A DNA stretch of 64,000 nucleotides from Haloarcula halophila (GTDB lineage Archaea > Halobacteriota > Halobacteria > Halobacteriales > Haloarculaceae): assembly GCF_029278565.1 (NCBI RefSeq), contig NZ_CP119559.1, forward strand, positions 2,666,001 to 2,730,000, given 5' to 3'. Both the position numbers and the translations under genes were made by a program. Position 1 is the first letter of the stretch. Each line of letters begins with the position of its first letter. Shown here one piece after another: positions 1-64,000 of the stretch. The notes below the pieces were generated by a model. It made no database searches and was not told the DNA's origin. It saw only the letters and a list, made by a program, of their open reading frames with translations.

Positions 1-114
1 CGTGACGGTTCCACGCTGGAGTGTCGTCGCCTCCCGGTCGTCTGCGGTCACCGCGCTGACCGCTATCGGCGCGATCAACGAGACGACCAGCAGCGCAGCG
101 AGGAGGCGTGCCAC
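1..114 (-). CDS. Secreted protein, N-terminal part only (runs off the window)
   Basis: Reading leftward from a GTG at 114 there are 38 codons without a stop to the window edge. The first residues (ARLLAALLVVSLIAPIAVSA) form a classic Sec signal peptide, followed by a polar stretch beginning VTADDREAT. A second in-frame GTG ten codons upstream (144) is possible, but it would place a charged stretch before the hydrophobic core, so I prefer 114. The gene is divergent from the membrane protein gene at 258. Nothing of the mature protein can be judged. Confidence 0.6.
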   Translation of the reverse strand, partial: MARLLAALLVVSLIAPIAVSAVTADDREATTLQRGTVT

Positions 115-257
115 GGTCGCCCTGGAGTAGTCGGCGGGGAGCACACCACCCCCTCGGAGAGCCCGTCGATTAACCCTTTTGAGACGAGTCAGCGGTCGCG
201 TTCGGAACGTCCCTGTAACTCCGATGGGCTCTTGTCGCCGAGGGTTCGAGCCACACC

Positions 258-815
258 ATGGACAGACGGCTCGTCACCGGCCTCCGTGCGACCGTCGCGG
301 CACTCGTGTTCGCGACGGCGGCGTTTCACCTCTGGTGGGGGCTCCCCCGAAGTATCGTCTACCTCCAGGCCGCCGAGGGGTTTCTCCTTCGCGGACTCCC
401 CCCGGACCCGCGTCCGTTCTTCTTCGTCGCCTTCGCGGTGGTGTTGCTCGCCGGTCCGTATCTCGTCACCCGACGGATCGTCAGCCTCCGGAACGCCTAT
501 CTGACCGGGATGGTCCTGCTCGCCGGCTCGATCGCCGCCTGGGTGTTCTGGCACGCGACGGGCCACGGTGCGTTCCTCGTCGACGGCTTCGAAGCGCCGG
601 GCGGCGGCGCGGGCCACCACGGCGGGAGTCTTGTCCTCCTGATCCTGGATCACTTCGTCACCGAACCGGTCGAGTCCGCGATCAAGACCATCGAGTTCCT
701 GGGAGTCGCCATCTTCGTGACGCTGCTGTGGAAAGACCCCGCGATCATCCCCGGCGAGAACGCGAGCGATGTCGACGCCGGGGAGTCAGAAACAGGCGAC
801 GCCGTGGAGAACTGA
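258..815 (+). CDS. Small multi-pass membrane protein, unknown function
   Basis: The 185-residue product has hydrophobic segments at about 9-29, 53-71, 80-99 and 143-158, with a weaker one near 122-134. Histidines cluster around the third and fourth segments (HATGHG at 99-104, GAGHHGG at 117-123, LDH at 130-132), which could bind metal or haem; that is inference only. The last 25 residues are acidic and soluble, as is usual for haloarchaeal cytoplasmic tails. The ATG at 258 begins the N-terminal hydrophobic segment directly. I do not recognise the family. Confidence 0.75.
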   Translation: MDRRLVTGLRATVAALVFATAAFHLWWGLPRSIVYLQAAEGFLLRGLPPDPRPFFFVAFAVVLLAGPYLVTRRIVSLRNAYLTGMVLLAGSIAAWVFWHATGHGAFLVDGFEAPGGGAGHHGGSLVLLILDHFVTEPVESAIKTIEFLGVAIFVTLLWKDPAIIPGENASDVDAGESETGDAVEN

Positions 816-889
816 CACCACTGAGTGACCGACTGACTGGAGGGCCGAACCGCAGTGGTCAGCGGGACCGCCCGTGACTGGTTCGCAGT

Positions 890-1837
890 TTACAGGCCAA
901 CCGCGCCGCGTGCCGAACCGTTCGCGGACGCGCTGTCCTCGGCACTGGCGGTCGCCTCGGCGTCGACGGTGGCGTTCGACTCGCTCTCGCTGTCGGCGTT
1001 CGCGTCACTATCCGCGTCCGCATCGCTGTCGGCGTGGACGGCCGCGTTGGTGTCGGCGTTTGCCGTCGCGTTCACGTCGGCGGTAGCGCTAGCGTTCGCT
1101 CGGGCATCGACAGCCGCAGTGCCGTTCCTCGAATCCCCAGCGTCCGCTCGGGACCGCTCGTCGCTGTGCTGGGTACCGCGGTCGCTCGCGTTGTCGTCCC
1201 GTGCGTTGTCGCTAGCGGGCGCCGCGGGTTCACCGGGACCGCCGGCGAACAGGTCGACGACCATGTCGATGACGACGCTGGCACCGAAGCCGTTGCCGGA
1301 CCGGTCGCCATCGGAACCGTCCCGTGCGTTCTCGGAGGCTGCGGTGGGTCCCTCGGTCTGCTGCTCGCTGTCGTTCGAACGCCGCTCGTCCGTGACGGTC
1401 TGGTTCCTAGCCGTCGCTTCGGCGTCCGCCTCCGTCTCGACGTCAACGGTGACCGTCATCGTGCGCTCGGCGGCCGCCTCGCCGGCCAGGGTGACGACAC
1501 CCTCGGCGTCGGCCTGTTCGCTCTCGATACCCACGTCGACCGCTGCGGTCGTCTCGGGCGTGGGCACGCGGATCTGTCCGTCCGCGTCGGTCTCGTACTC
1601 GCCCTCGGCGGCGACCTCGCTCTCGACGAGGGGCTCGACGTCCACGGCGGCACCGGAGACGGCCTCGCCGTCGGACACGACGGTCACGACAGTCTCGTCC
1701 TCGGTCGTGTGAACCGTCACCGTGAGCGATTCGCCGGCCGTACTACTCGCGTCACCGCTGGCTGCGGCAGCCGGCGCGATACCGGCGGTGGCCAGCAGCA
1801 CTGCCATCACCGCTGTCAGTGTCGTTTGTCGGATCAT
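890..1837 (-). CDS. Secreted protein with beta domain and Ala/Asp/Ser low-complexity tail
   Basis: The 315-residue product starts with a signal peptide (hydrophobic to about residue 26, ending near AAAASG). Residues about 35-125 look like one or two beta-sandwich modules of the surface-protein kind (alternating V/T strands, DADGQIRVPTPE turn). The rest is low complexity: Asn/Asp/Ser/Arg-rich, then a run of Ala-Asp-Ser-Asn repeats near the C terminus such as DADADSDANADSES. No C-terminal membrane anchor is visible. It is transcribed divergently from the membrane-anchored regulator at 2026, which has a similarly Thr/Asn/Asp-rich secreted part. A TATA-like box lies 24 bases before the start. Function is unknown; a cell-surface or secreted role is likely. 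Confidence 0.75.
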   Translation of the reverse strand: MIRQTTLTAVMAVLLATAGIAPAAAASGDASSTAGESLTVTVHTTEDETVVTVVSDGEAVSGAAVDVEPLVESEVAAEGEYETDADGQIRVPTPETTAAVDVGIESEQADAEGVVTLAGEAAAERTMTVTVDVETEADAEATARNQTVTDERRSNDSEQQTEGPTAASENARDGSDGDRSGNGFGASVVIDMVVDLFAGGPGEPAAPASDNARDDNASDRGTQHSDERSRADAGDSRNGTAAVDARANASATADVNATANADTNAAVHADSDADADSDANADSESESNATVDAEATASAEDSASANGSARGAVGL

Positions 1838-1860
1838 CGTCCACTCGGATCGAGGGACAG

Positions 1861-1870
1861 TTAATAAAAG
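1861..1870 (-). promoter_or_regulatory. TATA-like box for the secreted protein gene
   Basis: Read on the minus strand this is CTTTTATTAA, 24 bases before the ATG at 1837. The spacing suits a leaderless or near-leaderless archaeal transcript. Confidence 0.5.
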
Positions 1871-1950
1871 GCGTTTCTGACAAAACCGTCCAAACGTTCG
1901 TATTGACGGTAGATAGTGGCTGCAGACCGAAAACTTCGCACTCCGGATAG

Positions 1951-1960
1951 TATTTAAAAG
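1951..1960 (+). promoter_or_regulatory. TATA-like box for the membrane regulator gene
   Basis: TATTTAAAAG stands out in GC-rich DNA about 66 bases before the ATG at 2026. If used, the transcript would carry a leader of roughly 40 bases. It is back to back with the TATA-like box at 1861-1870, so the two divergent genes share a control region of under 190 bp. Confidence 0.5.
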
Positions 1961-2025
1961 AACGCGGGTTCGGGCACAAGATACTTGCCTCTCTCAGGGA
2001 AACTACGTGCCGAGCGAACCGCCCG

Positions 2026-3360
2026 ATGACCCGTTCGTCCGTCGCCCTCGCCGTGGGGCTCGTCTGCTGTGTCCTCCTCGCGTCAGGTCTCGGAGCGGCC
2101 GCTACGGCCGACGAGAGGAATCCGTCCAGTCAGGTTACGGACGACGGCGTGGTCCCCTCGGACAACGATACGTCGACGGTCGGTGATACGACCGACAACA
2201 CCACGTCGTCTGTCGACGAGACGACGGAGGACGCGGCAGATACCGACGACAACACCACGTCGACGATCGGTACCACGACACCGACGGTATCGAAGACGGC
2301 CGAGAACACGACGGGGTCCGCCGAAGAGACGACTGAGAACGCCACGGACACGACCGGAACAGTCCGCGACGACGTCGAGTCGGCCAGCCAGTCCGCCGGG
2401 TCGACGCTGGACGGTGCGTCAACCACGAGCGTGAACGTGACGGCACGCCCGTCGGTGAACGCGACCGTGGACGGAGCGGTGAACGCGGAGGGGGCCGCGG
2501 CCCGGGGAGCGACGCCCGACCAGACCCGAACGAACGCTGACCGCACTGCGGCCGCTGGAGCGACCCGTTCGACCGCAAACGCTTCCAGCACCGCAGCTAA
2601 CGCGTCGGCGGGGGCTGCGAGCGGAGCGAAACCGCCGGGCCTCGGCGGTGAGATGCCGACGCCGGACGGGAAGAGCGTCGCCGTCGGTGTCGGTGCGACG
2701 GTCGCAGCCGGTGCGGCGGGCCGGGCCTACGTCGGGGCGACGGGCGGGAGTCCAACCGCCGCAAGCGGAGTCGCCCAGTCGAGTGTCCCACTCGTTCGGA
2801 CGGCCTACCGCGGAGTCGCCGACCGCCTCTGGCGGTTCCTGGGGATCGCCGGCTACGCGCTCCACTCCGAGGACCCGCTGGAACACGAGACGCGGGCGGA
2901 CCTGGCGGCAGCCATCGAGGACAACCCCGGCGCGTACCTCTCGGAACTGGCCGACGCCAGCGACGCCTCGATGAGTACCGTCCGGTACCACCTCAAAGTC
3001 CTCGAACGCGAGGACGTCGTCACCCCCGTGAAGATCCGGGGCAAGCGCCGGTATTTCCCCGGCGACGAACCGACCGACGAACTCGCTGCCGCGCTGGCCG
3101 ACGACGCGACGGAGACCGTCCTCCGGGCGCTCGCGACCGTCGGGCCGGCGTCAGTGTCGGCACTGGCCGACGAACTCGACCGGGACCCAAGTACCGTGAC
3201 CCACCACCTCGACAGACTCCAGGAGTCCGGCCTCGTCGAGCGCGAGCGCGACGGCCGCGCGGTGGTCAACGCCCTGGCACCGACCGCCGCTGCCGCGATG
3301 GCACCCCGGGTCGGCGAGCGCGGCGATCCGCCCGCCGTCGGGTCCAGTCCTGGTGATTGA
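2026..3360 (+). CDS. Predicted membrane-spanning regulator: secreted Thr/Asn-rich part plus tandem winged helices
   Basis: The 444-residue product begins with a signal peptide or signal anchor (about 1-27). Residues about 28-200 are rich in Thr, Asp, Asn and Ser, with many possible N-glycosylation sequons (NTT, NTS). A Gly/Ala/Val-rich segment near 216-236 could cross the membrane. The C-terminal part holds two winged-helix domains: about 285-345 (ISELAD-type helix, STVRYHLKVLEREDVV) and about 350-425 (LDRDPSTVTHHLDRLQESGL). This predicts an outside sensor region and an inside DNA-binding region on one chain. The family resembles haloarchaeal ArsR-like helix-turn-helix proteins. It is divergent from a secreted low-complexity gene and may control it. 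The weak hydrophobicity of the central segment is the main doubt. Confidence 0.8.
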   Translation: MTRSSVALAVGLVCCVLLASGLGAAATADERNPSSQVTDDGVVPSDNDTSTVGDTTDNTTSSVDETTEDAADTDDNTTSTIGTTTPTVSKTAENTTGSAEETTENATDTTGTVRDDVESASQSAGSTLDGASTTSVNVTARPSVNATVDGAVNAEGAAARGATPDQTRTNADRTAAAGATRSTANASSTAANASAGAASGAKPPGLGGEMPTPDGKSVAVGVGATVAAGAAGRAYVGATGGSPTAASGVAQSSVPLVRTAYRGVADRLWRFLGIAGYALHSEDPLEHETRADLAAAIEDNPGAYLSELADASDASMSTVRYHLKVLEREDVVTPVKIRGKRRYFPGDEPTDELAAALADDATETVLRALATVGPASVSALADELDRDPSTVTHHLDRLQESGLVERERDGRAVVNALAPTAAAAMAPRVGERGDPPAVGSSPGD

Positions 3361-3363
3361 CGA

Positions 3364-3478
3364 CCACTTTTTACTGCACGGGGTTCGCGGCGCGAACCCC
3401 GTTTGCAAAGACATGGGGAAAAACGGCCGAACGCTCGGCGGTGCCTCGCGTTCGGTGAACCGGCGGCTACGCCGCCGG
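3364..3478 (-). repeat. Three-hairpin dispersed element, copy 3 (between convergent genes)
   Basis: This is the intergenic DNA between two converging genes. On the plus strand it starts with CCACTTTTT (3364-3372) and a perfect 11-bp stem with a 3-base loop (3378-3388 / 3392-3402). A CATGGGGAAAAACGG stretch follows, then an 8-bp stem (3427-3434 / 3448-3455) and another perfect 8-bp stem with a TAC loop (3460-3467 / 3471-3478). Read on the minus strand it has the same order as the elements at 22469 and 54810: hairpin, CCCCAYG plus T-run, hairpin, AAAAAGTGG. It could act as a bidirectional terminator. Confidence 0.6.
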
Positions 3479-3571
3479 ATGCTCTCTGTCAGCCCCCGCC
3501 GGTCTTCAGGTCGCACGACGGAGCGCTCCCGGCCACCGTATCGCGACAGCGACCGCAGACCACCCTTCCCG

Positions 3572-5086
3572 TCAGTCTTCCAGTTCGGCCCGCAATCGCT
3601 CGTTCACGTCTCCGGGATCGGCGCTGCCCCCGGTCTTCTGCATCACCTGGCCGACCAGGAAGTTGATCGCGCCGCCTTCGCCGTCGTGGAAGTCCTGGAC
3701 GGCGTCGGGGTTCTCGTCGATCGCCGCTTCGACGGCCTGCTGGATCTCGTCGCCGGAGGTCTTGCCCAGGTCCTCCCGGTCGACGATCGTCTCGGGGTCG
3801 TCGCCGTCGTCGAGCATCCCGCGGAGCACGGTCTCACGGGCGTTCTTGGCGGTGATCTCGTCGGTGGCGACCAGTTCGACCAGCCGCATCACCTCGTCGA
3901 AGCGACCGTCGACGTCGGTGATCTCCATGTCGCGGTAGTTCAGTTCGCCCAGCAGGTTGTCGGCGACCCAGGTCGCGGCCAGGTCGGCGTCGAACCGCTC
4001 GGCGACGCTCTCGAAGAAGTCCGCGACCTGCTTGGTGGAGGTGAGCTTCGAGGCGGCCTCGTCGCTGAGCCCGTACTCCGCGACGAACCGCCCGCGGCGG
4101 GCGTCGGGGAGTTCGGGGATAGAGAGTTCGTCCTTCCAGTGGGCGACACGCAGCGGCGGGAGGTCGGCCTCACGGAAGTAGCGGTAGTCCTTCTCCTCCT
4201 CTTTCGAACGCATCGAGACCGTGTTGCCGTGGGTCTCGTTGAAGTGGCGGGTCTCCTGTTCGACCGCGCGCCCGGACTGGATGAGTTTCCGCTGGCGGGA
4301 GGCCTCGAAGGAGAGAGCCTGTTCCGCCCCCTTGTGGCTGGAGATGTTCTTGACCTCCGTCCGGTTGGCGTCTTCCAGCACCGACTCGTCGATCTCGCCG
4401 TCGTCGCCGACCTCGTCGGCGTCGACCATCGAGAGGTTCGCGTCGATGCGGAGGCTGCCGTCCCGGCCGGGGTCGAACACGCCCAGGTACTCCAGGACCT
4501 CTTCGAGCTTTTCGAGGAACGCTCGCACCTCGCCCGGTGCCCGGAAGTCCGGTTCGGTGACGATCTCCATCAGCGGCGTCCCGGCGCGGTTGTAGTCGAC
4601 GAGCGTGTAGTCGGCCCGGTCGATCGAGCAGGTCCGGGATTCCAGCGGGCCGGTACCCTCACGGACGTGCTTGATCGATCCGGGGTCCTCTTCGAGGTGG
4701 GCACGGCGGATGTCGACCGACCGCCGCTCGCTCTCGACAGTAAAGGAGAGTTCGCCGTCCTGACAGATCGGCGCGTCGTACTGGGTGATCTGGAAGTTCT
4801 TGGGGAGGTCGGGGTAGTAGTAGTTCTTCCGGTGGAACGCCGTCTCCTCGGGTACGTCGGCGTCGATCGCCTTCCCGATCTTTACGGCAGCCTCGACGGC
4901 GCCCTCGTTGACGACCGGCAGCGCGCCCGGGAGTCCGAGACACACCGGGCAGGTGTGGGTGTTTGGCTCGTCGGCCGGCGCGGTCGAGCAGCCACAGAAG
5001 ATCTTCGTATCCGTCTCGAGTTGGACGTGGACCTCCAGCCCGATGACGGCCGCGAGTTCACGGGACTCGGCGGCTTGTGCAGTCAT
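3572..5086 (-). CDS. gatB: Asp/Glu-tRNA amidotransferase subunit B
   Basis: GatB works with GatA and GatC to convert misacylated Asp-tRNA(Asn) or Glu-tRNA(Gln) to Asn-tRNA or Gln-tRNA in the cytoplasm. The 504-residue length is typical. The N-terminal part opens with VIGLEVHVQL, then zinc-type cysteines FCGCS and CPVCLGLPG. The family signature appears as DYNRAGTPLMEIVTEPD. The C-terminal YqeY-like helical domain ends with the usual GQVMQKTGG ... LRAELED. gatA and gatC are not nearby, so the subunits are encoded apart. The gene converges on the regulator gene ending at 3360, with a hairpin element between them. Confidence 0.97.
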   Translation of the reverse strand: MTAQAAESRELAAVIGLEVHVQLETDTKIFCGCSTAPADEPNTHTCPVCLGLPGALPVVNEGAVEAAVKIGKAIDADVPEETAFHRKNYYYPDLPKNFQITQYDAPICQDGELSFTVESERRSVDIRRAHLEEDPGSIKHVREGTGPLESRTCSIDRADYTLVDYNRAGTPLMEIVTEPDFRAPGEVRAFLEKLEEVLEYLGVFDPGRDGSLRIDANLSMVDADEVGDDGEIDESVLEDANRTEVKNISSHKGAEQALSFEASRQRKLIQSGRAVEQETRHFNETHGNTVSMRSKEEEKDYRYFREADLPPLRVAHWKDELSIPELPDARRGRFVAEYGLSDEAASKLTSTKQVADFFESVAERFDADLAATWVADNLLGELNYRDMEITDVDGRFDEVMRLVELVATDEITAKNARETVLRGMLDDGDDPETIVDREDLGKTSGDEIQQAVEAAIDENPDAVQDFHDGEGGAINFLVGQVMQKTGGSADPGDVNERLRAELED

Positions 5087-5195
5087 TACCCGGCGTTCGG
5101 CGTCGGGTGGCTAAAGACTAACGACCACGCGTGAACGCGGGCGAACCACCTGACCCGTCCGAGAGCTGTCAGAATCCATGATATTGTCTGACGTA

Positions 5196-5203
5196 GGTAT
5201 AAG
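5196..5203 (+). promoter_or_regulatory. TATA-like box ahead of the coiled-coil gene and smc
   Basis: GGTATAAG lies about 26-33 bases before the ATG at 5229, the distance expected for a nearly leaderless haloarchaeal transcript. It would drive the small coiled-coil gene and probably smc and scpA. Confidence 0.45.
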
Positions 5204-5228
5204 TGTCCAGGCCGGAACGTGTGTTCAT

Positions 5229-5537
5229 ATGAGCGACAACCGCGTCGCGGAACTGGAAGCACGCGTCCAGGAACTGGAAGCATCCGTGGAAGGACTCACG
5301 GACGAACTCGTCGAGTGCAAAGTCCGCCTCCGCGAGATGGAAAACGCCGTCGACGGCGAAGTGGGTCCCATCGCCAGCCAACAGACCGACGTCGACGCCG
5401 AAGTCGACGCGGAGTTCGACGACGGGGCCGACACATCTAACACCGAGGCTCCCGAGGAACCGCCAGAGGAGGGAGCCGAGGCGCCCGCCGACGCCGAGAC
5501 CACCGAGGAGTCCGAGTCGGACATCATCGTCGCGTAG
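5229..5537 (+). CDS. Small acidic coiled-coil protein upstream of smc
   Basis: The 102-residue product starts with a heptad-rich helix (residues about 4-42, repeated ELEARVQELEASVEGL pattern) and ends in a very acidic, probably disordered tail (Glu/Asp/Ala/Pro) closing with DIIVA. It resembles an uncharacterised haloarchaea-specific family (my recollection is DUF7518). The stop is 21 bases before smc and the genes run in the same direction, so co-expression with smc-scpA is likely. I chose the ATG at 5229 because the coiled coil begins there; a further in-frame extension upstream to 5178 carries no family-like sequence. A chromosome-organisation role is inference from position only. Confidence 0.85.
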   Translation: MSDNRVAELEARVQELEASVEGLTDELVECKVRLREMENAVDGEVGPIASQQTDVDAEVDAEFDDGADTSNTEAPEEPPEEGAEAPADAETTEESESDIIVA

Positions 5538-5558
5538 GGACCCGGCCCACCACACCGC

Positions 5559-8500
5559 ATGCACATCAAAGAGCTCGTTCTGGACAACTTCAAGAGCTTC
5601 GGGCGGAAGACCCGAATCCCGTTCTACGACGATTTCACGACGATCAGCGGTCCGAACGGCTCAGGCAAGTCCAACATCATCGACGCCGTCCTCTTCACCC
5701 TCGGCCTGGCCCGCACGTCGGGCATCCGGGCCGAGAAACTGACAGATCTCATCTACAACCCCGGCCACGCCGACGAGGACGCCGACGTCTCCGGCGAGCG
5801 CCAGGCCAGCTGTGAGGTCATCCTGGCCAACGACGACCGCACGCTCGACCGTTCGCAGGTCGTCAACGCCGCCGGCACCGAGGACGTCGGCGACGTCGAC
5901 GAGATCTCGATCAAACGCCGGGTCAAACAGACCGAGGACAACTACTACTCCTACTACTACATCAACGGCCGCTCGGTCAACCTCTCGGACATCCAGGACC
6001 TGCTCGCACAGGCCGGTGTCACGCCGGAGGGGTACAACGTCGTCATGCAGGGCGACGTGACCGAGATCATCAACATGACCGCCGGCGCCCGGCGGGAGAT
6101 CATCGACGAGATCGCCGGCGTCTCGCAGTTCGACGCCAAGAAAGAGGACGCCTTCGAGGAACTGGAGGTCGTCCAGGAGCGCATCGACGAGGCCGAGTTA
6201 CGTATCGAGGAGAAACAGGACCGGCTCGACCAGCTAGAGGACGAACGCGAGACGGCTCTGGAGTACCAGTCGCTGCGCGAGGAGAAAGAGGAGTACGAGG
6301 GCTACCGAAAGGCGGCGGAACTGGAAGACAAGCGCGCGGAACTGGACGCCGTCGAGAGCGATATCGAGGAGCTGGAGACCGAACTCGCGGACCTCCAGGC
6401 CGAACTCGACGAGCGCCAGGGGAAGGTCGTCCGCCTGGAAGACGAACTCCAGGAACTGAACCAGGAGATCGAGCGCAAAGGCGAGGACGAGCAGCTCGCG
6501 ATCAAACGCGACATCGAGGAGATCAAAGGCGACATCTCCCGGTTCGAGGACAAGATCGAGGCCGCCGAGGCGGCCGTCGAGGAGGCCGAAAACGAGCGCC
6601 GCCAGGCGTTCGTCCAGATCGACCGCAAACAAGAGAGTATCGACGAGCTGGAGAGCGAGATCCGCGAGACGAAAGTCGAGCAGTCCAACCTCAAGGCCGA
6701 CATCGCCGAGAAGGAGGCCGAACTGGCCGACGTCCAAGAACGGATCGACGCCGTCGGCGAGGAGTTCGAGGAGGTCAAAGACGAACTCGAAGCCAAACGT
6801 GATCGGCTAGAGACGCTCAAGAGCGAGCACAACGACCTCCAGCGCGAGCAGGACCGGCTGCTCGACGAGGCCCGTCGGCGCTCTAACGAGGAAGACGAGA
6901 AACGGGACCGGATCGAGGAGTGTGAAGCGCGCATCCCCGATCTGGAGGCGGACATCGAGGATTTAGAGACCGAACTGGAGAAAGCCCGAGAGAACAAGGC
7001 GACCATCGGCGAGGTGGTCGACGACCTGCGGGCGGAGAAACGACAACTCCAGTCGGATCTTGACGAGCTAGAAGACGAGATCAGCGCCAAACAACAGGAG
7101 TACGCCGAACTCGAAGCCAAAGCCGGCCAGGAGGGCGATTCCTCCTACGGCCGCGCGGTGACGACCATCCTGAACAACGACTTCGGGGGGGTCCACGGCA
7201 CCGTCGGGCAGCTCGGCGGCGTCGATCCCGAGTACGCGACGGCCTGTGAGACGGCCGCCGGGGGACGACTAGCACACGTCGTCGTCGACGACGACGGCGT
7301 CGGTCAGCAGTGTATCGACTACCTCAAATCGCGCAACGCCGGCCGGGCGACGTTCCTGCCGATCACGAAGATGCAGCGCCGGTCGCTGCCGTCGCTGCCG
7401 AGCCACGACGGCGTCGTCGACTTCGCGTACAATCTCGTGGACTTCGACTCGGAGTACGCCGGCATCTTCGCCTATGTGCTCGGCGACACCGTGATCGTCG
7501 ACGACATGGACACGGCACGGGACCTCATCGGCGACTTCCGGATGGTCACCGTGGAGGGTGACCTCGTCGAGAAGAGCGGCGCGATGACCGGCGGTTCCTC
7601 GTCGGGGACGCGGTACTCCTTCTCCGGTGGGGCCGGCAAACTCGAACGGGTCGCACAGCGGATCACCGATCTGGAGGAAGAACGTGAGGGCGTCCGCAGC
7701 GACCTCCGGGACGTCGAGGAGCGACTGGACGACGCCCGCGACCGGGAGTCCGACGCGACCGAGCAGGTCCGGGACATCGAGGCCCAGATCGAACGCAAGC
7801 AGGAAGCCGTCGACGACACACGGGCCCGCATCGAGGAACTCGACGAGGAGCTGGCGGAGATCGCGGCCGAGCGAGCGAACGTCGCCGACGAGATGGACGA
7901 ACTGGAAGCCGAGATCGAGGCTAAAGACGAGGAGATCGCGGCGCTACAAACCGAGATCGACGAGCTAGAGGCCGAAGTCGAGGACTCCGAGCTCCCGGCG
8001 CTGACCGACGAGCGTGAGGCCATCCAGGGCGAGATCGACGACTTGGAGGACCGGCTCGACGAACTGGAGGGCAGCCGGAACGAACTCGAACTGGAGAAAC
8101 AGTACGCAGAGGACGCCGTCGAGGAGCTCCACGACGACATCGAGGCCGCACAGAACCGGAAAGCCGAACAGGAAGAACGGATCGCCGAGTTCGAAGAACA
8201 GGTCGCACAGAAGCAGGAACTCAAAGCCGAGAAGGAGGCGAAGATCGCCGACCTGGAGGAAGAACTGGCCGACCTCAAGGCCGAGCGCGAGGAGCTTCGC
8301 GAGGCACTCTCGGCGGCAAAGGAGGCCCGCGACGAGCAACAGACCGCCGTCAGCGAGGTCGAGCGTGACCTCGAAGACGCCCGGGACGACCGTGACCGCC
8401 TGGAGTGGGAGATCGACGAGCTCGAAGCCCAGGTCGGGGAGTACGACCCCGAGGACGTCCCGGACCACGACACCGTCGAGGCCGAGATCGAGCGCCTCGT

Positions 8501-9143
8501 CGGGGAGATGGAGGCGCTCGAACCGGTCAACATGCGTGCGATCGACGAGTACGACGACGTGGCCGCGGATCTCGACGAACTGGAGGACAAACGCGAGACG
8601 CTCGTCGAGGAGGCCGACGGTATCCGGGAGCGCATCGACACCTACGAGGCCCGCAAGAAGGAGACGTTCATGGAGTCGTTCGACGCCATCAACGAGCAGT
8701 TCGAGGAGATCTTCGAGCGGCTCTCGAACGGCACCGGCCACCTCCACCTCGAGAACGAGGACGACCCCTTCGACGGCGGCCTGACGATGAAAGCCCAGCC
8801 CGCCGACAAGCCCATCCAGCGGCTTAACGCGATGTCCGGGGGCGAGAAGTCACTGACTGCGCTGGCGTTCATCTTCGCCATCCAGCGGCACAACCCCGCC
8901 CCGTTCTACGCCCTGGACGAGGTCGACGCCTTCCTCGATGCCGCCAACGCCGAACTCGTCGGCGAACTCGTCGACGAACTGGCCGGCGATGCCCAGTTCG
9001 TGGTCGTTTCCCATCGCTCGGCGATGCTCGACCGTTCAGAGCGCGCGATCGGCGTGATGATGCAGGGCGACAACGTCTCGGCCGTTACCGGGATCGATCT
9101 CTCGGGCACAGACGAGAGTGAGGAAGCACCCGCGGACGACTGA
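5559..9143 (+). CDS. smc: Chromosome segregation ATPase SMC
   Basis: SMC is the ATPase of condensin-type complexes that compact and align the chromosome. The 1194-residue chain shows every expected part. There is an N-terminal head with Walker A GPNGSGKS (31-38) and a long Glu/Arg/Leu coiled coil to about 500. The hinge spans about 530-690 (GVHGTVGQLGGVDPEYATAC). After the returning coil comes the C-terminal head with signature LNAMSGGEKS (near 1090) and Walker B FYALDEVDAFLD (near 1116). The last residues are an acidic tail. scpA begins 3 bases after the stop, which gives a tight smc-scpA operon, as in bacteria and many archaea. Confidence 0.98.
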   Translation: MHIKELVLDNFKSFGRKTRIPFYDDFTTISGPNGSGKSNIIDAVLFTLGLARTSGIRAEKLTDLIYNPGHADEDADVSGERQASCEVILANDDRTLDRSQVVNAAGTEDVGDVDEISIKRRVKQTEDNYYSYYYINGRSVNLSDIQDLLAQAGVTPEGYNVVMQGDVTEIINMTAGARREIIDEIAGVSQFDAKKEDAFEELEVVQERIDEAELRIEEKQDRLDQLEDERETALEYQSLREEKEEYEGYRKAAELEDKRAELDAVESDIEELETELADLQAELDERQGKVVRLEDELQELNQEIERKGEDEQLAIKRDIEEIKGDISRFEDKIEAAEAAVEEAENERRQAFVQIDRKQESIDELESEIRETKVEQSNLKADIAEKEAELADVQERIDAVGEEFEEVKDELEAKRDRLETLKSEHNDLQREQDRLLDEARRRSNEEDEKRDRIEECEARIPDLEADIEDLETELEKARENKATIGEVVDDLRAEKRQLQSDLDELEDEISAKQQEYAELEAKAGQEGDSSYGRAVTTILNNDFGGVHGTVGQLGGVDPEYATACETAAGGRLAHVVVDDDGVGQQCIDYLKSRNAGRATFLPITKMQRRSLPSLPSHDGVVDFAYNLVDFDSEYAGIFAYVLGDTVIVDDMDTARDLIGDFRMVTVEGDLVEKSGAMTGGSSSGTRYSFSGGAGKLERVAQRITDLEEEREGVRSDLRDVEERLDDARDRESDATEQVRDIEAQIERKQEAVDDTRARIEELDEELAEIAAERANVADEMDELEAEIEAKDEEIAALQTEIDELEAEVEDSELPALTDEREAIQGEIDDLEDRLDELEGSRNELELEKQYAEDAVEELHDDIEAAQNRKAEQEERIAEFEEQVAQKQELKAEKEAKIADLEEELADLKAEREELREALSAAKEARDEQQTAVSEVERDLEDARDDRDRLEWEIDELEAQVGEYDPEDVPDHDTVEAEIERLVGEMEALEPVNMRAIDEYDDVAADLDELEDKRETLVEEADGIRERIDTYEARKKETFMESFDAINEQFEEIFERLSNGTGHLHLENEDDPFDGGLTMKAQPADKPIQRLNAMSGGEKSLTALAFIFAIQRHNPAPFYALDEVDAFLDAANAELVGELVDELAGDAQFVVVSHRSAMLDRSERAIGVMMQGDNVSAVTGIDLSGTDESEEAPADD

Positions 9144-9145
9144 CA

Positions 9146-10102
9146 ATGACAGACGACGACATCCCCCTGGACATCAGCGGACACGAGGACAGGGAGCCGC
9201 CAGGCTCCGACAGTCAAGCGGGGAGCGACGGGACCCGCGAGGAAAGGGAGCCGCCAGGCTCCGACGACGCGGAGTCGCTGCTCGACGACTCGCCGGAGGA
9301 AGGGACAGCCGACGGCGAAGACGAGGAGGTCGAACCCGTCGAGGTGCTCGTCCAGTTGGCCGACGACGGGGAGATCGATCCCTGGGACATCGACGTCGTC
9401 GAGGTGACCGACAAGTTCCTCGACCACATCGACGACGCGGACCTGCGGACCTCCGGGCGGGTCCTGTTCTACGCCTCCGTGCTCATCCGGATGAAAAGCG
9501 ACGCGATGCTCGGAGAGGACGAGCCAGCCGAAGAACCCGCAGAACCCTGGGAACAGGCGATGACCGAGGACGCGCCGATCGAAGACCCGGACCCGTTCAC
9601 CGCACTGGAGTCCGAGATGGACCGGCGGCTCGAACGCCGGCGCGCCCGGGGAATGCCACAGACGCTGGACGAACTCGTCCGTGACCTCCGGGAGGCAGAA
9701 CGGGACTCCTGGTGGAAGGAGTCCCGGGAGTACGACACCAGCGACTCCCCGAGCGGCTACGACCGCGGGACACAGGAACTGGACTACCGGGCCAACGACG
9801 ACTTCCGGATGGACGACGAGCCGACGGTCGACGACGTCACCGGAACGGCCCACGCGGAGGACATGGACGCGATCATCGAGGACGTCCACGCAGCCGTCCG
9901 GGAACACTACGACCAGGGCCGCGAGGAGGTGCTGTACGAGGAAGTCGAGACCGCCGGCGGCACCCGCGTCGAGACGTTCCTGGGACTGCTCTTTCTGGCC
10001 CACCGCGGGCAGGTCCGTCTCCAGCAGGACGACCTCTTCGGCGACCTCTGGATACAGGACCCCAACGCGGTGCTGAGTTCTGAAGAGGCCGTCGCGGACT
10101 GA
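9146..10102 (+). CDS. scpA: Segregation and condensation protein A (kleisin)
   Basis: ScpA is the kleisin that bridges the SMC heads. The conserved N-terminal module is present (VLVQLADDGEIDPWDIDVVEV near 66-86, then the FYASVLIRMKSDAML helix), and the C-terminal winged-helix part carries FLGLLFLAHRGQVRLQQDDLFGD. The N-terminal 60 residues are an unusual acidic extension in which REPPGSD occurs twice, encoded by a 27-bp near-perfect direct repeat that itself contains a hairpin (see the repeat entry). The ATG lies 3 bases after the smc stop. The gene ends flush against the convergent antiporter gene. Confidence 0.93.
   Translation: MTDDDIPLDISGHEDREPPGSDSQAGSDGTREEREPPGSDDAESLLDDSPEEGTADGEDEEVEPVEVLVQLADDGEIDPWDIDVVEVTDKFLDHIDDADLRTSGRVLFYASVLIRMKSDAMLGEDEPAEEPAEPWEQAMTEDAPIEDPDPFTALESEMDRRLERRRARGMPQTLDELVRDLREAERDSWWKESREYDTSDSPSGYDRGTQELDYRANDDFRMDDEPTVDDVTGTAHAEDMDAIIEDVHAAVREHYDQGREEVLYEEVETAGGTRVETFLGLLFLAHRGQVRLQQDDLFGDLWIQDPNAVLSSEEAVAD
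9185..9265 (+). repeat. In-frame 27-bp direct repeat carrying a hairpin, inside scpA
   Basis: Bases 9185-9211 and 9239-9265 match at 26 of 27 positions, 54 bases (18 codons) apart. Each holds GGAGCCGCCAGGCTCC, a 6-bp stem with a GCCA loop (9193-9208 and 9247-9262). The same stem type with loop GCCT occurs just behind the isocitrate dehydrogenase gene at 29286. Both copies keep the reading frame and encode REPPGSD in the disordered N terminus. Confidence 0.7.
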
Positions 10103-11311
10103 TCACCCGCCGAGTCGGGACTCGACGGCGGTCTCGATCGGTTCGGAGTACTGCATCAACAGCGTGCCGAGGATGCTCATCACGAGGACGTAGCCGACGG
10201 CAAACGAGTAGAGCTCTCCGGCCATCGCGGCCGACAGCGACCCGCCGGCGCCGGTCAGCGCCACGGCGGCGATGATCAGCGAGAACTCCCCGCGGGTGAC
10301 CATCCCCAGGCCGACCCGCGTCGAGCGCCGGATACTGAGGCCGTAGACGCGGCCGCCGAGATAGCCCGAGACGGCTTTCGTCGGGACCGAGACGACGGCC
10401 GCGACGGCGACCAGACCCGCGACCCCGGCGACCAGCGCGGGGTCGGTCTCGACGCCGATCCAGAAGAAAAAGACCGCGGCGAAGGTGTCCCGGATCGGTT
10501 CGAGCAGTTCCGACAGGTCGTGGACGTGGGAGGTCGAGGCGAAGGCCATCCCGACGAAGAAGGCCGCGACGGCCTCGCTGACGCCCAGCGCCAGGGCCGC
10601 GCCGGCGACGAGCACCGTGATCCCGATCGCCCGGAGGACGGTGAACTCCCGGGAACTGGTTGCCAGCGACCGCTCGAACCACGCGGTCCCCAGGTAGACG
10701 ACCAGGACGAGCGCGAGGATGAAGCCGACGGCGACGCCGACGGAGGTTACCGTCTCCACGAGATCGTTCCCGCCCGCGACGAGCGCGGCAGCGATCGTCA
10801 GGTAGACGGCGATGACGAGGTCCTCGAAGACGAGTGTCCCCAGTAGCGGGTCGGCCTCGTCGTTGGCGATCCACCCCAGGTCGATGAGCGACTTCGTGAT
10901 GATCGCCGACGAGGAGATGTAGACGATACCGGCGACCAGCAGGGCAGCCAGCGGGTCGCCGAAGAGGACGAACCCCAACAGGAGACCCGCGGTGAAGTTC
11001 ACCGCGAAGTCGATGACGCCAGCCCGGACGATGCGGTCGCGGCTCTCGACGAGTCGACTCGGATTGAACTCCAGGCCCAGGAAGAAGAGGAGGAAGACGA
11101 TCCCGAGTTCGGCACCGATCTCGACGAACTCGGTGGACTCGACGCTCGGCACCGCGTAGCCGCCGACCGAGAACTGGCCGGCGACCGACGGCGAGAGCAC
11201 CATCCCGACGACGATGTAGAAGGGGATGACGGACTTGTCCAGCCGGGTCGAGAGCACGCCAGCGGCCGCGATGGCCGCGAACATCACGCCGACTTCTAAC
11301 AGGTTTGCCAC
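10103..11311 (-). CDS. Cation:proton antiporter, KhtU/KefB-like membrane subunit
   Basis: The 402-residue product is almost wholly hydrophobic, with about 12-13 predicted membrane helices and the CPA2 antiporter look: LFFLGLEFNPSRLVES near the fourth helix, VVYISSSAIITKSLIDLGW, and MVTRGEFSLIIAAVAL near the C terminus. CPA2 transporters exchange K+ or Na+ for H+ across the cell membrane. It has no cytosolic RCK domain of its own; the KhtT-like gene 32 bases upstream supplies one, as in two-gene KhtTU systems. The stop touches that of scpA with no gap. Potassium is the likely ion, but the sequence does not prove it. Confidence 0.88.
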   Translation of the reverse strand: MANLLEVGVMFAAIAAAGVLSTRLDKSVIPFYIVVGMVLSPSVAGQFSVGGYAVPSVESTEFVEIGAELGIVFLLFFLGLEFNPSRLVESRDRIVRAGVIDFAVNFTAGLLLGFVLFGDPLAALLVAGIVYISSSAIITKSLIDLGWIANDEADPLLGTLVFEDLVIAVYLTIAAALVAGGNDLVETVTSVGVAVGFILALVLVVYLGTAWFERSLATSSREFTVLRAIGITVLVAGAALALGVSEAVAAFFVGMAFASTSHVHDLSELLEPIRDTFAAVFFFWIGVETDPALVAGVAGLVAVAAVVSVPTKAVSGYLGGRVYGLSIRRSTRVGLGMVTRGEFSLIIAAVALTGAGGSLSAAMAGELYSFAVGYVLVMSILGTLLMQYSEPIETAVESRLGG

Positions 11312-11343
11312 TCCACGTCACCTCCGCAGGTGCGGGGAGACAC

Positions 11344-11832
11344 CTACGCGTCCCCCGTCAGCAGGTCCTCGAACTGGTCGCAACTCTCCCGGTCGCCGAC
11401 GGCGACGAGCGTGTCGCCAGCCCGGAGTTCGGTCTCGGCCAGCGTGTCCGAGAGCACCTCGTCCTCGCGCTGGATGGCGACGACGGTGACGCCGGTGCGG
11501 TTGGCCACGTCGGCGCTTCGCAGGGTCTCGCCGACCAGCGGCGAGTCGTCCCCGATGGCGTACCACTCTAGAAGCGTCCCTTCGGCGAGCATCGTCTCGA
11601 CGCTCTCGGAGGCGACCGGCTGGAAGTACGCCCCCTCTAGGATCGTCCCGACGGTTCGGGCTAGCTGGTCCGAGAGTTCGAACAGTTCCTCGGAGTCGGC
11701 GTCGGAGCCGTCTTTCAGGAAGAGCTGGCGTTTTCCGGTGTTGTGGGTGACGATGACCAGGCGCTTGTCGCCCCCGATCTCGATCTCGTGTTTCTTCCCG
11801 ACGCCGGGAAGATCGCTCTCGGAGATATCCAT
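11344..11832 (-). CDS. KhtT-like regulatory subunit with TrkA-C domain
   Basis: The 162-residue product begins MDISESDLPGVGKKHEIEI, the typical N terminus of KhtT-type regulators. It ends in an RCK-C/TrkA-C domain of about 80 residues (LVGETLRSADVANRTGVTVV, then LRAGDTLVAVGDRESC). Such proteins bind the cytosolic face of the antiporter encoded just downstream and gate it in response to ligand or pH. I chose the ATG at 11832 because the family sequence begins there; an in-frame extension to 11892 has no similarity and lies in the promoter region of the divergent M50 gene. Confidence 0.88.
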   Translation of the reverse strand: MDISESDLPGVGKKHEIEIGGDKRLVIVTHNTGKRQLFLKDGSDADSEELFELSDQLARTVGTILEGAYFQPVASESVETMLAEGTLLEWYAIGDDSPLVGETLRSADVANRTGVTVVAIQREDEVLSDTLAETELRAGDTLVAVGDRESCDQFEDLLTGDA

Positions 11833-11943
11833 ACCTTCGCCGTGGACGTGTACGACTATAATGCTCCGGGCCGGCTCCGGCAACCGATGCACCGAGCCGG
11901 CTCCGGCAAACAGCCTAAACGGGTCGAGTCCCTAGCCGGCACG

Positions 11944-13107
11944 ATGAGTGAGGACTCCCTCCCGGGTGAGTTTCCCGGCGACCGTCTGGCAGGCACCGTC
12001 CGGGACGCCGAGCGCCTGCCCGAGGACCTTCCGGCCCCGAGACGGCTGGCGGAGAGCTTTCGCGTCTACGAAGTCGACGCGGCGACCGACGAGGGTGTCA
12101 AGTATTACGGCGATCCGGTCGTCGACAGCGACACGATCCTCCAGCGGATCGGGCCGCTGTTCCGTCAACGGGGGTACCGGGTCGCGCTCCGGGAGGAGAT
12201 GGGCGAACACGTCCTGGTCGCCCAGCAGCGCTCGGTCGGCGTCGACGGCGTCCCGTGGACGAACGTCCTCCTGGCGGCCGCGACGCTGCTGTCGACGCTG
12301 TTTGCCGGGAGCCGCTGGTACGGCCTCGACGTGCTGGGGGACCCCGCCTCGATCATCCAGGCCTGGCCCTTCGCCGCGGGCGTCCTGGGTATCCTCGCGA
12401 TCCACGAGTCGGGCCACTACGTGTTGAGCCGGTACCACCGGGTCGAGGCCAGCCTCCCGTACTTCATCCCGCTGCCGTTCAACGTCATCGGGACGCTGGG
12501 CGCGGTCATTCGGATGAACGACAACATCCCGGACCGGCGCGCGCTGTTCGACATCGGGGTCGCGGGGCCGCTGGCCGGCCTCGTCGCTACGGTGGTCGTG
12601 ACGGCCGTCGGCGTCACGCTCCCGCCGGTCCAGGTCGCCGGCGGCGTCGTCACCCAGGTCGAACTGGGCTTTCCGCCGTTGATCCAGGGGATCGCCGTGC
12701 TCGTCGGTGAACCGCTACAGTATTCGGACCCGACGACGATCGTCAACCCGGTCGTCATCGCGGGGTGGGTCGGCGCCTTCGTCACGTTCCTGAACCTGCT
12801 GCCGGTCGGCCAACTGGACGGCGCTCACGTCGTCCGGTCGCTGGTCGGCGAGCGGTTCGGCAGCGTCCAGCTCGTCGTCCCGGTCGCACTGTTCGGGCTC
12901 GCGGGCTACCTCGTCGCGTTCGAGCGCGGTCAGGGCGCCTTCCTCTGGGGGTTCTGGGGCGTCCTCGCGCTGGTGTTCAGCCGTGCCGGCGCGGTGACTC
13001 CCTTCGACGAGACGCCGCTGGGTCCCGGCCGGAGCGCAGTCGGCGTCCTGACACTGCTGCTGGGCGTCCTCTGTTTCGTGCCGGTGCCGATCGTGGTCTC
13101 GGTCTGA
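11944..13107 (+). CDS. Site-2-type (M50) intramembrane metalloprotease
   Basis: M50 proteases cut membrane proteins inside the bilayer. The 387-residue product has a soluble N-terminal domain of about 110 residues (substrate-binding or regulatory), then about seven membrane segments. The zinc motif HESGH is at 154-158 and the third ligand lies in NLLPVGQLDG (D292), the standard M50 pair. It is divergent from the KhtT-like gene. I used the ATG at 11944; an in-frame extension upstream overlaps the antiporter regulator and is not conserved-looking. The substrate is unknown. A second, smaller M50 gene lies at 53142. Confidence 0.92.
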   Translation: MSEDSLPGEFPGDRLAGTVRDAERLPEDLPAPRRLAESFRVYEVDAATDEGVKYYGDPVVDSDTILQRIGPLFRQRGYRVALREEMGEHVLVAQQRSVGVDGVPWTNVLLAAATLLSTLFAGSRWYGLDVLGDPASIIQAWPFAAGVLGILAIHESGHYVLSRYHRVEASLPYFIPLPFNVIGTLGAVIRMNDNIPDRRALFDIGVAGPLAGLVATVVVTAVGVTLPPVQVAGGVVTQVELGFPPLIQGIAVLVGEPLQYSDPTTIVNPVVIAGWVGAFVTFLNLLPVGQLDGAHVVRSLVGERFGSVQLVVPVALFGLAGYLVAFERGQGAFLWGFWGVLALVFSRAGAVTPFDETPLGPGRSAVGVLTLLLGVLCFVPVPIVVSV

Positions 13108-13112
13108 CCGGC

Positions 13113-13760
13113 TCAGATCCCGTAGGGGTCGTAGTCGGGCCGGGTGTCGGCTTCGCGCGGGCAGTCGTACAGCTCGCGGAACTCCGCGAGCGTCTCGTCG
13201 GCGCCGTCGGAAAACAAGACGACGACGCCGTAGGGGTGGCTGTACTGGTCGGTATCCGGCGGGTCGGGATCGACGAACAGCGCGTCCGTCACCGGCTCTC
13301 CGACGCTCGGTAGCTCGGTCAGCCACGGTTCCATCGGGACCAGCCCGGTGAGGACGCTCGGGACGAACGATCCGCCGGGCAGCGGGTCGCGCGGCTGGAC
13401 GTACACCTCCGCGACGGGCGTGCCGTCTTCTTTGAGGATCGCCCTGGCGGGGTGGTCCAGTCCCGGCTCCCACAGCTCTCTGGCGACCGCCGGGGGCTCC
13501 GCGTCGACGGCGAAGTCCATCGCGACGCCGCCGATCCGCTCGACGGACTGGATCGACCAGGGGTCGTCGGGGTCCTCCGGGTCACCGGCGAGTGTCGCCT
13601 CGACGAGATCGCCGGTCCGCAGACTGTCGACGGTCGACTGCTCATCGTAGCCCGACTGGAACACCGTGTACAACCGCGTCTCCGCCGTGTCGAAGAAGTT
13701 GACGTGGGGCACCGACTCGACGACACGGAAGACGCGGAACGTCCCCGTTCGTTCCTCCAT
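13113..13760 (-). CDS. Haloarchaeal protein of unknown function
   Basis: The 215-residue acidic product begins MEERTGTFRVFRVVES. It has a beta-rich N-terminal half (LRTGDLVEATLAGDPEDPDDPW), a central helix and a C-terminal half with YGVVVLFSDGADETLAEFRE. No membrane segment or enzyme motif is seen. The layout recalls a haloarchaea-only family (possibly DUF6663), but I cannot confirm that. It converges on the M50 gene with 5 bases between stops. I took the ATG at 13760 because upstream residues to 13814 look non-coding. Confidence 0.75.
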   Translation of the reverse strand: MEERTGTFRVFRVVESVPHVNFFDTAETRLYTVFQSGYDEQSTVDSLRTGDLVEATLAGDPEDPDDPWSIQSVERIGGVAMDFAVDAEPPAVARELWEPGLDHPARAILKEDGTPVAEVYVQPRDPLPGGSFVPSVLTGLVPMEPWLTELPSVGEPVTDALFVDPDPPDTDQYSHPYGVVVLFSDGADETLAEFRELYDCPREADTRPDYDPYGI

Positions 13761-13843
13761 GGGGTCCGTAGCGGTCCCACGTTCAAGACTCCGCGGGTCG
13801 AGCCCGCACAACACACAAGACGACGGCCATCGTTGGTGTGGAT

Positions 13844-14107
13844 ATGAGCCAACAAGCGGGCGTCCCGGAGCCCGACCCGGAGGAGTTGCTGGCCGCCGTC
13901 GAGCGACTCCTCGACGAGACGGTCGACCGCGAGGAGTCGATCTATCTGGAGGCCGAGGACCTCACGGTGACTGTCCCGATCCGTTTCGGCGACGACTCCC
14001 CGCAGGCGACCTGGCGGTTCAACGGGGGTGTCAACGTCGATGTCGACGGGATCAGGGGGCCGCTCCGGGAGTGGATCGAGATCCACGAGGAAGCCAGCGA
14101 CCGGTAG
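13844..14107 (+). CDS. Small acidic haloarchaeal protein
   Basis: The 87-residue product has an N-terminal helix (DPEELLAAVERLLDETVDRE), then a beta region (IYLEAEDLTVTVPIRFGDD, TWRFNGGVNVDVDG) and a final helix. The alpha-beta-beta-alpha plan suggests a compact soluble domain. A GTG two codons upstream (13838) is an alternative start; I prefer the ATG. It is followed at 50 bases by another small gene in the same direction. The family is not recognised. Confidence 0.7.
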   Translation: MSQQAGVPEPDPEELLAAVERLLDETVDREESIYLEAEDLTVTVPIRFGDDSPQATWRFNGGVNVDVDGIRGPLREWIEIHEEASDR

Positions 14108-14157
14108 GCCAGTCACGAAAACGTTTCAACCGAGCGACCCGAACCACCGGCTGTCCC

Positions 14158-14430
14158 ATGACTGGCAACGACTGCGATCCCCTGGACGAGGACCCCGAAC
14201 GAGCGGCGGAACGGTCGGCGACCGTCGGCGGATTCGTCGGCGCAGTGCTGGGCTCTCCCGGCGGCCCCGTCGGCGCGAGCATCGGCGGACTCGTCGGCGG
14301 GTCGACCGGCTACGCGGTCGGCTACGCGCTGGGTGATATGGAACAGGAACACCGACACGACCACGACGATGACGATGACGACGGCCCCGTCTCCGTCCCC
14401 GTCGACGAGGAAGACGGCGACGACAGCTAA
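14158..14430 (+). CDS. Small glycine-zipper membrane protein
   Basis: The 90-residue product has an acidic N terminus, then a Gly/Ala/Ser-rich hydrophobic region at about 22-60 with regular glycine spacing (GGFVGAVLGSPGGPVGASIG), then a charged His/Asp-rich tail (EHRHDHDDDDDD). Glycine-zipper repeats of this kind pack as membrane hairpins. Its stop overlaps that of the convergent phosphoribosyltransferase by 4 bases. The His/Asp tail could bind metal; that is inference. Confidence 0.7.
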   Translation: MTGNDCDPLDEDPERAAERSATVGGFVGAVLGSPGGPVGASIGGLVGGSTGYAVGYALGDMEQEHRHDHDDDDDDGPVSVPVDEEDGDDS

Positions 14431-15137
14431 CCGTCGGCGAGTCGCCAGGCGTCGGTCCCGTCAGCGGTCGTCGTCCCCTCGGCGACGGCCCGACGCTCCA
14501 TCTCGGTGAGGACTTCGTCGAGCCGACCGGGCTGTGCGACCTCCATCGAGATGCGGGTGACCCCGTGGTACTCCGCGAGGAGCTTCCGGAGGTCCTCGGC
14601 GGTGTGGTGCTGTCGGTCGGATTTCTCCATGACGCCTTCGAGCAGTTCGATCATGTCCTCGACGAAGTTCCACGGATAGACCACCCACTGCCAGGTATCG
14701 AGCCGTTCGCCGACGAAGTCGGGTTCGTACTCGCTGGTCTGGAGCAACTGGAGCGTGGCCGTCCGCACACTCGCGGGAGCATTGTCCTCGACACACTCGG
14801 CGGCCATCGAGATGGAGCCGCCGGTGTCGGCGATATCGTCGACGATCAGAACGTCCTTGCCGTCGACTGCGCCGTCGGCCAGCGGATAGCGGACTTCCGG
14901 CTCGCCGCTTTTCTGTGCCGTCCCGACGTAGTGTTCGACCTTCAGACTCGCCAGATCGTCCAATCCCAGGAAGTCACAGAGACACCGCCCGGCGAACCAG
15001 CCGCCGCGTGCCAGCGCAACGATGACGTCCGGTTCGAAGTCGGCCGCTTTCACCTCGTCGGCTACGTCGCGGCAGAGCCCGTAGATGTACTCCCAGTTGG
15101 TGATGGTACACGGAAACTCCTCCGGTAACTCGCCCAT
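14427..15137 (-). CDS. Purine-type phosphoribosyltransferase
   Basis: The 236-residue product carries the PRPP-binding loop VLIVDDIADTGGS (97-109), preceded by the P-loop region VIVALARGGWFAGR (38-51), so it should transfer a base to PRPP. The long C-terminal part (about 130-236) goes beyond a minimal PRTase and contains a WQWVVYPWNF segment, as in archaeal xanthine-guanine-type enzymes. Substrate preference cannot be read from sequence. A short zinc-ribbon reading frame lies directly upstream on the same strand. Confidence 0.88.
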   Translation of the reverse strand: MGELPEEFPCTITNWEYIYGLCRDVADEVKAADFEPDVIVALARGGWFAGRCLCDFLGLDDLASLKVEHYVGTAQKSGEPEVRYPLADGAVDGKDVLIVDDIADTGGSISMAAECVEDNAPASVRTATLQLLQTSEYEPDFVGERLDTWQWVVYPWNFVEDMIELLEGVMEKSDRQHHTAEDLRKLLAEYHGVTRISMEVAQPGRLDEVLTEMERRAVAEGTTTADGTDAWRLADG

Positions 15138-15318
15138 GTGTCATCGCTTGTGCGCCGGGACTTAACGGTTTCAGGACGGCGCTCAGTTCAACAGGGCCGA
15201 ATCGGTGGTCACACGACGGGCAGGCGACCACCTGTGGCGGCCGCTCGACGACGGCGAACCGGTGGCTCCAGCCGAGGTATCCACAGTCGGGACAGCGCCG
15301 GACGAACGGGGGGAGCAT
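14974..15318 (-). CDS. Possible zinc-ribbon protein overlapping the phosphoribosyltransferase start
   Basis: An ATG at 15318 opens a frame with two zinc-knuckle motifs, CPDCGY (9-14) and CPSCDH (36-41), separated by a basic/aromatic spacer (WSHRFAVVERPP). This looks like genuine protein sequence. The frame stays open beyond the ribbon and runs into the phosphoribosyltransferase gene in another frame, stopping only at 14974. A one-base shift near 15188 would instead end it at a TGA a few codons after the second knuckle. So the ribbon is probably real, but its C terminus is uncertain or the gene is slightly damaged. It is divergent from the PhzF gene. Confidence 0.35.
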   Translation of the reverse strand: MLPPFVRRCPDCGYLGWSHRFAVVERPPQVVACPSCDHRFGPVELSAVLKPLSPGAQAMTHGRVTGGVSVYHHQLGVHLRALPRRSRRGESGRLRTGRHRCAGTRRLVRRAVSL

Positions 15319-15399
15319 ACCGACCGTCGGTCGCGAACGGACATCAATCCGCGCCGGACACCGACAAAGGTTATCACTGCAACCCCACAACGGGCGGGC

Positions 15400-16311
15400 A
15401 TGGAGACGAGACAGGCGCTGCTCGTCGATGCCTTCGCCGACGAGCCACTGGCCGGCAACCCGGCCGGTGTGGTGCCCGAGGCCGAGGGACTGACAGCCGA
15501 CCAGATGCGGGCCGTCGCCAGCGAATTGGGGGCCAGCGAGACGGCGTTCGTCCTCCCGGCCACCGACAGTGACGCCGACCGGCGGCTCCGATTCTTCTCG
15601 CCGGAACGGGAAGTCGACCTCTGTGGGCACGCGACCGTCGCTGCGCACGCGGCCCTCGCCGAACGGGGAGTCGTCGAGGACGGCCAGCACACGATGGCGA
15701 CGGAAGCCGGCGTCTTCGAGGTCGAGACGAAGGAAAACGACATGGTCTGGATGGAACAGGACGAGGCCGACATCCGGACGGTCGACCTCGACGAACAGCG
15801 GGTCGCAGACGCGCTCGGACTCGACGTAGCGACGCTCCGGGACGTGGGTGCGGACCTCCCCCTGTCGGTCGCCGATACGGGGTTCCCGTGGCTGGTCGTC
15901 CCGGTGAACTACTTCGAACATCTCGGCAGTATCGACCCCGACGTGACCGCGATCGAGGAACTCTGCAGGGCGGTCGACGCCGAGGGGATCTACCCGTTCA
16001 CGTTCGACACGATCAGCGGCCGATCGACGCTCCACGGGCGAGCGTTCGCCCCGCTTGCCGGCATCGCCGAAGACCCCGTCACTGGGACTGCTGCCGGAGC
16101 CTGTGGTGCCTACATCCGCCGGCACGGCGCAATCGACAGTACGGTCGAGCAGGTGGTCGTCGAGCAGGGTCACTTCATCGACCGTCCGGGGACAGTGACG
16201 GTCGATACCGACGGACTCGAAGTGTGGATCGGTGGCCGCGGAGTCACGTCGCTGTCCGGCGATATCACCGTCCCGCCGGCCGCCGAGGACGACGACATCA
16301 TCGAGATCTGA
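15400..16311 (+). CDS. PhzF-family isomerase/epimerase
   Basis: PhzF-fold enzymes are cofactor-free isomerases made of two similar halves. The 303-residue product has the usual N terminus (LVDAFADEPLAGNPAGVVP), the active-site segment ASELGASETAFVLP with the catalytic Glu, the LCGHATVAAHAAL motif and the second-half DPVTGTAAGACGAY motif. I used the ATG at 15400, where family similarity begins; frames extending upstream overlap the zinc-ribbon region. The substrate is unknown, and family members in primary metabolism are mostly uncharacterised. Confidence 0.92.
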   Translation: METRQALLVDAFADEPLAGNPAGVVPEAEGLTADQMRAVASELGASETAFVLPATDSDADRRLRFFSPEREVDLCGHATVAAHAALAERGVVEDGQHTMATEAGVFEVETKENDMVWMEQDEADIRTVDLDEQRVADALGLDVATLRDVGADLPLSVADTGFPWLVVPVNYFEHLGSIDPDVTAIEELCRAVDAEGIYPFTFDTISGRSTLHGRAFAPLAGIAEDPVTGTAAGACGAYIRRHGAIDSTVEQVVVEQGHFIDRPGTVTVDTDGLEVWIGGRGVTSLSGDITVPPAAEDDDIIEI

Positions 16312-16396
16312 TTGTCTCGGTTTCGAGTGAACGGAAGCCGGGAATGCCGCGACCGGAAAGATCATACTCGTCGTTCATGAACAACTCGATGAGTCA

Positions 16397-18706
16397 ATGC
16401 CAACACTGTGGCTCGACGATATCGGTGCCGACGACCTCGACGTGGTCGGCGGCAAGGCAGCGTCTCTCGGAGAACTCACCGCGGCCGGGCTGCCGGTTCC
16501 GTCGGCGTTCGTCGTCACGGCCGACACCTATCGTTCGTTCATCGAAGAATCGGGGATCGACACGGAGCTGTTCGAGACGGTCGATATCGACAGCGACGAC
16601 TCACAGGCGCTCGCGGCGGCCGCCGAACGCGCACAGGAACTCATCCTGGAGACCGACACGCCCCCGTCGGTACGCGAGGACCTGCTCGCCGCGTACGACC
16701 AGATGGGGGAGTCGGATGTCGCGGTCCGCTCTTCGGCGACCGCGGAGGACCTGCCCGACGCCTCCTTCGCCGGCCAGCAGGAGACGTTCCTGAACGTCTC
16801 GCGGGCCGACCTGCTCGATCGCGTCAAGGAATGCTGGGCCTCGCTGTTCACCCAGCGGGCGATCTACTACCGCCAGGAACAGGGCTTTTCCCACGTCGAC
16901 GTCGACATCGCGGTCGTCGTCCAGGAGATGGTCGACGCCGAGAAGTCCGGCGTCATGTTCACGAGTCATCCCTCGACCGGGGCACCGAAGGCAATCCTCG
17001 AAGCCGCGTGGGGGCTGGGCGAGGCCGTCGTCTCCGGGGCTGTCTCGCCGGACAACTATATCGTCGATCGCGAGAGCGGCGAGGTCGAGGAAGCCACCGT
17101 CGCCGACAAGAAGGTGATGTGTGTCCGCGGCGAGGACGGCGAGACGATCGAGCGTTCGGTCCCCGAGGAGAAACGCACCGAGCGAGTCCTCTCGGCCGAC
17201 GAGATCGAGCGCCTGTTGGCGATCGGCCAGCGGGTCGAGGACCACTACGACGAGCCACAGGACGTAGAGTGGGCGATCGACGACGACACCATCTACGTCC
17301 TCCAGTCCCGACCGATCACGACCATCGACGAGGGGGCGGCCGAAAGCGCCGAGGAGAGCGCCGACGAAACGACCGACGCGACGGCGGCCGGCGTCGCCGA
17401 CGGCGGCGAGATGGAAGCCCCCGACACTGTCCGTCTGACGGGCATCGGCTCCAGCCCGGGCACGGTGACCGGGACGGTCAGTGTGGTCACCAAACTCGAC
17501 AACCTCGACAAGGTCTCGGAGGGCGACATCATCGTCGCCGAGATGACCACGCCCGACATGGTGCCGGCGATGAAGCGAGCGGCCGGCATCGTCACCGACG
17601 AGGGTGGGATGACGAGCCACGCGGCCATCGTCTCCCGCGAGTTGGGCGTCCCGGCAGTCGTCGGTGCCGAGGACGCAACCGACAGGCTCCGCGACGGCCA
17701 GACGGTCACGCTCGACGGCGATATGGGCACTGTCGAACAGGGGACTTCGGTCACCACCGAAGACGACGAGGAGTCCGAACCGGCCGACCAGCCGACCAGC
17801 GAGCGTTCCGCGGTCAAACCGATGACCGGGACCGAGGTGAAGGTCAACGTCTCTATCCCCGAGGCCGCCGAACGGGCCGCGGCGACCGGCGCCGACGGGG
17901 TCGGCCTGCTCCGCATCGAGCATATGATCCTCTCGACGGACAAGACGCCGGCTCGCTACGTCGAGGACCACGGGGAACGGGCCTATATCGACGAGATCGT
18001 CGAGGGCGTCCGGACCGCCGCGGAAGCGTTCTACCCCCGGCCGGTGCGGGTCCGGACGCTGGATGCGCCCTCCGACGAGTTCCGACAGCTCCAGGGCGGC
18101 GAGGACGAACCCAGTGAGCACAACCCGATGCTTGGCTACCGGGGTATCCGCCGGTCGCTGGACCGGCCCGGCGAGTTCAAACTCGAACTCCGGGCCTTCG
18201 AGCGGCTGTTCGACCTGGGCTACGACAACGTCGAGTTGATGCTCCCGCTGGTGACCGACGCCGAGGACATCCTGCGCGCCAAGTCGCTCATGCGGGAGGT
18301 CGGCATCGACCCCGAAAAGCGCCGCTGGGGCGTGATGGTCGAGACGCCCGCCAGCGCGCTGTGTATCGAGGAGCTGTGTGAGACAGGGCTGGACTTCGTC
18401 TCTTTCGGCACCAACGACCTCACCCAGTATACGCTGGCGGTCGACCGCAACAACGGCACCGTCGCCGACCGATTCGACGAACTCCACCCGGCCGTGCTGG
18501 ACCTGATGAGCCAGGTTATCGGTACCTGCCGGGAGAACGACGTGGCGACGAGCATCTGTGGCCAGGCGGCCTCGAAACCCGAGATGGTCCAGTTCCTCGT
18601 CGACGAGGGTGTCACTTCCATCTCGCCGAACATCGACGCGGTCCGTGACGTCCAACACGAGGTCAAGCGGGTCGAACAGCGGCTGCTCCTGGAGTCGGTC
18701 CGCTGA
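16397..18706 (+). CDS. ppsA: Phosphoenolpyruvate synthase
   Basis: PEP synthase converts pyruvate and ATP to PEP, AMP and phosphate, the entry to gluconeogenesis. The 769-residue chain has the ATP-grasp N-terminal domain (GGKAASLGEL, DVAVRSSATAEDLPDASFAGQ), the swivelling phospho-His domain with GGMTSHAAIV (His408) and the C-terminal PEP-binding barrel (LLRIEHMIL, SFGTNDLTQY, SICGQAASKPE). Length and order are standard. An acidic insert (about 315-345) joins the first two domains. The gene stands alone, with 84 bases upstream separating it from phzF. Confidence 0.97.
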   Translation: MPTLWLDDIGADDLDVVGGKAASLGELTAAGLPVPSAFVVTADTYRSFIEESGIDTELFETVDIDSDDSQALAAAAERAQELILETDTPPSVREDLLAAYDQMGESDVAVRSSATAEDLPDASFAGQQETFLNVSRADLLDRVKECWASLFTQRAIYYRQEQGFSHVDVDIAVVVQEMVDAEKSGVMFTSHPSTGAPKAILEAAWGLGEAVVSGAVSPDNYIVDRESGEVEEATVADKKVMCVRGEDGETIERSVPEEKRTERVLSADEIERLLAIGQRVEDHYDEPQDVEWAIDDDTIYVLQSRPITTIDEGAAESAEESADETTDATAAGVADGGEMEAPDTVRLTGIGSSPGTVTGTVSVVTKLDNLDKVSEGDIIVAEMTTPDMVPAMKRAAGIVTDEGGMTSHAAIVSRELGVPAVVGAEDATDRLRDGQTVTLDGDMGTVEQGTSVTTEDDEESEPADQPTSERSAVKPMTGTEVKVNVSIPEAAERAAATGADGVGLLRIEHMILSTDKTPARYVEDHGERAYIDEIVEGVRTAAEAFYPRPVRVRTLDAPSDEFRQLQGGEDEPSEHNPMLGYRGIRRSLDRPGEFKLELRAFERLFDLGYDNVELMLPLVTDAEDILRAKSLMREVGIDPEKRRWGVMVETPASALCIEELCETGLDFVSFGTNDLTQYTLAVDRNNGTVADRFDELHPAVLDLMSQVIGTCRENDVATSICGQAASKPEMVQFLVDEGVTSISPNIDAVRDVQHEVKRVEQRLLLESVR

Positions 18707-18750
18707 TCGGCCTCCACACTACTTTTTACGGCCGTCGCCGTCGTTGTGGT

Positions 18751-19656
18751 ATGACTCCGTCTGCGCCAGAGGCCAAGAGTATCAGTGCGGGCGTCTCGTA
18801 CATGCCGTTCGGTATCCCGGGTCTGGACGGCACCCTCCGGGGAATCCCGACCGGGAGTACGGTTCTGGTCGCCGGTGCGCCCGACGCCGGTGGGGACGCG
18901 TTCGTCTATACGAGTCTGGCGACGCTGATGCTGGCGAAACACACCCCGGAGATGGTCCCCAACGGGATCGCCCGTCGGAGCGACACGATCCCGGAGTCGG
19001 TCACCTACGTCACGCTCTCACAGGACCGCGAGCACGTCTACAGCGAACTGGACGCGGTGCTCGATGGCTACCAGTTCGAGACGCTGACCGAGAACATGAC
19101 CGTCGTCGACTTCTCCCAGCGGTTCATGGAACTGCTCCCGGTCCCGAAGGCGCTGTTCGACGCTCGCCGGGGCGACAGCGAGATCGAGACGGCGGAGACG
19201 ACCGTCGAGGGCGAGGACGAGGCGGCCGACGACGCCACGTTCGGGGACCTACTCGAAGACATCAGCGAGGAGATCACCGAGGCGACCGGCGACATCCTCG
19301 TGATCGATTCGCTGTCGGATATCGAGCGCGCGACCGAGTTCGGTCTCTCGCAGGGCCGGGAGATCGCCTTTCTCATGGGACTGCGGGAAGCCGTCGTCAA
19401 CTGGGGCAACGTCGCATACGTCAAACTCGACCGACGGGCCAGCGCCGTTCGTGACGACGATCGAATCCACGGCCTGCTCCACGGTGCCGTCTACTTCTAC
19501 TCCAACGACAAAGGGTTCGAGACCTACCGAACGATGCGGGTCGGCTCCTTCGGCGGCGCGCTGGACTCGGAGCGCCAGACGGTGTTCGAGTCACTCGTCG
19601 GACCGACGGGCTTTCGGGCGAAGGCGACCAAGAAGATCGGTCCCTCGAACTGGTGA
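18751..19656 (+). CDS. RecA-superfamily (KaiC/HTR-like) protein with degenerate P-loop
   Basis: The 301-residue product has the RecA/KaiC beginning (FGIPGLDGTLRGIPTGSTVLVAGAP), but where a Walker A would read GxxxxGKT it has GAPDAGGDAF, lacking the lysine. A Walker-B-like strand DILVIDSLSDIERA follows, then the VKLDRRA and GAVYFYSNDKGFE strands. An acidic insert lies at about 140-180. Haloarchaeal genomes often label this family HTR-like. ATP hydrolysis is unlikely from the missing lysine. It sits beside two related RecA-like genes (19718, 23601), so a shared signalling role is plausible. Confidence 0.85.
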   Translation: MTPSAPEAKSISAGVSYMPFGIPGLDGTLRGIPTGSTVLVAGAPDAGGDAFVYTSLATLMLAKHTPEMVPNGIARRSDTIPESVTYVTLSQDREHVYSELDAVLDGYQFETLTENMTVVDFSQRFMELLPVPKALFDARRGDSEIETAETTVEGEDEAADDATFGDLLEDISEEITEATGDILVIDSLSDIERATEFGLSQGREIAFLMGLREAVVNWGNVAYVKLDRRASAVRDDDRIHGLLHGAVYFYSNDKGFETYRTMRVGSFGGALDSERQTVFESLVGPTGFRAKATKKIGPSNW

Positions 19657-19717
19657 CCAGGCGACGGCTCATCACCTCGTCTCGCTCGGCGACACTCACC
19701 CGGCTGCTGTGAACGGG

Positions 19718-20368
19718 CTACAGCGACACTGTGACCGTCTCCTGAGCGTCCGGGAGTCCATCGACTGTGAGTTCGGCCTCCCGAACGCCGGTCTTCTCGA
19801 CCTCGATATGTACCGAAAAGGAGGTCTTGAGGCCGCTGACGATGCTGTTGGCGTCGCCGCCCACGTCGTCGTCGGTGTTCAGTGCACAGACGCCGATCCC
19901 GTCGCCCCGGCGGAGGTCGGTCAGGAAACTGGAGTTGAGGAACCGATAGACCGAACGGGTGTCCTCGACGGCCTGGCAGAGCTCTGAACACAGCAGGATT
20001 CCGGTCCGGAACCGCTCGGCGTCCTGCTGTGAGGTAGCGACCAGCGAGGAGAACTCCATCCCCAGCCGCGTGAGATCGCTCAGGTCGTCGATCGTCTCGA
20101 CGTTCGAGCCGCCCCGGCCCTCGGCGGTCAACACGTACGAACGCTCGTCGGACTGCCGGCGGGCGTCGTCGAGCGAGCGCTGGACCGACCGACCGGTAAG
20201 ATCGGTCGCCAGGACGACGCTCGACTCGTCGGTGTCGGGCGCGACGAAGCCGTGGAACACCGCCTCCAGAGCGTCGGTGTCGTCGCCGGTCAGCAGGATA
20301 CTCGTCCCGCTCGGGATCGGGCCGAGCGCCCCGGTCTCGACCGCGAAGCCGCGCTCTGTGACGCTCAT
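19718..20368 (-). CDS. RecA-like protein without P-loop lysine, partner of GAF protein A
   Basis: The 216-residue product shares the plan of the gene at 23601: a PSGTSILLTGDDTDALEAVF start where a P-loop should be, SSVVLATDLTGRSVQRSLDD, a LTRLGMEFSSLV motif, a hydrophobic FRTGILLCSELCQ strand and a final DGIGVCALNTDDD strand. It looks like a KaiC-type fold without a nucleotide site (probably DUF7504). Its ATG overlaps the stop of the upstream pseudo-receiver/GAF gene by 4 bases, so the two are translationally coupled and probably interact. Function is unknown. Confidence 0.8.
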   Translation of the reverse strand: MSVTERGFAVETGALGPIPSGTSILLTGDDTDALEAVFHGFVAPDTDESSVVLATDLTGRSVQRSLDDARRQSDERSYVLTAEGRGGSNVETIDDLSDLTRLGMEFSSLVATSQQDAERFRTGILLCSELCQAVEDTRSVYRFLNSSFLTDLRRGDGIGVCALNTDDDVGGDANSIVSGLKTSFSVHIEVEKTGVREAELTVDGLPDAQETVTVSL

Positions 20369-21294
20369 CGCTCCACCTCTGCGGTGTCGGCGGCGTCCGG
20401 ACCGACGGCCGTCCCCCCGGCCTGTGCGTCCCGCAGCGACTGGCGGAGTTCCAGGATCTCCATCGCGGTCTCGGCGAACTGCTGGAGGCGCGCGCGTTCC
20501 TCGTCGTCGTAGGACCGGACCTCGTAATCCAGCAGGCAGACCTGTCCGATCACGTGGCCGTCGGGCGTGGTCATGTTCGCGCCGGCGTAGGACCTGATCC
20601 CCAGGTTCTCTAGCAGTTCGTTCTCGCTGAACCGCCCGTCAGCACGGATGTCCTCGACGACCATCACGTCCTCCTGAAGCATGCTGTGGGTACAGATCGT
20701 CTCCTCGCGGGTCACCGAGTCCCAGTCGCCACCGTGACAGGCCAGCAGGTTCTCCTCGTCGCGCTCGATGAGGCCGATAAAGGAGACCGCCGCGTCGAAG
20801 TGCTCGGCGATCAGGTCCGTCAGCCGTTCGAAGCTCTCGGTGATCGGCAGCGATTCGACCTCGTAGCGGGCCAGGGCGTCGAGCCGTTCGTCCTCGTCCT
20901 CGGGCGCGAGGAAACTGACCTGTGCGCTGTGGTCGATGACGTCGTTGGTGATGAACTGGAGGCGATCGTCGGCGTCCGGCAGGTCACGGTTGAGATACTC
21001 GACGATCGTCTCCCCGAACGACTCGGTGTCGATCTCGTCGGGCCGCCGGTCGGTAAAGAGGACTGTCGGTGTCTGTGGCAGTTGTTCGCGGACGGCGGCC
21101 ACCACGTCGAGACCTGTCCCGTCGTCGAGGTCGTAGGCAGTCACCACACAGACCACCGGAGCGTCGTCGAGTGTCGCCGTCGCCTCGGCGACCGAAGTCG
21201 CCCGCAGCGCCGTCAGCGAGTCGTCAGCGTCGATCGTATCCGCGACCGCGTCGATCCGCTGGTCGGTGTCGACACAGAGAACGTTTCTGTTCAT
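20365..21294 (-). CDS. Pseudo-receiver plus GAF sensor protein A
   Basis: The 309-residue product has an N-terminal receiver-like domain (NVLCVDTDQR ... VVCVVTAYDLDDGTGLDVV). The position of the phospho-accepting Asp reads Ala (TAYDL where active receivers have S/D-D-Y), and the conserved Lys is replaced by Arg (YLNRDL). A GAF domain follows at about 145-285 (DLIAEHFDAAVSFIGLIE, ETICTHSML, GIRSYAGANMTTPDG). The final 25 residues are a disordered tail. It is paralogous to the protein at 22687. I used the ATG at 21294, with a TATA-like box 21 bases upstream; it overlaps its downstream partner by 4 bases. Confidence 0.85.
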   Translation of the reverse strand: MNRNVLCVDTDQRIDAVADTIDADDSLTALRATSVAEATATLDDAPVVCVVTAYDLDDGTGLDVVAAVREQLPQTPTVLFTDRRPDEIDTESFGETIVEYLNRDLPDADDRLQFITNDVIDHSAQVSFLAPEDEDERLDALARYEVESLPITESFERLTDLIAEHFDAAVSFIGLIERDEENLLACHGGDWDSVTREETICTHSMLQEDVMVVEDIRADGRFSENELLENLGIRSYAGANMTTPDGHVIGQVCLLDYEVRSYDDEERARLQQFAETAMEILELRQSLRDAQAGGTAVGPDAADTAEVER

Positions 21295-21314
21295 ATACAG
21301 CACGATCGACGGAT

Positions 21315-21324
21315 CATATAAAAA
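21315..21324 (-). promoter_or_regulatory. TATA-like box for sensor module A
   Basis: Read on the minus strand it is TTTTTATATG, about 21-30 bases before the ATG at 21294, a good fit for a leaderless archaeal transcript. Confidence 0.5.
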
Positions 21325-21415
21325 GAGCGATACCTAACGCGATCAACTTTGATACTCGGGCGGCCGTCGGCCGAGCAAAACCGATAAACCGGTTGCCCGC
21401 CGTATACCGGATAGA

Positions 21416-22468
21416 ATGCTTCAGCGGGCCGAGCCACAGGAGTTCGAACGCGTCCTCTCGTCGATGTGTACGGTCCCACATCCGACGGCCCGCGAGGCAG
21501 CAGAACGGTTCCTCGCGACGAATCCCGGCGATCCCGGCACGTACGAGACGGTCGCGGAACTGGAAGCCGAGGCCGTCGACTCCCTCGGTGAGCTAACTGG
21601 CCTGCCGGAGCCGGCGGGCTACGTCGCCTCGGGCGGGACCGAGGCCAACATCCAGGCGATCCGGATCGCCAGGAACCGCGCCGACACCGACGATCCGAAC
21701 GTCGTCGCTCCGGTCCACGCCCACTTCTCCTTTACAAAGGCCGCCGACGTGCTCGGCGTCGAGTTGCGGACCGCTCCCGCGACGGACCACCGTGTGAACG
21801 TCGAGGCCATGGCGGAACTGATCGACGACGACACCATCTGTGTGGTCGGGGTCGCCGGTTCGACGGAGTACGGCTACGTCGACCCCATCCCCGCGATCGC
21901 CGACCTCGCGACGGACGCCGACGCGCTCTGTCACGTCGACGCCGCCTGGGGCGGGTTCTACCTCCCCTTCACCGACCACGACTGGCACTTCGGCCACGCG
22001 GACGTGGACACGATGACCATCGACCCGCACAAGGTCGGCCAGGCGGCGGTCCCCGCCGGCGGGCTGCTGGCACGGGATCGTTCGCTCCTAGATGAGTTGG
22101 CCGTCGAGACGCCGTATCTGGAGTCGACGAGCCAGTTGACCCTGACCGGCACGCGTTCGGGGGCCGGTGTCGCCTCGGCGGTCGCGGCCATGGAGGCGCT
22201 GTGGCCGGCCGGCTACCGCGAGCAGTACGAGCGCTCGATGGCCAACGCCGAGTGGCTGGCCGATCAACTGGACGCCCGCGGCCACGAGGTCGTCGGCCCG
22301 GAACTCCCGCTCGTCGCGGCGGACCTCTCGGTGCCGATGACCGACGAACTGCGCGACCGCGGCTGGCGCGTCTCCAAGACCGGTGCCGGCGAGATGCGCG
22401 TCGTCTGTATGCCCCACGTCACCCGGTCGATGCTGCGGTCGTTCGTGGCGGACCTGGACTGGTACTGA
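21416..22468 (+). CDS. mfnA: Aspartate/tyrosine decarboxylase (MfnA-type, PLP-dependent)
   Basis: Archaeal MfnA-type enzymes decarboxylate tyrosine (methanofuran) or aspartate to beta-alanine (for CoA). Haloarchaea do not make methanofuran, so aspartate decarboxylation for CoA is the better guess. The 350-residue product has [16 protein letters not shown] (PLP phosphate binding), [13 protein letters not shown] (Asp for the pyridine nitrogen) and TIDPHKVGQ with Lys206 as the PLP lysine. The C-terminal sequence FVADLDWY stops at 22468, and the DNA coding for it is repeated 144 bases downstream beyond a hairpin element. It lies between two divergent sensor modules. Confidence 0.92.
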
Positions 22469-22612
22469 GTGATGCTGCCCGCGAGGACGCCAGCGGCGTC
22501 CGAGCGGCTTTTTCGCCCACGTTTTTCGAGGAGGGTGCCCGCAGCGGCGCGAAGCGCCGCGAGGTCACCCGACGCGGAAAAAGGTGGCGTGGCGGACCTG
22601 GACTGGTACTGA
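22444..22612 (+). repeat. Hairpin element copy 1 with 25-bp duplicated gene end
   Basis: The last 25 bp of the decarboxylase gene including its TGA (22444-22468) recur exactly at 22588-22612. Between them lie a 7-bp stem with AGC loop (22485-22501), CCCACGTTTTT (22516-22526), a compound hairpin (GGGTG/CACCC outer stem, 7-bp GC inner stem with GAA loop, 22533-22570) and GGAAAAAGGTGG (22576-22587). The order matches the element at 54810. It is too small to encode a transposase and seems non-autonomous. It fills nearly all of the gap to the next gene at 22687. Confidence 0.75.
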
Positions 22613-22686
22613 CCGCCCGTTTTCGCTGTTGATACGCGGGCCAGTACGTACATAGTCGTCACTGACAACTCTCACCCAGGATTCGA

Positions 22687-23604
22687 ATGACAGACCGCAT
22701 TCTCTGTGTCGACCCGGACGAGGGTGTTCGTGCCGACACTGTCGAGACGATCCGGTCGGAACTGGATGGGTTCGATTACAGCGTCGAAACGGCGGCGACA
22801 CTCGGCGATGCGGAGGCCGCACTGACCAGGGAGACAGCCGCGATCATCACCGAGTATACACTTCCCGACGGGACGGGGTTCGATCTCATCAACACGGCCA
22901 GAGAGCGGTGTCCGGACGCAGGCTGTATCCTCTACACCGAGACCGACCCCGACACGATCGACACCGACGAACTCCGCGGGTCGATCACGGAGTACGTGGG
23001 CAAGGGGTCGGTGTTCGGGGCCGAACGGCTCGTCGAGTTGCTCCGGACGACGATCGAGTCGCGGACCCAGAACACGTATCCGGTCCCGCAGAACGAGGCC
23101 GAGCGGATCGCCGCCCTCCGCTCGTACGACCTCGACGACGAGGAGTTACTCTCCTCGCTGGACCGGATCACCGACCTCGCGGCCACACACTTCGACGTCG
23201 ATCAAGCGTCGATCAACATCATCAGCGAACACAGCCAGGAGTTCCTGGCCTGCTACGGCGGCGCCGAGGACTGGGAGACGATGGACCGCGAGGACTCGAT
23301 CTGTACGTTCACGATCCTCGAAGACGACGACGTCATGACCGTCGAGGACGTCACCGACGACCCGCGGTTCGAATCCCGGAGTGACTCGCTTCTCGAACTG
23401 GGTATCCGGGCGTACATGGGTGCGAACCTCGTCACGAGCGCAGGCCTGGTGATCGGGCCGTTGTGCATCTACGACGACGAACCACGCTCGTTCTCGCCGG
23501 CCGACGAGGCGTACCTCCGGGACCTCGCGTCTGTGGCGATGGATCTCATCGAGTTACGTGCCCAGGTCGATGCGAACCAGGCCCTGGAGGGGAGCCACCG
23601 GTGA
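22687..23604 (+). CDS. Pseudo-receiver plus GAF sensor protein B
   Basis: The 305-residue product parallels the protein ending at 20365. The receiver-like N-terminal domain (RILCVDPDEG) has Glu where the phospho-acceptor Asp should be (AAIITEYTLPDGTGFDLI), although a lysine is kept near the end (YVGKGS). Glu can mimic a phosphorylated Asp, so the domain may be locked in one state. The GAF domain (about 145-290) has the shared motifs HFDVDQASINIIS, DSICTFTILEDDDVMTVED and GIRAYMGANLVTSAG. The stop overlaps the GTG of the RecA-like partner by 4 bases. Confidence 0.86.
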   Translation: MTDRILCVDPDEGVRADTVETIRSELDGFDYSVETAATLGDAEAALTRETAAIITEYTLPDGTGFDLINTARERCPDAGCILYTETDPDTIDTDELRGSITEYVGKGSVFGAERLVELLRTTIESRTQNTYPVPQNEAERIAALRSYDLDDEELLSSLDRITDLAATHFDVDQASINIISEHSQEFLACYGGAEDWETMDREDSICTFTILEDDDVMTVEDVTDDPRFESRSDSLLELGIRAYMGANLVTSAGLVIGPLCIYDDEPRSFSPADEAYLRDLASVAMDLIELRAQVDANQALEGSHR

Positions 23605-24278
23605 GTTCCGAGAGCGACTCGGCGTACGGGTTCGGCGACGGTGTGCCACTCGAACCGGTGGCACCGGGGACGACAGTGCTCGTCGCCGGCCCGGCACTCA
23701 GCCGGACCGAGGACCTGGCACGTTCGATGGTCACCGACGGGAACAGCGCCGGCGAAGGGGCGCTGTACATCTCGACGAACAAGACACACAAGAAAGTCCT
23801 CGACGCCTGCCGACAGACCCATCCGTCGCTCGACACCGACATGGTGGGTGTCATCGACTGTAGCGGACAGGAGATCGGACAGTCACCACCCGGCGTGAAC
23901 GTCAAGTACGTCTCGACCCAGAGCGATCTGACCGGCATCGGGATGAAGTTCTCGGCACTGTACGAGTCACTGTACGCCGACGCGACGGGCGGTCGCGTCC
24001 GGACCAGTCTCATCAGTCTCTCCTCGCTGTCGATGTACGTCGACCTGCGATCGCTGTTCCAGTTCGCACAGACCCTCTCGGGCCGTATCGACAGTGCCGA
24101 CGGGCTCGGGGTGTTCGCGATCGATCCCACGACCCACGACACGAAGACGGTCAACACGCTGAGCCAGGTCGCCGACGGCCGGATCGAGGTCCGGGAGAGC
24201 GACGACGGGGACAACGAACTCAGGGTCCGTGGCCTCCCGGACCAACCGACCGGCTGGCACCCGTTCACACTGCCGTAG
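23601..24278 (+). CDS. RecA-like protein without P-loop lysine, partner of GAF protein B
   Basis: The 225-residue product starts at a GTG inside the preceding stop (GTGA), so translation is coupled. The fold cues match the gene at 19718: APGTTVLVAGPALSRTEDLA in place of a P-loop, ALYISTNKTHKKVLDAC, DLTGIGMKFSALYES, RTSLISLSSLSMYVD and GLGVFAIDPTTHDTK. No Walker A lysine is present. It belongs with the haloarchaeal KaiC-like families (probably DUF7504). Partnering with the GAF protein is inferred from the repeated gene pair. Confidence 0.82.
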   Translation: MSSESDSAYGFGDGVPLEPVAPGTTVLVAGPALSRTEDLARSMVTDGNSAGEGALYISTNKTHKKVLDACRQTHPSLDTDMVGVIDCSGQEIGQSPPGVNVKYVSTQSDLTGIGMKFSALYESLYADATGGRVRTSLISLSSLSMYVDLRSLFQFAQTLSGRIDSADGLGVFAIDPTTHDTKTVNTLSQVADGRIEVRESDDGDNELRVRGLPDQPTGWHPFTLP

Positions 24279-24420
24279 TCGATCGGTCGCCCCGTCGGCA
24301 GCGCCAGCGGTCCGCAGATCGTTCGCGGGGAGTATTGTGGACTACGGAGAAAACATACCAAGGTTTAGAACCCCCTGATTGCTATGGGGGGGTGTGGACC
24401 TGGTAGCGCCCCTCCACGCG

Positions 24421-24978
24421 ATGATAATCTTCGCGGCCGACTGTACGTCGTCGGGAACGGCTCTGTCCCCGTTAGAGGAGGCAGTCTGTACCGCGACGGG
24501 GCCGACGGGGCTGGGCATCATCGGACTCTACTCGTTTCTGATCGCGTTCATCCTCCCCTTGCCGAGCGAGGTCGTCCTCGTCCCCGCCGAGACGCTCCGC
24601 TTGGGGCTGTCGACGACGGGGAACATGGCGGTCATCATCGTCGTCAGCGCGTTCGGGAAGGCCCTGGGGAGTCTCTTCGCCTTCCACATCGGACAGGAGG
24701 CAAAGGAGTACGGCCCGCTGGTCCGGTGGATCAAGCAGTCCAGGTTCGACATCATCGAGTGGTCCGAGAAGAAGACGATCCAGATCGCGAAGAAGTACGG
24801 CTACGTCGGCCTCGCGCTGGCGCTGTGTGTCCCCTTCTTCCCGGACACGCTGTCGATCTACGCCTTTACCGTTCTCGAAGAGGACTACCTCCGGTTCGGC
24901 GCGGCGACGTTCGCTGGCAGCGCGGGTCGTCTGCTGGTCACGCTGGGACTGGCCGGCGGGACGCTCGCGCTGTTGTAG
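24421..24978 (+). CDS. VTT-domain (DedA/SNARE-associated type) membrane protein
   Basis: The 185-residue product has four to five hydrophobic segments and the VTT-domain look: FILPLPSEVVLVPAETLRLG near the N-terminal re-entrant region, FGKALGSLFAFHIGQEAKEYG in the middle, KKYGYVGLALALCVPFFPD and a Gly-rich last helix. DedA-like proteins are linked to lipid flipping and membrane homeostasis. I prefer the ATG at 24421; upstream in-frame GTG 24394 and TTG 24379 would add a short leader and cannot be excluded. Confidence 0.8.
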   Translation: MIIFAADCTSSGTALSPLEEAVCTATGPTGLGIIGLYSFLIAFILPLPSEVVLVPAETLRLGLSTTGNMAVIIVVSAFGKALGSLFAFHIGQEAKEYGPLVRWIKQSRFDIIEWSEKKTIQIAKKYGYVGLALALCVPFFPDTLSIYAFTVLEEDYLRFGAATFAGSAGRLLVTLGLAGGTLALL

Positions 24979-25081
24979 TACGGGTGGCGTCGTCGCGTTC
25001 ACTCACGACCGACGCGGCCAATACACGACGGCGCGCCCGGAAACCGCCCCCCTTTTGACCCGTGGGCGGCACACACCGGGT

Positions 25082-27196
25082 ATGAGCCACGACGAGTTCC
25101 CGACGGATCAGCCGGCGGTGGTGACCTGTGGGTTGCCCTACGCCAACGGCGACCTCCACGTGGGCCACCTCCGGACCTACGTCGACGGGGACGCCCTCTC
25201 GCGTGCCCTGCGTCGTATCGGCCAACAGACTGCCTTCGTCAGTGGGTCGGACATGCACGGGACGCCGGTAGCGGTCAACGCCGCCCAGCAGGGCGTCGAG
25301 CCCCGCGAGTTCGCCCTGGAGTACCACGAGACCTACGCCGAGACGTTCCCGCGGTTCAACGTCGAGTTCGACAACTACGGGCACACCGACGACGAGACGA
25401 ACACCGAACTCACCCAGGAGTTCGTCCGTTCCTGGATCGACACCGATCACGTCCACGAGAAGGAGATCCAGGTCGCCTGGGACACCGAGGAGGACCAGCC
25501 ACTCCCCGACCGCTTCGTTGAGGGGACCTGTCCGTACTGCGGCGAGCAGGCCCGCGGCGACGAGTGCGACGAGGGGTGCCAGCGCCACCTCGAACCCGGC
25601 GAGATCGAGGACCCCGTGAGTACGATCACGGGCAACCCCGCGGAGTACCGCGAGCGGGAACACAAGTTCCTCCGCCTGGCGGACTTCCAGGAGTACCTTC
25701 AGGGATATCTCGATCGCCTGGAGGGGACCGACAACGCCCAGAACCAGCCCCGCGAGTGGATCGAGGGCGAGCTACAGGACCTCTGTATCACCCGGGACAT
25801 GGACTGGGGCGTGGATTACCCGGGCGAAGACGGCGAGGACCTCGTGCTGTACGTCTGGGTCGACGCGCCCATCGAGTACGTCGCCTCGACGAAACAGTAC
25901 TCCGAACGGGTCGGTGCCGACGAGTACGACTGGGAAGACGTCTGGAAACTCGACGGCGACGCCGAGCACGGCACCGAGTGGGAGGCCGACTGGAGCGCGG
26001 ACAACGGCGAGATCATCCACGTCATCGGCCGTGACATCATCCAGCACCACGCCGTCTTCTGGCCGGCGATGCTGCGGGGTGCGGGGTACAACGAACCCCG
26101 GACGATCCTGGCGACCGGTTTCGTCGGGATCGACGGCAAGGCGCTCTCGACCTCCCGGAACCGCGCCGTCTGGGCCGACGAATACCTCGACGCGGGCTTC
26201 CACCCCGATCTGTTCCGGTACTACATCGCCACCGGCGCGGGCCTGGAGATGGACGTCGACTTCTCCTGGGACCGCTTCGCCGAGCGGGTCAACGGCGAAC
26301 TGGTCGGCAACGTCGGCAACTTCGCCTACCGGTCGCTGCTGTTCGCCCACCGGAACTACGACGGCACGCCCGAGGCCGCGGTCAGCGACGACGTCGAGGC
26401 GCGCATCGAGGACGCGATCGAGACGTTCGAGACCGCCGTCAGGGAGTACGACATCCGATCGCTGGCCGAGGTCGCGATCGAACTGTCGAACTACGGCAAC
26501 GAGTACATCCAGCGCAACGAGCCCTGGAACCTGGTCGGCGAGGAACCCGAGGAAGCGGCACAAGTCATCCGGGACTGCGTGCAGTTGACCAAGGCCGTCG
26601 CCGTCGTCATGCAGCCGGTCATGCCCGGGAAGGCCGAGCGGCTGTGGGGCCAACTCGGCGAACGGGGTTCCGTGGCCGACGTGACCCTGGAGACGGCGCT
26701 TTCGGAACCGCCCGCCGAGTTCGACGAGCCCGTCGAACTGTTCGAGCAAGTCGAGGACGACCACATCGAGGCCCTCCAGGAACAGCTCCAGCGTCGCGTT
26801 GAGGCTGCGAGCGAGGACGGCGGAGACGACAGTGAGAGCGACGCCGAGGAGACGGTCGACCTCGAACCGCTTGTCGAGGAGCGGATCGGCTTCGAGGACT
26901 TCGAGGGGATCGACATGCGCGTCGGCGAGATCGTCACCGCCGAGCCGGTTGAGGACGCCGACAAGCTCCTCCGCCTGGAGGTCGATATCGGTCACGAGGT
27001 CCGCCAGGTCGTCGCCGGCCTCGCGAAGCTCCACGACGTCGAGGAGCTTCCGGGGACGCGGGTCATCTTGCTGGCCAACATGGAGAAAGCCGAGCTGTTC
27101 GGTATCGAGTCCAACGGGATGGTACTCGCTGCGGGCGACGAGGCCGACCTGCTGACCACTCACGAGGACGCGCCGCTCGGCACCCGCATCCAGTAG
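25082..27196 (+). CDS. metG: Methionyl-tRNA synthetase with C-terminal tRNA-binding domain
   Basis: MetRS charges tRNA(Met). The 704-residue product has the class I HIGH motif as HVGH (26-29), a zinc knuckle (CPYCGEQARGDECDEGC), DWGVDYP, and the KMSKS equivalent as KALSTS (within GKALSTSRNRAVW). An alpha-helical anticodon-binding domain precedes an acidic linker and a Trbp111/EMAP-like tRNA-binding module (GIDMRVGEIVTAEPVEDADK to the end). Fusion of that module to the synthetase is common in archaea and bacteria. I chose the ATG at 25082, where family similarity begins. Confidence 0.97.
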   Translation: MSHDEFPTDQPAVVTCGLPYANGDLHVGHLRTYVDGDALSRALRRIGQQTAFVSGSDMHGTPVAVNAAQQGVEPREFALEYHETYAETFPRFNVEFDNYGHTDDETNTELTQEFVRSWIDTDHVHEKEIQVAWDTEEDQPLPDRFVEGTCPYCGEQARGDECDEGCQRHLEPGEIEDPVSTITGNPAEYREREHKFLRLADFQEYLQGYLDRLEGTDNAQNQPREWIEGELQDLCITRDMDWGVDYPGEDGEDLVLYVWVDAPIEYVASTKQYSERVGADEYDWEDVWKLDGDAEHGTEWEADWSADNGEIIHVIGRDIIQHHAVFWPAMLRGAGYNEPRTILATGFVGIDGKALSTSRNRAVWADEYLDAGFHPDLFRYYIATGAGLEMDVDFSWDRFAERVNGELVGNVGNFAYRSLLFAHRNYDGTPEAAVSDDVEARIEDAIETFETAVREYDIRSLAEVAIELSNYGNEYIQRNEPWNLVGEEPEEAAQVIRDCVQLTKAVAVVMQPVMPGKAERLWGQLGERGSVADVTLETALSEPPAEFDEPVELFEQVEDDHIEALQEQLQRRVEAASEDGGDDSESDAEETVDLEPLVEERIGFEDFEGIDMRVGEIVTAEPVEDADKLLRLEVDIGHEVRQVVAGLAKLHDVEELPGTRVILLANMEKAELFGIESNGMVLAAGDEADLLTTHEDAPLGTRIQ

Positions 27197-27247
27197 CCCC
27201 CTGCCGGAACCTGAACCCCTTTCTCGGTGGCTGCTCCCGTGTCAGCC

Positions 27248-27943
27248 ATGCCGATGTACGCCCGCGACGAGGCGACCGAACCCCGGATCGTCGACCGCTT
27301 TCCCGACGGCGTCGGCTGGCAGGCCCACCCCGAAGAAGGCGGCTGCCGGACGAGCCACGCGATCCGTGACGACGACGGCGGCGTCTGGCTGCTGGACCCG
27401 CTGGACGCGCCGGACGTGACCGACGTGTACGCCGATCTCGGCGAGGTCGTCGGCGTGGCCGTCCTCGCGGACTATCACACTCGCGACGCGGCGGCGTTCG
27501 CCCGACGCCACGACGTTCCGGTGACGGTCCCGACGGGGTTGAACCGCGTCGTCGAGCGGCTGGACGTGCCCACACGCCGGGTCACGAACTCGCTCGCGGA
27601 CTTCGAACTCCGGCGGTTGAACCCGCTGCGGGCCTGGCGCGAGACCGTCGCCTACCGGGAACGCGACGGGACGCTGTACGTCCCCGACGTTCTCTCGACC
27701 GGCGAGTCGTTCACCGTCGGGAACGAACGGCTGGCGATGAACCTCTTTCTCCGGCTGTCCCCGCCTCGGGAGCCGTTCGCCGACCTCGACCCCGAACGGG
27801 TGCTGGTCGGTCACGGCACCGGTGTCTTCGAGGACGCCGGGGATGCGCTGGAGGACGCCGTCGGAAACGCAAGACGCCGGTTCCCGCGGGCGCTCGTTTC
27901 GAGTGGCCCGCGGGAGCTGCTGGCGATGCTCGACGCGCTCTGA
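27248..27943 (+). CDS. Metallo-beta-lactamase-like fold protein, unknown function
   Basis: The 231-residue product has the alternating strands of an MBL-fold protein (VWLLDPLDAPDV, VVGVAVLADYHTRDAAAFA, LYVPDVLSTGESF, RVLVGHGTGVFED), but the full HxHxDH zinc motif is not present; only ADYHTRD and GHG are left. It is therefore a divergent or non-catalytic member at best. A second in-frame ATG two codons on (27254) or a GTG at 27227 could be the start. It lies alone between metG and icd, in the same direction. Confidence 0.72.
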   Translation: MPMYARDEATEPRIVDRFPDGVGWQAHPEEGGCRTSHAIRDDDGGVWLLDPLDAPDVTDVYADLGEVVGVAVLADYHTRDAAAFARRHDVPVTVPTGLNRVVERLDVPTRRVTNSLADFELRRLNPLRAWRETVAYRERDGTLYVPDVLSTGESFTVGNERLAMNLFLRLSPPREPFADLDPERVLVGHGTGVFEDAGDALEDAVGNARRRFPRALVSSGPRELLAMLDAL

Positions 27944-28023
27944 GGAGCACGTTCGTGTGTCTCACGTTACCGTTCTTGCAGCAAAACGGCAATCCTTTAG
28001 GCCACAGTATCGATGCCGGAGAT

Positions 28024-29285
<1,262 letters not shown>

Positions 29286-29286
<1 letters not shown>

Positions 29287-29303
29287 AGAGCCGCCTGGCT
29301 CTC
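29286..29303 (+). terminator. Hairpin at the end of icd
   Basis: A perfect 7-bp stem (GAGAGCC / GGCTCTC) with loop GCCT begins at the last base of the icd stop codon. No long T-run follows directly, so it may be an RNA-stabilising hairpin or a dispersed repeat rather than a terminator. The stem and loop resemble the two hairpins inside scpA (9193, 9247). Confidence 0.4.
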
Positions 29304-29349
29304 CCCGTGAGCATATCGAGACGCTCCCTACTCGACCCACGATTTTTCG

Positions 29350-30153
29350 TCACTCCTCGGTCGACAGCGTCGCGTTCGCGACCCACGCCGGCCGGTCGAT
29401 CGTCGTCGTCCCCTCGTCGGTGACGCGGGTCTCCCGGACGACGCGGACGTCGTGGCTACCGAGTGTGGCGTCGTAGCCGACCCGTTTCGCGACGACGGTC
29501 CCGTCCGAGCGGACCCGTAACTGGACGCTGACGTTCGTCGGATGACTGACGAACAGCGGCCGGATGAGTCGCTCGCGGTCGACGAACTCCGAGCCGGCCA
29601 GGACGACGTCGCCGTCGGATTCGTGGCGTGTGACGGTCACGTTGACCGCACCGAGTACGGCCTCGATCCGTTGGTGTGCGGTGAGATCGGTCATCGGGTC
29701 GCCGTTCTCGGCGAGCCACATGTGTAGCGACTGGCGGCCGGTCCGCTCCTGGTGTCGGGTCGCGACGACGGTCCCGTTGGTCCAGTAGTCGACTCGCGTC
29801 GTGAGCCCGGCGCTGGGGTACTTGGTAGTGTTCTGTGAGAAGTAGCCGCGGTAACTGGTCGCGTTTGTCGCGACCTGCCGTGAGCGGTTCGTCCGGCGCA
29901 GTATCTCCCCGTCCGCATCCACGATGTACTGACGCGTCGTCAGCGTGTAGCTCGTCGTCCGGAGCGCTCCTTCGTGGGAGCGAGCGAGGACATTCGGCTC
30001 GATCGCCCGCTCGGAGACGCCGGGTGGGTACGGTACCTCGTCGGTGGGGATCGGTGCCGGTGTCACCGGCTCGTTCGCACCCTGTGCGCTGAACCCGCTA
30101 CAGCCCGCAAGCAGTAACGCGAGGCCGACGATCAGGAGCCCGAGCCGTCTCAT
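29350..30153 (-). CDS. Lipoprotein of unknown function
   Basis: The 267-residue product starts with a signal peptide ending in a lipobox, LAGC (Cys18), so it should be lipid-anchored on the outer face of the cell membrane. The mature part is beta-rich, with many possible N-glycosylation sequons (NRS, NAT, NTT, NGT, NVS), and resembles haloarchaeal outer-membrane-lipoprotein-like proteins (SYTLTTRQYIVDADGEILRR). Nothing indicates a ligand. It converges on icd and is single. Confidence 0.82.
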   Translation of the reverse strand: MRRLGLLIVGLALLLAGCSGFSAQGANEPVTPAPIPTDEVPYPPGVSERAIEPNVLARSHEGALRTTSYTLTTRQYIVDADGEILRRTNRSRQVATNATSYRGYFSQNTTKYPSAGLTTRVDYWTNGTVVATRHQERTGRQSLHMWLAENGDPMTDLTAHQRIEAVLGAVNVTVTRHESDGDVVLAGSEFVDRERLIRPLFVSHPTNVSVQLRVRSDGTVVAKRVGYDATLGSHDVRVVRETRVTDEGTTTIDRPAWVANATLSTEE

Positions 30154-30199
30154 CGAGCCGACTTAGGGATACTCCTACAAACCAGTAGTGGCCCGAGTC

Positions 30200-30538
30200 T
30201 CAGCCACGCCAGTCGGGGTCGATCCGGGGCGGACTGAACACGTCGATACCGGTCACTGGCTCGTCGGTCCGGTTCTCCACCCGGTGGGGTTCACCGCCGG
30301 GGATGACGTAGGAGTCACCCGAACTGACGACGGACTCCTCGCCGTCGATGAAGAACGTGAACGCGCCACTGACGACGAAGCCGATCTGCTCGTGATCGTG
30401 GCTGTGTTCCGGGACGACGGCGCCGGGTTCGATGTGGAACTGCTGGGCGCTCATCCGCTCGCCGACGACCAGTTGCGTCAGGTGGACGCCATCGACCGCC
30501 TCGACAGTCTCGCTGGCTGCCTGGGAAACTTCCTCCAT
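30200..30538 (-). CDS. Cupin-domain protein
   Basis: The 112-residue product is one conserved cupin barrel. Motif 1 is PEHSHDHEQIGFVVSG with metal-type His and Glu residues, and motif 2 is YVIPGGEPHRVENR. Small single-cupin proteins may be metal-dependent isomerases, dioxygenases or sugar sensors; the sequence does not say which. I used the ATG at 30538 because upstream residues to 30814 overlap the divergent gene and look non-coding. Confidence 0.88.
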   Translation of the reverse strand: MEEVSQAASETVEAVDGVHLTQLVVGERMSAQQFHIEPGAVVPEHSHDHEQIGFVVSGAFTFFIDGEESVVSSGDSYVIPGGEPHRVENRTDEPVTGIDVFSPPRIDPDWRG

Positions 30539-30625
30539 GTCCCGGCGATCGATAGCGACCGGCCTAAATCCAGGGGTCGACGGGCCATCCGAACGTTCAA
30601 TCGGACGCGGGCCTAACCTCCGACC

Positions 30626-31150
30626 ATGTACGCCGTCGTGGGGTGTAGCGAGTGCAGCGCCCTCTGGATCGTCGAGGGCGAGCAGGCGACGAGTCAGTGT
30701 CCCCGCTGTGGGTCCCGCCGGCAACACGACAAGCGCCGGCGGTTCGTCGAGACCGACGACGAGGCCCACGCACGGGAGGTCAGGGCCTCGATGCTGGCGA
30801 ACCGACAGGGCCACGGCGACGCCTTCGCCGACCTGGACTCGGTCGCGGAGATGGAGCGCCGGGTCGAGGATGCCGGGGTCGACGACGAGACGTACCTCGA
30901 ACGGTCGGGCGTCGACACCGACAGCGTGGCGGCGGCCGGCGACCGCGCGGAGACGGGTGCCGGCGGGGGACAGTCACGGAAGGAGACGGTTCTGGCGGCA
31001 CTCCGGTCGCTCGACGCGCCCAGCGAGGACGAGGTCGTCGCCTACGCCCGGGAGCGGGACGTTCCTCCCGACTACACGCGGACGGCGTTACGAAAGCTCG
31101 TCAGGGCCGGCGAGGTCACCGAGTCCCGGGGGCGCTACCGACTCCTATGA
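30626..31150 (+). CDS. Zinc-ribbon plus winged-helix protein (DUF5817-like)
   Basis: The 174-residue product opens with a zinc ribbon (VGCSECSALWIV ... CPRCGSRR). It has a central acidic/helical region and a C-terminal winged-helix-like domain (about 110-174, KETVLAALRSLDAPSEDEVV ... YTRTALRKLVRAGEVTES). It matches an uncharacterised haloarchaeal family by my recollection (DUF5817). Nucleic-acid binding is likely. The stop overlaps the ATG of the next gene (ATGA), so the two are coupled. Confidence 0.85.
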   Translation: MYAVVGCSECSALWIVEGEQATSQCPRCGSRRQHDKRRRFVETDDEAHAREVRASMLANRQGHGDAFADLDSVAEMERRVEDAGVDDETYLERSGVDTDSVAAAGDRAETGAGGGQSRKETVLAALRSLDAPSEDEVVAYARERDVPPDYTRTALRKLVRAGEVTESRGRYRLL

Positions 31151-31494
31151 CGACGACGCTCGATCTGGAACCAGGGCCGGTCGCGGTCGGGAGCCTCGTC
31201 GGGCTCTCCGGACTGCTCTTCCTGGTGACGCCGCTGGTCGGTCCGGTTCCGATCGGCGGGCTGTCGGTGAGTCCAGTCGCGCTCTCGGCCGTCGCGTTGA
31301 CCGCCGGGTTCACGCTCGGGACGGTCGTCTTCGCTCGCCGCGGGCAGCGCCTGTTCGCGCTCGCCCACGGCGTGTTCGCGGTCGCCTGGGCGCTGCTGGT
31401 CGCGGGGCCGTTGCTCGGCAACGGGGACCTGCTGCTCGCCGGCGTGGTCGTACTCGTCGCCGGCGTCGGGTTCCTGGTGAGCCAGTCGCGGTAA
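31147..31494 (+). CDS. Small membrane protein coupled to the zinc-ribbon gene
   Basis: The 115-residue product has four hydrophobic segments (about 12-32, 40-60, 68-88, 90-111) with short loops and no charged catalytic residues. It starts within the stop of the preceding gene. Haloarchaeal genomes carry many such small four-helix proteins of unknown role. Confidence 0.75.
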   Translation: MTTTLDLEPGPVAVGSLVGLSGLLFLVTPLVGPVPIGGLSVSPVALSAVALTAGFTLGTVVFARRGQRLFALAHGVFAVAWALLVAGPLLGNGDLLLAGVVVLVAGVGFLVSQSR

Positions 31495-31500
31495 CCGCCG

Positions 31501-32712
31501 TCAGCGCCCGAGTTCGGCGTGGGCCGAGGAGAGATGCCGGGACGACAGCGCCGCCAGCAGGGAGAGCTCGCCGGCCAGGACGCCGGCGGCGATGACCTCC
31601 GCGAGCGCGTCGGCGTTGCTCCCCGGCGGGTCGCCGCCGCCGCCGTAGCCGACTACCTCCAGCGCCTCCGACTGGGTCGGCAGTCCCGTCCCGCCGCCGA
31701 CGGTTCCGACCTCCAGCGAGGAGAGCGTCACCGAGGCGTACAGCCCGTCATCGCGGGCGTCGACGGTCGTGATGGTGTTTGCGCCCTCGACGACCTGGGC
31801 GGCGTCCTGGCCGAACGCGAGGAAGGCCGCGGCGATCACGTTGGCCGCGTGGGCGTTGAACCCCAGCGCACCGGCCTTCGCGGAGCCGACGAGGTTCTTG
31901 CGGGTGTTTGCCTCGACGATGGCGTCCGTGGTCGTGTCGAGGCGCTGCTGGACCTGCTCGTGGGGGAGGAGGACATCCGCGGAGACGGTCCGGCCCCGGC
32001 CCTCGATGGCGTTGATCGCCGCGGGTTTCTTGTCCGAACAGAGGTTGCCCGACAGCGCCACCAGTTCGGCCGGTGTCTCGCTCTCGACGACCTCACAGGC
32101 GGCCTCGGTCGCGATGGTGGCCATGTTCATCCCCATCGCGTCCTTGGTGTCGTAGGAGAACCGCAGGAAGACGTTGTCCCCGACGGTGTAGGGGGTGACC
32201 TCCTGGAGTTCGCCGTGGCTCGTCGTCCCCTCGGCGGCCGCGGCCAGTCGGTCGACGTGGTCCCGGACCCAGGCCGAGACCTCCCCCGCGGCAGCCACGT
32301 CCTCGACCTTGAACACCGGTGCCCGTGTCATCCCGGATTTCAGGACTCGTGCGGTTGCGCCGCCGGCAGTCCGGATGGCCGAGACGCCGCGGTTGACCGA
32401 AGCCAACAGGGCTCCCTCGGTCGTCGCCAGCGGGAGGTAGTGCTCGCCGTCGGCCGCCCCGCCGTCGACCGGCAGCGGTCCGACGACGCCCATCGGGACC
32501 TGTGCGGTCCCGACCATGTTCTCGATGTTGCTGTCGGCCTCGCCAGCGTCGAAGCCGTAGTCGCCGACGGTCGAGAGGTCGGCACCGGTTTCCGCGGCGA
32601 GGAGACGCCGGCGGGCCGTGGCGGCCGTGTCCGGGTCGGCGTGGTCTTCGAGTTCGTACAGGCGGAGTTCACCCTCGCGGACGCGCTGTGCGAGGGTCTC
32701 GGCGTCGGTCAT
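31501..32712 (-). CDS. hmgA: HMG-CoA reductase
   Basis: The enzyme reduces HMG-CoA to mevalonate, the committed step to archaeal isoprenoid lipids. The 403-residue product has the class I signatures: ENMVGTAQVPMGVVGPLPVD, the DTKDAMGMNMATIATEAA loop with the catalytic Asp, SDKKPAAINAIEGRG with the catalytic Lys, and GTVGGGTGLPTQSEAL. It lacks the membrane anchor of eukaryotic enzymes, as expected. The related gene is the classic statin target in haloarchaea. It converges on the small membrane protein with 6 bases between stops. Confidence 0.97.
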   Translation of the reverse strand: MTDAETLAQRVREGELRLYELEDHADPDTAATARRRLLAAETGADLSTVGDYGFDAGEADSNIENMVGTAQVPMGVVGPLPVDGGAADGEHYLPLATTEGALLASVNRGVSAIRTAGGATARVLKSGMTRAPVFKVEDVAAAGEVSAWVRDHVDRLAAAAEGTTSHGELQEVTPYTVGDNVFLRFSYDTKDAMGMNMATIATEAACEVVESETPAELVALSGNLCSDKKPAAINAIEGRGRTVSADVLLPHEQVQQRLDTTTDAIVEANTRKNLVGSAKAGALGFNAHAANVIAAAFLAFGQDAAQVVEGANTITTVDARDDGLYASVTLSSLEVGTVGGGTGLPTQSEALEVVGYGGGGDPPGSNADALAEVIAAGVLAGELSLLAALSSRHLSSAHAELGR

Positions 32713-32837
32713 ACAGGGGCGGTGGCGGGCCGCACCCCTAACAGTTGCTCTTGTCGGCCGTCACTCACCCGCTCCCGTCGCCTCCGGTCCCACTGACTGG
32801 CTGTCCGGTCCGTTCTCGATCCGGAGACTGGTACTCG

Positions 32838-32965
32838 TTAACATAAAACAAAACCCATCAATTGCCGATATACAACTCATTGTTTCCCTCAGTAGCCAGT
32901 ATCGAAGGCAAAATTTTTTCAATACACAAGTCCGAACCATCTAGTAGCCACAGGATACCGTACCC
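32838..32965 (+). other. AT-rich promoter region of the nad operon
   Basis: This is the most AT-rich stretch of the window, with ACATAAAACAAAACCC, ATATACAACTCATTG and AAAATTTTTTCAATAC before the ATG at 32966. It should hold the nadABC promoter, and the length of AT-rich DNA leaves room for a regulator site. I see no clean palindrome that would define one. The rest of the gap, 32713-32837, is featureless hmgA upstream DNA. Confidence 0.4.
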
Positions 32966-34102
32966 ATGCCACAGATGGAAACAGCTACGTTCGAAACGGA
33001 TCTCAGTCTCTTCAAATACGACAACCTCGAACAGCTTCCCCCGGAGTACCGGGAACTGGGCGAAGACGAGCGGACGGAGCGGATCGAAGCCGCTCTCGAC
33101 GAACTCGGTGACGACGTGGTCGTCCTGGGCCACAACTACCAGCGCCGGGAGATCGTCGAACACGCCGACTTCATCGGGGACTCCTACCAACTCTCGAAGG
33201 AGGCCGCGGCGGCCGACGCCGACTACGTCGTCTTCGGCGGTGTGACGTTCATGGCCGAATCCGCCGACATCATCACCGACGACGACCAACAGGTGATCCT
33301 TCCGTCGATGGAGGCCTCCTGCCCGATGGCCGGGATGGCCGAGGCGCTCCAGGTCGACGCCGCGTGGGCGGAACTGACCGCGGCGCTCGACGACGACGAG
33401 GAGATCGTCCCCATCACGTACATGAACAGCTACGCCGATCTGAAGGCGTTCTGTGCCGAACAGGGCGGGCTGGTCTGTACCTCCTCGAACGCCCACAAGG
33501 CCTTCGAGTACGCCTTCGAGCACGGCGACAAGGTGCTGTTCCTGCCGGACAAACACCTCGGCGAGAACACGGCTTACCGCCTGGACATGGCCGACGAGAT
33601 CGTCGAGTGGGACCCCTGGGACCCCGAGAGCACGGACGCCGAGGCCGCCGTCGAGCACGACGTCATCCTCTGGGAGGGGTACTGCCAGGTCCACGAGCGG
33701 TTCCGCGAGTCCCACATCGAGGCTATCCGCGCCGACCATCCCGACGCCAACGTCATCGTCCACCCCGAGTGTCGCCGCGAGGTCGTCGAGGCCGCCGACG
33801 TGGCCGGCTCGACGGCTGATATCTGCCAGGCTGTCGAGGCGGCCGATCCCGGCGACACCTGGGCGATCGGGACCGAGATCCACCTCACCCACCACCTCCA
33901 GCGGTGGTACCCCGAGGTCGAGGTCCTCCCGCTGTGTGGGGACGCCTGCATGGACTGCAACGCCATGCGCCAGATCGACCCGAACTACCTCGCTTGGGTG
34001 TTGGAGGAACTGGTTGCGGGCCGTGAACGCAACGTCATCGAGGTCCACCCCGAGGAGAAGGAACTGGCACAGGTCGCACTCGACCGGATGCTGGAGATCT
34101 GA
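32966..34102 (+). CDS. nadA: Quinolinate synthase A
   Basis: NadA condenses iminoaspartate with dihydroxyacetone phosphate to quinolinate, using a [4Fe-4S] cluster. The 378-residue product has VVVLGHNYQRREIVEHADFI, the first cysteine in EASCPMAGMA (Cys119), the second in GGLVCTSSNAHK (Cys171) and a late cluster CGDACMDC (324, 328, 331). An N-terminal extension of about 50 residues is typical of halophilic and long-form enzymes. nadB follows after 2 bases, so this is the first gene of a nadABC operon. Confidence 0.97.
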   Translation: MPQMETATFETDLSLFKYDNLEQLPPEYRELGEDERTERIEAALDELGDDVVVLGHNYQRREIVEHADFIGDSYQLSKEAAAADADYVVFGGVTFMAESADIITDDDQQVILPSMEASCPMAGMAEALQVDAAWAELTAALDDDEEIVPITYMNSYADLKAFCAEQGGLVCTSSNAHKAFEYAFEHGDKVLFLPDKHLGENTAYRLDMADEIVEWDPWDPESTDAEAAVEHDVILWEGYCQVHERFRESHIEAIRADHPDANVIVHPECRREVVEAADVAGSTADICQAVEAADPGDTWAIGTEIHLTHHLQRWYPEVEVLPLCGDACMDCNAMRQIDPNYLAWVLEELVAGRERNVIEVHPEEKELAQVALDRMLEI

Positions 34103-34104
34103 CC

Positions 34105-35691
34105 ATGACCGACCACAATACTACCGACGTGCTGGTCGTCGGCTCGGGCATCGCCGGGCTGGCGGCAGCACTCGCGGCCGCTCGTGAGGGCAGCGACGTG
34201 ACTGTCGCGACGAAGGCGACCCGTCCGGAGGGGGCCTCCTCGTGGTGGGCACAGGGCGGTATCGCCGTCTCCCGGGACACGCCCGAGGCGTTCAAACGAG
34301 ACATCGTCACCGCGAGCGACGGGACGGCAGACCCCGAAGCCGTCGACGTGCTCGTCGAGAACGCGAACGAGGCCGTCGAGGACGTGTTACTGGAGACGCT
34401 GGCCGTCGAGTTCGACCGCGTCGAGCCGTGTTCGACGGACACGGACGAGCGGGCGTCGACGGCGCCCGCGAGTCGCTCGAACCTGGACTACGCCCGCGAG
34501 GCCGCCCACAGCGAGGACCGCATCCTCCACGTCGACGCCGCCACTGGCAAGCACATCCACGTCCCCTTCCTGAACTACCTCGACGACCACGACGCCGTCG
34601 AGATCAGGGACGACACCGCCGCGCTGGACCTGATCCGCCACGAAGGTCGGGTCCACGGCGCGATGCTAGAGTCCGACGGGGCCGTCGAGCCCTGGTACGC
34701 CGGCAGCGTCGTCCTGGCGACCGGTGGCATCGGCGAACTCTACCCGCGGACGACCAACCCCGACGACGCCACCGGTGACGGCATCGCGATGGCAGCCCTG
34801 GCCGGGGCCGAGGTCGCGGACATGGAGTACGTCCAGTTCCACCCGACCGCCTGCGTGGTCGGCGAGTCGGACGACAGCGACGAGTCGGGCAACGACGCGG
34901 TCGCCTTCCTGGTCAGCGAGGCCGTCCGCGGCGAGGGCGGCCTGCTGCGAAACGGCGACGGCGACCGGTTCATGCCCGACTACCACGAGGACGCCGAACT
35001 GGCTCCCCGTGACGTGGTCGCCCGTGCGGTGAAAGCCCAGCGGGAGGCCACCGGCGACGTCCGACTGGACGTCTCTCCGCTCGCCTTCGCAGAGGAATTT
35101 CCGGGCCTGGCCGACCGCTGCGAGGAGTACGGGATCGACTGGACCGACGGCATCCCGGTCGCGCCGGCCGAACACTTCCTCTGTGGCGGGATCGCCGTCG
35201 ACGACCGCGGCCGGACGACGCTCGATCGGCTCTACGCCGTCGGGGAGTGTTCCCGCACGGGTGTCCACGGCGCGAACCGACTGGCCTCCACGTCGCTGCT
35301 GGAGGGGCTGGTCTGGGGGTTGCGCGCCGGCGAAGACGCCGCCGGGAACGCGATCCAGCCTATCGAGGCCCCGGACCTGCTCGAACGGGACCCGGACCTC
35401 CCGGATAGCTTCGCTCGCGAGAAGTTCCACCGGCTACGCCGGGTGATGGACGAGTACGTCGGCGTCGAACGCGACCCCGCCGAACTGGGGCGGTCGATGG
35501 CCGTCTTGCGCCGCCTCAAGGGCGAGGTCGACGCCTACGTCCGGACTCGGACCGCCCGGTCGCTGTACGAACTCCGCAACGCCAGCGTCACGGCGCTGTT
35601 GGTCGCCCGCCACGCGGCCGAGAACGACACCAGCGTCGGGACCCACAACCTCACGGCGGCCGACGAGCCGCCGGAGCCGACCGCCGACTGA
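34105..35691 (+). CDS. nadB: L-aspartate oxidase
   Basis: This FAD enzyme oxidises aspartate to iminoaspartate, the substrate of NadA. The 528-residue product has the FAD-binding start VLVVGSGIAGLAAALAAARE, the succinate-dehydrogenase-like SSWWAQGGIAV motif, VLATGGIGELYPRTTNP, and the C-terminal EHFLCGGIAVDDRGRTTLDRLYAVGE region. The C-terminal helical domain and length are normal. The stop TGA overlaps the nadC ATG by one base (ATGA-type junction at 35688-35693). Confidence 0.97.
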   Translation: MTDHNTTDVLVVGSGIAGLAAALAAAREGSDVTVATKATRPEGASSWWAQGGIAVSRDTPEAFKRDIVTASDGTADPEAVDVLVENANEAVEDVLLETLAVEFDRVEPCSTDTDERASTAPASRSNLDYAREAAHSEDRILHVDAATGKHIHVPFLNYLDDHDAVEIRDDTAALDLIRHEGRVHGAMLESDGAVEPWYAGSVVLATGGIGELYPRTTNPDDATGDGIAMAALAGAEVADMEYVQFHPTACVVGESDDSDESGNDAVAFLVSEAVRGEGGLLRNGDGDRFMPDYHEDAELAPRDVVARAVKAQREATGDVRLDVSPLAFAEEFPGLADRCEEYGIDWTDGIPVAPAEHFLCGGIAVDDRGRTTLDRLYAVGECSRTGVHGANRLASTSLLEGLVWGLRAGEDAAGNAIQPIEAPDLLERDPDLPDSFAREKFHRLRRVMDEYVGVERDPAELGRSMAVLRRLKGEVDAYVRTRTARSLYELRNASVTALLVARHAAENDTSVGTHNLTAADEPPEPTAD

Positions 35692-36497
35692 TGCTCACCG
35701 ACGCCGATGTCGAGCGCTGGCTCCGGGAGGACGTGGGCCACCACGACGTCACGAACCACGTTCCGGGTGAGACCGAGGGACGACTCGTCGCGAAGGAGTC
35801 CGGCGTCGCCGCCGGCCTGGAGGCTGCGACGGCGGTGTTCGACTATCTCGGTGTGGCCGTCGAAACGGCGGTCGACGTTGGTGAGCGGATCGATCCCGAC
35901 GATGTCGTCCTGCGGACCGACGGCCCCGCTCGCGAGACGCTGCGCGGCGAGCGGGTCGCGGTCAACCTCGTTGGCCACGCCTCCGGTGTGGCGACGACGA
36001 CCCGACGGGCCGTCGAGGCCGCCCGCGCGGTCGACGGCGACGTACGGATCGCCTGCACCCGCAAGACGACGCCCGGGCTGCGCGGGATCGAGAAACGGGC
36101 GGTCGTCGCCGGCGGCGGGGACACCCACCGGCTGGATCTCTCGCATACGGTGATGGTCAAGGACAACCACGTCGCCGAGATGGGACTAGAGGATGCCGTC
36201 GATCACTTCCGTGAGCGTGCGTCCTTCACGACGAAGCTCGAAGTCGAGGTCGAGACGCCGGCAGCGGCACCCGAAGCGGCCGCGGCCGGCGCGGACATCG
36301 TCCTGCTGGACAACATGTCGCCGACCGAGACAGAGCGTGCCGTGGACCTCGTCGACGACCCTGTGTCGACCGAAGCCAGCGGTGGGATCACCGTTGCGGA
36401 CGTTCCCGACTACGCCGGGACTGGTGTCGACGTGATTTCGATGGGTGCGTTGACTCACTCGGCACCGACGCTCGACCTCTCCTTTCGGACGGGATAA
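35691..36497 (+). CDS. nadC: Nicotinate-nucleotide pyrophosphorylase (quinolinate PRTase)
   Basis: NadC converts quinolinate and PRPP to nicotinate mononucleotide, completing de novo entry to NAD. The 268-residue product has EDVGHHDVTN, ERVAVNLVGHASGVATTTRR, RIACTRKTTPGLRGIEKRAV, DNHVAEMG and the barrel end LLDNMSPTETERAV and ASGGITVADVPDYAGTGVDVIS. It is the last gene of the operon and overlaps the nadB stop. The following 109 bases hold the promoter region of the next gene (TATGTTTATC near 36537). Confidence 0.97.
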   Translation: MLTDADVERWLREDVGHHDVTNHVPGETEGRLVAKESGVAAGLEAATAVFDYLGVAVETAVDVGERIDPDDVVLRTDGPARETLRGERVAVNLVGHASGVATTTRRAVEAARAVDGDVRIACTRKTTPGLRGIEKRAVVAGGGDTHRLDLSHTVMVKDNHVAEMGLEDAVDHFRERASFTTKLEVEVETPAAAPEAAAAGADIVLLDNMSPTETERAVDLVDDPVSTEASGGITVADVPDYAGTGVDVISMGALTHSAPTLDLSFRTG

Positions 36498-36606
36498 CCG
36501 AGGCTGACGGTGCCGGCAGTATCACGCGGGACCAGTATGTTTATCAGAACCATCCGGTAAATTCCACATAGAGCAGCCAGATAGCAGTGGATACTGAGAG
36601 CTAGGT

Positions 36607-37905
36607 ATGGGGCCGTCACTCCTGGGCGATGACAGCGACGTGGACGATCTTCTCGACCAGCGCCGGCTGGACGCGTACCTCGGGAGCGACGAAGAGCTGT
36701 TTCACCTTTTGACCAACCGACGGGTCGGCGTCGAGCGGACCGAGGACGGTGACACGACGCAGGTTACCGCCGGCGAGGACTGTGGCGCCGTCGCCGCCCT
36801 GACCGACCGGCGCGTCCTCCTGCTCGTCGGCGATCCGCCCGCCCGCTCCGACGGCGACTACGTCGCCTCACTCCCGTACGCCGACGTCGAGGAGGCCGAG
36901 GCCGTCACCGAACTCCTGACCGCACGGCTCCAGTTCGAGACCAGCGCCGGGGCGATCTGGGAGTTCACTGCACGCGAGGCCGACATCGACGAGGTCGCGG
37001 AATTCCTTCGGGAGGCGTGTGGCGTCTGGGGCGAGGTCCGGACCGCGCTCGATACGCTGTCGGACCACTGCGACGCGCTCGCCGACGCGCTCGAATCGGC
37101 CGACTGGACCGCGTTCGACCAGTACCGAGCCGACGCCGAAACCGCACTACAGACGGCCCGTGACGGGGCCGACGCCGCGCCGTTCGAGGGCGTCGAGGAC
37201 CGGATCGACCGGCTCGAAACGGACCTCTATCGGCTCGTCCGGGACCGCAACGTCGTCCGCGGCGAGGAACTCCTCGCCGAGGCCCGCCGGATGCTCGACG
37301 ACCGACAGTACGAGGAGAGTTACGACCGGGTCCGGACGGCCCGAGAGCGGTTCCAGGACGCAACCGACGTGGCGACGACACACGATATCGACGACGAGGC
37401 GGCCCAGGAGGGGCTGGCCGCCGCTACCGAACTCGCGACGACAGTCGCCGAGCGCCCGCTGACGACCGCCCGAGAGGCCCACGAACGTGCACAGGCGGTC
37501 GACGAACCGACCGATCGAGTGACCGCCCTCGAAGACGCTCTCGATAGTTACCGCGTGGTCGCGCAGTTGGTCGCGGGCGGCGACGGCCCCTTCGAGGGCG
37601 GCGAGGAGACGGCTCGCGAGGAGATCGAGGCTGTCATCGCCGATCTGATCGAGGCGCTGTTGGCGTCGGCCCGGGAACGGCGGACCGCCGGCGACTGGGA
37701 GTGGGACGCCGGCAACGAGGAGACGGCCTACGACCTGTTATCGAGCGCCCGGGACGACCTCGACCGGGCGCTAGAACTCGCCGAGGAGTTCCCGCCCGGT
37801 GATCCCGAGTCGATCCGCAGGACTCGGGAAGAACTGATGGACCACTTCGACGTGCTGGCGATCCGCTACGAGGTCGCACAGGCCAACGCCGACCTCCAGA
37901 ACTGA
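36607..37905 (+). CDS. PH-like domain plus long helical protein, unknown function
   Basis: The 432-residue product begins with a beta-rich module (about 15-135: ELFHLLTNRRVGVERTEDGD, VAALTDRRVLLLVGD, LPYADVEEAEAV, WEFTAREADIDEVAEFL) that looks like a bacterial-type PH domain of the short-chain-helper kind. The remaining 300 residues are helical and charged (ELLAEARRMLDDRQYEESYD), like coiled-coil or TPR-like repeats. I found no catalytic motif. Cytoplasmic scaffold or membrane-surface sensing is inference. Confidence 0.8.
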   Translation: MGPSLLGDDSDVDDLLDQRRLDAYLGSDEELFHLLTNRRVGVERTEDGDTTQVTAGEDCGAVAALTDRRVLLLVGDPPARSDGDYVASLPYADVEEAEAVTELLTARLQFETSAGAIWEFTAREADIDEVAEFLREACGVWGEVRTALDTLSDHCDALADALESADWTAFDQYRADAETALQTARDGADAAPFEGVEDRIDRLETDLYRLVRDRNVVRGEELLAEARRMLDDRQYEESYDRVRTARERFQDATDVATTHDIDDEAAQEGLAAATELATTVAERPLTTAREAHERAQAVDEPTDRVTALEDALDSYRVVAQLVAGGDGPFEGGEETAREEIEAVIADLIEALLASARERRTAGDWEWDAGNEETAYDLLSSARDDLDRALELAEEFPPGDPESIRRTREELMDHFDVLAIRYEVAQANADLQN

Positions 37906-37943
37906 CCGATCGAGTTTTCCGCACCCTGCTCGAACTCCCGGAC

Positions 37944-38591
37944 ATGCCGGACCCGATCTTCGCCTGTGAGACCCACAGTTACTACCAGGGGGAGGGGTGC
38001 CCGGTCTGTGACCGGGTCGGCCGTGAAGTCCTGGACGGTAGCCGTCGACGACAGCTCTCGAAGTTCGTCAGCGGTGCCCTGCGGCATTTTCCCGACGACG
38101 CCGGGATCGAACTCGACGAGGCCGGGTGGACGCCGCTGGCCGCACTCGTCGGTGCGGTCGAGGACAACTACGACTGGGCGAGCCGCGACCACGTCGAGGG
38201 CGTCGTCGCGACGGACCCGAAAGGCCGGTTCGAACTGGACGAGGCGGGCGGGGAACAGCGCATCAGAGCCGCGTACGGCCACTCGGTTCCGGTCGATCTG
38301 GCGTCGGCACCCACGCCGGTTCCGGAGACGCTGTACCACGGCACTGCGCCGCGACACGTCGACGCGATCATGAGCGAAGGGCTGCGGCCGATGTCACGCC
38401 AGAAAGTCCACCTCTCGGAGAGCGTCGAGGAGGCCCAGGCCGTCGGTGCGCGCCACGCCGAGGACCCCGTGGTGCTGGTCGTCGACGCGGCGGCGATGCG
38501 GGCCGAGGGCCACGATATCGTCAAACGCGGGTCCGCGACCTACACGACCGACCGGGTCCCCCCGCGGTACGTCTCCCGGCGGTCGCTGTAG
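37944..38591 (+). CDS. kptA: RNA 2'-phosphotransferase (Tpt1/KptA) with N-terminal zinc knuckle
   Basis: KptA removes an RNA 2'-phosphate using NAD. The 215-residue product carries the family parts: LSKFVSGALRHFPDDAGIEL, EAGWTPLAALV, RIRAAYGHSVPVDL, LYHGTAPRHVDAIMSEGL, KVHLSES. Ahead of the catalytic domain is a 30-residue extension with Cys8, His11, Cys19 and Cys22 (CETH ... CPVC), a probable zinc knuckle absent from minimal enzymes. The physiological RNA substrate in archaea is unclear because tRNA splicing there leaves no 2'-phosphate. Confidence 0.93.
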   Translation: MPDPIFACETHSYYQGEGCPVCDRVGREVLDGSRRRQLSKFVSGALRHFPDDAGIELDEAGWTPLAALVGAVEDNYDWASRDHVEGVVATDPKGRFELDEAGGEQRIRAAYGHSVPVDLASAPTPVPETLYHGTAPRHVDAIMSEGLRPMSRQKVHLSESVEEAQAVGARHAEDPVVLVVDAAAMRAEGHDIVKRGSATYTTDRVPPRYVSRRSL

Positions 38592-38612
38592 CCCGCGGAA
38601 CCGCTCGATCGC

Positions 38613-40172
38613 TCACTCGACGAGCGACTGTCCGGTCATCGCCGCCGGCTGTTCGATACCCAGCAGCGCGAGCATCGTCGGTGCCAGATCCGCGAGGGTT
38701 CCGCCGTCGCGGGCGGTCCTCCCGTCGGCGGTGCCGTCCGGCGAGAGATAGACGAACGGCACCGGGTTGGTCGTGTGGGCGGTGTGTGGGTCCTCGGCTG
38801 TTCCCATGTCGTCGGCGTTGCCGTGGTCGGCACAGATGAGGACGTGTCCGCCGGCGGCGTTGATCGCCGCGACCAGGCGGCCCAGTTGCTCGTCGACGGC
38901 CTCGACTGCGGCGACGGCCGCGTCGAAGTCGCCGGTGTGGCCGACCATGTCGGGGTTCGCGAAGTTGAGGACGAGCGCGTCGGGGTCCTCGGTCTCGATG
39001 AACTCGATAGCGGTGTCGGCGAGTTCGGGCGCACTCATCTCGGGCTGGCGGTCGTAGGTCGGGACGTCGGGGCTCTCGACGATGCGGCGCATCTCGCCGT
39101 CGAACTCCACCTCGCGGCCGCCGTTGAGGAAGTAGGTGACGTGGGGGTACTTCTCGGACTCGGCCAGACGGACCTGCGTGAGCCCGTTCGCCGCGAGCAC
39201 CTCGCCGAGTACGTCTTCGGGTTGGTTCGGTGGGAAGGCGACGGGTACGTCGAAGGTCGCGTCGTACTCGGTCATCGTCACCAGCCGGGTCTCCGGCGGG
39301 GTGGTGTCCGCGCCCCAGTCCTCCGGGCGGATGTCCCCGAGCATCCGGGTGAGCTGTCGGGCGCGGTCGGCCCGGAAATTGAAGAAGAGGACCGCGTCGC
39401 CGTCGGCCAGTCCGGCGTGGTCCCCGACCGTCGTCGGCTCGATGAACTCGTCGGTGTCGTCCCGTTCGTAGGACCTCGTGGCGGCCGTGACGGGATCGTC
39501 GGCGTGGTGGTCGCCAGCCCGGTCGACGATGGCGTCGTAGGCCCGGCGGGTCCGGTCCCAGTTCTGGTCCCGGTCCATCGCGTAGTAGCGGCCACAGACG
39601 GTCGCGACGTGGCCCGTCCCGTGGGCCTCGGCGTGGGCTTGGAGGTCCGTGAGGTACTGTTCGCCCCCGGTCGGGGAGGTGTCTCGGCCGTCGGTGAAGG
39701 CGTGGCTGACCGCTTCGGTCCCGCGCTGGCCGGCCAGTTCGATCAGCGCGTGGAGGTGGTCCTGATACGAGTGGACGCCGCCGTCGGAGACCAGCCCCAT
39801 GAAGTGGACGCGGCCGTCGTGATCGTCGGCGTACTCGAAGGCCGACAGGACCGTCTCGTTCTCGAAGAACGGGGGGTCTTCTGCGGCGTCGTCGGGCGCG
39901 CTCTCGCCGCGCGAGCGGGCGATGCTGTCGGTGATCCGCGCCGAGTCCTGTTTGACGACCCGGCCGGCGCCGATGTTGAGGTGGCCGACCTCGGAGTTGC
40001 CCATCTGGCCCTCCGGGAGACCGACCCGGCGGCCGTGGGTCGCGAGCGTCGAGTGGGCACCGTCGTCCCAGTAGCGGTCGAAGTTCGGTGTCTCGGCCGC
40101 GGCGACGGCGTCCCGCGTGTCTTCGTCCGGATTGAGCCCCCAGCCGTCGAGGATGACGAGGCCGACGTGCAT
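38613..40172 (-). CDS. gpmI: Cofactor-independent phosphoglycerate mutase
   Basis: It interconverts 3- and 2-phosphoglycerate in glycolysis and gluconeogenesis. The 519-residue product has LVILDGWG with the first metal Asp (Asp9), GLPEGQMGNSEVGHLNIGAGR with the phospho-accepting Ser60, and the late metal sites in NFANPDMVGHTGDFD and LICADHGNADDM. It is a standard bacterial-type iPGM, which haloarchaea carry, rather than the aPGM type. I used the ATG at 40172; a longer frame to 40373 overlaps the divergent gene. Confidence 0.96.
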   Translation of the reverse strand: MHVGLVILDGWGLNPDEDTRDAVAAAETPNFDRYWDDGAHSTLATHGRRVGLPEGQMGNSEVGHLNIGAGRVVKQDSARITDSIARSRGESAPDDAAEDPPFFENETVLSAFEYADDHDGRVHFMGLVSDGGVHSYQDHLHALIELAGQRGTEAVSHAFTDGRDTSPTGGEQYLTDLQAHAEAHGTGHVATVCGRYYAMDRDQNWDRTRRAYDAIVDRAGDHHADDPVTAATRSYERDDTDEFIEPTTVGDHAGLADGDAVLFFNFRADRARQLTRMLGDIRPEDWGADTTPPETRLVTMTEYDATFDVPVAFPPNQPEDVLGEVLAANGLTQVRLAESEKYPHVTYFLNGGREVEFDGEMRRIVESPDVPTYDRQPEMSAPELADTAIEFIETEDPDALVLNFANPDMVGHTGDFDAAVAAVEAVDEQLGRLVAAINAAGGHVLICADHGNADDMGTAEDPHTAHTTNPVPFVYLSPDGTADGRTARDGGTLADLAPTMLALLGIEQPAAMTGQSLVE

Positions 40173-40284
40173 GGGTGAACCCTCACGGGAGACCCAAAAG
40201 AGGGCTTCGGTCACGTACCGTCCCGCGGTCGTCGAGGGTGCCGGGAACCTCGATATTAATAGGGTGGAACGTCTCCGTCCGGCT

Positions 40285-40677
40285 ATGAGCCCAGATATCC
40301 TCTCGGACGAGCTCGCCGACAGCATCGTCACCACCGCCCGGACGGCGACCGGCGACTCACTGCGCTCTGTCACCTATTTCACTCGCGCCGACTACGAACA
40401 GCTCTATCTGCGGGACGACCTCGAACGCGACGCCGACCTCAACGACTTCGTCGGCCACGAGTGGCAGGGGTACAAACAGACCGAGAACGCCTATCAGGAG
40501 TCCGAACTCGGCGATTATCGCTTTACCGTTCGGGCCTTCGAGAACGGCTACCTCCTCCGGGTGGCGACACAGCGCCAGGGTGTGCTCATCACGACAGACG
40601 GACTCTCGATGAACTCCTACGAGGAGATCGCCGACGCCATCGACAAACTCCTGCGCGACCAGTCCGGGGAGGAGTGA
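40285..40677 (+). CDS. Haloarchaeal conserved protein of unknown function
   Basis: The 130-residue product starts MSPDILSDELADSIVTTART and alternates helix and strand (LRSVTYFTRADYEQLYLRDD, DYRFTVRAFENGYLLRVATQ, GVLITTDGLSMNSYEEIADA), an alpha-beta sensor-like fold without a catalytic motif. I recall a haloarchaeal family of this kind (DUF7522). The start is the ATG at 40285, preceded by AT-rich DNA (ATATTAATAGGG near 40252) suitable as a promoter. Confidence 0.85.
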   Translation: MSPDILSDELADSIVTTARTATGDSLRSVTYFTRADYEQLYLRDDLERDADLNDFVGHEWQGYKQTENAYQESELGDYRFTVRAFENGYLLRVATQRQGVLITTDGLSMNSYEEIADAIDKLLRDQSGEE

Positions 40678-40678
40678 A

Positions 40679-41744
40679 CTACCCGTAGACGACGAAATCC
40701 AGGACCCAGTTCACCGCGTTGAGTGCGACCAGGACGGCGCCCTCGACGCGCGAGAGCAGTTCGTTCGTGTAGAACAGCACCGTCACGAGAACAGTCAACC
40801 CCAGCAGCCACAGCGCCGTCCCGATAGCGGCCCCAGCGACGGGGAGCGGCTGGACTGCGGCGGCCAGCCCCAGCACGCCGAGCGTGTTGAACACGCAGCT
40901 TCCGACGACGTTTCCGGCGGAGATGCCGACCCGTCCCTGGCGGACGGCGGCGACGGAAGTCGCGAACTCCGGGATCGAGGTGCCGGCCGCGACGACGGTC
41001 ACGCCGATGACCCACTCGGAGATGCCGACAGCCAGCGCGATGTCGACCGCCGACGTGACCAGGAGGTGCGCCCCGCCGACGACCAGTCCCAGCCCGCCGA
41101 CCAACCGGCCGAGGTCGAGCCAGCCGAACGGCCGACCCGTCGGACGGTCCTCGCCGGTCCCCGACGAGCCCGCACGCACCAGGACGACGAGATAGGCAAC
41201 CAGGACACCCAACAGCACGAGCCCGTCCCCGACGAGCCCGCACGCACCAGGACGACGAGATAGGCAACCAGGACACCCAACAGCACGAGCCCGTCCCCGA
41301 CGAGCCCGCACGCACCAGGACGACGAGATAGGCAACCAGGACACCCAACAGCACGAGCCCGTCCCCGCGGCTCACTCGGAGGTCGCGGAGGACCACGAGC
41401 AACAGGAGCGTGGTCCCGACAAGCAGTGTGCTGTCCCGCCGGACGAGGTCACGACCGATGGGCAGCGAGCGGACCAGCGCGACCCCGCCCAGAATGAAGC
41501 CCAGATTGAGGACGTTCGAGCCGACGACGTTCGCGACCGAGACGTCCGGCCGCCCCGAGAGCGCGGCGTCGAGAGTGACCGCGAACTCCGGCGCGGAGGT
41601 CCCGAAGGCCACGACGGTCAGCCCGACGACGAGTCCCGGGACGCCGAGCCGGCGGGCCGCCCGACTCGCACCGGCGACGAACTGCTCGGCACCGACCCAC
41701 AGCCCCACGACGGCCACAGCGACGAAGAGAACGTCGAACAACAC
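40679..41744 (-). pseudogene. CaCA-type Na+/Ca2+ antiporter, frameshifted by a 68-bp triplication
   Basis: Two adjoining frames together make one CaCA-family exchanger of about 300 residues. The first half (start GTG 41744) has GLTVVAFGTSAPEFAVTL and VVGSNVLNLGFILGG. The second half, in another frame, has GVTVVAAGTSIPEFATSV and VVGSCVFNTLGVLG, the matching inverted alpha repeats. Between them a 68-bp unit is present three times (41163-41366), adding 136 extra bases and breaking the frame. With one copy (or four) the gene would be whole. The second half has an ATG inside the repeat (41344), so two separate half-proteins are conceivable. Sequencing error is possible but would have to create two exact extra copies. 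Confidence 0.85.
41163..41366 (+). repeat. 68-bp tandem repeat, three exact copies, inside the antiporter gene
   Basis: Copies lie at 41163-41230, 41231-41298 and 41299-41366 and appear identical base for base. The unit encodes about one transmembrane segment (GDGLVLLGVLVAYLVVLV) in the frame of the intact gene. Because 68 is not a multiple of three, each added copy changes the frame; four copies restore it. Confidence 0.9.
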
Positions 41745-41861
41745 GGGTCAGTGTCTCCCTCCGACACGGCGCCGTCTGCCCAAGTTCATACTCCCGCTGT
41801 CGGCCGGCCGTCCTTAAAATGTCCCACCAAAGCCTTACCTCCCCGCCGTCGAACAACCGCC

Positions 41862-43112
41862 ATGACCCTGGACCCGGTACACGTCGACGGCATCGCGCAC
41901 CTCGCACGCCAGGTGCGCCAGACCGTCGAGACGAGCGACCACGACGCCGCAGCCCAACGGGTGTGGGAGGACTTTCTGGACCCGCTCTATCACGACGGCG
42001 ACGAGATCCTGACTCCGATGGGCGACCGACGCCGCCGGAAGGTCCCGATCGACGATATCGCACTGACGGACCCACCCTTTCCCACCCAGCACGGACTCGA
42101 CTCGGGGACGATCAACCCGACGACGTTCAAGAACGGCCTGGTGCTGGACGTCGCTCAGGCGGCGATGAGCGCGGTCCCGTCGGACGTCGAACTCCACCGC
42201 GGGCGGACGATCATCATGGCGGTCCACTCCAACGACGCCACCGTCTCGCTCTCCGAGGACTGGGCGGTCGACGACCGGGGCTACGCGAAACGCCGGGTCC
42301 TGAACGCCCCCCAGGTCGACCGCTACGAGCAGCGGGTCGTCCACGCGCTGGCGCTGTATCTCGCCGAGAGCGAGCACGCACTGACCAACGCCGACGTTGT
42401 CGAGGACCTGTTCGTCCTCGACGGGCCGATCTACCCGACCGGCCTCCTGCGCTGGGCCGACCGCGAGACGGAACTGGCCGACCTACTGGCCGAGGACGAC
42501 CGCCCGAAGACCGTCGTCGGTAACTACGTCGAACTCGTCGAACGGTTCGTCGAGCGGGACGTTCCACTGATCGGGTTCGTCAAGAACTCCTCGACGAAGG
42601 CCCTGACCCGCGCGGTTCGCCGCAAGACTAACGCGCCGTGGGTCGACGACGCCGCCTTCTTCCGGCGGGTACTCGAACGGCGCGACGACGACGGCGAGCG
42701 GCGGACCGACGCGCTCACCTGTACGAACTGGTTCCGCTCGCGGGCGGGCACCGACGGGATCATGGCCGCCGACGGGAGCGCGCTGGGCATCGAGCGGGAG
42801 CTGGACCCCGAGGCCTACGAGGTCACGTTCTTCGTCTGCTACGACCCGCGCAACGACCTCGTCTTCCGCGTGGAAGCTCCCTACGCGTTCACACGGGACC
42901 CCGACTGTCGGGAACGGCTCGCCCGGCAGGTGCTCCACGATGTCGCGGCCGAGCGCGGTCCTCCGCTGGCCGTCTCGAAGGCCGACGAACTCGCCGGGAT
43001 CGACCGTCAGGGCGGCGAGGAACTCACGCGCCGCATCGAACGTGCCTTCGACACCGACCGGGAGCGGGGCTACGACGACCTGCGCTGGGGAGCCGTCGAA
43101 GAAGCCTTCTGA
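41862..43112 (+). CDS. nurA: NurA-type 5'-3' nuclease
   Basis: NurA works with the HerA helicase to resect broken DNA ends before recombination. The 416-residue product has the first active-site Asp in HGLDSGTIN (Asp80), a second acidic motif LFVLDGPIYPTGLL (Asp187), LIGFVKNSSTKALTRAV and a late ADGSALGIERELDPEAYEV with family-like placement. herA lies at 44425, separated by two genes on the other strand. The ATG at 41862 begins the family sequence. The symbol rests on these motifs and the herA neighbour. Confidence 0.85.
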   Translation: MTLDPVHVDGIAHLARQVRQTVETSDHDAAAQRVWEDFLDPLYHDGDEILTPMGDRRRRKVPIDDIALTDPPFPTQHGLDSGTINPTTFKNGLVLDVAQAAMSAVPSDVELHRGRTIIMAVHSNDATVSLSEDWAVDDRGYAKRRVLNAPQVDRYEQRVVHALALYLAESEHALTNADVVEDLFVLDGPIYPTGLLRWADRETELADLLAEDDRPKTVVGNYVELVERFVERDVPLIGFVKNSSTKALTRAVRRKTNAPWVDDAAFFRRVLERRDDDGERRTDALTCTNWFRSRAGTDGIMAADGSALGIERELDPEAYEVTFFVCYDPRNDLVFRVEAPYAFTRDPDCRERLARQVLHDVAAERGPPLAVSKADELAGIDRQGGEELTRRIERAFDTDRERGYDDLRWGAVEEAF

Positions 43113-43129
43113 TCGCTCTCAGCGCCGGA

Positions 43130-43468
43130 CTACCGCGCTTCCTCGGCTTGCAGGACGGTCACCTCGACCGCGGCCTCGGCGACGCCGAGGCGGGCGAACT
43201 GGGTCCGGACGTGGTCTTTGGCCGCCTCGATAGCGGTATCGCGGTCCTCGAACCCCTGTGGCATCGGCGATTCGAAGGCGACGTTGACCTCGCGGTCGCC
43301 GATCGATTGCGTCTGGCCACCGCTCTCGACCTCGTAGAAGGCGTCACACACCCAGACGTAGGGAGCGCCGCCGTCCGGTGCGCCCTTGAACGACGGTGGC
43401 GACTCACCGGGTTCGTACAGGGTCCCGGTCAACCCGGTACCGCCGGCCGATCCGCGGATGTGGAGCAT
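43130..43468 (-). CDS. Haloarchaeal conserved protein of unknown function
   Basis: The 112-residue product begins MLHIRGSAGGTGLTGTLYEPGE. A central stretch (PYVWVCDAFYEVESGG) is followed by a beta region and a C-terminal helix (AIEAAKDHVRTQFARLGV). It is compact and acidic with no membrane segment or motif I can assign. I recall a haloarchaeal family with this beginning (DUF7113) but cannot verify it. It sits between nurA and herA on the opposite strand. Confidence 0.8.
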   Translation of the reverse strand: MLHIRGSAGGTGLTGTLYEPGESPPSFKGAPDGGAPYVWVCDAFYEVESGGQTQSIGDREVNVAFESPMPQGFEDRDTAIEAAKDHVRTQFARLGVAEAAVEVTVLQAEEAR

Positions 43469-43515
43469 GCCCGAACGTAGGGACCACAGCGATAAAAGGC
43501 TCTCTCCGGACGGCG

Positions 43516-44298
43516 TCACCGACTGAGATCGACGACGACGGGGAGGTGATCCGACGGGTAGTGGTCGTCGTCCCGGTCCGTACAGACGGCGTGGCTCGTC
43601 ACGTCGAGGTCGTCCGTGGCGAACACGTGGTCGATGCCCATCTCGGGGAGTAGGTCGTGGAAGTCGGTCCGTGTCGTCGTCGGTCCGTGACGGTGGTCGG
43701 CCAGGGACCGCGTGTCCGCGAGTTCGCGGCCGTCGGACAGCGACCGGCCCGCCGCACGCTCGTAGGCGGGGTCACCGACGACGCAGTTGAAGTCCCCCTG
43801 GAGGACGGCCGGTTCGCCGTCGACGAGGCCGTCCAGTCGCTCCAGCACCAGGTCGACCCCGCGCCGGCGGGCCTGCTCGCCCTTGTGGTCGAGGTGGGTG
43901 TTGACCACGACGAGCGGGTTGTCGTCGTCCAGACGAGCCCATGTTGCCACGCGGGGATAGGCCCCGTCCCAGCCGACGCTGCCCGGTTCGTCGGGGGTCT
44001 CCGAGAGCCAGAACGTCCCCGTCGCGACGCAGTCGAAGCGGTCGGTCAGGTAGCCGATAGCGGTGTGCTCGCCGCCACTGGCGACGCCGTCCCGCGGGTC
44101 GCCGACCCAGTCGTACTCCGGGAGCATCGACTGCAGTTCCCGAAGCTGGTGTGTCATCGCCTCCTGGACGCCGACGACGGCGGGGGCGTGGTACCGGATC
44201 GTCCCGGCCACCAGCCGCCGGCGGTGCGCCCAGTTGTCCCTGCCGTCGGTGGCGGCGTCGTACCGTACGTTGAACGACGCCACCCGCACCCGGTTCAT
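43516..44298 (-). CDS. Endonuclease/exonuclease/phosphatase-family protein
   Basis: The 260-residue product has the full EEP fold set: VASFNVRYD at the N terminus, VVGVQEAMTHQL with the catalytic Glu, VVVNTHLDHKG, VLQGDFNCVVGDPAY and the final HYPSDHLPVVVDL with the catalytic Asp-His. Members hydrolyse phosphodiesters in DNA, RNA or small molecules. It is not secreted, as it has no signal peptide. Its place between nurA and herA makes a DNA-repair role possible but unproven. Confidence 0.9.
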   Translation of the reverse strand: MNRVRVASFNVRYDAATDGRDNWAHRRRLVAGTIRYHAPAVVGVQEAMTHQLRELQSMLPEYDWVGDPRDGVASGGEHTAIGYLTDRFDCVATGTFWLSETPDEPGSVGWDGAYPRVATWARLDDDNPLVVVNTHLDHKGEQARRRGVDLVLERLDGLVDGEPAVLQGDFNCVVGDPAYERAAGRSLSDGRELADTRSLADHRHGPTTTRTDFHDLLPEMGIDHVFATDDLDVTSHAVCTDRDDDHYPSDHLPVVVDLSR

Positions 44299-44424
44299 AT
44301 CTGTGCTGTGGCGCCCTCCGTGGTAAGGGTTCCAGTTCCGGACTGACTGTCCCCCTCCACCGGACGTCCCCGTGCCCGCCCGGGCAGGGAAAGGCGTTAG
44401 TTCCCCGCCACCCTCGATGAGACC

Positions 44425-46245
44425 ATGTCAGACCTCGGGGATTTCACGGATTTCGACGCCGACGACGGGCCGACCGACGAGGACACGGCCGAGGCTCCGA
44501 CCGGCGAGACCGACCGCGCGGCCGAAGAGGCGGAACCCGACAGCGCCTTCGAGCCGATGGACGTCTCGCCGGCCGACCCCGACAGCGGGCTCGGCGTGCT
44601 CTCGGCGACCAACGGGCTCCGGATCAGCGAGGAGGAAGACGAATCGCTCCTGCTCGCCTACGTCACCGCCGCGAACCGCTCGGCGGTCCGGCTCGGCAAG
44701 TACCTCCTGGTCCCCTATCCCGACGGCGAGCGGCTGTTCTGTCGGATCACTGCCTTGGAGTACGCCCAGGAGTTCCGGGCCGACGACGCCACCGAGATCC
44801 ACGCCCGGCGAGCGATGCGCGAGCAGGGGATCGACGAGCAGGACTTCAAGTTCATCGCCGAGTTGGACCCGGTCGCAGTCCTCTATTCGGACGGCGACGA
44901 CCTCAAACGGCGGATGACCGATCGGGTCCCGAAACCGGAGACGGTCGTCCGGGAGGCCACCGACAAGAGCGAGATCAAGACCGGGCTGAAGATCCCCGAG
45001 GACGGCGTCTTCCTGGGTCACCTCTCGGTCGGCGGCGAGAAGGTCCAGACGGCCGCGGAGCCACCGACGATCGACTACCGGTTGAAAGACAGCTACGACG
45101 ACGGCGACCCGCTCGTCTTCCGGCACACGCTCGTGGCCGGCGGGACGGGGTCGGGGAAGACCCACGCCTCGAAGAACGTCCTCCGGCAGTATCTCGGACG
45201 GACATACGAGATGACCGACGGTCGCTCCCCGGAACTGGCCGTCGTCCAGTTCGACCCCCAGGACGAGTACGCACAGATGCACGACGACAACCCCGCGATG
45301 ACCGACGAGTTCGCCCGCCGCTGTGAACGGGAGGGGGTCGCGACGGGCGGCTACGACGACACTATCGCGTTCGTTCCGAAGGTCGCCGGCGCGGACTACA
45401 GCGCCAGCCACCACCGCGCCGAGCAGGTCGAGTTCACCGTTCCGTTCTCGCTGGTCCACGAGAACCCGTGGCTCATCGCCGGCTCCAGCCTCAACGACAA
45501 CCAGTACGGCGCCCTCGTGAACACCCTCTTGCCGCGCTTCAAGCGAGAGTACGGCCGGGAGGCGACCTACGACCAGTTCCTGACGTTCCTCAACGACCCG
45601 GCGCTCAAGGAGGAACTCGACGAAACCGGTGACGTCCACGAGGCGACCTTCGACGCGGTCAAGCGACGCGTGCGAGGGTTCGGGGCCGTCTTCGACCAGG
45701 ACGCCCGGCCGATCACCGACCAGATCTCACAGTTCGTCCGGGCGGGCGGGCTGACGGTCATCCCGACCTACCACATCTCCGACTCGCGGACGGCCTCGAC
45801 GGTCGTGCTGGCGGTGTCCAGCCTGCTCATCGACCAGAAGCTCTCGAACGACCCGACGTACGACCGGATCAAGGAGACGCCTCTGGTGTTGGGGATGGAC
45901 GAGGCCCACAACTTCCTGACAGACGCCGACAGCGTCCAGGCCCGGAAAGTCATCGGGAGGTTCACCGAAGCGGCGAAACAGGGCCGCAAGGAACGGCTCG
46001 GGCTGTATCTCATCACCCAGGACCCCCAGGACATCGCGGACTCGGTGTTCAAACAGATCAACACGACGATGGTGTTGAACCTGGGCGACGACGACGCGAT
46101 CTCCGCGGTGAACATCCCCACGAACCTCGAATCGAAGGTCCCCTACATGGAGAAAGGCCAGCGGGTGGTGTACTCGCCGGACAACTCCGAGCCCGTCGAG
46201 CTGATCGGTCTCTCGACGTGCGTGACCCGCCACGGACGGGAATGA
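44425..46245 (+). CDS. herA: HerA bipolar DNA helicase/ATPase
   Basis: HerA is a hexameric FtsK-like translocase that works with NurA in end resection. The 606-residue product has an acidic N-terminal extension of about 50 residues. A HAS-barrel region follows (about 60-190), then Walker A GGTGSGKT (about 238-246), LAVVQFDPQDEYAQM, Walker B LVLGMDEAHNFL (about 487-498) and the arginine-finger region TEAAKQGRKERLGLYLITQD. It ends with a normal C-terminal lid. It follows nurA after two minus-strand genes. Confidence 0.93.
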   Translation: MSDLGDFTDFDADDGPTDEDTAEAPTGETDRAAEEAEPDSAFEPMDVSPADPDSGLGVLSATNGLRISEEEDESLLLAYVTAANRSAVRLGKYLLVPYPDGERLFCRITALEYAQEFRADDATEIHARRAMREQGIDEQDFKFIAELDPVAVLYSDGDDLKRRMTDRVPKPETVVREATDKSEIKTGLKIPEDGVFLGHLSVGGEKVQTAAEPPTIDYRLKDSYDDGDPLVFRHTLVAGGTGSGKTHASKNVLRQYLGRTYEMTDGRSPELAVVQFDPQDEYAQMHDDNPAMTDEFARRCEREGVATGGYDDTIAFVPKVAGADYSASHHRAEQVEFTVPFSLVHENPWLIAGSSLNDNQYGALVNTLLPRFKREYGREATYDQFLTFLNDPALKEELDETGDVHEATFDAVKRRVRGFGAVFDQDARPITDQISQFVRAGGLTVIPTYHISDSRTASTVVLAVSSLLIDQKLSNDPTYDRIKETPLVLGMDEAHNFLTDADSVQARKVIGRFTEAAKQGRKERLGLYLITQDPQDIADSVFKQINTTMVLNLGDDDAISAVNIPTNLESKVPYMEKGQRVVYSPDNSEPVELIGLSTCVTRHGRE

Positions 46246-46257
46246 CCCACGGCCCGG

Positions 46258-47121
46258 CTACTCCAGGCTCGCTTCCAGTCGCTCGATGAGTTCGGTGTTG
46301 CCGACGTGGAGCGGACACCGCTGGTGGAACCCCTCGGGTTCGATGTCGAGCATCGACTGTGTGCCGTCCGAGGAGGCTCCGCCGGCTGCCTCGAAGACGA
46401 AGGCGATGGGGTTCCCCTCGAACTGGAGCCGGAGTTTCCCGTTCGGGTTGCTCTCCAGTCCGGGGTACGCGAAGATGCCGCCGTAGGTGAGCAACTGGTT
46501 GATGTCGGCGATCATCGCACCGCCGTAGCGGAGTTTCAGCTCCTGTTCGATCTCCCGGGCGAAGGCCGTGAAATCGTCCGGCCAGTCGGGGACGAACCCG
46601 CCGAACCCGTAGATGTCGGGGTCCTCGGGGAGCGTGACGTCGTCGGCGAGTCGCTCCGGCGTCTCGCCCTCGATGAGGTAGTCGGCGACGACGCCGTCGC
46701 GGGCGACGACCATCGTCGTGATCGGTCCGTAGAGGACGAACCCGGCGGTGACGAGGTCACGTCCTTTCGCGGGCAGCGGCGCGTCGTAGATGCCGAAGAC
46801 GGTTCCCATCGCGTTGTTCGACCGGAGGTTCGAGGAGCCATCCAGCGGATCGAGTGCGATGTGGTACTCCCCCGACCCGCCGTCGACGAGTTCCTGGCGC
46901 TCCTCGCTGGCGTAGGTCCCCACCCCCTCGTGGGCCAACAGCGCCTCCTCGAACAACTCGTCCGCGCGGACGTCGGCGGCCTCCTGGCGCTCGCCGCTGG
47001 GGTTCGTTCCGACCTTCGCGGTCCGGTCGCTGGCGAGTCCGTCCCGGACCGCCGTCGCCGTCTCAGCGATGCTGTCGACGATCCGGTCGACGGCGTCCCC
47101 GCCCGGTTCGTAGGCCGTCAT
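46258..47121 (-). CDS. fbp: Fructose-1,6-bisphosphatase, class I
   Basis: The enzyme dephosphorylates fructose-1,6-bisphosphate in gluconeogenesis. The 287-residue product carries the metal and substrate motif IALDPLDGSSNLRSNNAMGT, FVLYGPITTMVVA, LRYGGAMIADINQLLTYGG and IAFVFEAAGGASSDG with the Mg2+ Glu. It is of the classic sugar-phosphatase superfamily, not the archaeal bifunctional aldolase/phosphatase. I used the ATG at 47121; upstream residues look non-coding. It converges on herA with 12 bases between the stops. Confidence 0.94.
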   Translation of the reverse strand: MTAYEPGGDAVDRIVDSIAETATAVRDGLASDRTAKVGTNPSGERQEAADVRADELFEEALLAHEGVGTYASEERQELVDGGSGEYHIALDPLDGSSNLRSNNAMGTVFGIYDAPLPAKGRDLVTAGFVLYGPITTMVVARDGVVADYLIEGETPERLADDVTLPEDPDIYGFGGFVPDWPDDFTAFAREIEQELKLRYGGAMIADINQLLTYGGIFAYPGLESNPNGKLRLQFEGNPIAFVFEAAGGASSDGTQSMLDIEPEGFHQRCPLHVGNTELIERLEASLE

Positions 47122-47376
47122 CGACGACCCCCCGCTACCGGAGTGTCGTCGGTCGTTTCGTCGTCGACTGCCGCGGCCTGATAGCGCATCGCTTCCCCGT
47201 TGACGTGATAGCCACGTAACTCTCCCGGCTCCCCGGATCACCGTGTCTGTCAAGTGATGCCGAACGCTGGCAGCGAGCGGGCCGCACCGTCGTCCGAACC
47301 TGGCTTCCGGCTACCAGCCTGGATTACGGGCACGGTCCATTAAGTTACAAGTACGACGGCAGTGAGAAAACCGAAT

Positions 47377-48072
47377 ATGGCGGAATCCGGCGGTTACGGA
47401 TCGGTCAGTGCACAGCCGACAGCGACGACTAACGTCAACAAAGTCGCGGGCATCGCGTCCGCACTGGTCGTCGTCAACGTCCTGTTGATGCTCGCCCTCT
47501 CGTACACCCCGATAGCGGAGTTGGGGGCCGTGCTGTTCTCGAACTTCTTCATCGGTATCGCCGTCTTCCTCGTGACGGTGGGCGGCGGTTACTGGCTGGC
47601 TGGAAAGGGAACTGAGAGCGGAAACATGCCGCTTGCTGGCGCCGGCGTGGCCCTGACACAGACTGGCTACGGGCTGCTCGGCTCGGCGATTCTCCTGGTC
47701 GCACCCGCGTCGATCCGGGCGCCGGCGCTGGGAATCACCGCGGTCGTCACCGGCCTCATCACCGCTGTCGCCGCCGTCATCGTGTTCAAGACGGACCACG
47801 ACTTCTCGCGCTGGCAACTGTACTCCTACGTCTGTTTCGGCGGCGGCTTCGTCGTCGGGGCGGTCGCGTACTTCGCCGCGCCAGCCTTCGTCGTCGTCGC
47901 GGGCGTGTTCTTCTTCCTCGGGTTCCTCGCCGACCTCGTCTACGAGATCTGGGCGCTCAAGACCGACCAGTACGCCAGCGACCTGCTCAACGCCATCGGC
48001 ATCTACATCGCCGTGATGGGTGTGTTCATCCACATCCTCCAACTCGTCCTCCGAGTGCTCTCGGAACTGTAG
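47377..48072 (+). CDS. Bax-inhibitor-1-like membrane protein
   Basis: The 231-residue product has seven hydrophobic segments, and its C terminus (DLLNAIGIYIAVMGVFIHIL) matches the end of the BI-1/YccA family in pattern. The N-terminal 25 residues are Ser/Thr/Gly-rich. BI-1 proteins in bacteria act as pH-gated Ca2+ leaks or stress regulators; here the role is unknown. The assignment rests on overall pattern and is not certain. The 255-base gap upstream of it holds a probable TATA-like TTAAGTTACA near 47340 and otherwise nothing I recognise. Confidence 0.7.
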   Translation: MAESGGYGSVSAQPTATTNVNKVAGIASALVVVNVLLMLALSYTPIAELGAVLFSNFFIGIAVFLVTVGGGYWLAGKGTESGNMPLAGAGVALTQTGYGLLGSAILLVAPASIRAPALGITAVVTGLITAVAAVIVFKTDHDFSRWQLYSYVCFGGGFVVGAVAYFAAPAFVVVAGVFFFLGFLADLVYEIWALKTDQYASDLLNAIGIYIAVMGVFIHILQLVLRVLSEL

Positions 48073-48119
48073 TGATCTCGGGCCAAAGGTTCAAGCCCGA
48101 CGGCGTGACCACGTACTGT

Positions 48120-48551
48120 ATGGGAAAGCGCATCCTCGTTCCCGTCGACGGGTCCGACGGGGCAGCACACGCCTGTGAGTTCGCCGCCGAGGAGTTCCCG
48201 GACGCGACTCTGGTGCTGTTACACGTCATCAATCCCGCAGAGGCGGGCTACAGCGCCCAGGCATCGGTCCCCTCCTTCTCCGAGCAGTGGTACGAACAAC
48301 AGGAGCGCACGGCCGAGGAACTGTTCGACAAACTCGACGAGACGGTCCGTGCTGCGGGCGGCGGCGAGACCGAGCACGCGCTGGAGGTCGGCCGCCCCAC
48401 GAAGACCATCGTCGACTACGCCGGGGACAACGACATCGACCACATCGTGATGGGGAGTCACGGCCGCTCCGGCGTCTCCCGCATCCTCCTCGGAAGCGTC
48501 GCGGAGATCGTCGTCCGACGGGCGACGGTTCCGGTGACGGTCGTCCGCTGA
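48120..48551 (+). CDS. Universal stress protein (UspA family)
   Basis: The 143-residue product is a single Usp domain. It starts KRILVPVDGSDGAAHACEFA and ends with the ATP-binding loop IVMGSHGRSGVSRILLGSVAEIVV (G-2x-G-9x-G-S/T), so it probably binds ATP. Such proteins help survive stress and are numerous in haloarchaea. The stop abuts that of the second, convergent Usp gene, with no bases between. Confidence 0.95.
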   Translation: MGKRILVPVDGSDGAAHACEFAAEEFPDATLVLLHVINPAEAGYSAQASVPSFSEQWYEQQERTAEELFDKLDETVRAAGGGETEHALEVGRPTKTIVDYAGDNDIDHIVMGSHGRSGVSRILLGSVAEIVVRRATVPVTVVR

Positions 48552-48995
48552 TCAGGCGTGCCTGACGATGTGAACGTCGTACTGGGGGTCCTCCGAGACC
48601 GGCGCACCGACGCTCGTGACCGGCGTCGACACCCGGCCGGCGTTCTCGCTGCCGATGAAGAGGATCGAGGCGTTCACTTCGTTGGCGACGGCTCGGATCG
48701 TCCGAACGACGTCGGTGGTCAGCGACGCCATCGAGCTCACGTCCTCCGGCACTTCACAGCGGAAGCGTGCGTCGGGGGCGATCTCGTGGACCTGTGTTTC
48801 GAGTTTCTCCGCGACCAACTCGGTGCTGAACGTCTCGTCGGCGGTGAGCCAGCCCCGTTCCAGCGCGAACTCCGGGGCTTGCGGGACCACGCTCAACACT
48901 AGTACCTCCTCGTCCCGGTAGGCGGCGAACTCGGTCGCTCGTTCGAGCGCTGCCGCGGACAGATCCGACCCGTCGAACGGAACTAACAGAACCAT
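48552..48995 (-). CDS. Universal stress protein, divergent, without the ATP loop
   Basis: The 147-residue product starts VLLVPFDGSDLSAAALERATEFA and keeps the Usp strands (EEVLVLSVVPQAPEF, NEVNASILFIGSENAG), but the glycine-rich ATP-binding loop of the neighbouring gene is replaced by GRVSTPVTSVGAPVSE. It is probably a non-ATP-binding Usp. The genes are tail to tail with the stop codons forming TGATCA. I used the ATG at 48995. Confidence 0.88.
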   Translation of the reverse strand: MVLLVPFDGSDLSAAALERATEFAAYRDEEVLVLSVVPQAPEFALERGWLTADETFSTELVAEKLETQVHEIAPDARFRCEVPEDVSSMASLTTDVVRTIRAVANEVNASILFIGSENAGRVSTPVTSVGAPVSEDPQYDVHIVRHA

Positions 48996-49098
48996 ATCGG
49001 GCGTCTGGACCGGGCGTGAGTTAACTGTTGCCGGTCGCGAGTGCGGGCCGGTGACACGACACAAAAGGTTATGTAGGTGTAAAGTATGTATCCGTAAC

Positions 49099-49800
49099 AT
49101 GAGCTTCAGTGAAGACTCACTGCGCTATCCGATGGAGAGCGACGAGTGGGTAAAGACGGTCATCATCGGCGGTCTGCTCGGGTTGTTCAGCTTCCTGATC
49201 GTTCCGGCGATCCTGGTCAGCGGATACGTCGTCCGGGCGATCCGCGAGCGCGCTGGGGGCGCGACCGAACCGCCGGTGTTCGACGAGTGGGGAGACCTCC
49301 TCGTCGACGGACTGAAGGCGACAGTCATCGGACTGGTCTACATGATCATCCCGGTCGGCGTGTTCGTCCTCACCGTCGGCACGGCGATCATGGGGTTCCT
49401 GACCGGCACCGATGCGGGCGCCGGGCTCGGAATGGCGAGCCTGCTGGGCGGGTTCGTCATCTCGGGGATCCTCTCGCTCGTGTTCGGCTACTTCGCTGTC
49501 GCGGCCATCGTCAACTTCGCCTGTGAGGACAGCCTCGGTGCCGCCTTCGACATCGGAGCGCTCCGGAAACTGGCGCTGTCCTCGGACTACGCGGTCCCGT
49601 GGCTCATCTCGGTCGGGATCTTCTTCGCGGCCGGCATCGCCGTCAGCGTCCTCAACGTGGTGCCCGGCCTCGGAGCGGTCATCGGGCCGTTCTTCTCGTT
49701 TTACGCCTACATCGTCGCCGCGGAGTTGTGGGCCGGTGGCTACAACGACGTGATGAAACGATCCGACGAGACCGAACCCTCCGCGGCGGCCGCAGTCTGA
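49099..49800 (+). CDS. DUF4013-type multi-pass membrane protein
   Basis: The 233-residue product begins SFSEDSLRYPMESDEWVKTV, then has about six membrane segments with typical DUF4013 features (LLGLFSFLIVPAILVSGYVV, EPPVFDEWGDLLVDGLKATV) and a final YIVAAELWAGGYNDVMKR. DUF4013 proteins are abundant and uncharacterised in haloarchaea and methanogens. A TATA-like region (AAAAGGTTATGT near 49060) lies upstream. Confidence 0.9.
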   Translation: MSFSEDSLRYPMESDEWVKTVIIGGLLGLFSFLIVPAILVSGYVVRAIRERAGGATEPPVFDEWGDLLVDGLKATVIGLVYMIIPVGVFVLTVGTAIMGFLTGTDAGAGLGMASLLGGFVISGILSLVFGYFAVAAIVNFACEDSLGAAFDIGALRKLALSSDYAVPWLISVGIFFAAGIAVSVLNVVPGLGAVIGPFFSFYAYIVAAELWAGGYNDVMKRSDETEPSAAAAV

Positions 49801-49807
49801 ACGCCGT

Positions 49808-50950
49808 TCAGAAAATATTCGCCTGCTGGTAGACGCTGATCCCCTCCATCGTGATCTCGTAGGGTTTGGTCTCGCGTGAGTGGTTGGCGTTCCTGATCTT
49901 CTGTATCTCGACGGCCAGTCGCGTCTCTCTGGTCTCCGAGCGGACGTACTGGAGGATGAAGACGGCGTCGGTCAGATACTCGATGATCCCGTGCCGGGAG
50001 GCGTAGGCGTTGTCTTCGCTCGCCTCCGAGGTCAGCATCGTCGTCACGCCGGCGTTTTTCAGCGCTCGGGTGAAGTCGAACACCTCGGTACGGCGCTTGG
50101 CCTGGTCGTCGTACATCATCTCCAGCAGCGACACGGAGTCGAGCACAAGCCGGTCGGCGTCGAAGTCCTCGATCAGCCGCGGGAGTTCCCCGCGGATGTT
50201 GTCGAGGCTGTTTGCCATCTCGACGGGGTCTAAGTCGATGACGGCGAGTTGATCGTTGGCTTCGTACTGCTCGAACTCCCAGTCCCGGTCGTTAGCGGTG
50301 TCCATGATCGACTCGTAGGACTGTTCGAGCGTGATGAAGATGCAACTCTCGCCGATCTCCAGGCCGTGATGGAGGAACTGGAGCCCGAACGTCGTCTTCC
50401 CGGTCCCCGCAGAACCGATCGTGACGACGAGGTGGCGTTCGGGAATCCCACCCTGGATCATCCGGTCGAGTCCCTCGATACCGATATCGATCCTCGGGAT
50501 GTCCGAATCGAAATCTTCGTCTTCGAACTCGCCGCCACTGCCGCTTCCGCCCCCGGCTGAATCGAACGCGGACGCGAAGTCGTCGTCGAACAGACCGCCC
50601 TCGCCCTCTCCACCACTGTCGTCGAACGACTCGCCACCGCTATCGTCGAACGGGCTGTCACCACCACTGTCACCGAACGGACCGTCGCCGCCGCCCCCGT
50701 CGAACGGACTGTCACTGCCGCTATCGTCGAAGGGGCTCTCATTACTGCTATCGTCGAACGGGCCGTCGCTCTCCGCGTCGGGGCTCTCGCTCGTCCCGGC
50801 GCCGGCGCTCTCGGAACCGTCAGTACCCTCCTCGAAGGGGTCGGCGTCGTCACCACCGACGACTCGGTCGCTGGACTCGTCGTCCGCCTCCTCGATTGCC
50901 TCCTCGAACCAGTCACCGTCCTCCTGTTCTGTGGAGTCGTCGTCGCTCAT
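49808..50950 (-). CDS. KaiC-like RecA-fold ATPase with acidic repeat tail
   Basis: The 380-residue product has an acidic disordered N-terminal half (1-150) rich in repeated PFDDSG-like units (SPFDDSG, GPFGDSG, SPFDDSG). A single KaiC/RAD55 domain follows: Walker A GSAGTGKT (179-186), CIFITLEQSYESI, Walker B DRLVLDSVSLLEMM (about 275-288) and YLTDAVFILQYVRSETRE. Unlike the RecA-like proteins at 18751-24278, its P-loop is intact. It is related to archaeal KaiC-like proteins of unknown role. A circadian function should not be assumed. I used the ATG at 50950. Confidence 0.88.
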   Translation of the reverse strand: MSDDDSTEQEDGDWFEEAIEEADDESSDRVVGGDDADPFEEGTDGSESAGAGTSESPDAESDGPFDDSSNESPFDDSGSDSPFDGGGGDGPFGDSGGDSPFDDSGGESFDDSGGEGEGGLFDDDFASAFDSAGGGSGSGGEFEDEDFDSDIPRIDIGIEGLDRMIQGGIPERHLVVTIGSAGTGKTTFGLQFLHHGLEIGESCIFITLEQSYESIMDTANDRDWEFEQYEANDQLAVIDLDPVEMANSLDNIRGELPRLIEDFDADRLVLDSVSLLEMMYDDQAKRRTEVFDFTRALKNAGVTTMLTSEASEDNAYASRHGIIEYLTDAVFILQYVRSETRETRLAVEIQKIRNANHSRETKPYEITMEGISVYQQANIF

Positions 50951-51091
50951 GCGTCCGACCACCGACCGCGAAGACGCACCATACCCCAGAGTTTTCGTGG
51001 AGCCTGATATATCCTTGCTGTCGCTATCCGCTGTTTGCCGTCGACAGATAGCCACTCGCTTCCGATAGCGGAACAGAATCCACTGATGCCA

Positions 51092-51367
51092 CTACGCCGA
51101 GACGTACTGTGCTTCCCAGTCGTTGCGTGCGTCCAGTTCACGCTGACCACGCTTCGTCAGTGTGTAGAAGTTCGTCCGGCGGTCGAGTTCGCCTTTCTCG
51201 ATGAGTCCCTTCTCGACGAGTGTATCGAGGTTGGGATAGAGACGGCCGTGGTTGACATCGCCTTCGTAGTAGTGCTCCAGTTCCTCTTTGATCGCGAGCC
51301 CGTGCGGTTCGTCGAGGCCAGCGATCACGTACAACAGATCTCGTTGGAATCCGGTCAGATCGTACAT
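51092..51367 (-). CDS. PadR-family transcription regulator
   Basis: The 91-residue product is a single winged helix of the PadR type: MYDLTGFQRDLLYVIAGLDE, GLAIKEELEHYYEGDVNHGR, LYPNLDTLVEKGLIEKG and RTNFYTLTKRGQRELDA. PadR proteins are dimeric repressors that often control their own gene. The frame is open to an ATG at 51409, but the family normally begins MYDLTGFQ, so I use 51367. A TATA-like area and a 5-bp palindrome lie upstream (51390-51432). Confidence 0.9.
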   Translation of the reverse strand: MYDLTGFQRDLLYVIAGLDEPHGLAIKEELEHYYEGDVNHGRLYPNLDTLVEKGLIEKGELDRRTNFYTLTKRGQRELDARNDWEAQYVSA

Positions 51368-51417
51368 TCGTCTCCGGATTGTTTCGGCGCCATACATATC
51401 AATATTCATGGTATACG

Positions 51418-51432
51418 GGTAACCTACTTACC
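51418..51432. promoter_or_regulatory. Possible operator of the PadR gene
   Basis: GGTAA-CCTAC-TTACC is a perfect 5-bp inverted repeat with 5-base spacing, about 50 bases before the PadR start and next to AT-rich promoter-like DNA. PadR proteins usually bind such short dyads. The assignment rests on position and symmetry only. Confidence 0.35.
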
Positions 51433-51636
51433 AGATAGTTATCTCCCCACGTCCGGTAGTTCTCGGGACTCGGCTGCTAAATCTAACTTCGACCTCCGGA
51501 GATACTGTCGCCGGTATCGGCGGGTATGTCTCCGAACTGGAACTGTAACAGAAACCCACGTCGATCCGTGGTCTCCTCCTCACGGAGCTTGCTGTGTCCC
51601 GACAAGGGTAAAGGACCCGACTGTGTAGAGCGGTTG

Positions 51637-53145
51637 ATGACCGAACACGCGGAGTCGGTGGCAGACGGACTCCCGGAGCCGTCGGGCGCCGGCCGTGTCC
51701 GTGTCGTCGGTACCGCCCACGTCTCGGAGCACAGCGTCGAGGAAGTACGGGAACGCATCACCGAGGAGCAGCCCGACATCGTCGCTGTCGAACTCGACGA
51801 GGGTCGCTACCGGCAGATGCAAGGCGAGACGCCCGACGACCTCGACGCCGGCGATCTCCTCCGTGGGAACACCGTCTTCCAGTTTCTCGCGTACTGGATG
51901 CTCTCGTACATCCAGGCACGCCTGGGTGACCGGTTCGATATCGAACCCGGTGCCGACATGCAGGCCGCGATCGACACGGCCGAGCAACACGGGCTCGGCG
52001 TCGCGCTCGTCGACCGCGATATCCAGACGACCGTCCAGCGGTTCTGGTCCCGGCTCACCGCATTGGAGAAACTGAAACTGCTCGGAAGCCTCATGGCCGA
52101 GATGGGGCCGCCACTGACCGTCGGCCTCACTATCGGTGCCGTCTTCGGTGTGATGGCGGCCGTCGTCTCGGGTGTCGTCGGCTGGCCGGTCCTGATCCCG
52201 ACCGCCGCCGTCGGATCGCTGGCCTCCGTCCTGAACACCGTCCTCGTCGGCGTCCTCGTGACCGCAGGGATCGGCGTCCCTGTCGCCGCGTTCGTCACGC
52301 AACTTCACAGTGAAGAGGAGATCGACGAGTTCGACATGGAGCAACTGACCGATACCGACGCCGTCAGCGCCATGATGGAGGAGTTCCGACGGTTCTCGCC
52401 GGGCGGCGCCGAGGCACTGATCGACGAACGGGACGCCTACATCGCCCACCGGCTCGTTGCGCTCCGTGACGCCGGCTACGACGTGGTCGCCGTCGTCGGT
52501 GCCGGACACAGGGAGGGGATCGAGCGGTATCTGGAACACCCCGGGGAACTCCCGCCCATGGAGTCGTTGACCGGGAAAGAGACGGGAAGCCGGTTCTCGG
52601 TGTACAAACTCCTGGGTTACGCGATGACAGTCGGCTTCTTGGTGTTTTTCCTCCTGCTCGTGATGGCGGGTGTCAACGACGCGTTCCTCCTGCGACTGTT
52701 CGGCGCCTGGTTCTTTATCAACGGTATCATCGCCGCGGGGCTCGCTCGACTGGCCGGCGCCCACTGGACGAGTTCGCTCGTCGGCGGTGGGGTCGCCTGG
52801 ATGACCAGCGTCAACCCCCTGCTCGCGCCGGGCTGGTTCGCCGGTTACGTCGAGTTGCGGTACATCTCGGTCAACGTCGGCGATATCGCGACGCTGAACG
52901 AGATCCTGGCCGACGAGGAGTCGCCGATCCTCGACCTCGTCAAGCGGTTGCGTGCGGTGCCGCTCTTCCGGCTCATCATGATCGTCGCGCTGACAAACGT
53001 CGGGAGTATGATCGCGAGTTTCCTGTTCGCGACGGTCCTGTTACCGTACTTCTCACAGGAGATCGGGGGCGTCGACGGGGTCGCCCGTCTGATGCTCCGC
53101 GGTGCCCGCAACAGCGCGGACCTCCTCTGGGGGGTGGTGACGTGA
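51637..53145 (+). CDS. TraB-family membrane protein
   Basis: The 502-residue product has the TraB/PrgY-type N-terminal half: VRVVGTAHVSEHSVEEVRER (residues about 22-41) and IVAVELDEGRYRQM, the GxxH and ELD motifs of the family, then GVALVDRDIQTTVQRFW and VAVVGAGHREGIERYL. Hydrophobic segments lie at about 165-225 and 325-500. TraB proteins of this fold are thought to be metallo-hydrolases or pheromone-control proteins; the archaeal role is unknown. I used the ATG at 51637. The stop overlaps the next gene by 4 bases. Confidence 0.9.
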   Translation: MTEHAESVADGLPEPSGAGRVRVVGTAHVSEHSVEEVRERITEEQPDIVAVELDEGRYRQMQGETPDDLDAGDLLRGNTVFQFLAYWMLSYIQARLGDRFDIEPGADMQAAIDTAEQHGLGVALVDRDIQTTVQRFWSRLTALEKLKLLGSLMAEMGPPLTVGLTIGAVFGVMAAVVSGVVGWPVLIPTAAVGSLASVLNTVLVGVLVTAGIGVPVAAFVTQLHSEEEIDEFDMEQLTDTDAVSAMMEEFRRFSPGGAEALIDERDAYIAHRLVALRDAGYDVVAVVGAGHREGIERYLEHPGELPPMESLTGKETGSRFSVYKLLGYAMTVGFLVFFLLLVMAGVNDAFLLRLFGAWFFINGIIAAGLARLAGAHWTSSLVGGGVAWMTSVNPLLAPGWFAGYVELRYISVNVGDIATLNEILADEESPILDLVKRLRAVPLFRLIMIVALTNVGSMIASFLFATVLLPYFSQEIGGVDGVARLMLRGARNSADLLWGVVT

Positions 53146-53774
53146 ACCTGACGTTCACTCGCCAAGAACTCCGGGACCTGTTCGTCGCCTGGCTGGCGCT
53201 GGGGCTCGCGTTTACGCTCCTGTTGGAACCACGGCTGACCGATGCGCTCCTCGGGACCGCCGGCGGAGTCTCCGTCGGCGTCGTCACACTGACCCTCGTG
53301 GTCAGCCTCCTGACCGTCGGCGTCGCCTTCCTGCTCCACGAACTCGCACACAAGGTCGTCGCGATCCGCTTCGGCCAGGTCGCCGCGTTCAAAGCCGACT
53401 ACCGGATGCTGGGCTTCGCGATCGTCGGCGCGCTCGTGGGCTTTCTCTTCGCTGCGCCCGGTGCCGTGGTCCATCGCGGACGGATCACGCCCAAGGAGAA
53501 CGGCCTCATCGCGCTGGCCGGGCCGGTGACGAACATCGGACTGGCCGTGGTCTTTCTCGTTCCGTATCTCTCGTTCGCCGCCAGCGGTGTCGGCGGCTTT
53601 CTCTGGGACCTCGCCAGCCGCGGGCTCCAGATCAACCTCCTGCTGGCCGGGTTCAACATGATCCCGTTCGGTCCGCTGGACGGCCGGAAGGTCCGCGAGT
53701 GGAACACGGGCGTGTTCGTCGCCGTGGCCGTCCCCTCGATCCTGCTCGGCATCGGCGCGCTGTTCGTGCTCTGA
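53142..53774 (+). CDS. Small M50-type membrane metalloprotease
   Basis: The 210-residue product begins at a GTG inside the traB-like stop (GTGA), so the two are coupled. It carries the zinc motif HELAH (66-70) and the third-ligand motif NMIPFGPLDG (Asp180), with about six membrane segments; short length and motif order fit the compact M50B type. Translation coupling to the TraB-like protein suggests a joint membrane complex, which is inference. It is distinct from the larger M50 protein at 11944. Confidence 0.9.
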   Translation: MNLTFTRQELRDLFVAWLALGLAFTLLLEPRLTDALLGTAGGVSVGVVTLTLVVSLLTVGVAFLLHELAHKVVAIRFGQVAAFKADYRMLGFAIVGALVGFLFAAPGAVVHRGRITPKENGLIALAGPVTNIGLAVVFLVPYLSFAASGVGGFLWDLASRGLQINLLLAGFNMIPFGPLDGRKVREWNTGVFVAVAVPSILLGIGALFVL

Positions 53775-53816
53775 TGGAACGATGGGCTTTTGCCCGCGCC
53801 CCGCACCCTCTCGGAC

Positions 53817-54809
53817 ATGACTGCAGAGGACGACCCCGAAGAAGAGGGACTCACGTACGCCCAGACCGGCGTCGACATCGACGAGAGCGAGGCAGCTACG
53901 ATGGCACTCATCGGCGCCGCCGGCGAGTTCGAGGGGGACTACGCAGGGCTGGTGGACATCGGTGATCAGTACCTCGCGCTTGCGACCGACGGCGTCGGGA
54001 CGAAACTGCTCGTCGCCGAGGCGATCGACGACTACTCGACGATCGGGATCGACTGCATGGCGATGAACGTCAACGACCTCGTCGCTACCGGCGTCGAACC
54101 CGTCGCCTTCGTCGACTATCTGGCGGTCGAAGCACCCGACGAAGAGACCAGCGAGGCGATCGGTGCGGGCCTGCGCGAGGGCGCCGAGCGGGCGGGTGTC
54201 GCACTCGTCGGCGGCGAGACGGCGGTGATGCCCGACGTGATCAAGGGCCTGGACATCGCCGGCACCTGTGCCGGCCTGGCGCCGAAAGACGCTGTCTTCC
54301 CCGGCGAAGCCGAGGTCGGCGACGCGATCGTCGGCTGGCCGTCCTCGGGTATCCACTCGAACGGGCTCACGCTGGCCCGCGAAGCGGTCACCCGCGACCA
54401 CGAGTACACCGACCCGTTCCCGCCGAATCCGGACCGGACGATCGCCGAGGAACTGCTGACACCGACCCGTATCTACACCGACGTGTTGCCGACGTTGCGG
54501 GGCCACGAAACTCACGCCGCCGCCCACGTCACCGGCGGCGGCTGGACGAACCTCACACGGATGGGTGAACACCGCTACGAGATCACCGATCCGTTCGAGG
54601 CCCAGCCGGTCTTCGAGTTCGTCCAAGAGGAAGGGACCGTCGACGACGAGGAGATGCACCGGACGTTCAACATGGGGACGGGTTTCGTGGCGGCGCTGCC
54701 GGAAGCGGACGCCGCGGCGGTCGTCGATGACAGTGAGGACGCGCGGATCGTCGGCGAAGTCACCGAGGGTGAGGAGTGCGTGGCGGTGCGGGGACTAGAA
54801 CTACAGTAG
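53817..54809 (+). CDS. purM: Phosphoribosylformylglycinamidine cyclo-ligase (AIR synthetase)
   Basis: PurM closes the imidazole ring in purine synthesis. The 330-residue product has YAQTGVDIDESEAATMAL, ALATDGVGTKLLVAEAI, GIDCMAMNVNDLVATGVEP, ALVGGETAVMPDVI, GWPSSGIHSNGLTLAREAV and HVTGGGWTNLTRM, all ATP/FGAM-binding motifs. The final 45 residues (from TGFVAALPEADAAAV) have a second diverged copy encoded 284 bases downstream beyond a hairpin element. The resident C terminus (RGLELQ) differs from that copy (RGLELTE). Confidence 0.96.
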   Translation: MTAEDDPEEEGLTYAQTGVDIDESEAATMALIGAAGEFEGDYAGLVDIGDQYLALATDGVGTKLLVAEAIDDYSTIGIDCMAMNVNDLVATGVEPVAFVDYLAVEAPDEETSEAIGAGLREGAERAGVALVGGETAVMPDVIKGLDIAGTCAGLAPKDAVFPGEAEVGDAIVGWPSSGIHSNGLTLAREAVTRDHEYTDPFPPNPDRTIAEELLTPTRIYTDVLPTLRGHETHAAAHVTGGGWTNLTRMGEHRYEITDPFEAQPVFEFVQEEGTVDDEEMHRTFNMGTGFVAALPEADAAAVVDDSEDARIVGEVTEGEECVAVRGLELQ

Positions 54810-54958
54810 TGCGGTCGCGGTGCGGTTGCGGTGACGAGAGGATGCGTACTGCTGGCGAACGCAGTGAGCCAGCAGGGAGTTTTGCCCCACGTTTTTGCGA
54901 CGAGCGGTTCGACCGCGGTGAAGCCGCGAGTCGAACCCGAGGAGGAAAAAGTGGTCGC
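54810..54958 (+). repeat. Hairpin element copy 2, directly behind purM
   Basis: Immediately after the purM stop come a G-rich repeat (GCGGT units), an 8-bp stem with an 11-base loop (54849-54875), CCCACGTTTTT (54886-54896), a compound hairpin of 8 plus 5 bp with a TGAAG loop and one bulged base (54906-54937) and AAAAAGTGG (54946-54954). The layout matches the element at 22469. This stretch codes for nothing recognisable. Confidence 0.75.
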
Positions 54959-55096
54959 GGGACGGGTTTCGTGGCGGCGCTGCCGGAAGCGGACGCCGCG
55001 GCGGTCGTCGAGGACAGCGAGGACGCGCGGATCGTCGGCGAGATCACCGAGGGCGACGAAGCCGTCGCGATTCGCGGGCTCGAACTGACCGAGTGA
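54959..55096 (+). pseudogene. Duplicated, diverged 3' end of purM
   Basis: From GGGACGGGTTTCGTGGCGG onward this repeats the last part of purM: the first 53 bases are identical to 54675-54727. The rest differs at many positions, mostly synonymous or conservative, and ends in its own stop (GLELTE-stop). It has no start of its own. The pattern suggests that one of the two ends came from another purM allele, and that this distal copy is the displaced original end. Confidence 0.8.
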
Positions 55097-55110
55097 CCCC
55101 GCGACGCCGA

Positions 55111-55653
55111 TCAGCTAACCGTCCGAGCGATGTCGGCCTCGGTGATGACGCCGACGGTCCGTCCGTCCTCGACGACCAGGACGGCGGCGTTGTGGTTGAG
55201 GTAGTCGTCGACGGTGTCGATGGTCGCGTCGGGTTCGACGGTCGTGATCGACTCGTTCATCACTTCGGCGACCGGGAGTTCGCCGACGTTCTCCTCGTCG
55301 CGCTGGCGGATGTCCGAGTTCCCGATCAGTCCCTCGGGGGAGCCGTCCCGGACGACCGGGACCTGCGAGAACCCCTTCCCGTCCATCAGTTCCTTGGCGT
55401 TGTGGACCGAATCGTCCGGTTCGACGCTGTGGACCGGCGAGTTCATCAGATCCCGTGCCCGGACGATCCCGCCTTCGGCTTCTTCGAGGGCGTTGACGAT
55501 CCGGCGCAGCGTCGAGAGCCGCGGGTCGACGTCGCCGCCCTCGATCCGCGCGATCAGCGGCTGTGAAACGTCGGCCCTGTCGGCCAACTCGCTCTGGGTC
55601 AGATCGAGTTCGGTACGGCGTTCCCGGAGGTCCGCTGACGTGGGTAAGTCCAT
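55111..55653 (-). CDS. HTH-CBS transcription regulator
   Basis: The 180-residue product has an Xre/Cro-type helix-turn-helix at about 8-60 (LRERRTELDLTQSELADRAD, VSQPLIARIEGGDVDPRLST) and two CBS repeats (about 65-120 and 125-180: ARDLMNSPVHSVEPDDSVHN, VAEVMNESITTVEPDATIDT). CBS pairs usually bind adenine nucleotides, so this may sense ATP/AMP-type ligands. This architecture is conserved in archaea. Palindromic or self-control sites are not obvious. Confidence 0.92.
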   Translation of the reverse strand: MDLPTSADLRERRTELDLTQSELADRADVSQPLIARIEGGDVDPRLSTLRRIVNALEEAEGGIVRARDLMNSPVHSVEPDDSVHNAKELMDGKGFSQVPVVRDGSPEGLIGNSDIRQRDEENVGELPVAEVMNESITTVEPDATIDTVDDYLNHNAAVLVVEDGRTVGVITEADIARTVS

Positions 55654-55698
55654 ACCCCCGATAACCTGGGGTAATACAAAAAGCCACCGGCGGTCGAC

Positions 55699-56067
55699 TC
55701 AGGCCTCGGCTTCGGACTCCTCGTCGGCCTCGGTCTCGAAGGATTCGACGACCTTCAGCGGGACGTCACGGAGCGCGCCGCCGATCTCGCTCTTGGCGAT
55801 CCGTTGTGCGTGCTCGGTCGACTCGGCGTTGAACACTTCCATTTCGAGGACCAGTCCGACCAGCGCCGTGTCGGCCGCGATAAACGCCGAGTCGAACGGC
55901 TCACCGCAGGCGGGACACCCGGTGGCGCCGACCTCGACCTCGACGTAGTCCATGTCGGCCTCGTTGAGGCGCTTGCCCGCTTCGCTCACGGCAACACCGA
56001 TCGCGTCGTCGATATCTTCTACGTCACGAACCAGCCAGGCTGCTTCCATCGCCACGAGGTAGTTCAT
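55699..56067 (-). CDS. DUF555/UPF0212-like protein
   Basis: The 122-residue product starts [19 protein letters not shown] and contains one zinc-like pair in [13 protein letters not shown], which suits the archaeal UPF0212 family. The C-terminal third is acidic. The family is archaeal and uncharacterised. It lies after the HTH-CBS gene on the same strand, with its promoter region toward the divergent small gene. Confidence 0.85.
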
Positions 56068-56282
56068 ATCTCCTCCAATGTGGGCCGACTACTCGATAGT
56101 TTTGATTCGTCGGTGTGCGCACGTCACCGTCATTATCGCCATAAGTTATGCGAACGAGGGAGTTCATCGACACTCGTGTTACGCTCGAAGCGGGGCCACT
56201 GAGCCAGCAGCGGCCAAACGAGAGGGTGTCCCGGAAAACCACCAGACTGCGGCGGTTTTTTCTCGCTAAATCCGACGGAAGG

Positions 56283-56290
56283 TTTATATA
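56283..56290 (+). promoter_or_regulatory. TATA box for the 56-residue protein gene
   Basis: TTTATATA lies 32-39 bases before the ATG at 56322 and is the strongest TATA match in this stretch. The rest of the gap 56068-56282 shows only scattered AT-rich bases and no gene. Confidence 0.55.
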
Positions 56291-56321
56291 CGACTCTCTC
56301 CCTGTCTGGTGCTATAGACCG

Positions 56322-56492
56322 ATGGACGTTCGACTGTACTCCGCTGCGGTGCTCGCACTGTATCAACTGACGCTGCTGCTCGGGATCGCACTCCTGCCGG
56401 TTGCGATGGTCACCGAGCGCGTGGGACTGCGACTGCCGATCGACCGCCTGGTGACCCAACTGAACTCGGCCTACGACCGGGCGAGTGCGTAG
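56322..56492 (+). CDS. Small membrane-associated protein beside psmB
   Basis: The 56-residue product is hydrophobic at about 8-30 (AAVLALYQLTLLLGIALLPV), followed by an amphipathic tail (LRLPIDRLVTQLNSAYDRAS). A strong TATA box upstream and a separate promoter behind it support a real gene. It is 50 bases ahead of the proteasome beta gene. No known family comes to mind. Confidence 0.7.
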   Translation: MDVRLYSAAVLALYQLTLLLGIALLPVAMVTERVGLRLPIDRLVTQLNSAYDRASA

Positions 56493-56510
56493 GGGAGTTC
56501 CAAGAAGAGG

Positions 56511-56516
56511 TTTTAT
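56511..56516 (+). promoter_or_regulatory. TATA-like box for psmB
   Basis: TTTTAT, about 27-32 bases before the psmB ATG at 56543, fits a leaderless archaeal promoter. Confidence 0.45.
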
Positions 56517-56542
56517 CACCGCCCGACGGGAAAGAAGCGCTA

Positions 56543-57274
56543 ATGCGCGACACCACTCCTGACTCACCGTTCTCTCAGCGACAGCGTCCCCCGTCGACCG
56601 ACGAGTTCCAGACCGACCCCTACGAGCCGGAGGTCGGCTCCCTGCCCGACCGTAGCGAGCAGGACACGGAGAAAGTCAACAAGACCGGGACGACGACGAT
56701 CGGGATCGCGACGAGCGAGGGCGTCGTCATCGCGACTGACATGCGCGCCTCGCTGGGCGGCCGGTTCGTTTCGAACAAAAACGTCCAGAAGGTCGAACAG
56801 ATCCACCCGACTGCGGCGCTGACCCTGGTCGGCAGCGTCGGTGGCGCCCAGTCGTTCATCCGCTCGCTGCGGGCCGAAGTGAACCTCTACGAGGCCCGTC
56901 GCGGTGAAGACATGAGCATGCAGGCGCTCTCGACGCTCGCGGGGAACTTCGCCCGTGGCGGCCCCTTCTTCATGATCAACCCCATCCTCGGGGGCGTCGA
57001 CGAGGACGGCCACCACGTCTACTCCATCGACCCCGCCGGCGGCGTCATGCAGGACGACTACACCGTCACTGGTTCCGGGCTGACCGTCGCTTACGGGACC
57101 CTTGAGGACCGTTACGAGGAGGACATGACCAACGAGGAGGCTCGCGAGGTCGCCGCCGCCGCGATCAAGGCTGCTGCCGAACGCGATACCGGATCGGGTA
57201 ACGGTATCTACCTGGCCGACGTCACGAGCGACGGCGTCGACATCGAAGGGTACGACTTCGACGAACTGCTCTGA
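56543..57274 (+). CDS. psmB: Proteasome beta subunit
   Basis: The beta subunit forms the proteolytic inner rings of the 20S proteasome. The 243-residue precursor has a 49-residue propeptide ending in TG, so the mature protein would begin at Thr50 (KTG/TTTIGIATSEG), the nucleophile. Further features are GVVIATDMRASLGGRFVSNK (Asp, Lys/Arg of the active site region), NPILGGVDEDGHHVYSID and SGLTVAYGTLEDRYEEDM. The 49-residue propeptide length agrees with what is known of haloarchaeal beta subunits. Other proteasome genes are not in the window. Confidence 0.97.
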   Translation: MRDTTPDSPFSQRQRPPSTDEFQTDPYEPEVGSLPDRSEQDTEKVNKTGTTTIGIATSEGVVIATDMRASLGGRFVSNKNVQKVEQIHPTAALTLVGSVGGAQSFIRSLRAEVNLYEARRGEDMSMQALSTLAGNFARGGPFFMINPILGGVDEDGHHVYSIDPAGGVMQDDYTVTGSGLTVAYGTLEDRYEEDMTNEEAREVAAAAIKAAAERDTGSGNGIYLADVTSDGVDIEGYDFDELL

Positions 57275-57351
57275 GGCTGTTTTCCCGGCGGCGATCACCA
57301 TCGCAACACGAGCGAGGACAGAACTAAGCGATAGCCGTTCCGAGAAGCGGT

Positions 57352-58713
57352 ATGGAACTGTTCGGGACGGCCGGAATTCGAGGAGACGTCGTCGAGCGAG
57401 TGACCCCCGAACTCGCGCTGCAGGTGGGGCGGGCCGCTGGACAGGACGGCGAGGAGTTCGTGCTCGGGTACGACGGCCGGATCACTTCCCCGGCGTTGGC
57501 CGACGCACTCGCCGCAGGACTGGCAAGCGCCGGTATCGAGGTCGTCCGCGTCGGAGCGGTGCCGACGCCGACGCTGGCCTGGGCGTCACGGGGTCGCCGG
57601 GGCGTGATGATCACGGCGAGTCACAACCCGCCACACGACAACGGCATCAAACTGTTCGTCGACGGCCAGGAGTACGACGGCGAGGCCGAGCGCCGTATCA
57701 GCGACCGCATCGACACCGGAGTCGCGCCGACCGAGTGGGGCCGGTGGGGTGACACCACCGCTGTCGAGCCACTCGCCGAGTACCGCCGGGCGGTCGCCGC
57801 GTACGCGGGCGACTACGGCAGCGATCCCAGCGACCTGACGGTCGCGGTCGACAGCGGCAACGGGATGTCCGGCGTCGCGACGCCACAGGTTCTCCGGGAA
57901 CTGGGAGCAGACGTCCGCGCCGTCGAGGCCAACGTCGACGGCTACTTCCCGGCACGGGAGAGCAAACCCACGGCCGAGACGCTGTCGGAGTTCCGGTCGT
58001 TCGTCGCCGACACCACGGTCGACATCGGCATCGGCCACGACGGGGACAGCGACCGCATCGTCGTCGTCGACAGCGACGGCGCGGTCGTTCACGAGGACAC
58101 GATCCTGGCGATCCTGGGTGAGCACTACACGCGGGCCTCGGCCGCCGATGACCCCGTCGTCGTGACGACGCCGAACGCCTCCGGGCGGGTCGACGAACGC
58201 GTCTCGGCCGCCGGCGGCCGGGTCGAACGGGTCCACCTCGGTGCGCTCCACGAGGGCATCGCACGGGTCAGGGCCGACGCCGACGAGGGGACAGCGGTCG
58301 TCTTCGCCGGCGAGCCCTGGAAACATATCCACCCGGCTTTCGGCGGCTGGATCGACGGCGTCGTCAGCGCGGCCGTCCTGACCTGTCTGTTCGCTTCAGA
58401 GTCGCTGGCCGACCGGCGAGCGGTCGTCCCCGAACGACCGTACCGGAAAGTCAGCGTCGACTGCCCGGACGCCGCAAAAGCGGACGCCATGGAGACGTTG
58501 ACGGAATCATTGCCCGCCACCTACCCCGAGGCCAGTGTCTCGACGGAGTACGGTGTCCGCCTCTCGTTCGACGACGGGTCCTGGACGCTGGTCCGCCCCA
58601 GCGGGACCGAACCGTACGTCCGGGTCTACGCCGAGAGCGACGACGTCGACACGCTCGTCGAGGGCGTCGTCGAGACGGTCGCAGAGGCCGTCGCCACACA
58701 GTCCGAGGGCTGA
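57352..58713 (+). CDS. Phosphosugar mutase (phosphoglucomutase/phosphomannomutase family)
   Basis: Enzymes of this family move phosphate between sugar positions 1 and 6 (or 5). The 453-residue product has the phospho-serine loop ITASHNPPHDNGIK (Ser90), the Mg2+ loop GHDGDSDRIVVVD, the sugar-binding loop GEPWKHIHP in place of the usual GEXSGH motif, and the phosphate-binding RPSGTEPYVRVYAES. The altered sugar loop (WKHIHP) suggests an unusual substrate; because cytidine deaminase and nucleoside phosphorylase follow, phosphopentose is a reasonable guess. No gene symbol is safe. Confidence 0.88.
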   Translation: MELFGTAGIRGDVVERVTPELALQVGRAAGQDGEEFVLGYDGRITSPALADALAAGLASAGIEVVRVGAVPTPTLAWASRGRRGVMITASHNPPHDNGIKLFVDGQEYDGEAERRISDRIDTGVAPTEWGRWGDTTAVEPLAEYRRAVAAYAGDYGSDPSDLTVAVDSGNGMSGVATPQVLRELGADVRAVEANVDGYFPARESKPTAETLSEFRSFVADTTVDIGIGHDGDSDRIVVVDSDGAVVHEDTILAILGEHYTRASAADDPVVVTTPNASGRVDERVSAAGGRVERVHLGALHEGIARVRADADEGTAVVFAGEPWKHIHPAFGGWIDGVVSAAVLTCLFASESLADRRAVVPERPYRKVSVDCPDAAKADAMETLTESLPATYPEASVSTEYGVRLSFDDGSWTLVRPSGTEPYVRVYAESDDVDTLVEGVVETVAEAVATQSEG

Positions 58714-58801
58714 GTCGGCGCTCTGTGACCGTCCAGACTGTCCCTCGCCACCGTCCGGCCGGCGCCGGTGGGTATTTGCCCGTCCCACGAGTTGCCCCGG
58801 T

Positions 58802-59194
58802 ATGAACGACCTGCTGGAGACAGCCCGGACGGCTATCGGGGATTCCTATGCCCCCTACTCCGAGTACCGGGTCGGTGCCGCTATCGAGACGGCCGACGGA
58901 GCCGTCTACACCGGCTGCAACATCGAGAACGCCAACTACAGCAACAGCATCCACGCCGAGGAACTCGCGCTGAGCAAGGCGGTCCAGGACGGCCACCGCG
59001 AGTTCGCTCGCCTCGCGGTCGCCTCGGACAAGCGCGACGGCGTCACGCCCTGTGGGATGTGTCGGCAGTCGCTCGCGGAGTTCTGTGGCGAGGATCTACC
59101 GGTCTACTGCGACGAGGGCGACGGTGAAGTCAGCGAGTACACGCTGGGGGAACTGCTTCCAAACACCATCACGAAGGCCCACCTGGACGTATGA
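58802..59194 (+). CDS. cdd: Cytidine deaminase
   Basis: It deaminates cytidine to uridine. The 130-residue tetramer-type product has the active-site His-Ala-Glu (HAE, His51, Glu53) and the two zinc cysteines in PCGMC (Cys84, Cys87), with GCNIENANYSNSIHAEE as the substrate region. Its stop overlaps the phosphorylase ATG (ATGA at 59191), so uridine can pass directly to the next enzyme. Confidence 0.97.
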   Translation: MNDLLETARTAIGDSYAPYSEYRVGAAIETADGAVYTGCNIENANYSNSIHAEELALSKAVQDGHREFARLAVASDKRDGVTPCGMCRQSLAEFCGEDLPVYCDEGDGEVSEYTLGELLPNTITKAHLDV

Positions 59195-60015
59195 CCGGCG
59201 ACAGCGAAGACCCCAACGACGACGAGCAGTACCACCTCGAAGTCGGCCCCGGCGACGTCGCTGACAGTGTCCTGTTGCCGGGCAACCCCGAACGGGTCGC
59301 GAAGGTCGTCGACGGCTGGGAGGACCACGAAATCGTCGGGAACCACCGGGAGTACCGTACCGCGACTGGTACCCACGAGGGAACGCCCATCTCGGTCACC
59401 TCTACGGGGATCGGCTCCCCGTCGGCCGCGATCGCCGTCGAGGAGCTGGCCCGGGTCGGTGCGGATACGTTCCTCCGGGTCGGCTCCTGTGGCACGATCC
59501 GCGAGGAAGCTAGCGTCGGGGATCTGGTCATCACGACTGGTGCGGTCCGTCAGGAGGGGACCAGCGACGAATACGTCCGCGAGGACTACCCCGCAAGCGC
59601 CGACCACCGGGTCGTCTCGGCGCTGGTTGCCGCCGCCGAGGAACTGGGCTACGACTACCACCTCGGGGTGACTTGTTCGACGGATAGTTTCTATGCTGGC
59701 CAGTCACGGCCGGGCTTCGGCGGCTTCGAGGCCCGTGGGACCGAGGAACGACTCGACGAACTCCGCGAGGCGGGCGTCCTCAACTTCGAGATGGAGGCCG
59801 CGAGCATTCTCACGCTCGCCGGCCTCTACGGTCTACGCGCCGGCGCCGTCTGTACGGTGTACGCCAACCGCGTCACCGGCGAGTTCCGTACCGAGGGCGA
59901 GCGCAAGGCCGCAAACTGTGCCAGTCTCGCGGTGACCTACCTCGAACGGATGGACGAGGCCGTCGCCGCCGCCGACGCCGACCGGTGGCACGCCGGGCTC
60001 TCGATCGACCGGTAG
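59191..60015 (+). CDS. Uridine phosphorylase-type nucleoside phosphorylase
   Basis: It should cleave uridine to uracil and ribose-1-phosphate. The 274-residue product has the family signatures VLLPGNPERVAKV, STGIGSPSAAIAVEEL, LRVGSCGTIREEASVGDLVI, and the substrate motif NFEMEAASILTLAGL. Coupled translation with cytidine deaminase, and the mutase upstream, suggest a pyrimidine nucleoside salvage unit. The exact nucleoside is not proven from sequence. Confidence 0.93.
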   Translation: MTGDSEDPNDDEQYHLEVGPGDVADSVLLPGNPERVAKVVDGWEDHEIVGNHREYRTATGTHEGTPISVTSTGIGSPSAAIAVEELARVGADTFLRVGSCGTIREEASVGDLVITTGAVRQEGTSDEYVREDYPASADHRVVSALVAAAEELGYDYHLGVTCSTDSFYAGQSRPGFGGFEARGTEERLDELREAGVLNFEMEAASILTLAGLYGLRAGAVCTVYANRVTGEFRTEGERKAANCASLAVTYLERMDEAVAAADADRWHAGLSIDR

Positions 60016-60095
60016 CGGTCGGTGTGTCGCTCCGTCCCACCGCTTTGGTTCCGGGCTGTGGGCGGAGTAGGACACCCACCCGTCGCCGCCCGCTC

Positions 60096-60482
60096 TCAGC
60101 CGATGAAGAGGTCGAGCACCACGCCCGCGTCCTGTCCCCTGTAGAACTCCGTGTACCCGCATCTGGTACAGGAGACGGCTTTGAACCGCCGGTTCTGGAT
60201 GTCGAGGAGCCTGGTGACGCCCTCGCCCGTCGTCGTGATGTTGTCGACCTCCGCGTCCGCGTGACCGCACTTCGGACAACCCGTCTCCCCGTCGATGTAT
60301 TCGGATAACTCACTCCCGTCGCCGAGCGTCCGGTCCGCCGGTTCCGCGTCGCTGAGCGACGCTTCGCAACTCCGGCAGAACGACCAGTCCGCCGACGCCT
60401 TCGTCCCGCAGTCGGGACAGTGGACGGAGGAGGGGCGGGGGGAGTCGCTGTCGTCGTCCGGCTCGCTGTCATCGGGGGCCAT
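60096..60482 (-). CDS. Double zinc-ribbon protein
   Basis: The 128-residue product has an N-terminal zinc ribbon (CPDCGTKASADWSFCRSCEAS), an acidic linker, then a second ribbon with CPKCGHADAE and CTRCGYTEFYRGQDAG. The last part resembles the small zinc-finger proteins common in archaea (nucleic-acid-binding type). A substrate or partner is not evident. It converges on the phosphorylase gene. Confidence 0.85.
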   Translation of the reverse strand: MAPDDSEPDDDSDSPRPSSVHCPDCGTKASADWSFCRSCEASLSDAEPADRTLGDGSELSEYIDGETGCPKCGHADAEVDNITTTGEGVTRLLDIQNRRFKAVSCTRCGYTEFYRGQDAGVVLDLFIG

Positions 60483-60539
60483 TAGTGGCGTTCAGTGATA
60501 CGGAGACAAAAAAGCGGTCCCACCCGCCGCGTTCTCGCC

Positions 60540-60555
60540 CGACTCAACGGAGTCG
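60540..60555. repeat. Small hairpin in the 60.5-60.7 kb gap
   Basis: CGACTC-AACG-GAGTCG is a perfect 6-bp stem with a 4-base loop, flanked at greater distance by CCCACC and GGTGGG that could extend pairing. It lies downstream of the NADH dehydrogenase gene and upstream of the zinc-ribbon gene and could end the former's transcript. The rest of 60483-60667 shows nothing. Confidence 0.35.
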
Positions 60556-60667
60556 CGGTGGGTTTGCGGACCTGAGCTGTGGAATCGCCGTCTGTACGGT
60601 GCGGTGGCCAGGAGTGTGCTGGAACTCGTCGAGTACGCGACGACGGGTGATGCAGTAAAACGCGGTC

Positions 60668-61831
60668 TTACATGTCGGGCCACGCCTTCGCGGCGCGGCC
60701 GAAGCCGGTCACGTCGGAGATCCAGCGGGCGGCGATGCCCTTCTTGAGCATCCTCGCCGGCAGTCCGCCGAACGTGTCGATGGGAACGTTCACGACGTCG
60801 TGAGCGACGGCCTCCTCGCCGACGGAGATGACGGTCCCCTTGTCCTTGTGGGTCCAGGTCTTCAGCGGCTGGCCGCGGACCGCGCGAGCGAGGTTCTCGC
60901 CGGCGACCTCGGCGGCCTGCCAGGCTGCCTGGGCCGTCGGCGGGGCGGGGTTCTCGCCGGGCTGGTCGATCAGTGCGCAGTCGCCGATGGCGAAGACGCG
61001 CTCGTCTTCCGTCTGGAAGTCACCTTCCGCGTGGACGCGGTGGTTGCGCTCGTCTTTGTCGAGATCGACGTCCTGCATACACTCCCGGCCGGTGATGCCG
61101 CCGGTCCAGATGAGCACGTCGTAGTCGAGTTCCTCGTCGTCGCCGATGTAGACGGTCTCCTCGTCGACCTCGCCGATGAACTCGCCACACATGATGCTCA
61201 CGTCGCGGTTCTCCAGGCGCTTGCGCAGTGCCCCCTGGAGTTCGGGGTCGTTCCCGGGGAAGATCTCGTCCAGCCCCTCGACGAGGTGGATGTCAAGCGG
61301 TGCGCGGTGATCGTCACGGAACTCCGCGATCTCGCCACACGTCTGGATGCCCGACAGGCCGGCACCGCCGACGACGATCTGTGCGGGGTCGTTCCGGGAG
61401 GCCTCTCGGGAGGCCTGCTGGATCGCGTCGTGGATACCCAGCGCGTCGTCGAGGCTCTTGAGCGTGTGTGCGTACTCTTCGAGACCGTCGATGCCGAAGA
61501 AAGCGGTACTGGTGCCCAGACCGGCCAGCAGGTAGTCGTACTCGACGTCGTCGCTGTCGGCCAGTTCGACCTGTCGATCCTCGGTGTCGATACCGGTGAC
61601 CTCGTCCTGGATGAACGCGGTGCTTGGCTCTTTGATCTCGTGGACCGGGATCGAGATCTTCTCCTGGACGCTCGGGTCACGGATACAGCGGTGGGACTCG
61701 TGGAGCACGAGGTGGTAGTCCGTATCGGAGATCCAGGTGATGTCCGCCTCCCCGTTTAGTTCGGATTCGAGGCTGTTTATGGTACCAGCACCGGCATACC
61801 CTGCGCCGAGAACGACAACGTGGTCTGTCAT
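60668..61831 (-). CDS. Type II NADH dehydrogenase-like FAD oxidoreductase
   Basis: The 387-residue product has two dinucleotide-binding folds, VVVLGAGYAGAGTINSLE (FAD) and IVVGGAGLSGIQTCGEIAE (NADH), then VFAIGDCALIDQPGENPAPPTAQAAWQAAEVAG and a C-terminal amphipathic end (KKGIAARWISDVTGFGRAAK) that may dock on the membrane. It belongs to the NDH-2/sulfide-quinone reductase superfamily; the paired Cys needed for sulfide-quinone reduction are not evident, so an NADH:quinone role is preferred. Confidence 0.92.
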   Translation of the reverse strand: MTDHVVVLGAGYAGAGTINSLESELNGEADITWISDTDYHLVLHESHRCIRDPSVQEKISIPVHEIKEPSTAFIQDEVTGIDTEDRQVELADSDDVEYDYLLAGLGTSTAFFGIDGLEEYAHTLKSLDDALGIHDAIQQASREASRNDPAQIVVGGAGLSGIQTCGEIAEFRDDHRAPLDIHLVEGLDEIFPGNDPELQGALRKRLENRDVSIMCGEFIGEVDEETVYIGDDEELDYDVLIWTGGITGRECMQDVDLDKDERNHRVHAEGDFQTEDERVFAIGDCALIDQPGENPAPPTAQAAWQAAEVAGENLARAVRGQPLKTWTHKDKGTVISVGEEAVAHDVVNVPIDTFGGLPARMLKKGIAARWISDVTGFGRAAKAWPDM

Positions 61832-61961
61832 ACAGTGGGTTCGGTAGTCCGGTGATACAAAGGCTTTGAAATCGCTGTCGGAGGACTGCTTTCCCGAGCA
61901 ATCGTTCGTGACGGATTCGCGTGCGGTAACGGAAAAGAGAACAGCAGAGAGTCGCCGCCGG

Positions 61962-62495
61962 TCAGTGCTCCGGTTCTCCGGCCGGTGCCCGCATATCGTC
62001 GATCGTCAGGATGAGCTTGTTGTTCGTGTCGTCTTTCCCTTCGAGGGTCCCGATGATCTGGAGCTTCGAGAGCGGTGTCGGGCCGACAGTAACCGAATCG
62101 CCCTCGTGGAACTGCGAGATCGACCCCTGCAGTTGTATCTCGGCGCGACACTCCTCGGGGTGGTGGACGCTCGTGAGGTCGATCTCCTCGACGTTTGCGT
62201 TCTCGACGAGTTCGCCGTTGTGCCGAAGGGGGACCTCGGCTGCCTGGTCCATGTCCTGGATCTGGAGGGCGTCGTAGGCCGTCGCAGTCGGTTTGTACCC
62301 GCCTTTCGGGCCAGGAACGCCTTCGACGAGTTGGAGCGCCTTCAGGCTCTGCATCTGGTTACGGATCGTCCCGGGGTTCCGGTCGACTTTCTCCGCAATA
62401 TCTTCGCCTTTGACGGCACTCTCGCTCTCGCGGTAGAGGTTTACGAGTTCCTGTAAGATATTTTTTTGACTCGGAGTCAGTTCTATCGATGACAT
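61962..62495 (-). CDS. Winged-helix regulator with C-terminal beta domain
   Basis: The 177-residue product starts with a winged helix (LTPSQKNILQELVNLYRESE, VKGEDIAEKVDRNPGTIRNQ, LQLVEGVPGPKGGYKPTATA), the last being an Rrf2-like wing without the cluster cysteines. Residues about 85-170 are beta-rich (EIQLQGSISQFHEGDSVTVG, LIIGTLEG-type strand), probably a ligand-binding or dimer module. It is divergent from the epimerase gene, with a TATA-like box 24 bases from its ATG. The target is unknown. Confidence 0.85.
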   Translation of the reverse strand: MSSIELTPSQKNILQELVNLYRESESAVKGEDIAEKVDRNPGTIRNQMQSLKALQLVEGVPGPKGGYKPTATAYDALQIQDMDQAAEVPLRHNGELVENANVEEIDLTSVHHPEECRAEIQLQGSISQFHEGDSVTVGPTPLSKLQIIGTLEGKDDTNNKLILTIDDMRAPAGEPEH

Positions 62496-62518
62496 AATAT
62501 TTCGTTCGGTACAACCGT

Positions 62519-62527
62519 CCTTAAAAG
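62519..62527 (-). promoter_or_regulatory. TATA-like box for the winged-helix regulator
   Basis: Read on the minus strand, CTTTTAAGG lies about 24-32 bases before the ATG at 62495, an ordinary archaeal spacing. The 103-base gap to the epimerase gene also holds its promoter (GGTATACG near 62581). Confidence 0.45.
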
Positions 62528-62598
62528 CGACGGTGGTGGGTCCACGCCGGCGACCCGCAACCGATACCCACTTGTCAGTCGGTATACGTGGGACAAAC

Positions 62599-63516
62599 AT
62601 GAACGGTCAACGCGTGTTGGTTACCGGTGGTGGCGGATTCATCGGGTCGAACCTCGCGAACTCGCTGGCGGCGGACAACGACGTGATCGTGGTCGACGAC
62701 GGCTATCTGGGGACGCCGGCGAACGTCTCCGAGGCGGTCGAGTACGTCGAGCGGAGCGTCGTCGAGGACGATCTCCCGACGGACGTCGACGTCGTGTTCC
62801 ATCTGGCGGCGCTGTCCTCCTATCAGATGCACGAGGACAACCCGACCCACGGCGCTCGGGTCAACGTCGAGGGGTTCGTCAACACGGTCGAACAGGCCCG
62901 TGACGACGGCTGTGACACCGTCGTCTACGCCTCCACGTCGTCGATCTACGGCAGCCAGACCGACCCCTCCCCCGAGGAGATGGACGTGACGGTCAACACC
63001 GGCTACGAGGCCTCGAAGATGGCACGGGAGACGTACGCCGAATACTTCCACAACCACTACGACCTCTCGCTCGCCGGGATGCGGTTTTTCTCCGTCTACC
63101 AGGGCTACGGTGGGGCTGAGGAACACAAAGGTGAGTACGCCAACGTCATCGCACAGTTCGCCGACGACATGGCCAACGGCGAACCACCGGTGTTGTACGG
63201 CGACGGCACTCAGACCCGTGATTTCACGCACGTCACGGATATCGTCCGCGGACTCGAACAGGCCGCCGATCACGAACTGAACGGCGTTTACAACCTGGGA
63301 ACCGGCGAGGCCTACGACTTCCTGACTGTCGTCGAGATGCTCAACGACGAACTCGGGACCGACATCGACCCCGAGTTCGTCGAGAACCCGATCCCCGAAG
63401 ACGTCTACGTTCACGACACCTGTGGCGATTACTCGAAGATCAACGAGGCGACCGGCTGGGAGCCCCAGATCTCGTTCGAGGACGGAATCGAACGGGTCTG
63501 TGAGCAGTATACGTGA
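62599..63516 (+). CDS. NAD-dependent sugar-nucleotide epimerase/dehydratase
   Basis: The 305-residue product is an extended SDR: nucleotide-binding loop TGGGGFIGSNL, VVFHLAALSSYQMHEDN, the catalytic YEASK (Tyr-x-x-x-Lys) after STSSIYGSQTDPSPEE, and RFFSVYQGYGGAEEHKGEYA. It resembles UDP-glucose 4-epimerase-like enzymes that supply sugars for surface glycans. The exact sugar is unknown. The ATG at 62599 sits close to a promoter shared with the divergent regulator. Confidence 0.92.
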   Translation: MNGQRVLVTGGGGFIGSNLANSLAADNDVIVVDDGYLGTPANVSEAVEYVERSVVEDDLPTDVDVVFHLAALSSYQMHEDNPTHGARVNVEGFVNTVEQARDDGCDTVVYASTSSIYGSQTDPSPEEMDVTVNTGYEASKMARETYAEYFHNHYDLSLAGMRFFSVYQGYGGAEEHKGEYANVIAQFADDMANGEPPVLYGDGTQTRDFTHVTDIVRGLEQAADHELNGVYNLGTGEAYDFLTVVEMLNDELGTDIDPEFVENPIPEDVYVHDTCGDYSKINEATGWEPQISFEDGIERVCEQYT

Positions 63517-63621
63517 CCGCCGACGAGTGGCCACAGATCGAGGCGTGACGGGAATCCGCTGAGCCGATCGAAGCGAGGGACCCGTCACAGTCCGTCCCTC
63601 GCTGGGCGGGGGTTCCCGGAC

Positions 63622-64000
63622 TCAGTTTTCGTCAGCGTCGGTATCGAACCCGCTGGACGGCCGCTCGACGTCCACAAACTCTAGCCGTGCACCGCCTTCG
63701 TCGCTCGTCCCCACACGGACCGTCCAGCCGTGTGCGTCGGCGATCTCCGCGACGATCGAGAGCCCGAGCCCGGTTCCCGTCTCGCTGGTGGTGTAGCCGA
63801 CCTCGAACAGGTCGGCGTCATCGGGGTTCGGGAACCCGGGACCGTCGTCCTCGATGAAGAACCCGGTGTCGTCTGGGAGTTGCCCGACGGTAACTGTCAC
63901 TGACGGTCCACCGTGTTCGATCGCGTTCCGGAAGACGTTGGCCACCAACTGTCGTAAGCGTCCCACGTCACCCAAGACCACCCCGGGTGGAGAGTCGATC
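63622..64000 (-). CDS. Histidine kinase, C-terminal ATPase part (runs off the window)
   Basis: The frame enters from the right edge (at least 126 residues, ending TDADEN) and contains the HATPase boxes: N box in NVFRNAIEHGG, G1 in FFIEDDGPGFPN, F/G2 in YTTSETGTGLGLSIVAEIAD. The catalytic His and sensor domains lie outside the window. An internal GTG at 63981 is not the start, as the frame stays open to the edge with family-like sequence (PPGVVLGDVGRLRQLV). Signal and response regulator cannot be named. Confidence 0.9.
   Translation of the reverse strand, partial: IDSPPGVVLGDVGRLRQLVANVFRNAIEHGGPSVTVTVGQLPDDTGFFIEDDGPGFPNPDDADLFEVGYTTSETGTGLGLSIVAEIADAHGWTVRVGTSDEGGARLEFVDVERPSSGFDTDADEN

Follow-up and report, generated by a model that had tools for sequence, protein, structure and literature searches.

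Duplicated gene ends border a dispersed hairpin element behind purM of Haloarcula halophila and behind other genes of related haloarchaea

The window analysed here is a 64,000-nucleotide stretch of the Haloarcula halophila genome; all features are on its forward strand unless stated otherwise. An open reading frame at 53790-54809 is the host gene purM, with the ATG at 53817 as its probable start codon; it matches TIGR00878 at 312.6 bits, which is above the cut-off. The present 3' end of the gene (54675-54809, ending GLELQ) is the proximal copy of a direct repeat. A distal copy (54959-55096, ending GLELTE) lies further downstream and has its own stop codon at 55094-55096. The two align without gaps over 128 bp (54675-54802 and 54959-55086) at 88% identity; the repeated gene end beyond a hairpin element and its separate stop, both described in the initial annotation, are therefore real and correctly placed.

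The proximal end continues into a non-coding tail at 54810-54848, as judged from a comparison of the 75 nt after the stop. The stretch of about 150 bp between the two copies contains two hairpins. Hairpin 1 (54849-54875, CTGCTGGC...GCCAGCAG), followed by a T-rich tract, is terminator-like, and this layout recurs before other copies of the element. The second is the element core, a long hairpin of the form CCACGTTTTT-hairpin-AAAAAGTGG located by pattern search at 54887-54954. No integrase gene is found in the insert. Downstream, a convergent gene with helix-turn-helix and CBS-type matches occupies 55111-55653 on the reverse strand. For annotation, short open reading frames at distal gene ends, including the one ending at 55096, should be treated as probably not genes.

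Differences between the two purM copies are unevenly spread. The first 53 bases (54675-54727 and 54959-55011) are identical at 53/53 positions, as had been noted, and 60 of the next 79 positions agree. There are 20 differences over 132 positions, none within the first 53; the chance of this is approximately 1e-5 under an even spread and 4e-4 if only third codon positions are counted. The changes were initially described as mostly silent; this holds only roughly, since the diverged part contains nine synonymous and seven non-synonymous codons.

The two ends are different alleles, as had been proposed. Past the identical block, the distal copy is 92% identical to purM of G020, the closest relative with an empty site, and the 75 nt after its stop are 83% identical; it continues into a downstream flank like that of G020. 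The proximal copy past the block is 83% identical to G020 and 82% to G062, a genome of another genus which carries an array of purM ends and elements. The 75 nt after the proximal stop are 80% identical to the G062 copies and at most 61% identical to all other purM ends compared. In the diverged part, the distal copy differs from G020 at seven positions (six of them third positions), the proximal copy differs from G020 at 17, and the two copies differ from each other at 20 (Fisher p 0.017, on 79-base counts). In its closeness to G020, the distal end almost equals the gene body. Since the distal copy is closest to G020 and the proximal copy is further away, the distal copy is the native end, which is not expressed as part of purM; the proximal copy, which is not native-like after 54727, separated earlier. 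A tree of purM ends groups the proximal end with G062 (support 85/83), although the sequences compared are short, at about 80-140 bases, and single-locus trees are therefore weak.

These comparisons bear out the key prediction of the initial annotation, that an empty site would end in GLELTE, as it does in G020. They also agree, for purM only, with its proposal that a replacement gene end arrived with the element and left the original end distal: the distal flank resembles G020 and the proximal tail resembles G062. From these similarities, the working end of purM in the window looks acquired together with the element, with the original end persisting behind it. In G029, purM likewise carries two ends, without an identical block between the copies, and the distal copy leads into the flank of the empty relative G030. 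As G029 has no such block, the 53-bp block is read as a probable region of exchange or gene conversion rather than as an att site.

The element that follows purM belongs to a dispersed family of non-coding hairpins with a core of 50-75 bp, CCACGTTTTT-hairpin-AAAAAGGTGG. A BLAST search of the stretch between the two purM ends against its own genome identifies related places, among them L006, where the element follows pheT and the end of pheT is likewise repeated. The core pattern CCACGTTTTT-N-AAAAAG occurs seven times in this genome, always on the 3.04-Mb replicon, while a reversed control pattern does not occur in it. Of 60 relatives, 38 contain the pattern, most of them members of the same family; a form with the full right end is present in 31 of the genus's 32 genomes. 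A strict form matches at least 120 stretches from named genomes, and genera among the matches listed are Haloarcula, Halomicrobium, Halorientalis, Halosimplex and Salinibaculum; patterns this strict miss part of the family. Because the copies are intact and dispersed, the earlier description of a non-coding remnant stands for non-coding and fails for remnant.

The core base pairs in 166/166 different cores (CCAC:GTGG and T5:A5, with one mismatch), and across these cores the inner stems vary with compensatory changes; the search pattern fixed the core ends, which leaves the inner covariation as the independent evidence. TTTTTCGCCCACG is almost confined to the element: in loci enriched for it, 154 of 184 occurrences of TTTTTCGCC run on as CCACGTTT. 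In the hairpin 1 region, the 45 nt upstream fold better than shuffled sequences in about half of the copies. Rfam 15 covariance models give no match at E up to 1 in six loci, and in eight loci nothing beyond two microRNA matches at chance level; no description of the family was found in the literature searched. At porB, the element is the region directly 3' of the stop. Members of the family lie at gene ends and resemble transcription terminators; their likely function is termination on both strands. Other T5-T5 spacers, with AGCGTAGA and GGTCCAGA replacing CGCCCACG, and extended multi-hairpin forms are seen at porB (L228-L257), L310 and L137; spacer types change between close species at a single gene.

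A direct repeat spans the left and right flanks of 75 of the 167 copies with enough flank (about 45%); with exchanged flanks as a control, a repeat is found in one of 160. The left copy of the repeat is the end of the gene preceding the element, with lengths of about 20-165 bp, and the right copy mostly begins 0-8 nt past the core end. Genes with a duplicated end include pheT, citrate synthase, TIGR00300, mfnA and purM. The resulting cassette has a regular order: gene 3' end, stop, hairpin 1, T5 tract, core hairpin, and a second gene end leading into the native flank. At five loci the distal copy also includes hairpin 1 and TTTTTCGCCC and is then followed by other DNA. The second core in the window (22517-22587) lies behind mfnA, whose match to the MfnA family is below the cut-off for the part scanned; the proximal gene end is at 22447-22469 and the distal copy at 22588-22612 is flush with the core end, with 25/25 identical positions in the aligned repeat. 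Most copy pairs are 93-100% alike inside one genome. Tandem arrays of gene end plus element are seen at L174 (G017), L169 (G034), L326 (G062) and G014:C1:1319199-1319778, the last with four 170-bp units; units within one array are near-identical.

Copies without a repeat occupy other positions. Their core ends no more than 8 nt from the stop of a convergent gene in 37 of 92 cases, compared with 3% for random positions; among the 75 copies with a repeat, none lies so near to a convergent stop. About six no-repeat copies adjoin a tRNA 3' end, and some others precede promoter-like sequence. At L168, L064, L065, L102, L158 and L194, the core end lies directly against a tRNA gene's 3' end on the opposite strand; at L168, tRNA-end-like sequence is repeated on either side of the element.

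At a given gene, the second copy starts at the same codon across species and genera. The second purM end starts from the same codon in three Haloarcula species (G000, G001 and G029) and in G062, G085, G089 and G101; G139 and G166 likewise have a second end. At pheT, at least seven species of the genus carry the element, with the junction GGTGGTNGCARCACGA, and most others lack it. Citrate synthase and TIGR00300 show a similar pattern. Occupancy is patchy, and the sister genome G020 is element-free at both purM and pheT. In G031, the proximal end and tail of TIGR00300 are of the G004 type while the distal end is of the G003/G005 type. A general rule of a foreign proximal and a native distal end was considered and dropped, as distal ends are not generally more native over 25 loci of four genes.

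In a total of 64 pairs, the copies differ at 40 first, 21 second and 131 third codon positions. The third-position share is 68%, against at most about 48% expected under free drift of one copy (p 1e-8; p 1e-5 once the purM pairs of the window and of G029 are left out), where the 48% comes from a rough model and pairs of the same gene or array are not independent. This pattern fits selected coding alleles rather than drift.

The core is copied between loci, by transposition or ectopic conversion. Two copies in G023 at unrelated loci are alike over exactly the 70-bp core (98.6%); in another pair the likeness again spans exactly the core (90%). G026 contains a pair of identical cores, with similarity continuing about 20 bp upstream.

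The best explanation of these data, which we regard as evenly balanced between right and wrong, is that cassettes arose once per gene, when an insertion was accompanied by a long duplication, and later moved by homologous recombination. The data directly show the architecture of the cassettes, their dispersal, the constant junctions, the presence or absence of the element among close relatives and the native distal end of purM; how cassettes are born and spread is inferred. At birth, the core would be copied behind a gene and the preceding 20-165 bp duplicated. Thereafter, ordinary homologous recombination between strains or species could move the cassette by its gene-end homology arms, as both flanks match the gene end in a recipient that lacks the element. 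Crossing over within the gene end would leave the recipient with a partly foreign proximal end, its own end distal, and the gene unbroken; the 53-bp identical block in purM would be the site of that exchange or of later conversion. Gene conversion in polyploid haloarchaea and recombination between haloarchaeal species are documented by the abstracts of PMC8223754, PMC11276520 and PMC4500145 taken together. The explanation draws on the gene-end repeats (75/167, against 1/160 for exchanged flanks), on a pheT junction common to at least seven species and a purM junction common to several genera, and on patchy occupancy with G020 empty at both genes. It also draws on the 40/21/131 codon-position differences over 64 pairs, on the window purM, where the distal end sides with G020 and the proximal tail with G062, on the mixed types of the TIGR00300 ends in G031, and on the exact copying of the core between unrelated loci in G023.

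Several observations stand against it. The 25 loci of four genes do not follow the foreign-proximal, native-distal rule. A drop in similarity marking a left crossover was sought in the purM body and is not seen, and the G062 purM body is equally close to Haloarcula and to its own assigned genus. Recombining cassettes also leave unexplained the flush copies without a repeat at convergent stops, tRNA ends and promoters. A more speculative proposal, which we hold only tentatively, is that these are mobile units spreading through housekeeping genes with no enzyme of their own: the gene-end homology arm would allow recombination into an empty allele, swapping the 3' end and keeping the old one, and ectopic copying of the hairpin core would found cassettes at new genes.

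Insertion could instead have been repeated at every locus, if the element were a MITE mobilised by an enzyme whose insertions each produce a long target duplication of variable length, with later divergence due to drift, conversion or recombination. The near-inverted core ends CCACGTTTTT and AAAAAGGTGG, copied as a unit, fit this, as do repeats ranging over about 20-165 bp and the five distal copies which include hairpin 1 and TTTTTCGCCC. There is precedent in IS1549 and IS1634, whose direct repeats are long and variable (8-514 bp) and whose family is frequent in Euryarchaeota (PMC2266710). However, the same junction codon for each gene across genera is unexpected from independent insertions, the purM copies are different alleles, and no transposase with the ends of the core is found at the 14 PF01609 matches in the genome; we consider this reading rather improbable. 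An old vertical duplication, with ancestral repeats lost in many species by recombination between them and otherwise kept alike by gene conversion, would account for constant junctions across genera and for the 93-100% likeness of most pairs within a genome. Gene conversion in polyploid haloarchaea is documented and efficient according to the abstracts of PMC8223754 and PMC11276520. Vertical descent, combined with losses and gene conversion, can look like spread by recombination, which also counts against the favoured explanation. An unused distal copy should drift, yet 68% of differences are at third positions; moreover, the distal purM end has seven differences to G020, six of them at third positions, which approaches the closeness of the gene body, while the proximal end is further away. 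An old duplication is judged unlikely.

The initial annotation regarded the purM insert as a shrunken integrative element with an att-like core that brought its own replacement gene end. The foreign-looking proximal end, the native distal end and the identical block at one side of the repeat are as this reading would have them. Against it, the same element lies behind many unrelated genes with unrelated junction sequences, the exact core was sought in viral contigs and is absent from them, and G029 purM has no identical block; with no integrase or viral copy found, this origin is very improbable. The viral contigs likewise led to a viral vehicle for the element being rejected, and a tRNA-like att reading of the junction GATGCGGGACGGGATTCG was dropped due to the unrelated junctions at other genes. 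Plain tandem duplication of gene end and element cannot alone yield one element between two ends. Retrocopied mRNA 3' ends were suggested by the five distal copies, which end near the second T tract, and were discarded as the distal purM copy enters the native flank.

Rfam and the literature searched hold nothing on this gene-end element family, which is widespread in a large archaeal family. It gives a sequence-based view of gene 3' ends exchanged between species with function kept. Gene-end repeats this long, with constant junctions, are unusual; their origin and movement can be tested by comparing strains.

Members of the IS1634 family (IS1549 and IS1634) and IS-derived MITEs are known for long, variable repeats, which the element shows in 75 of 167 copies, and resemble it in forming a short non-coding unit with near-inverted ends at many loci. 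The element differs from them in that each gene keeps one junction across genera, only gene ends are repeated, the two copies can represent different alleles, and no transposase is found at PF01609 loci of its own genome. REP/BIME and ERIC sequences are short, imperfect palindromes dispersed between bacterial genes, with conserved structure and variable stems. The element is likened to these dispersed intergenic palindromes by description, not by sequence; we know of no case in which they are bordered by duplicated gene ends. The e14 element and phage 21 integrate in the 3' end of icd, which is restored. The element described here differs from both: it has no integrase and no single target gene, is about 150 bp of non-coding DNA, and has one cassette type per gene. 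The likeness lies in the outcome, where incoming DNA brings a replacement 3' end and the native end becomes distal.
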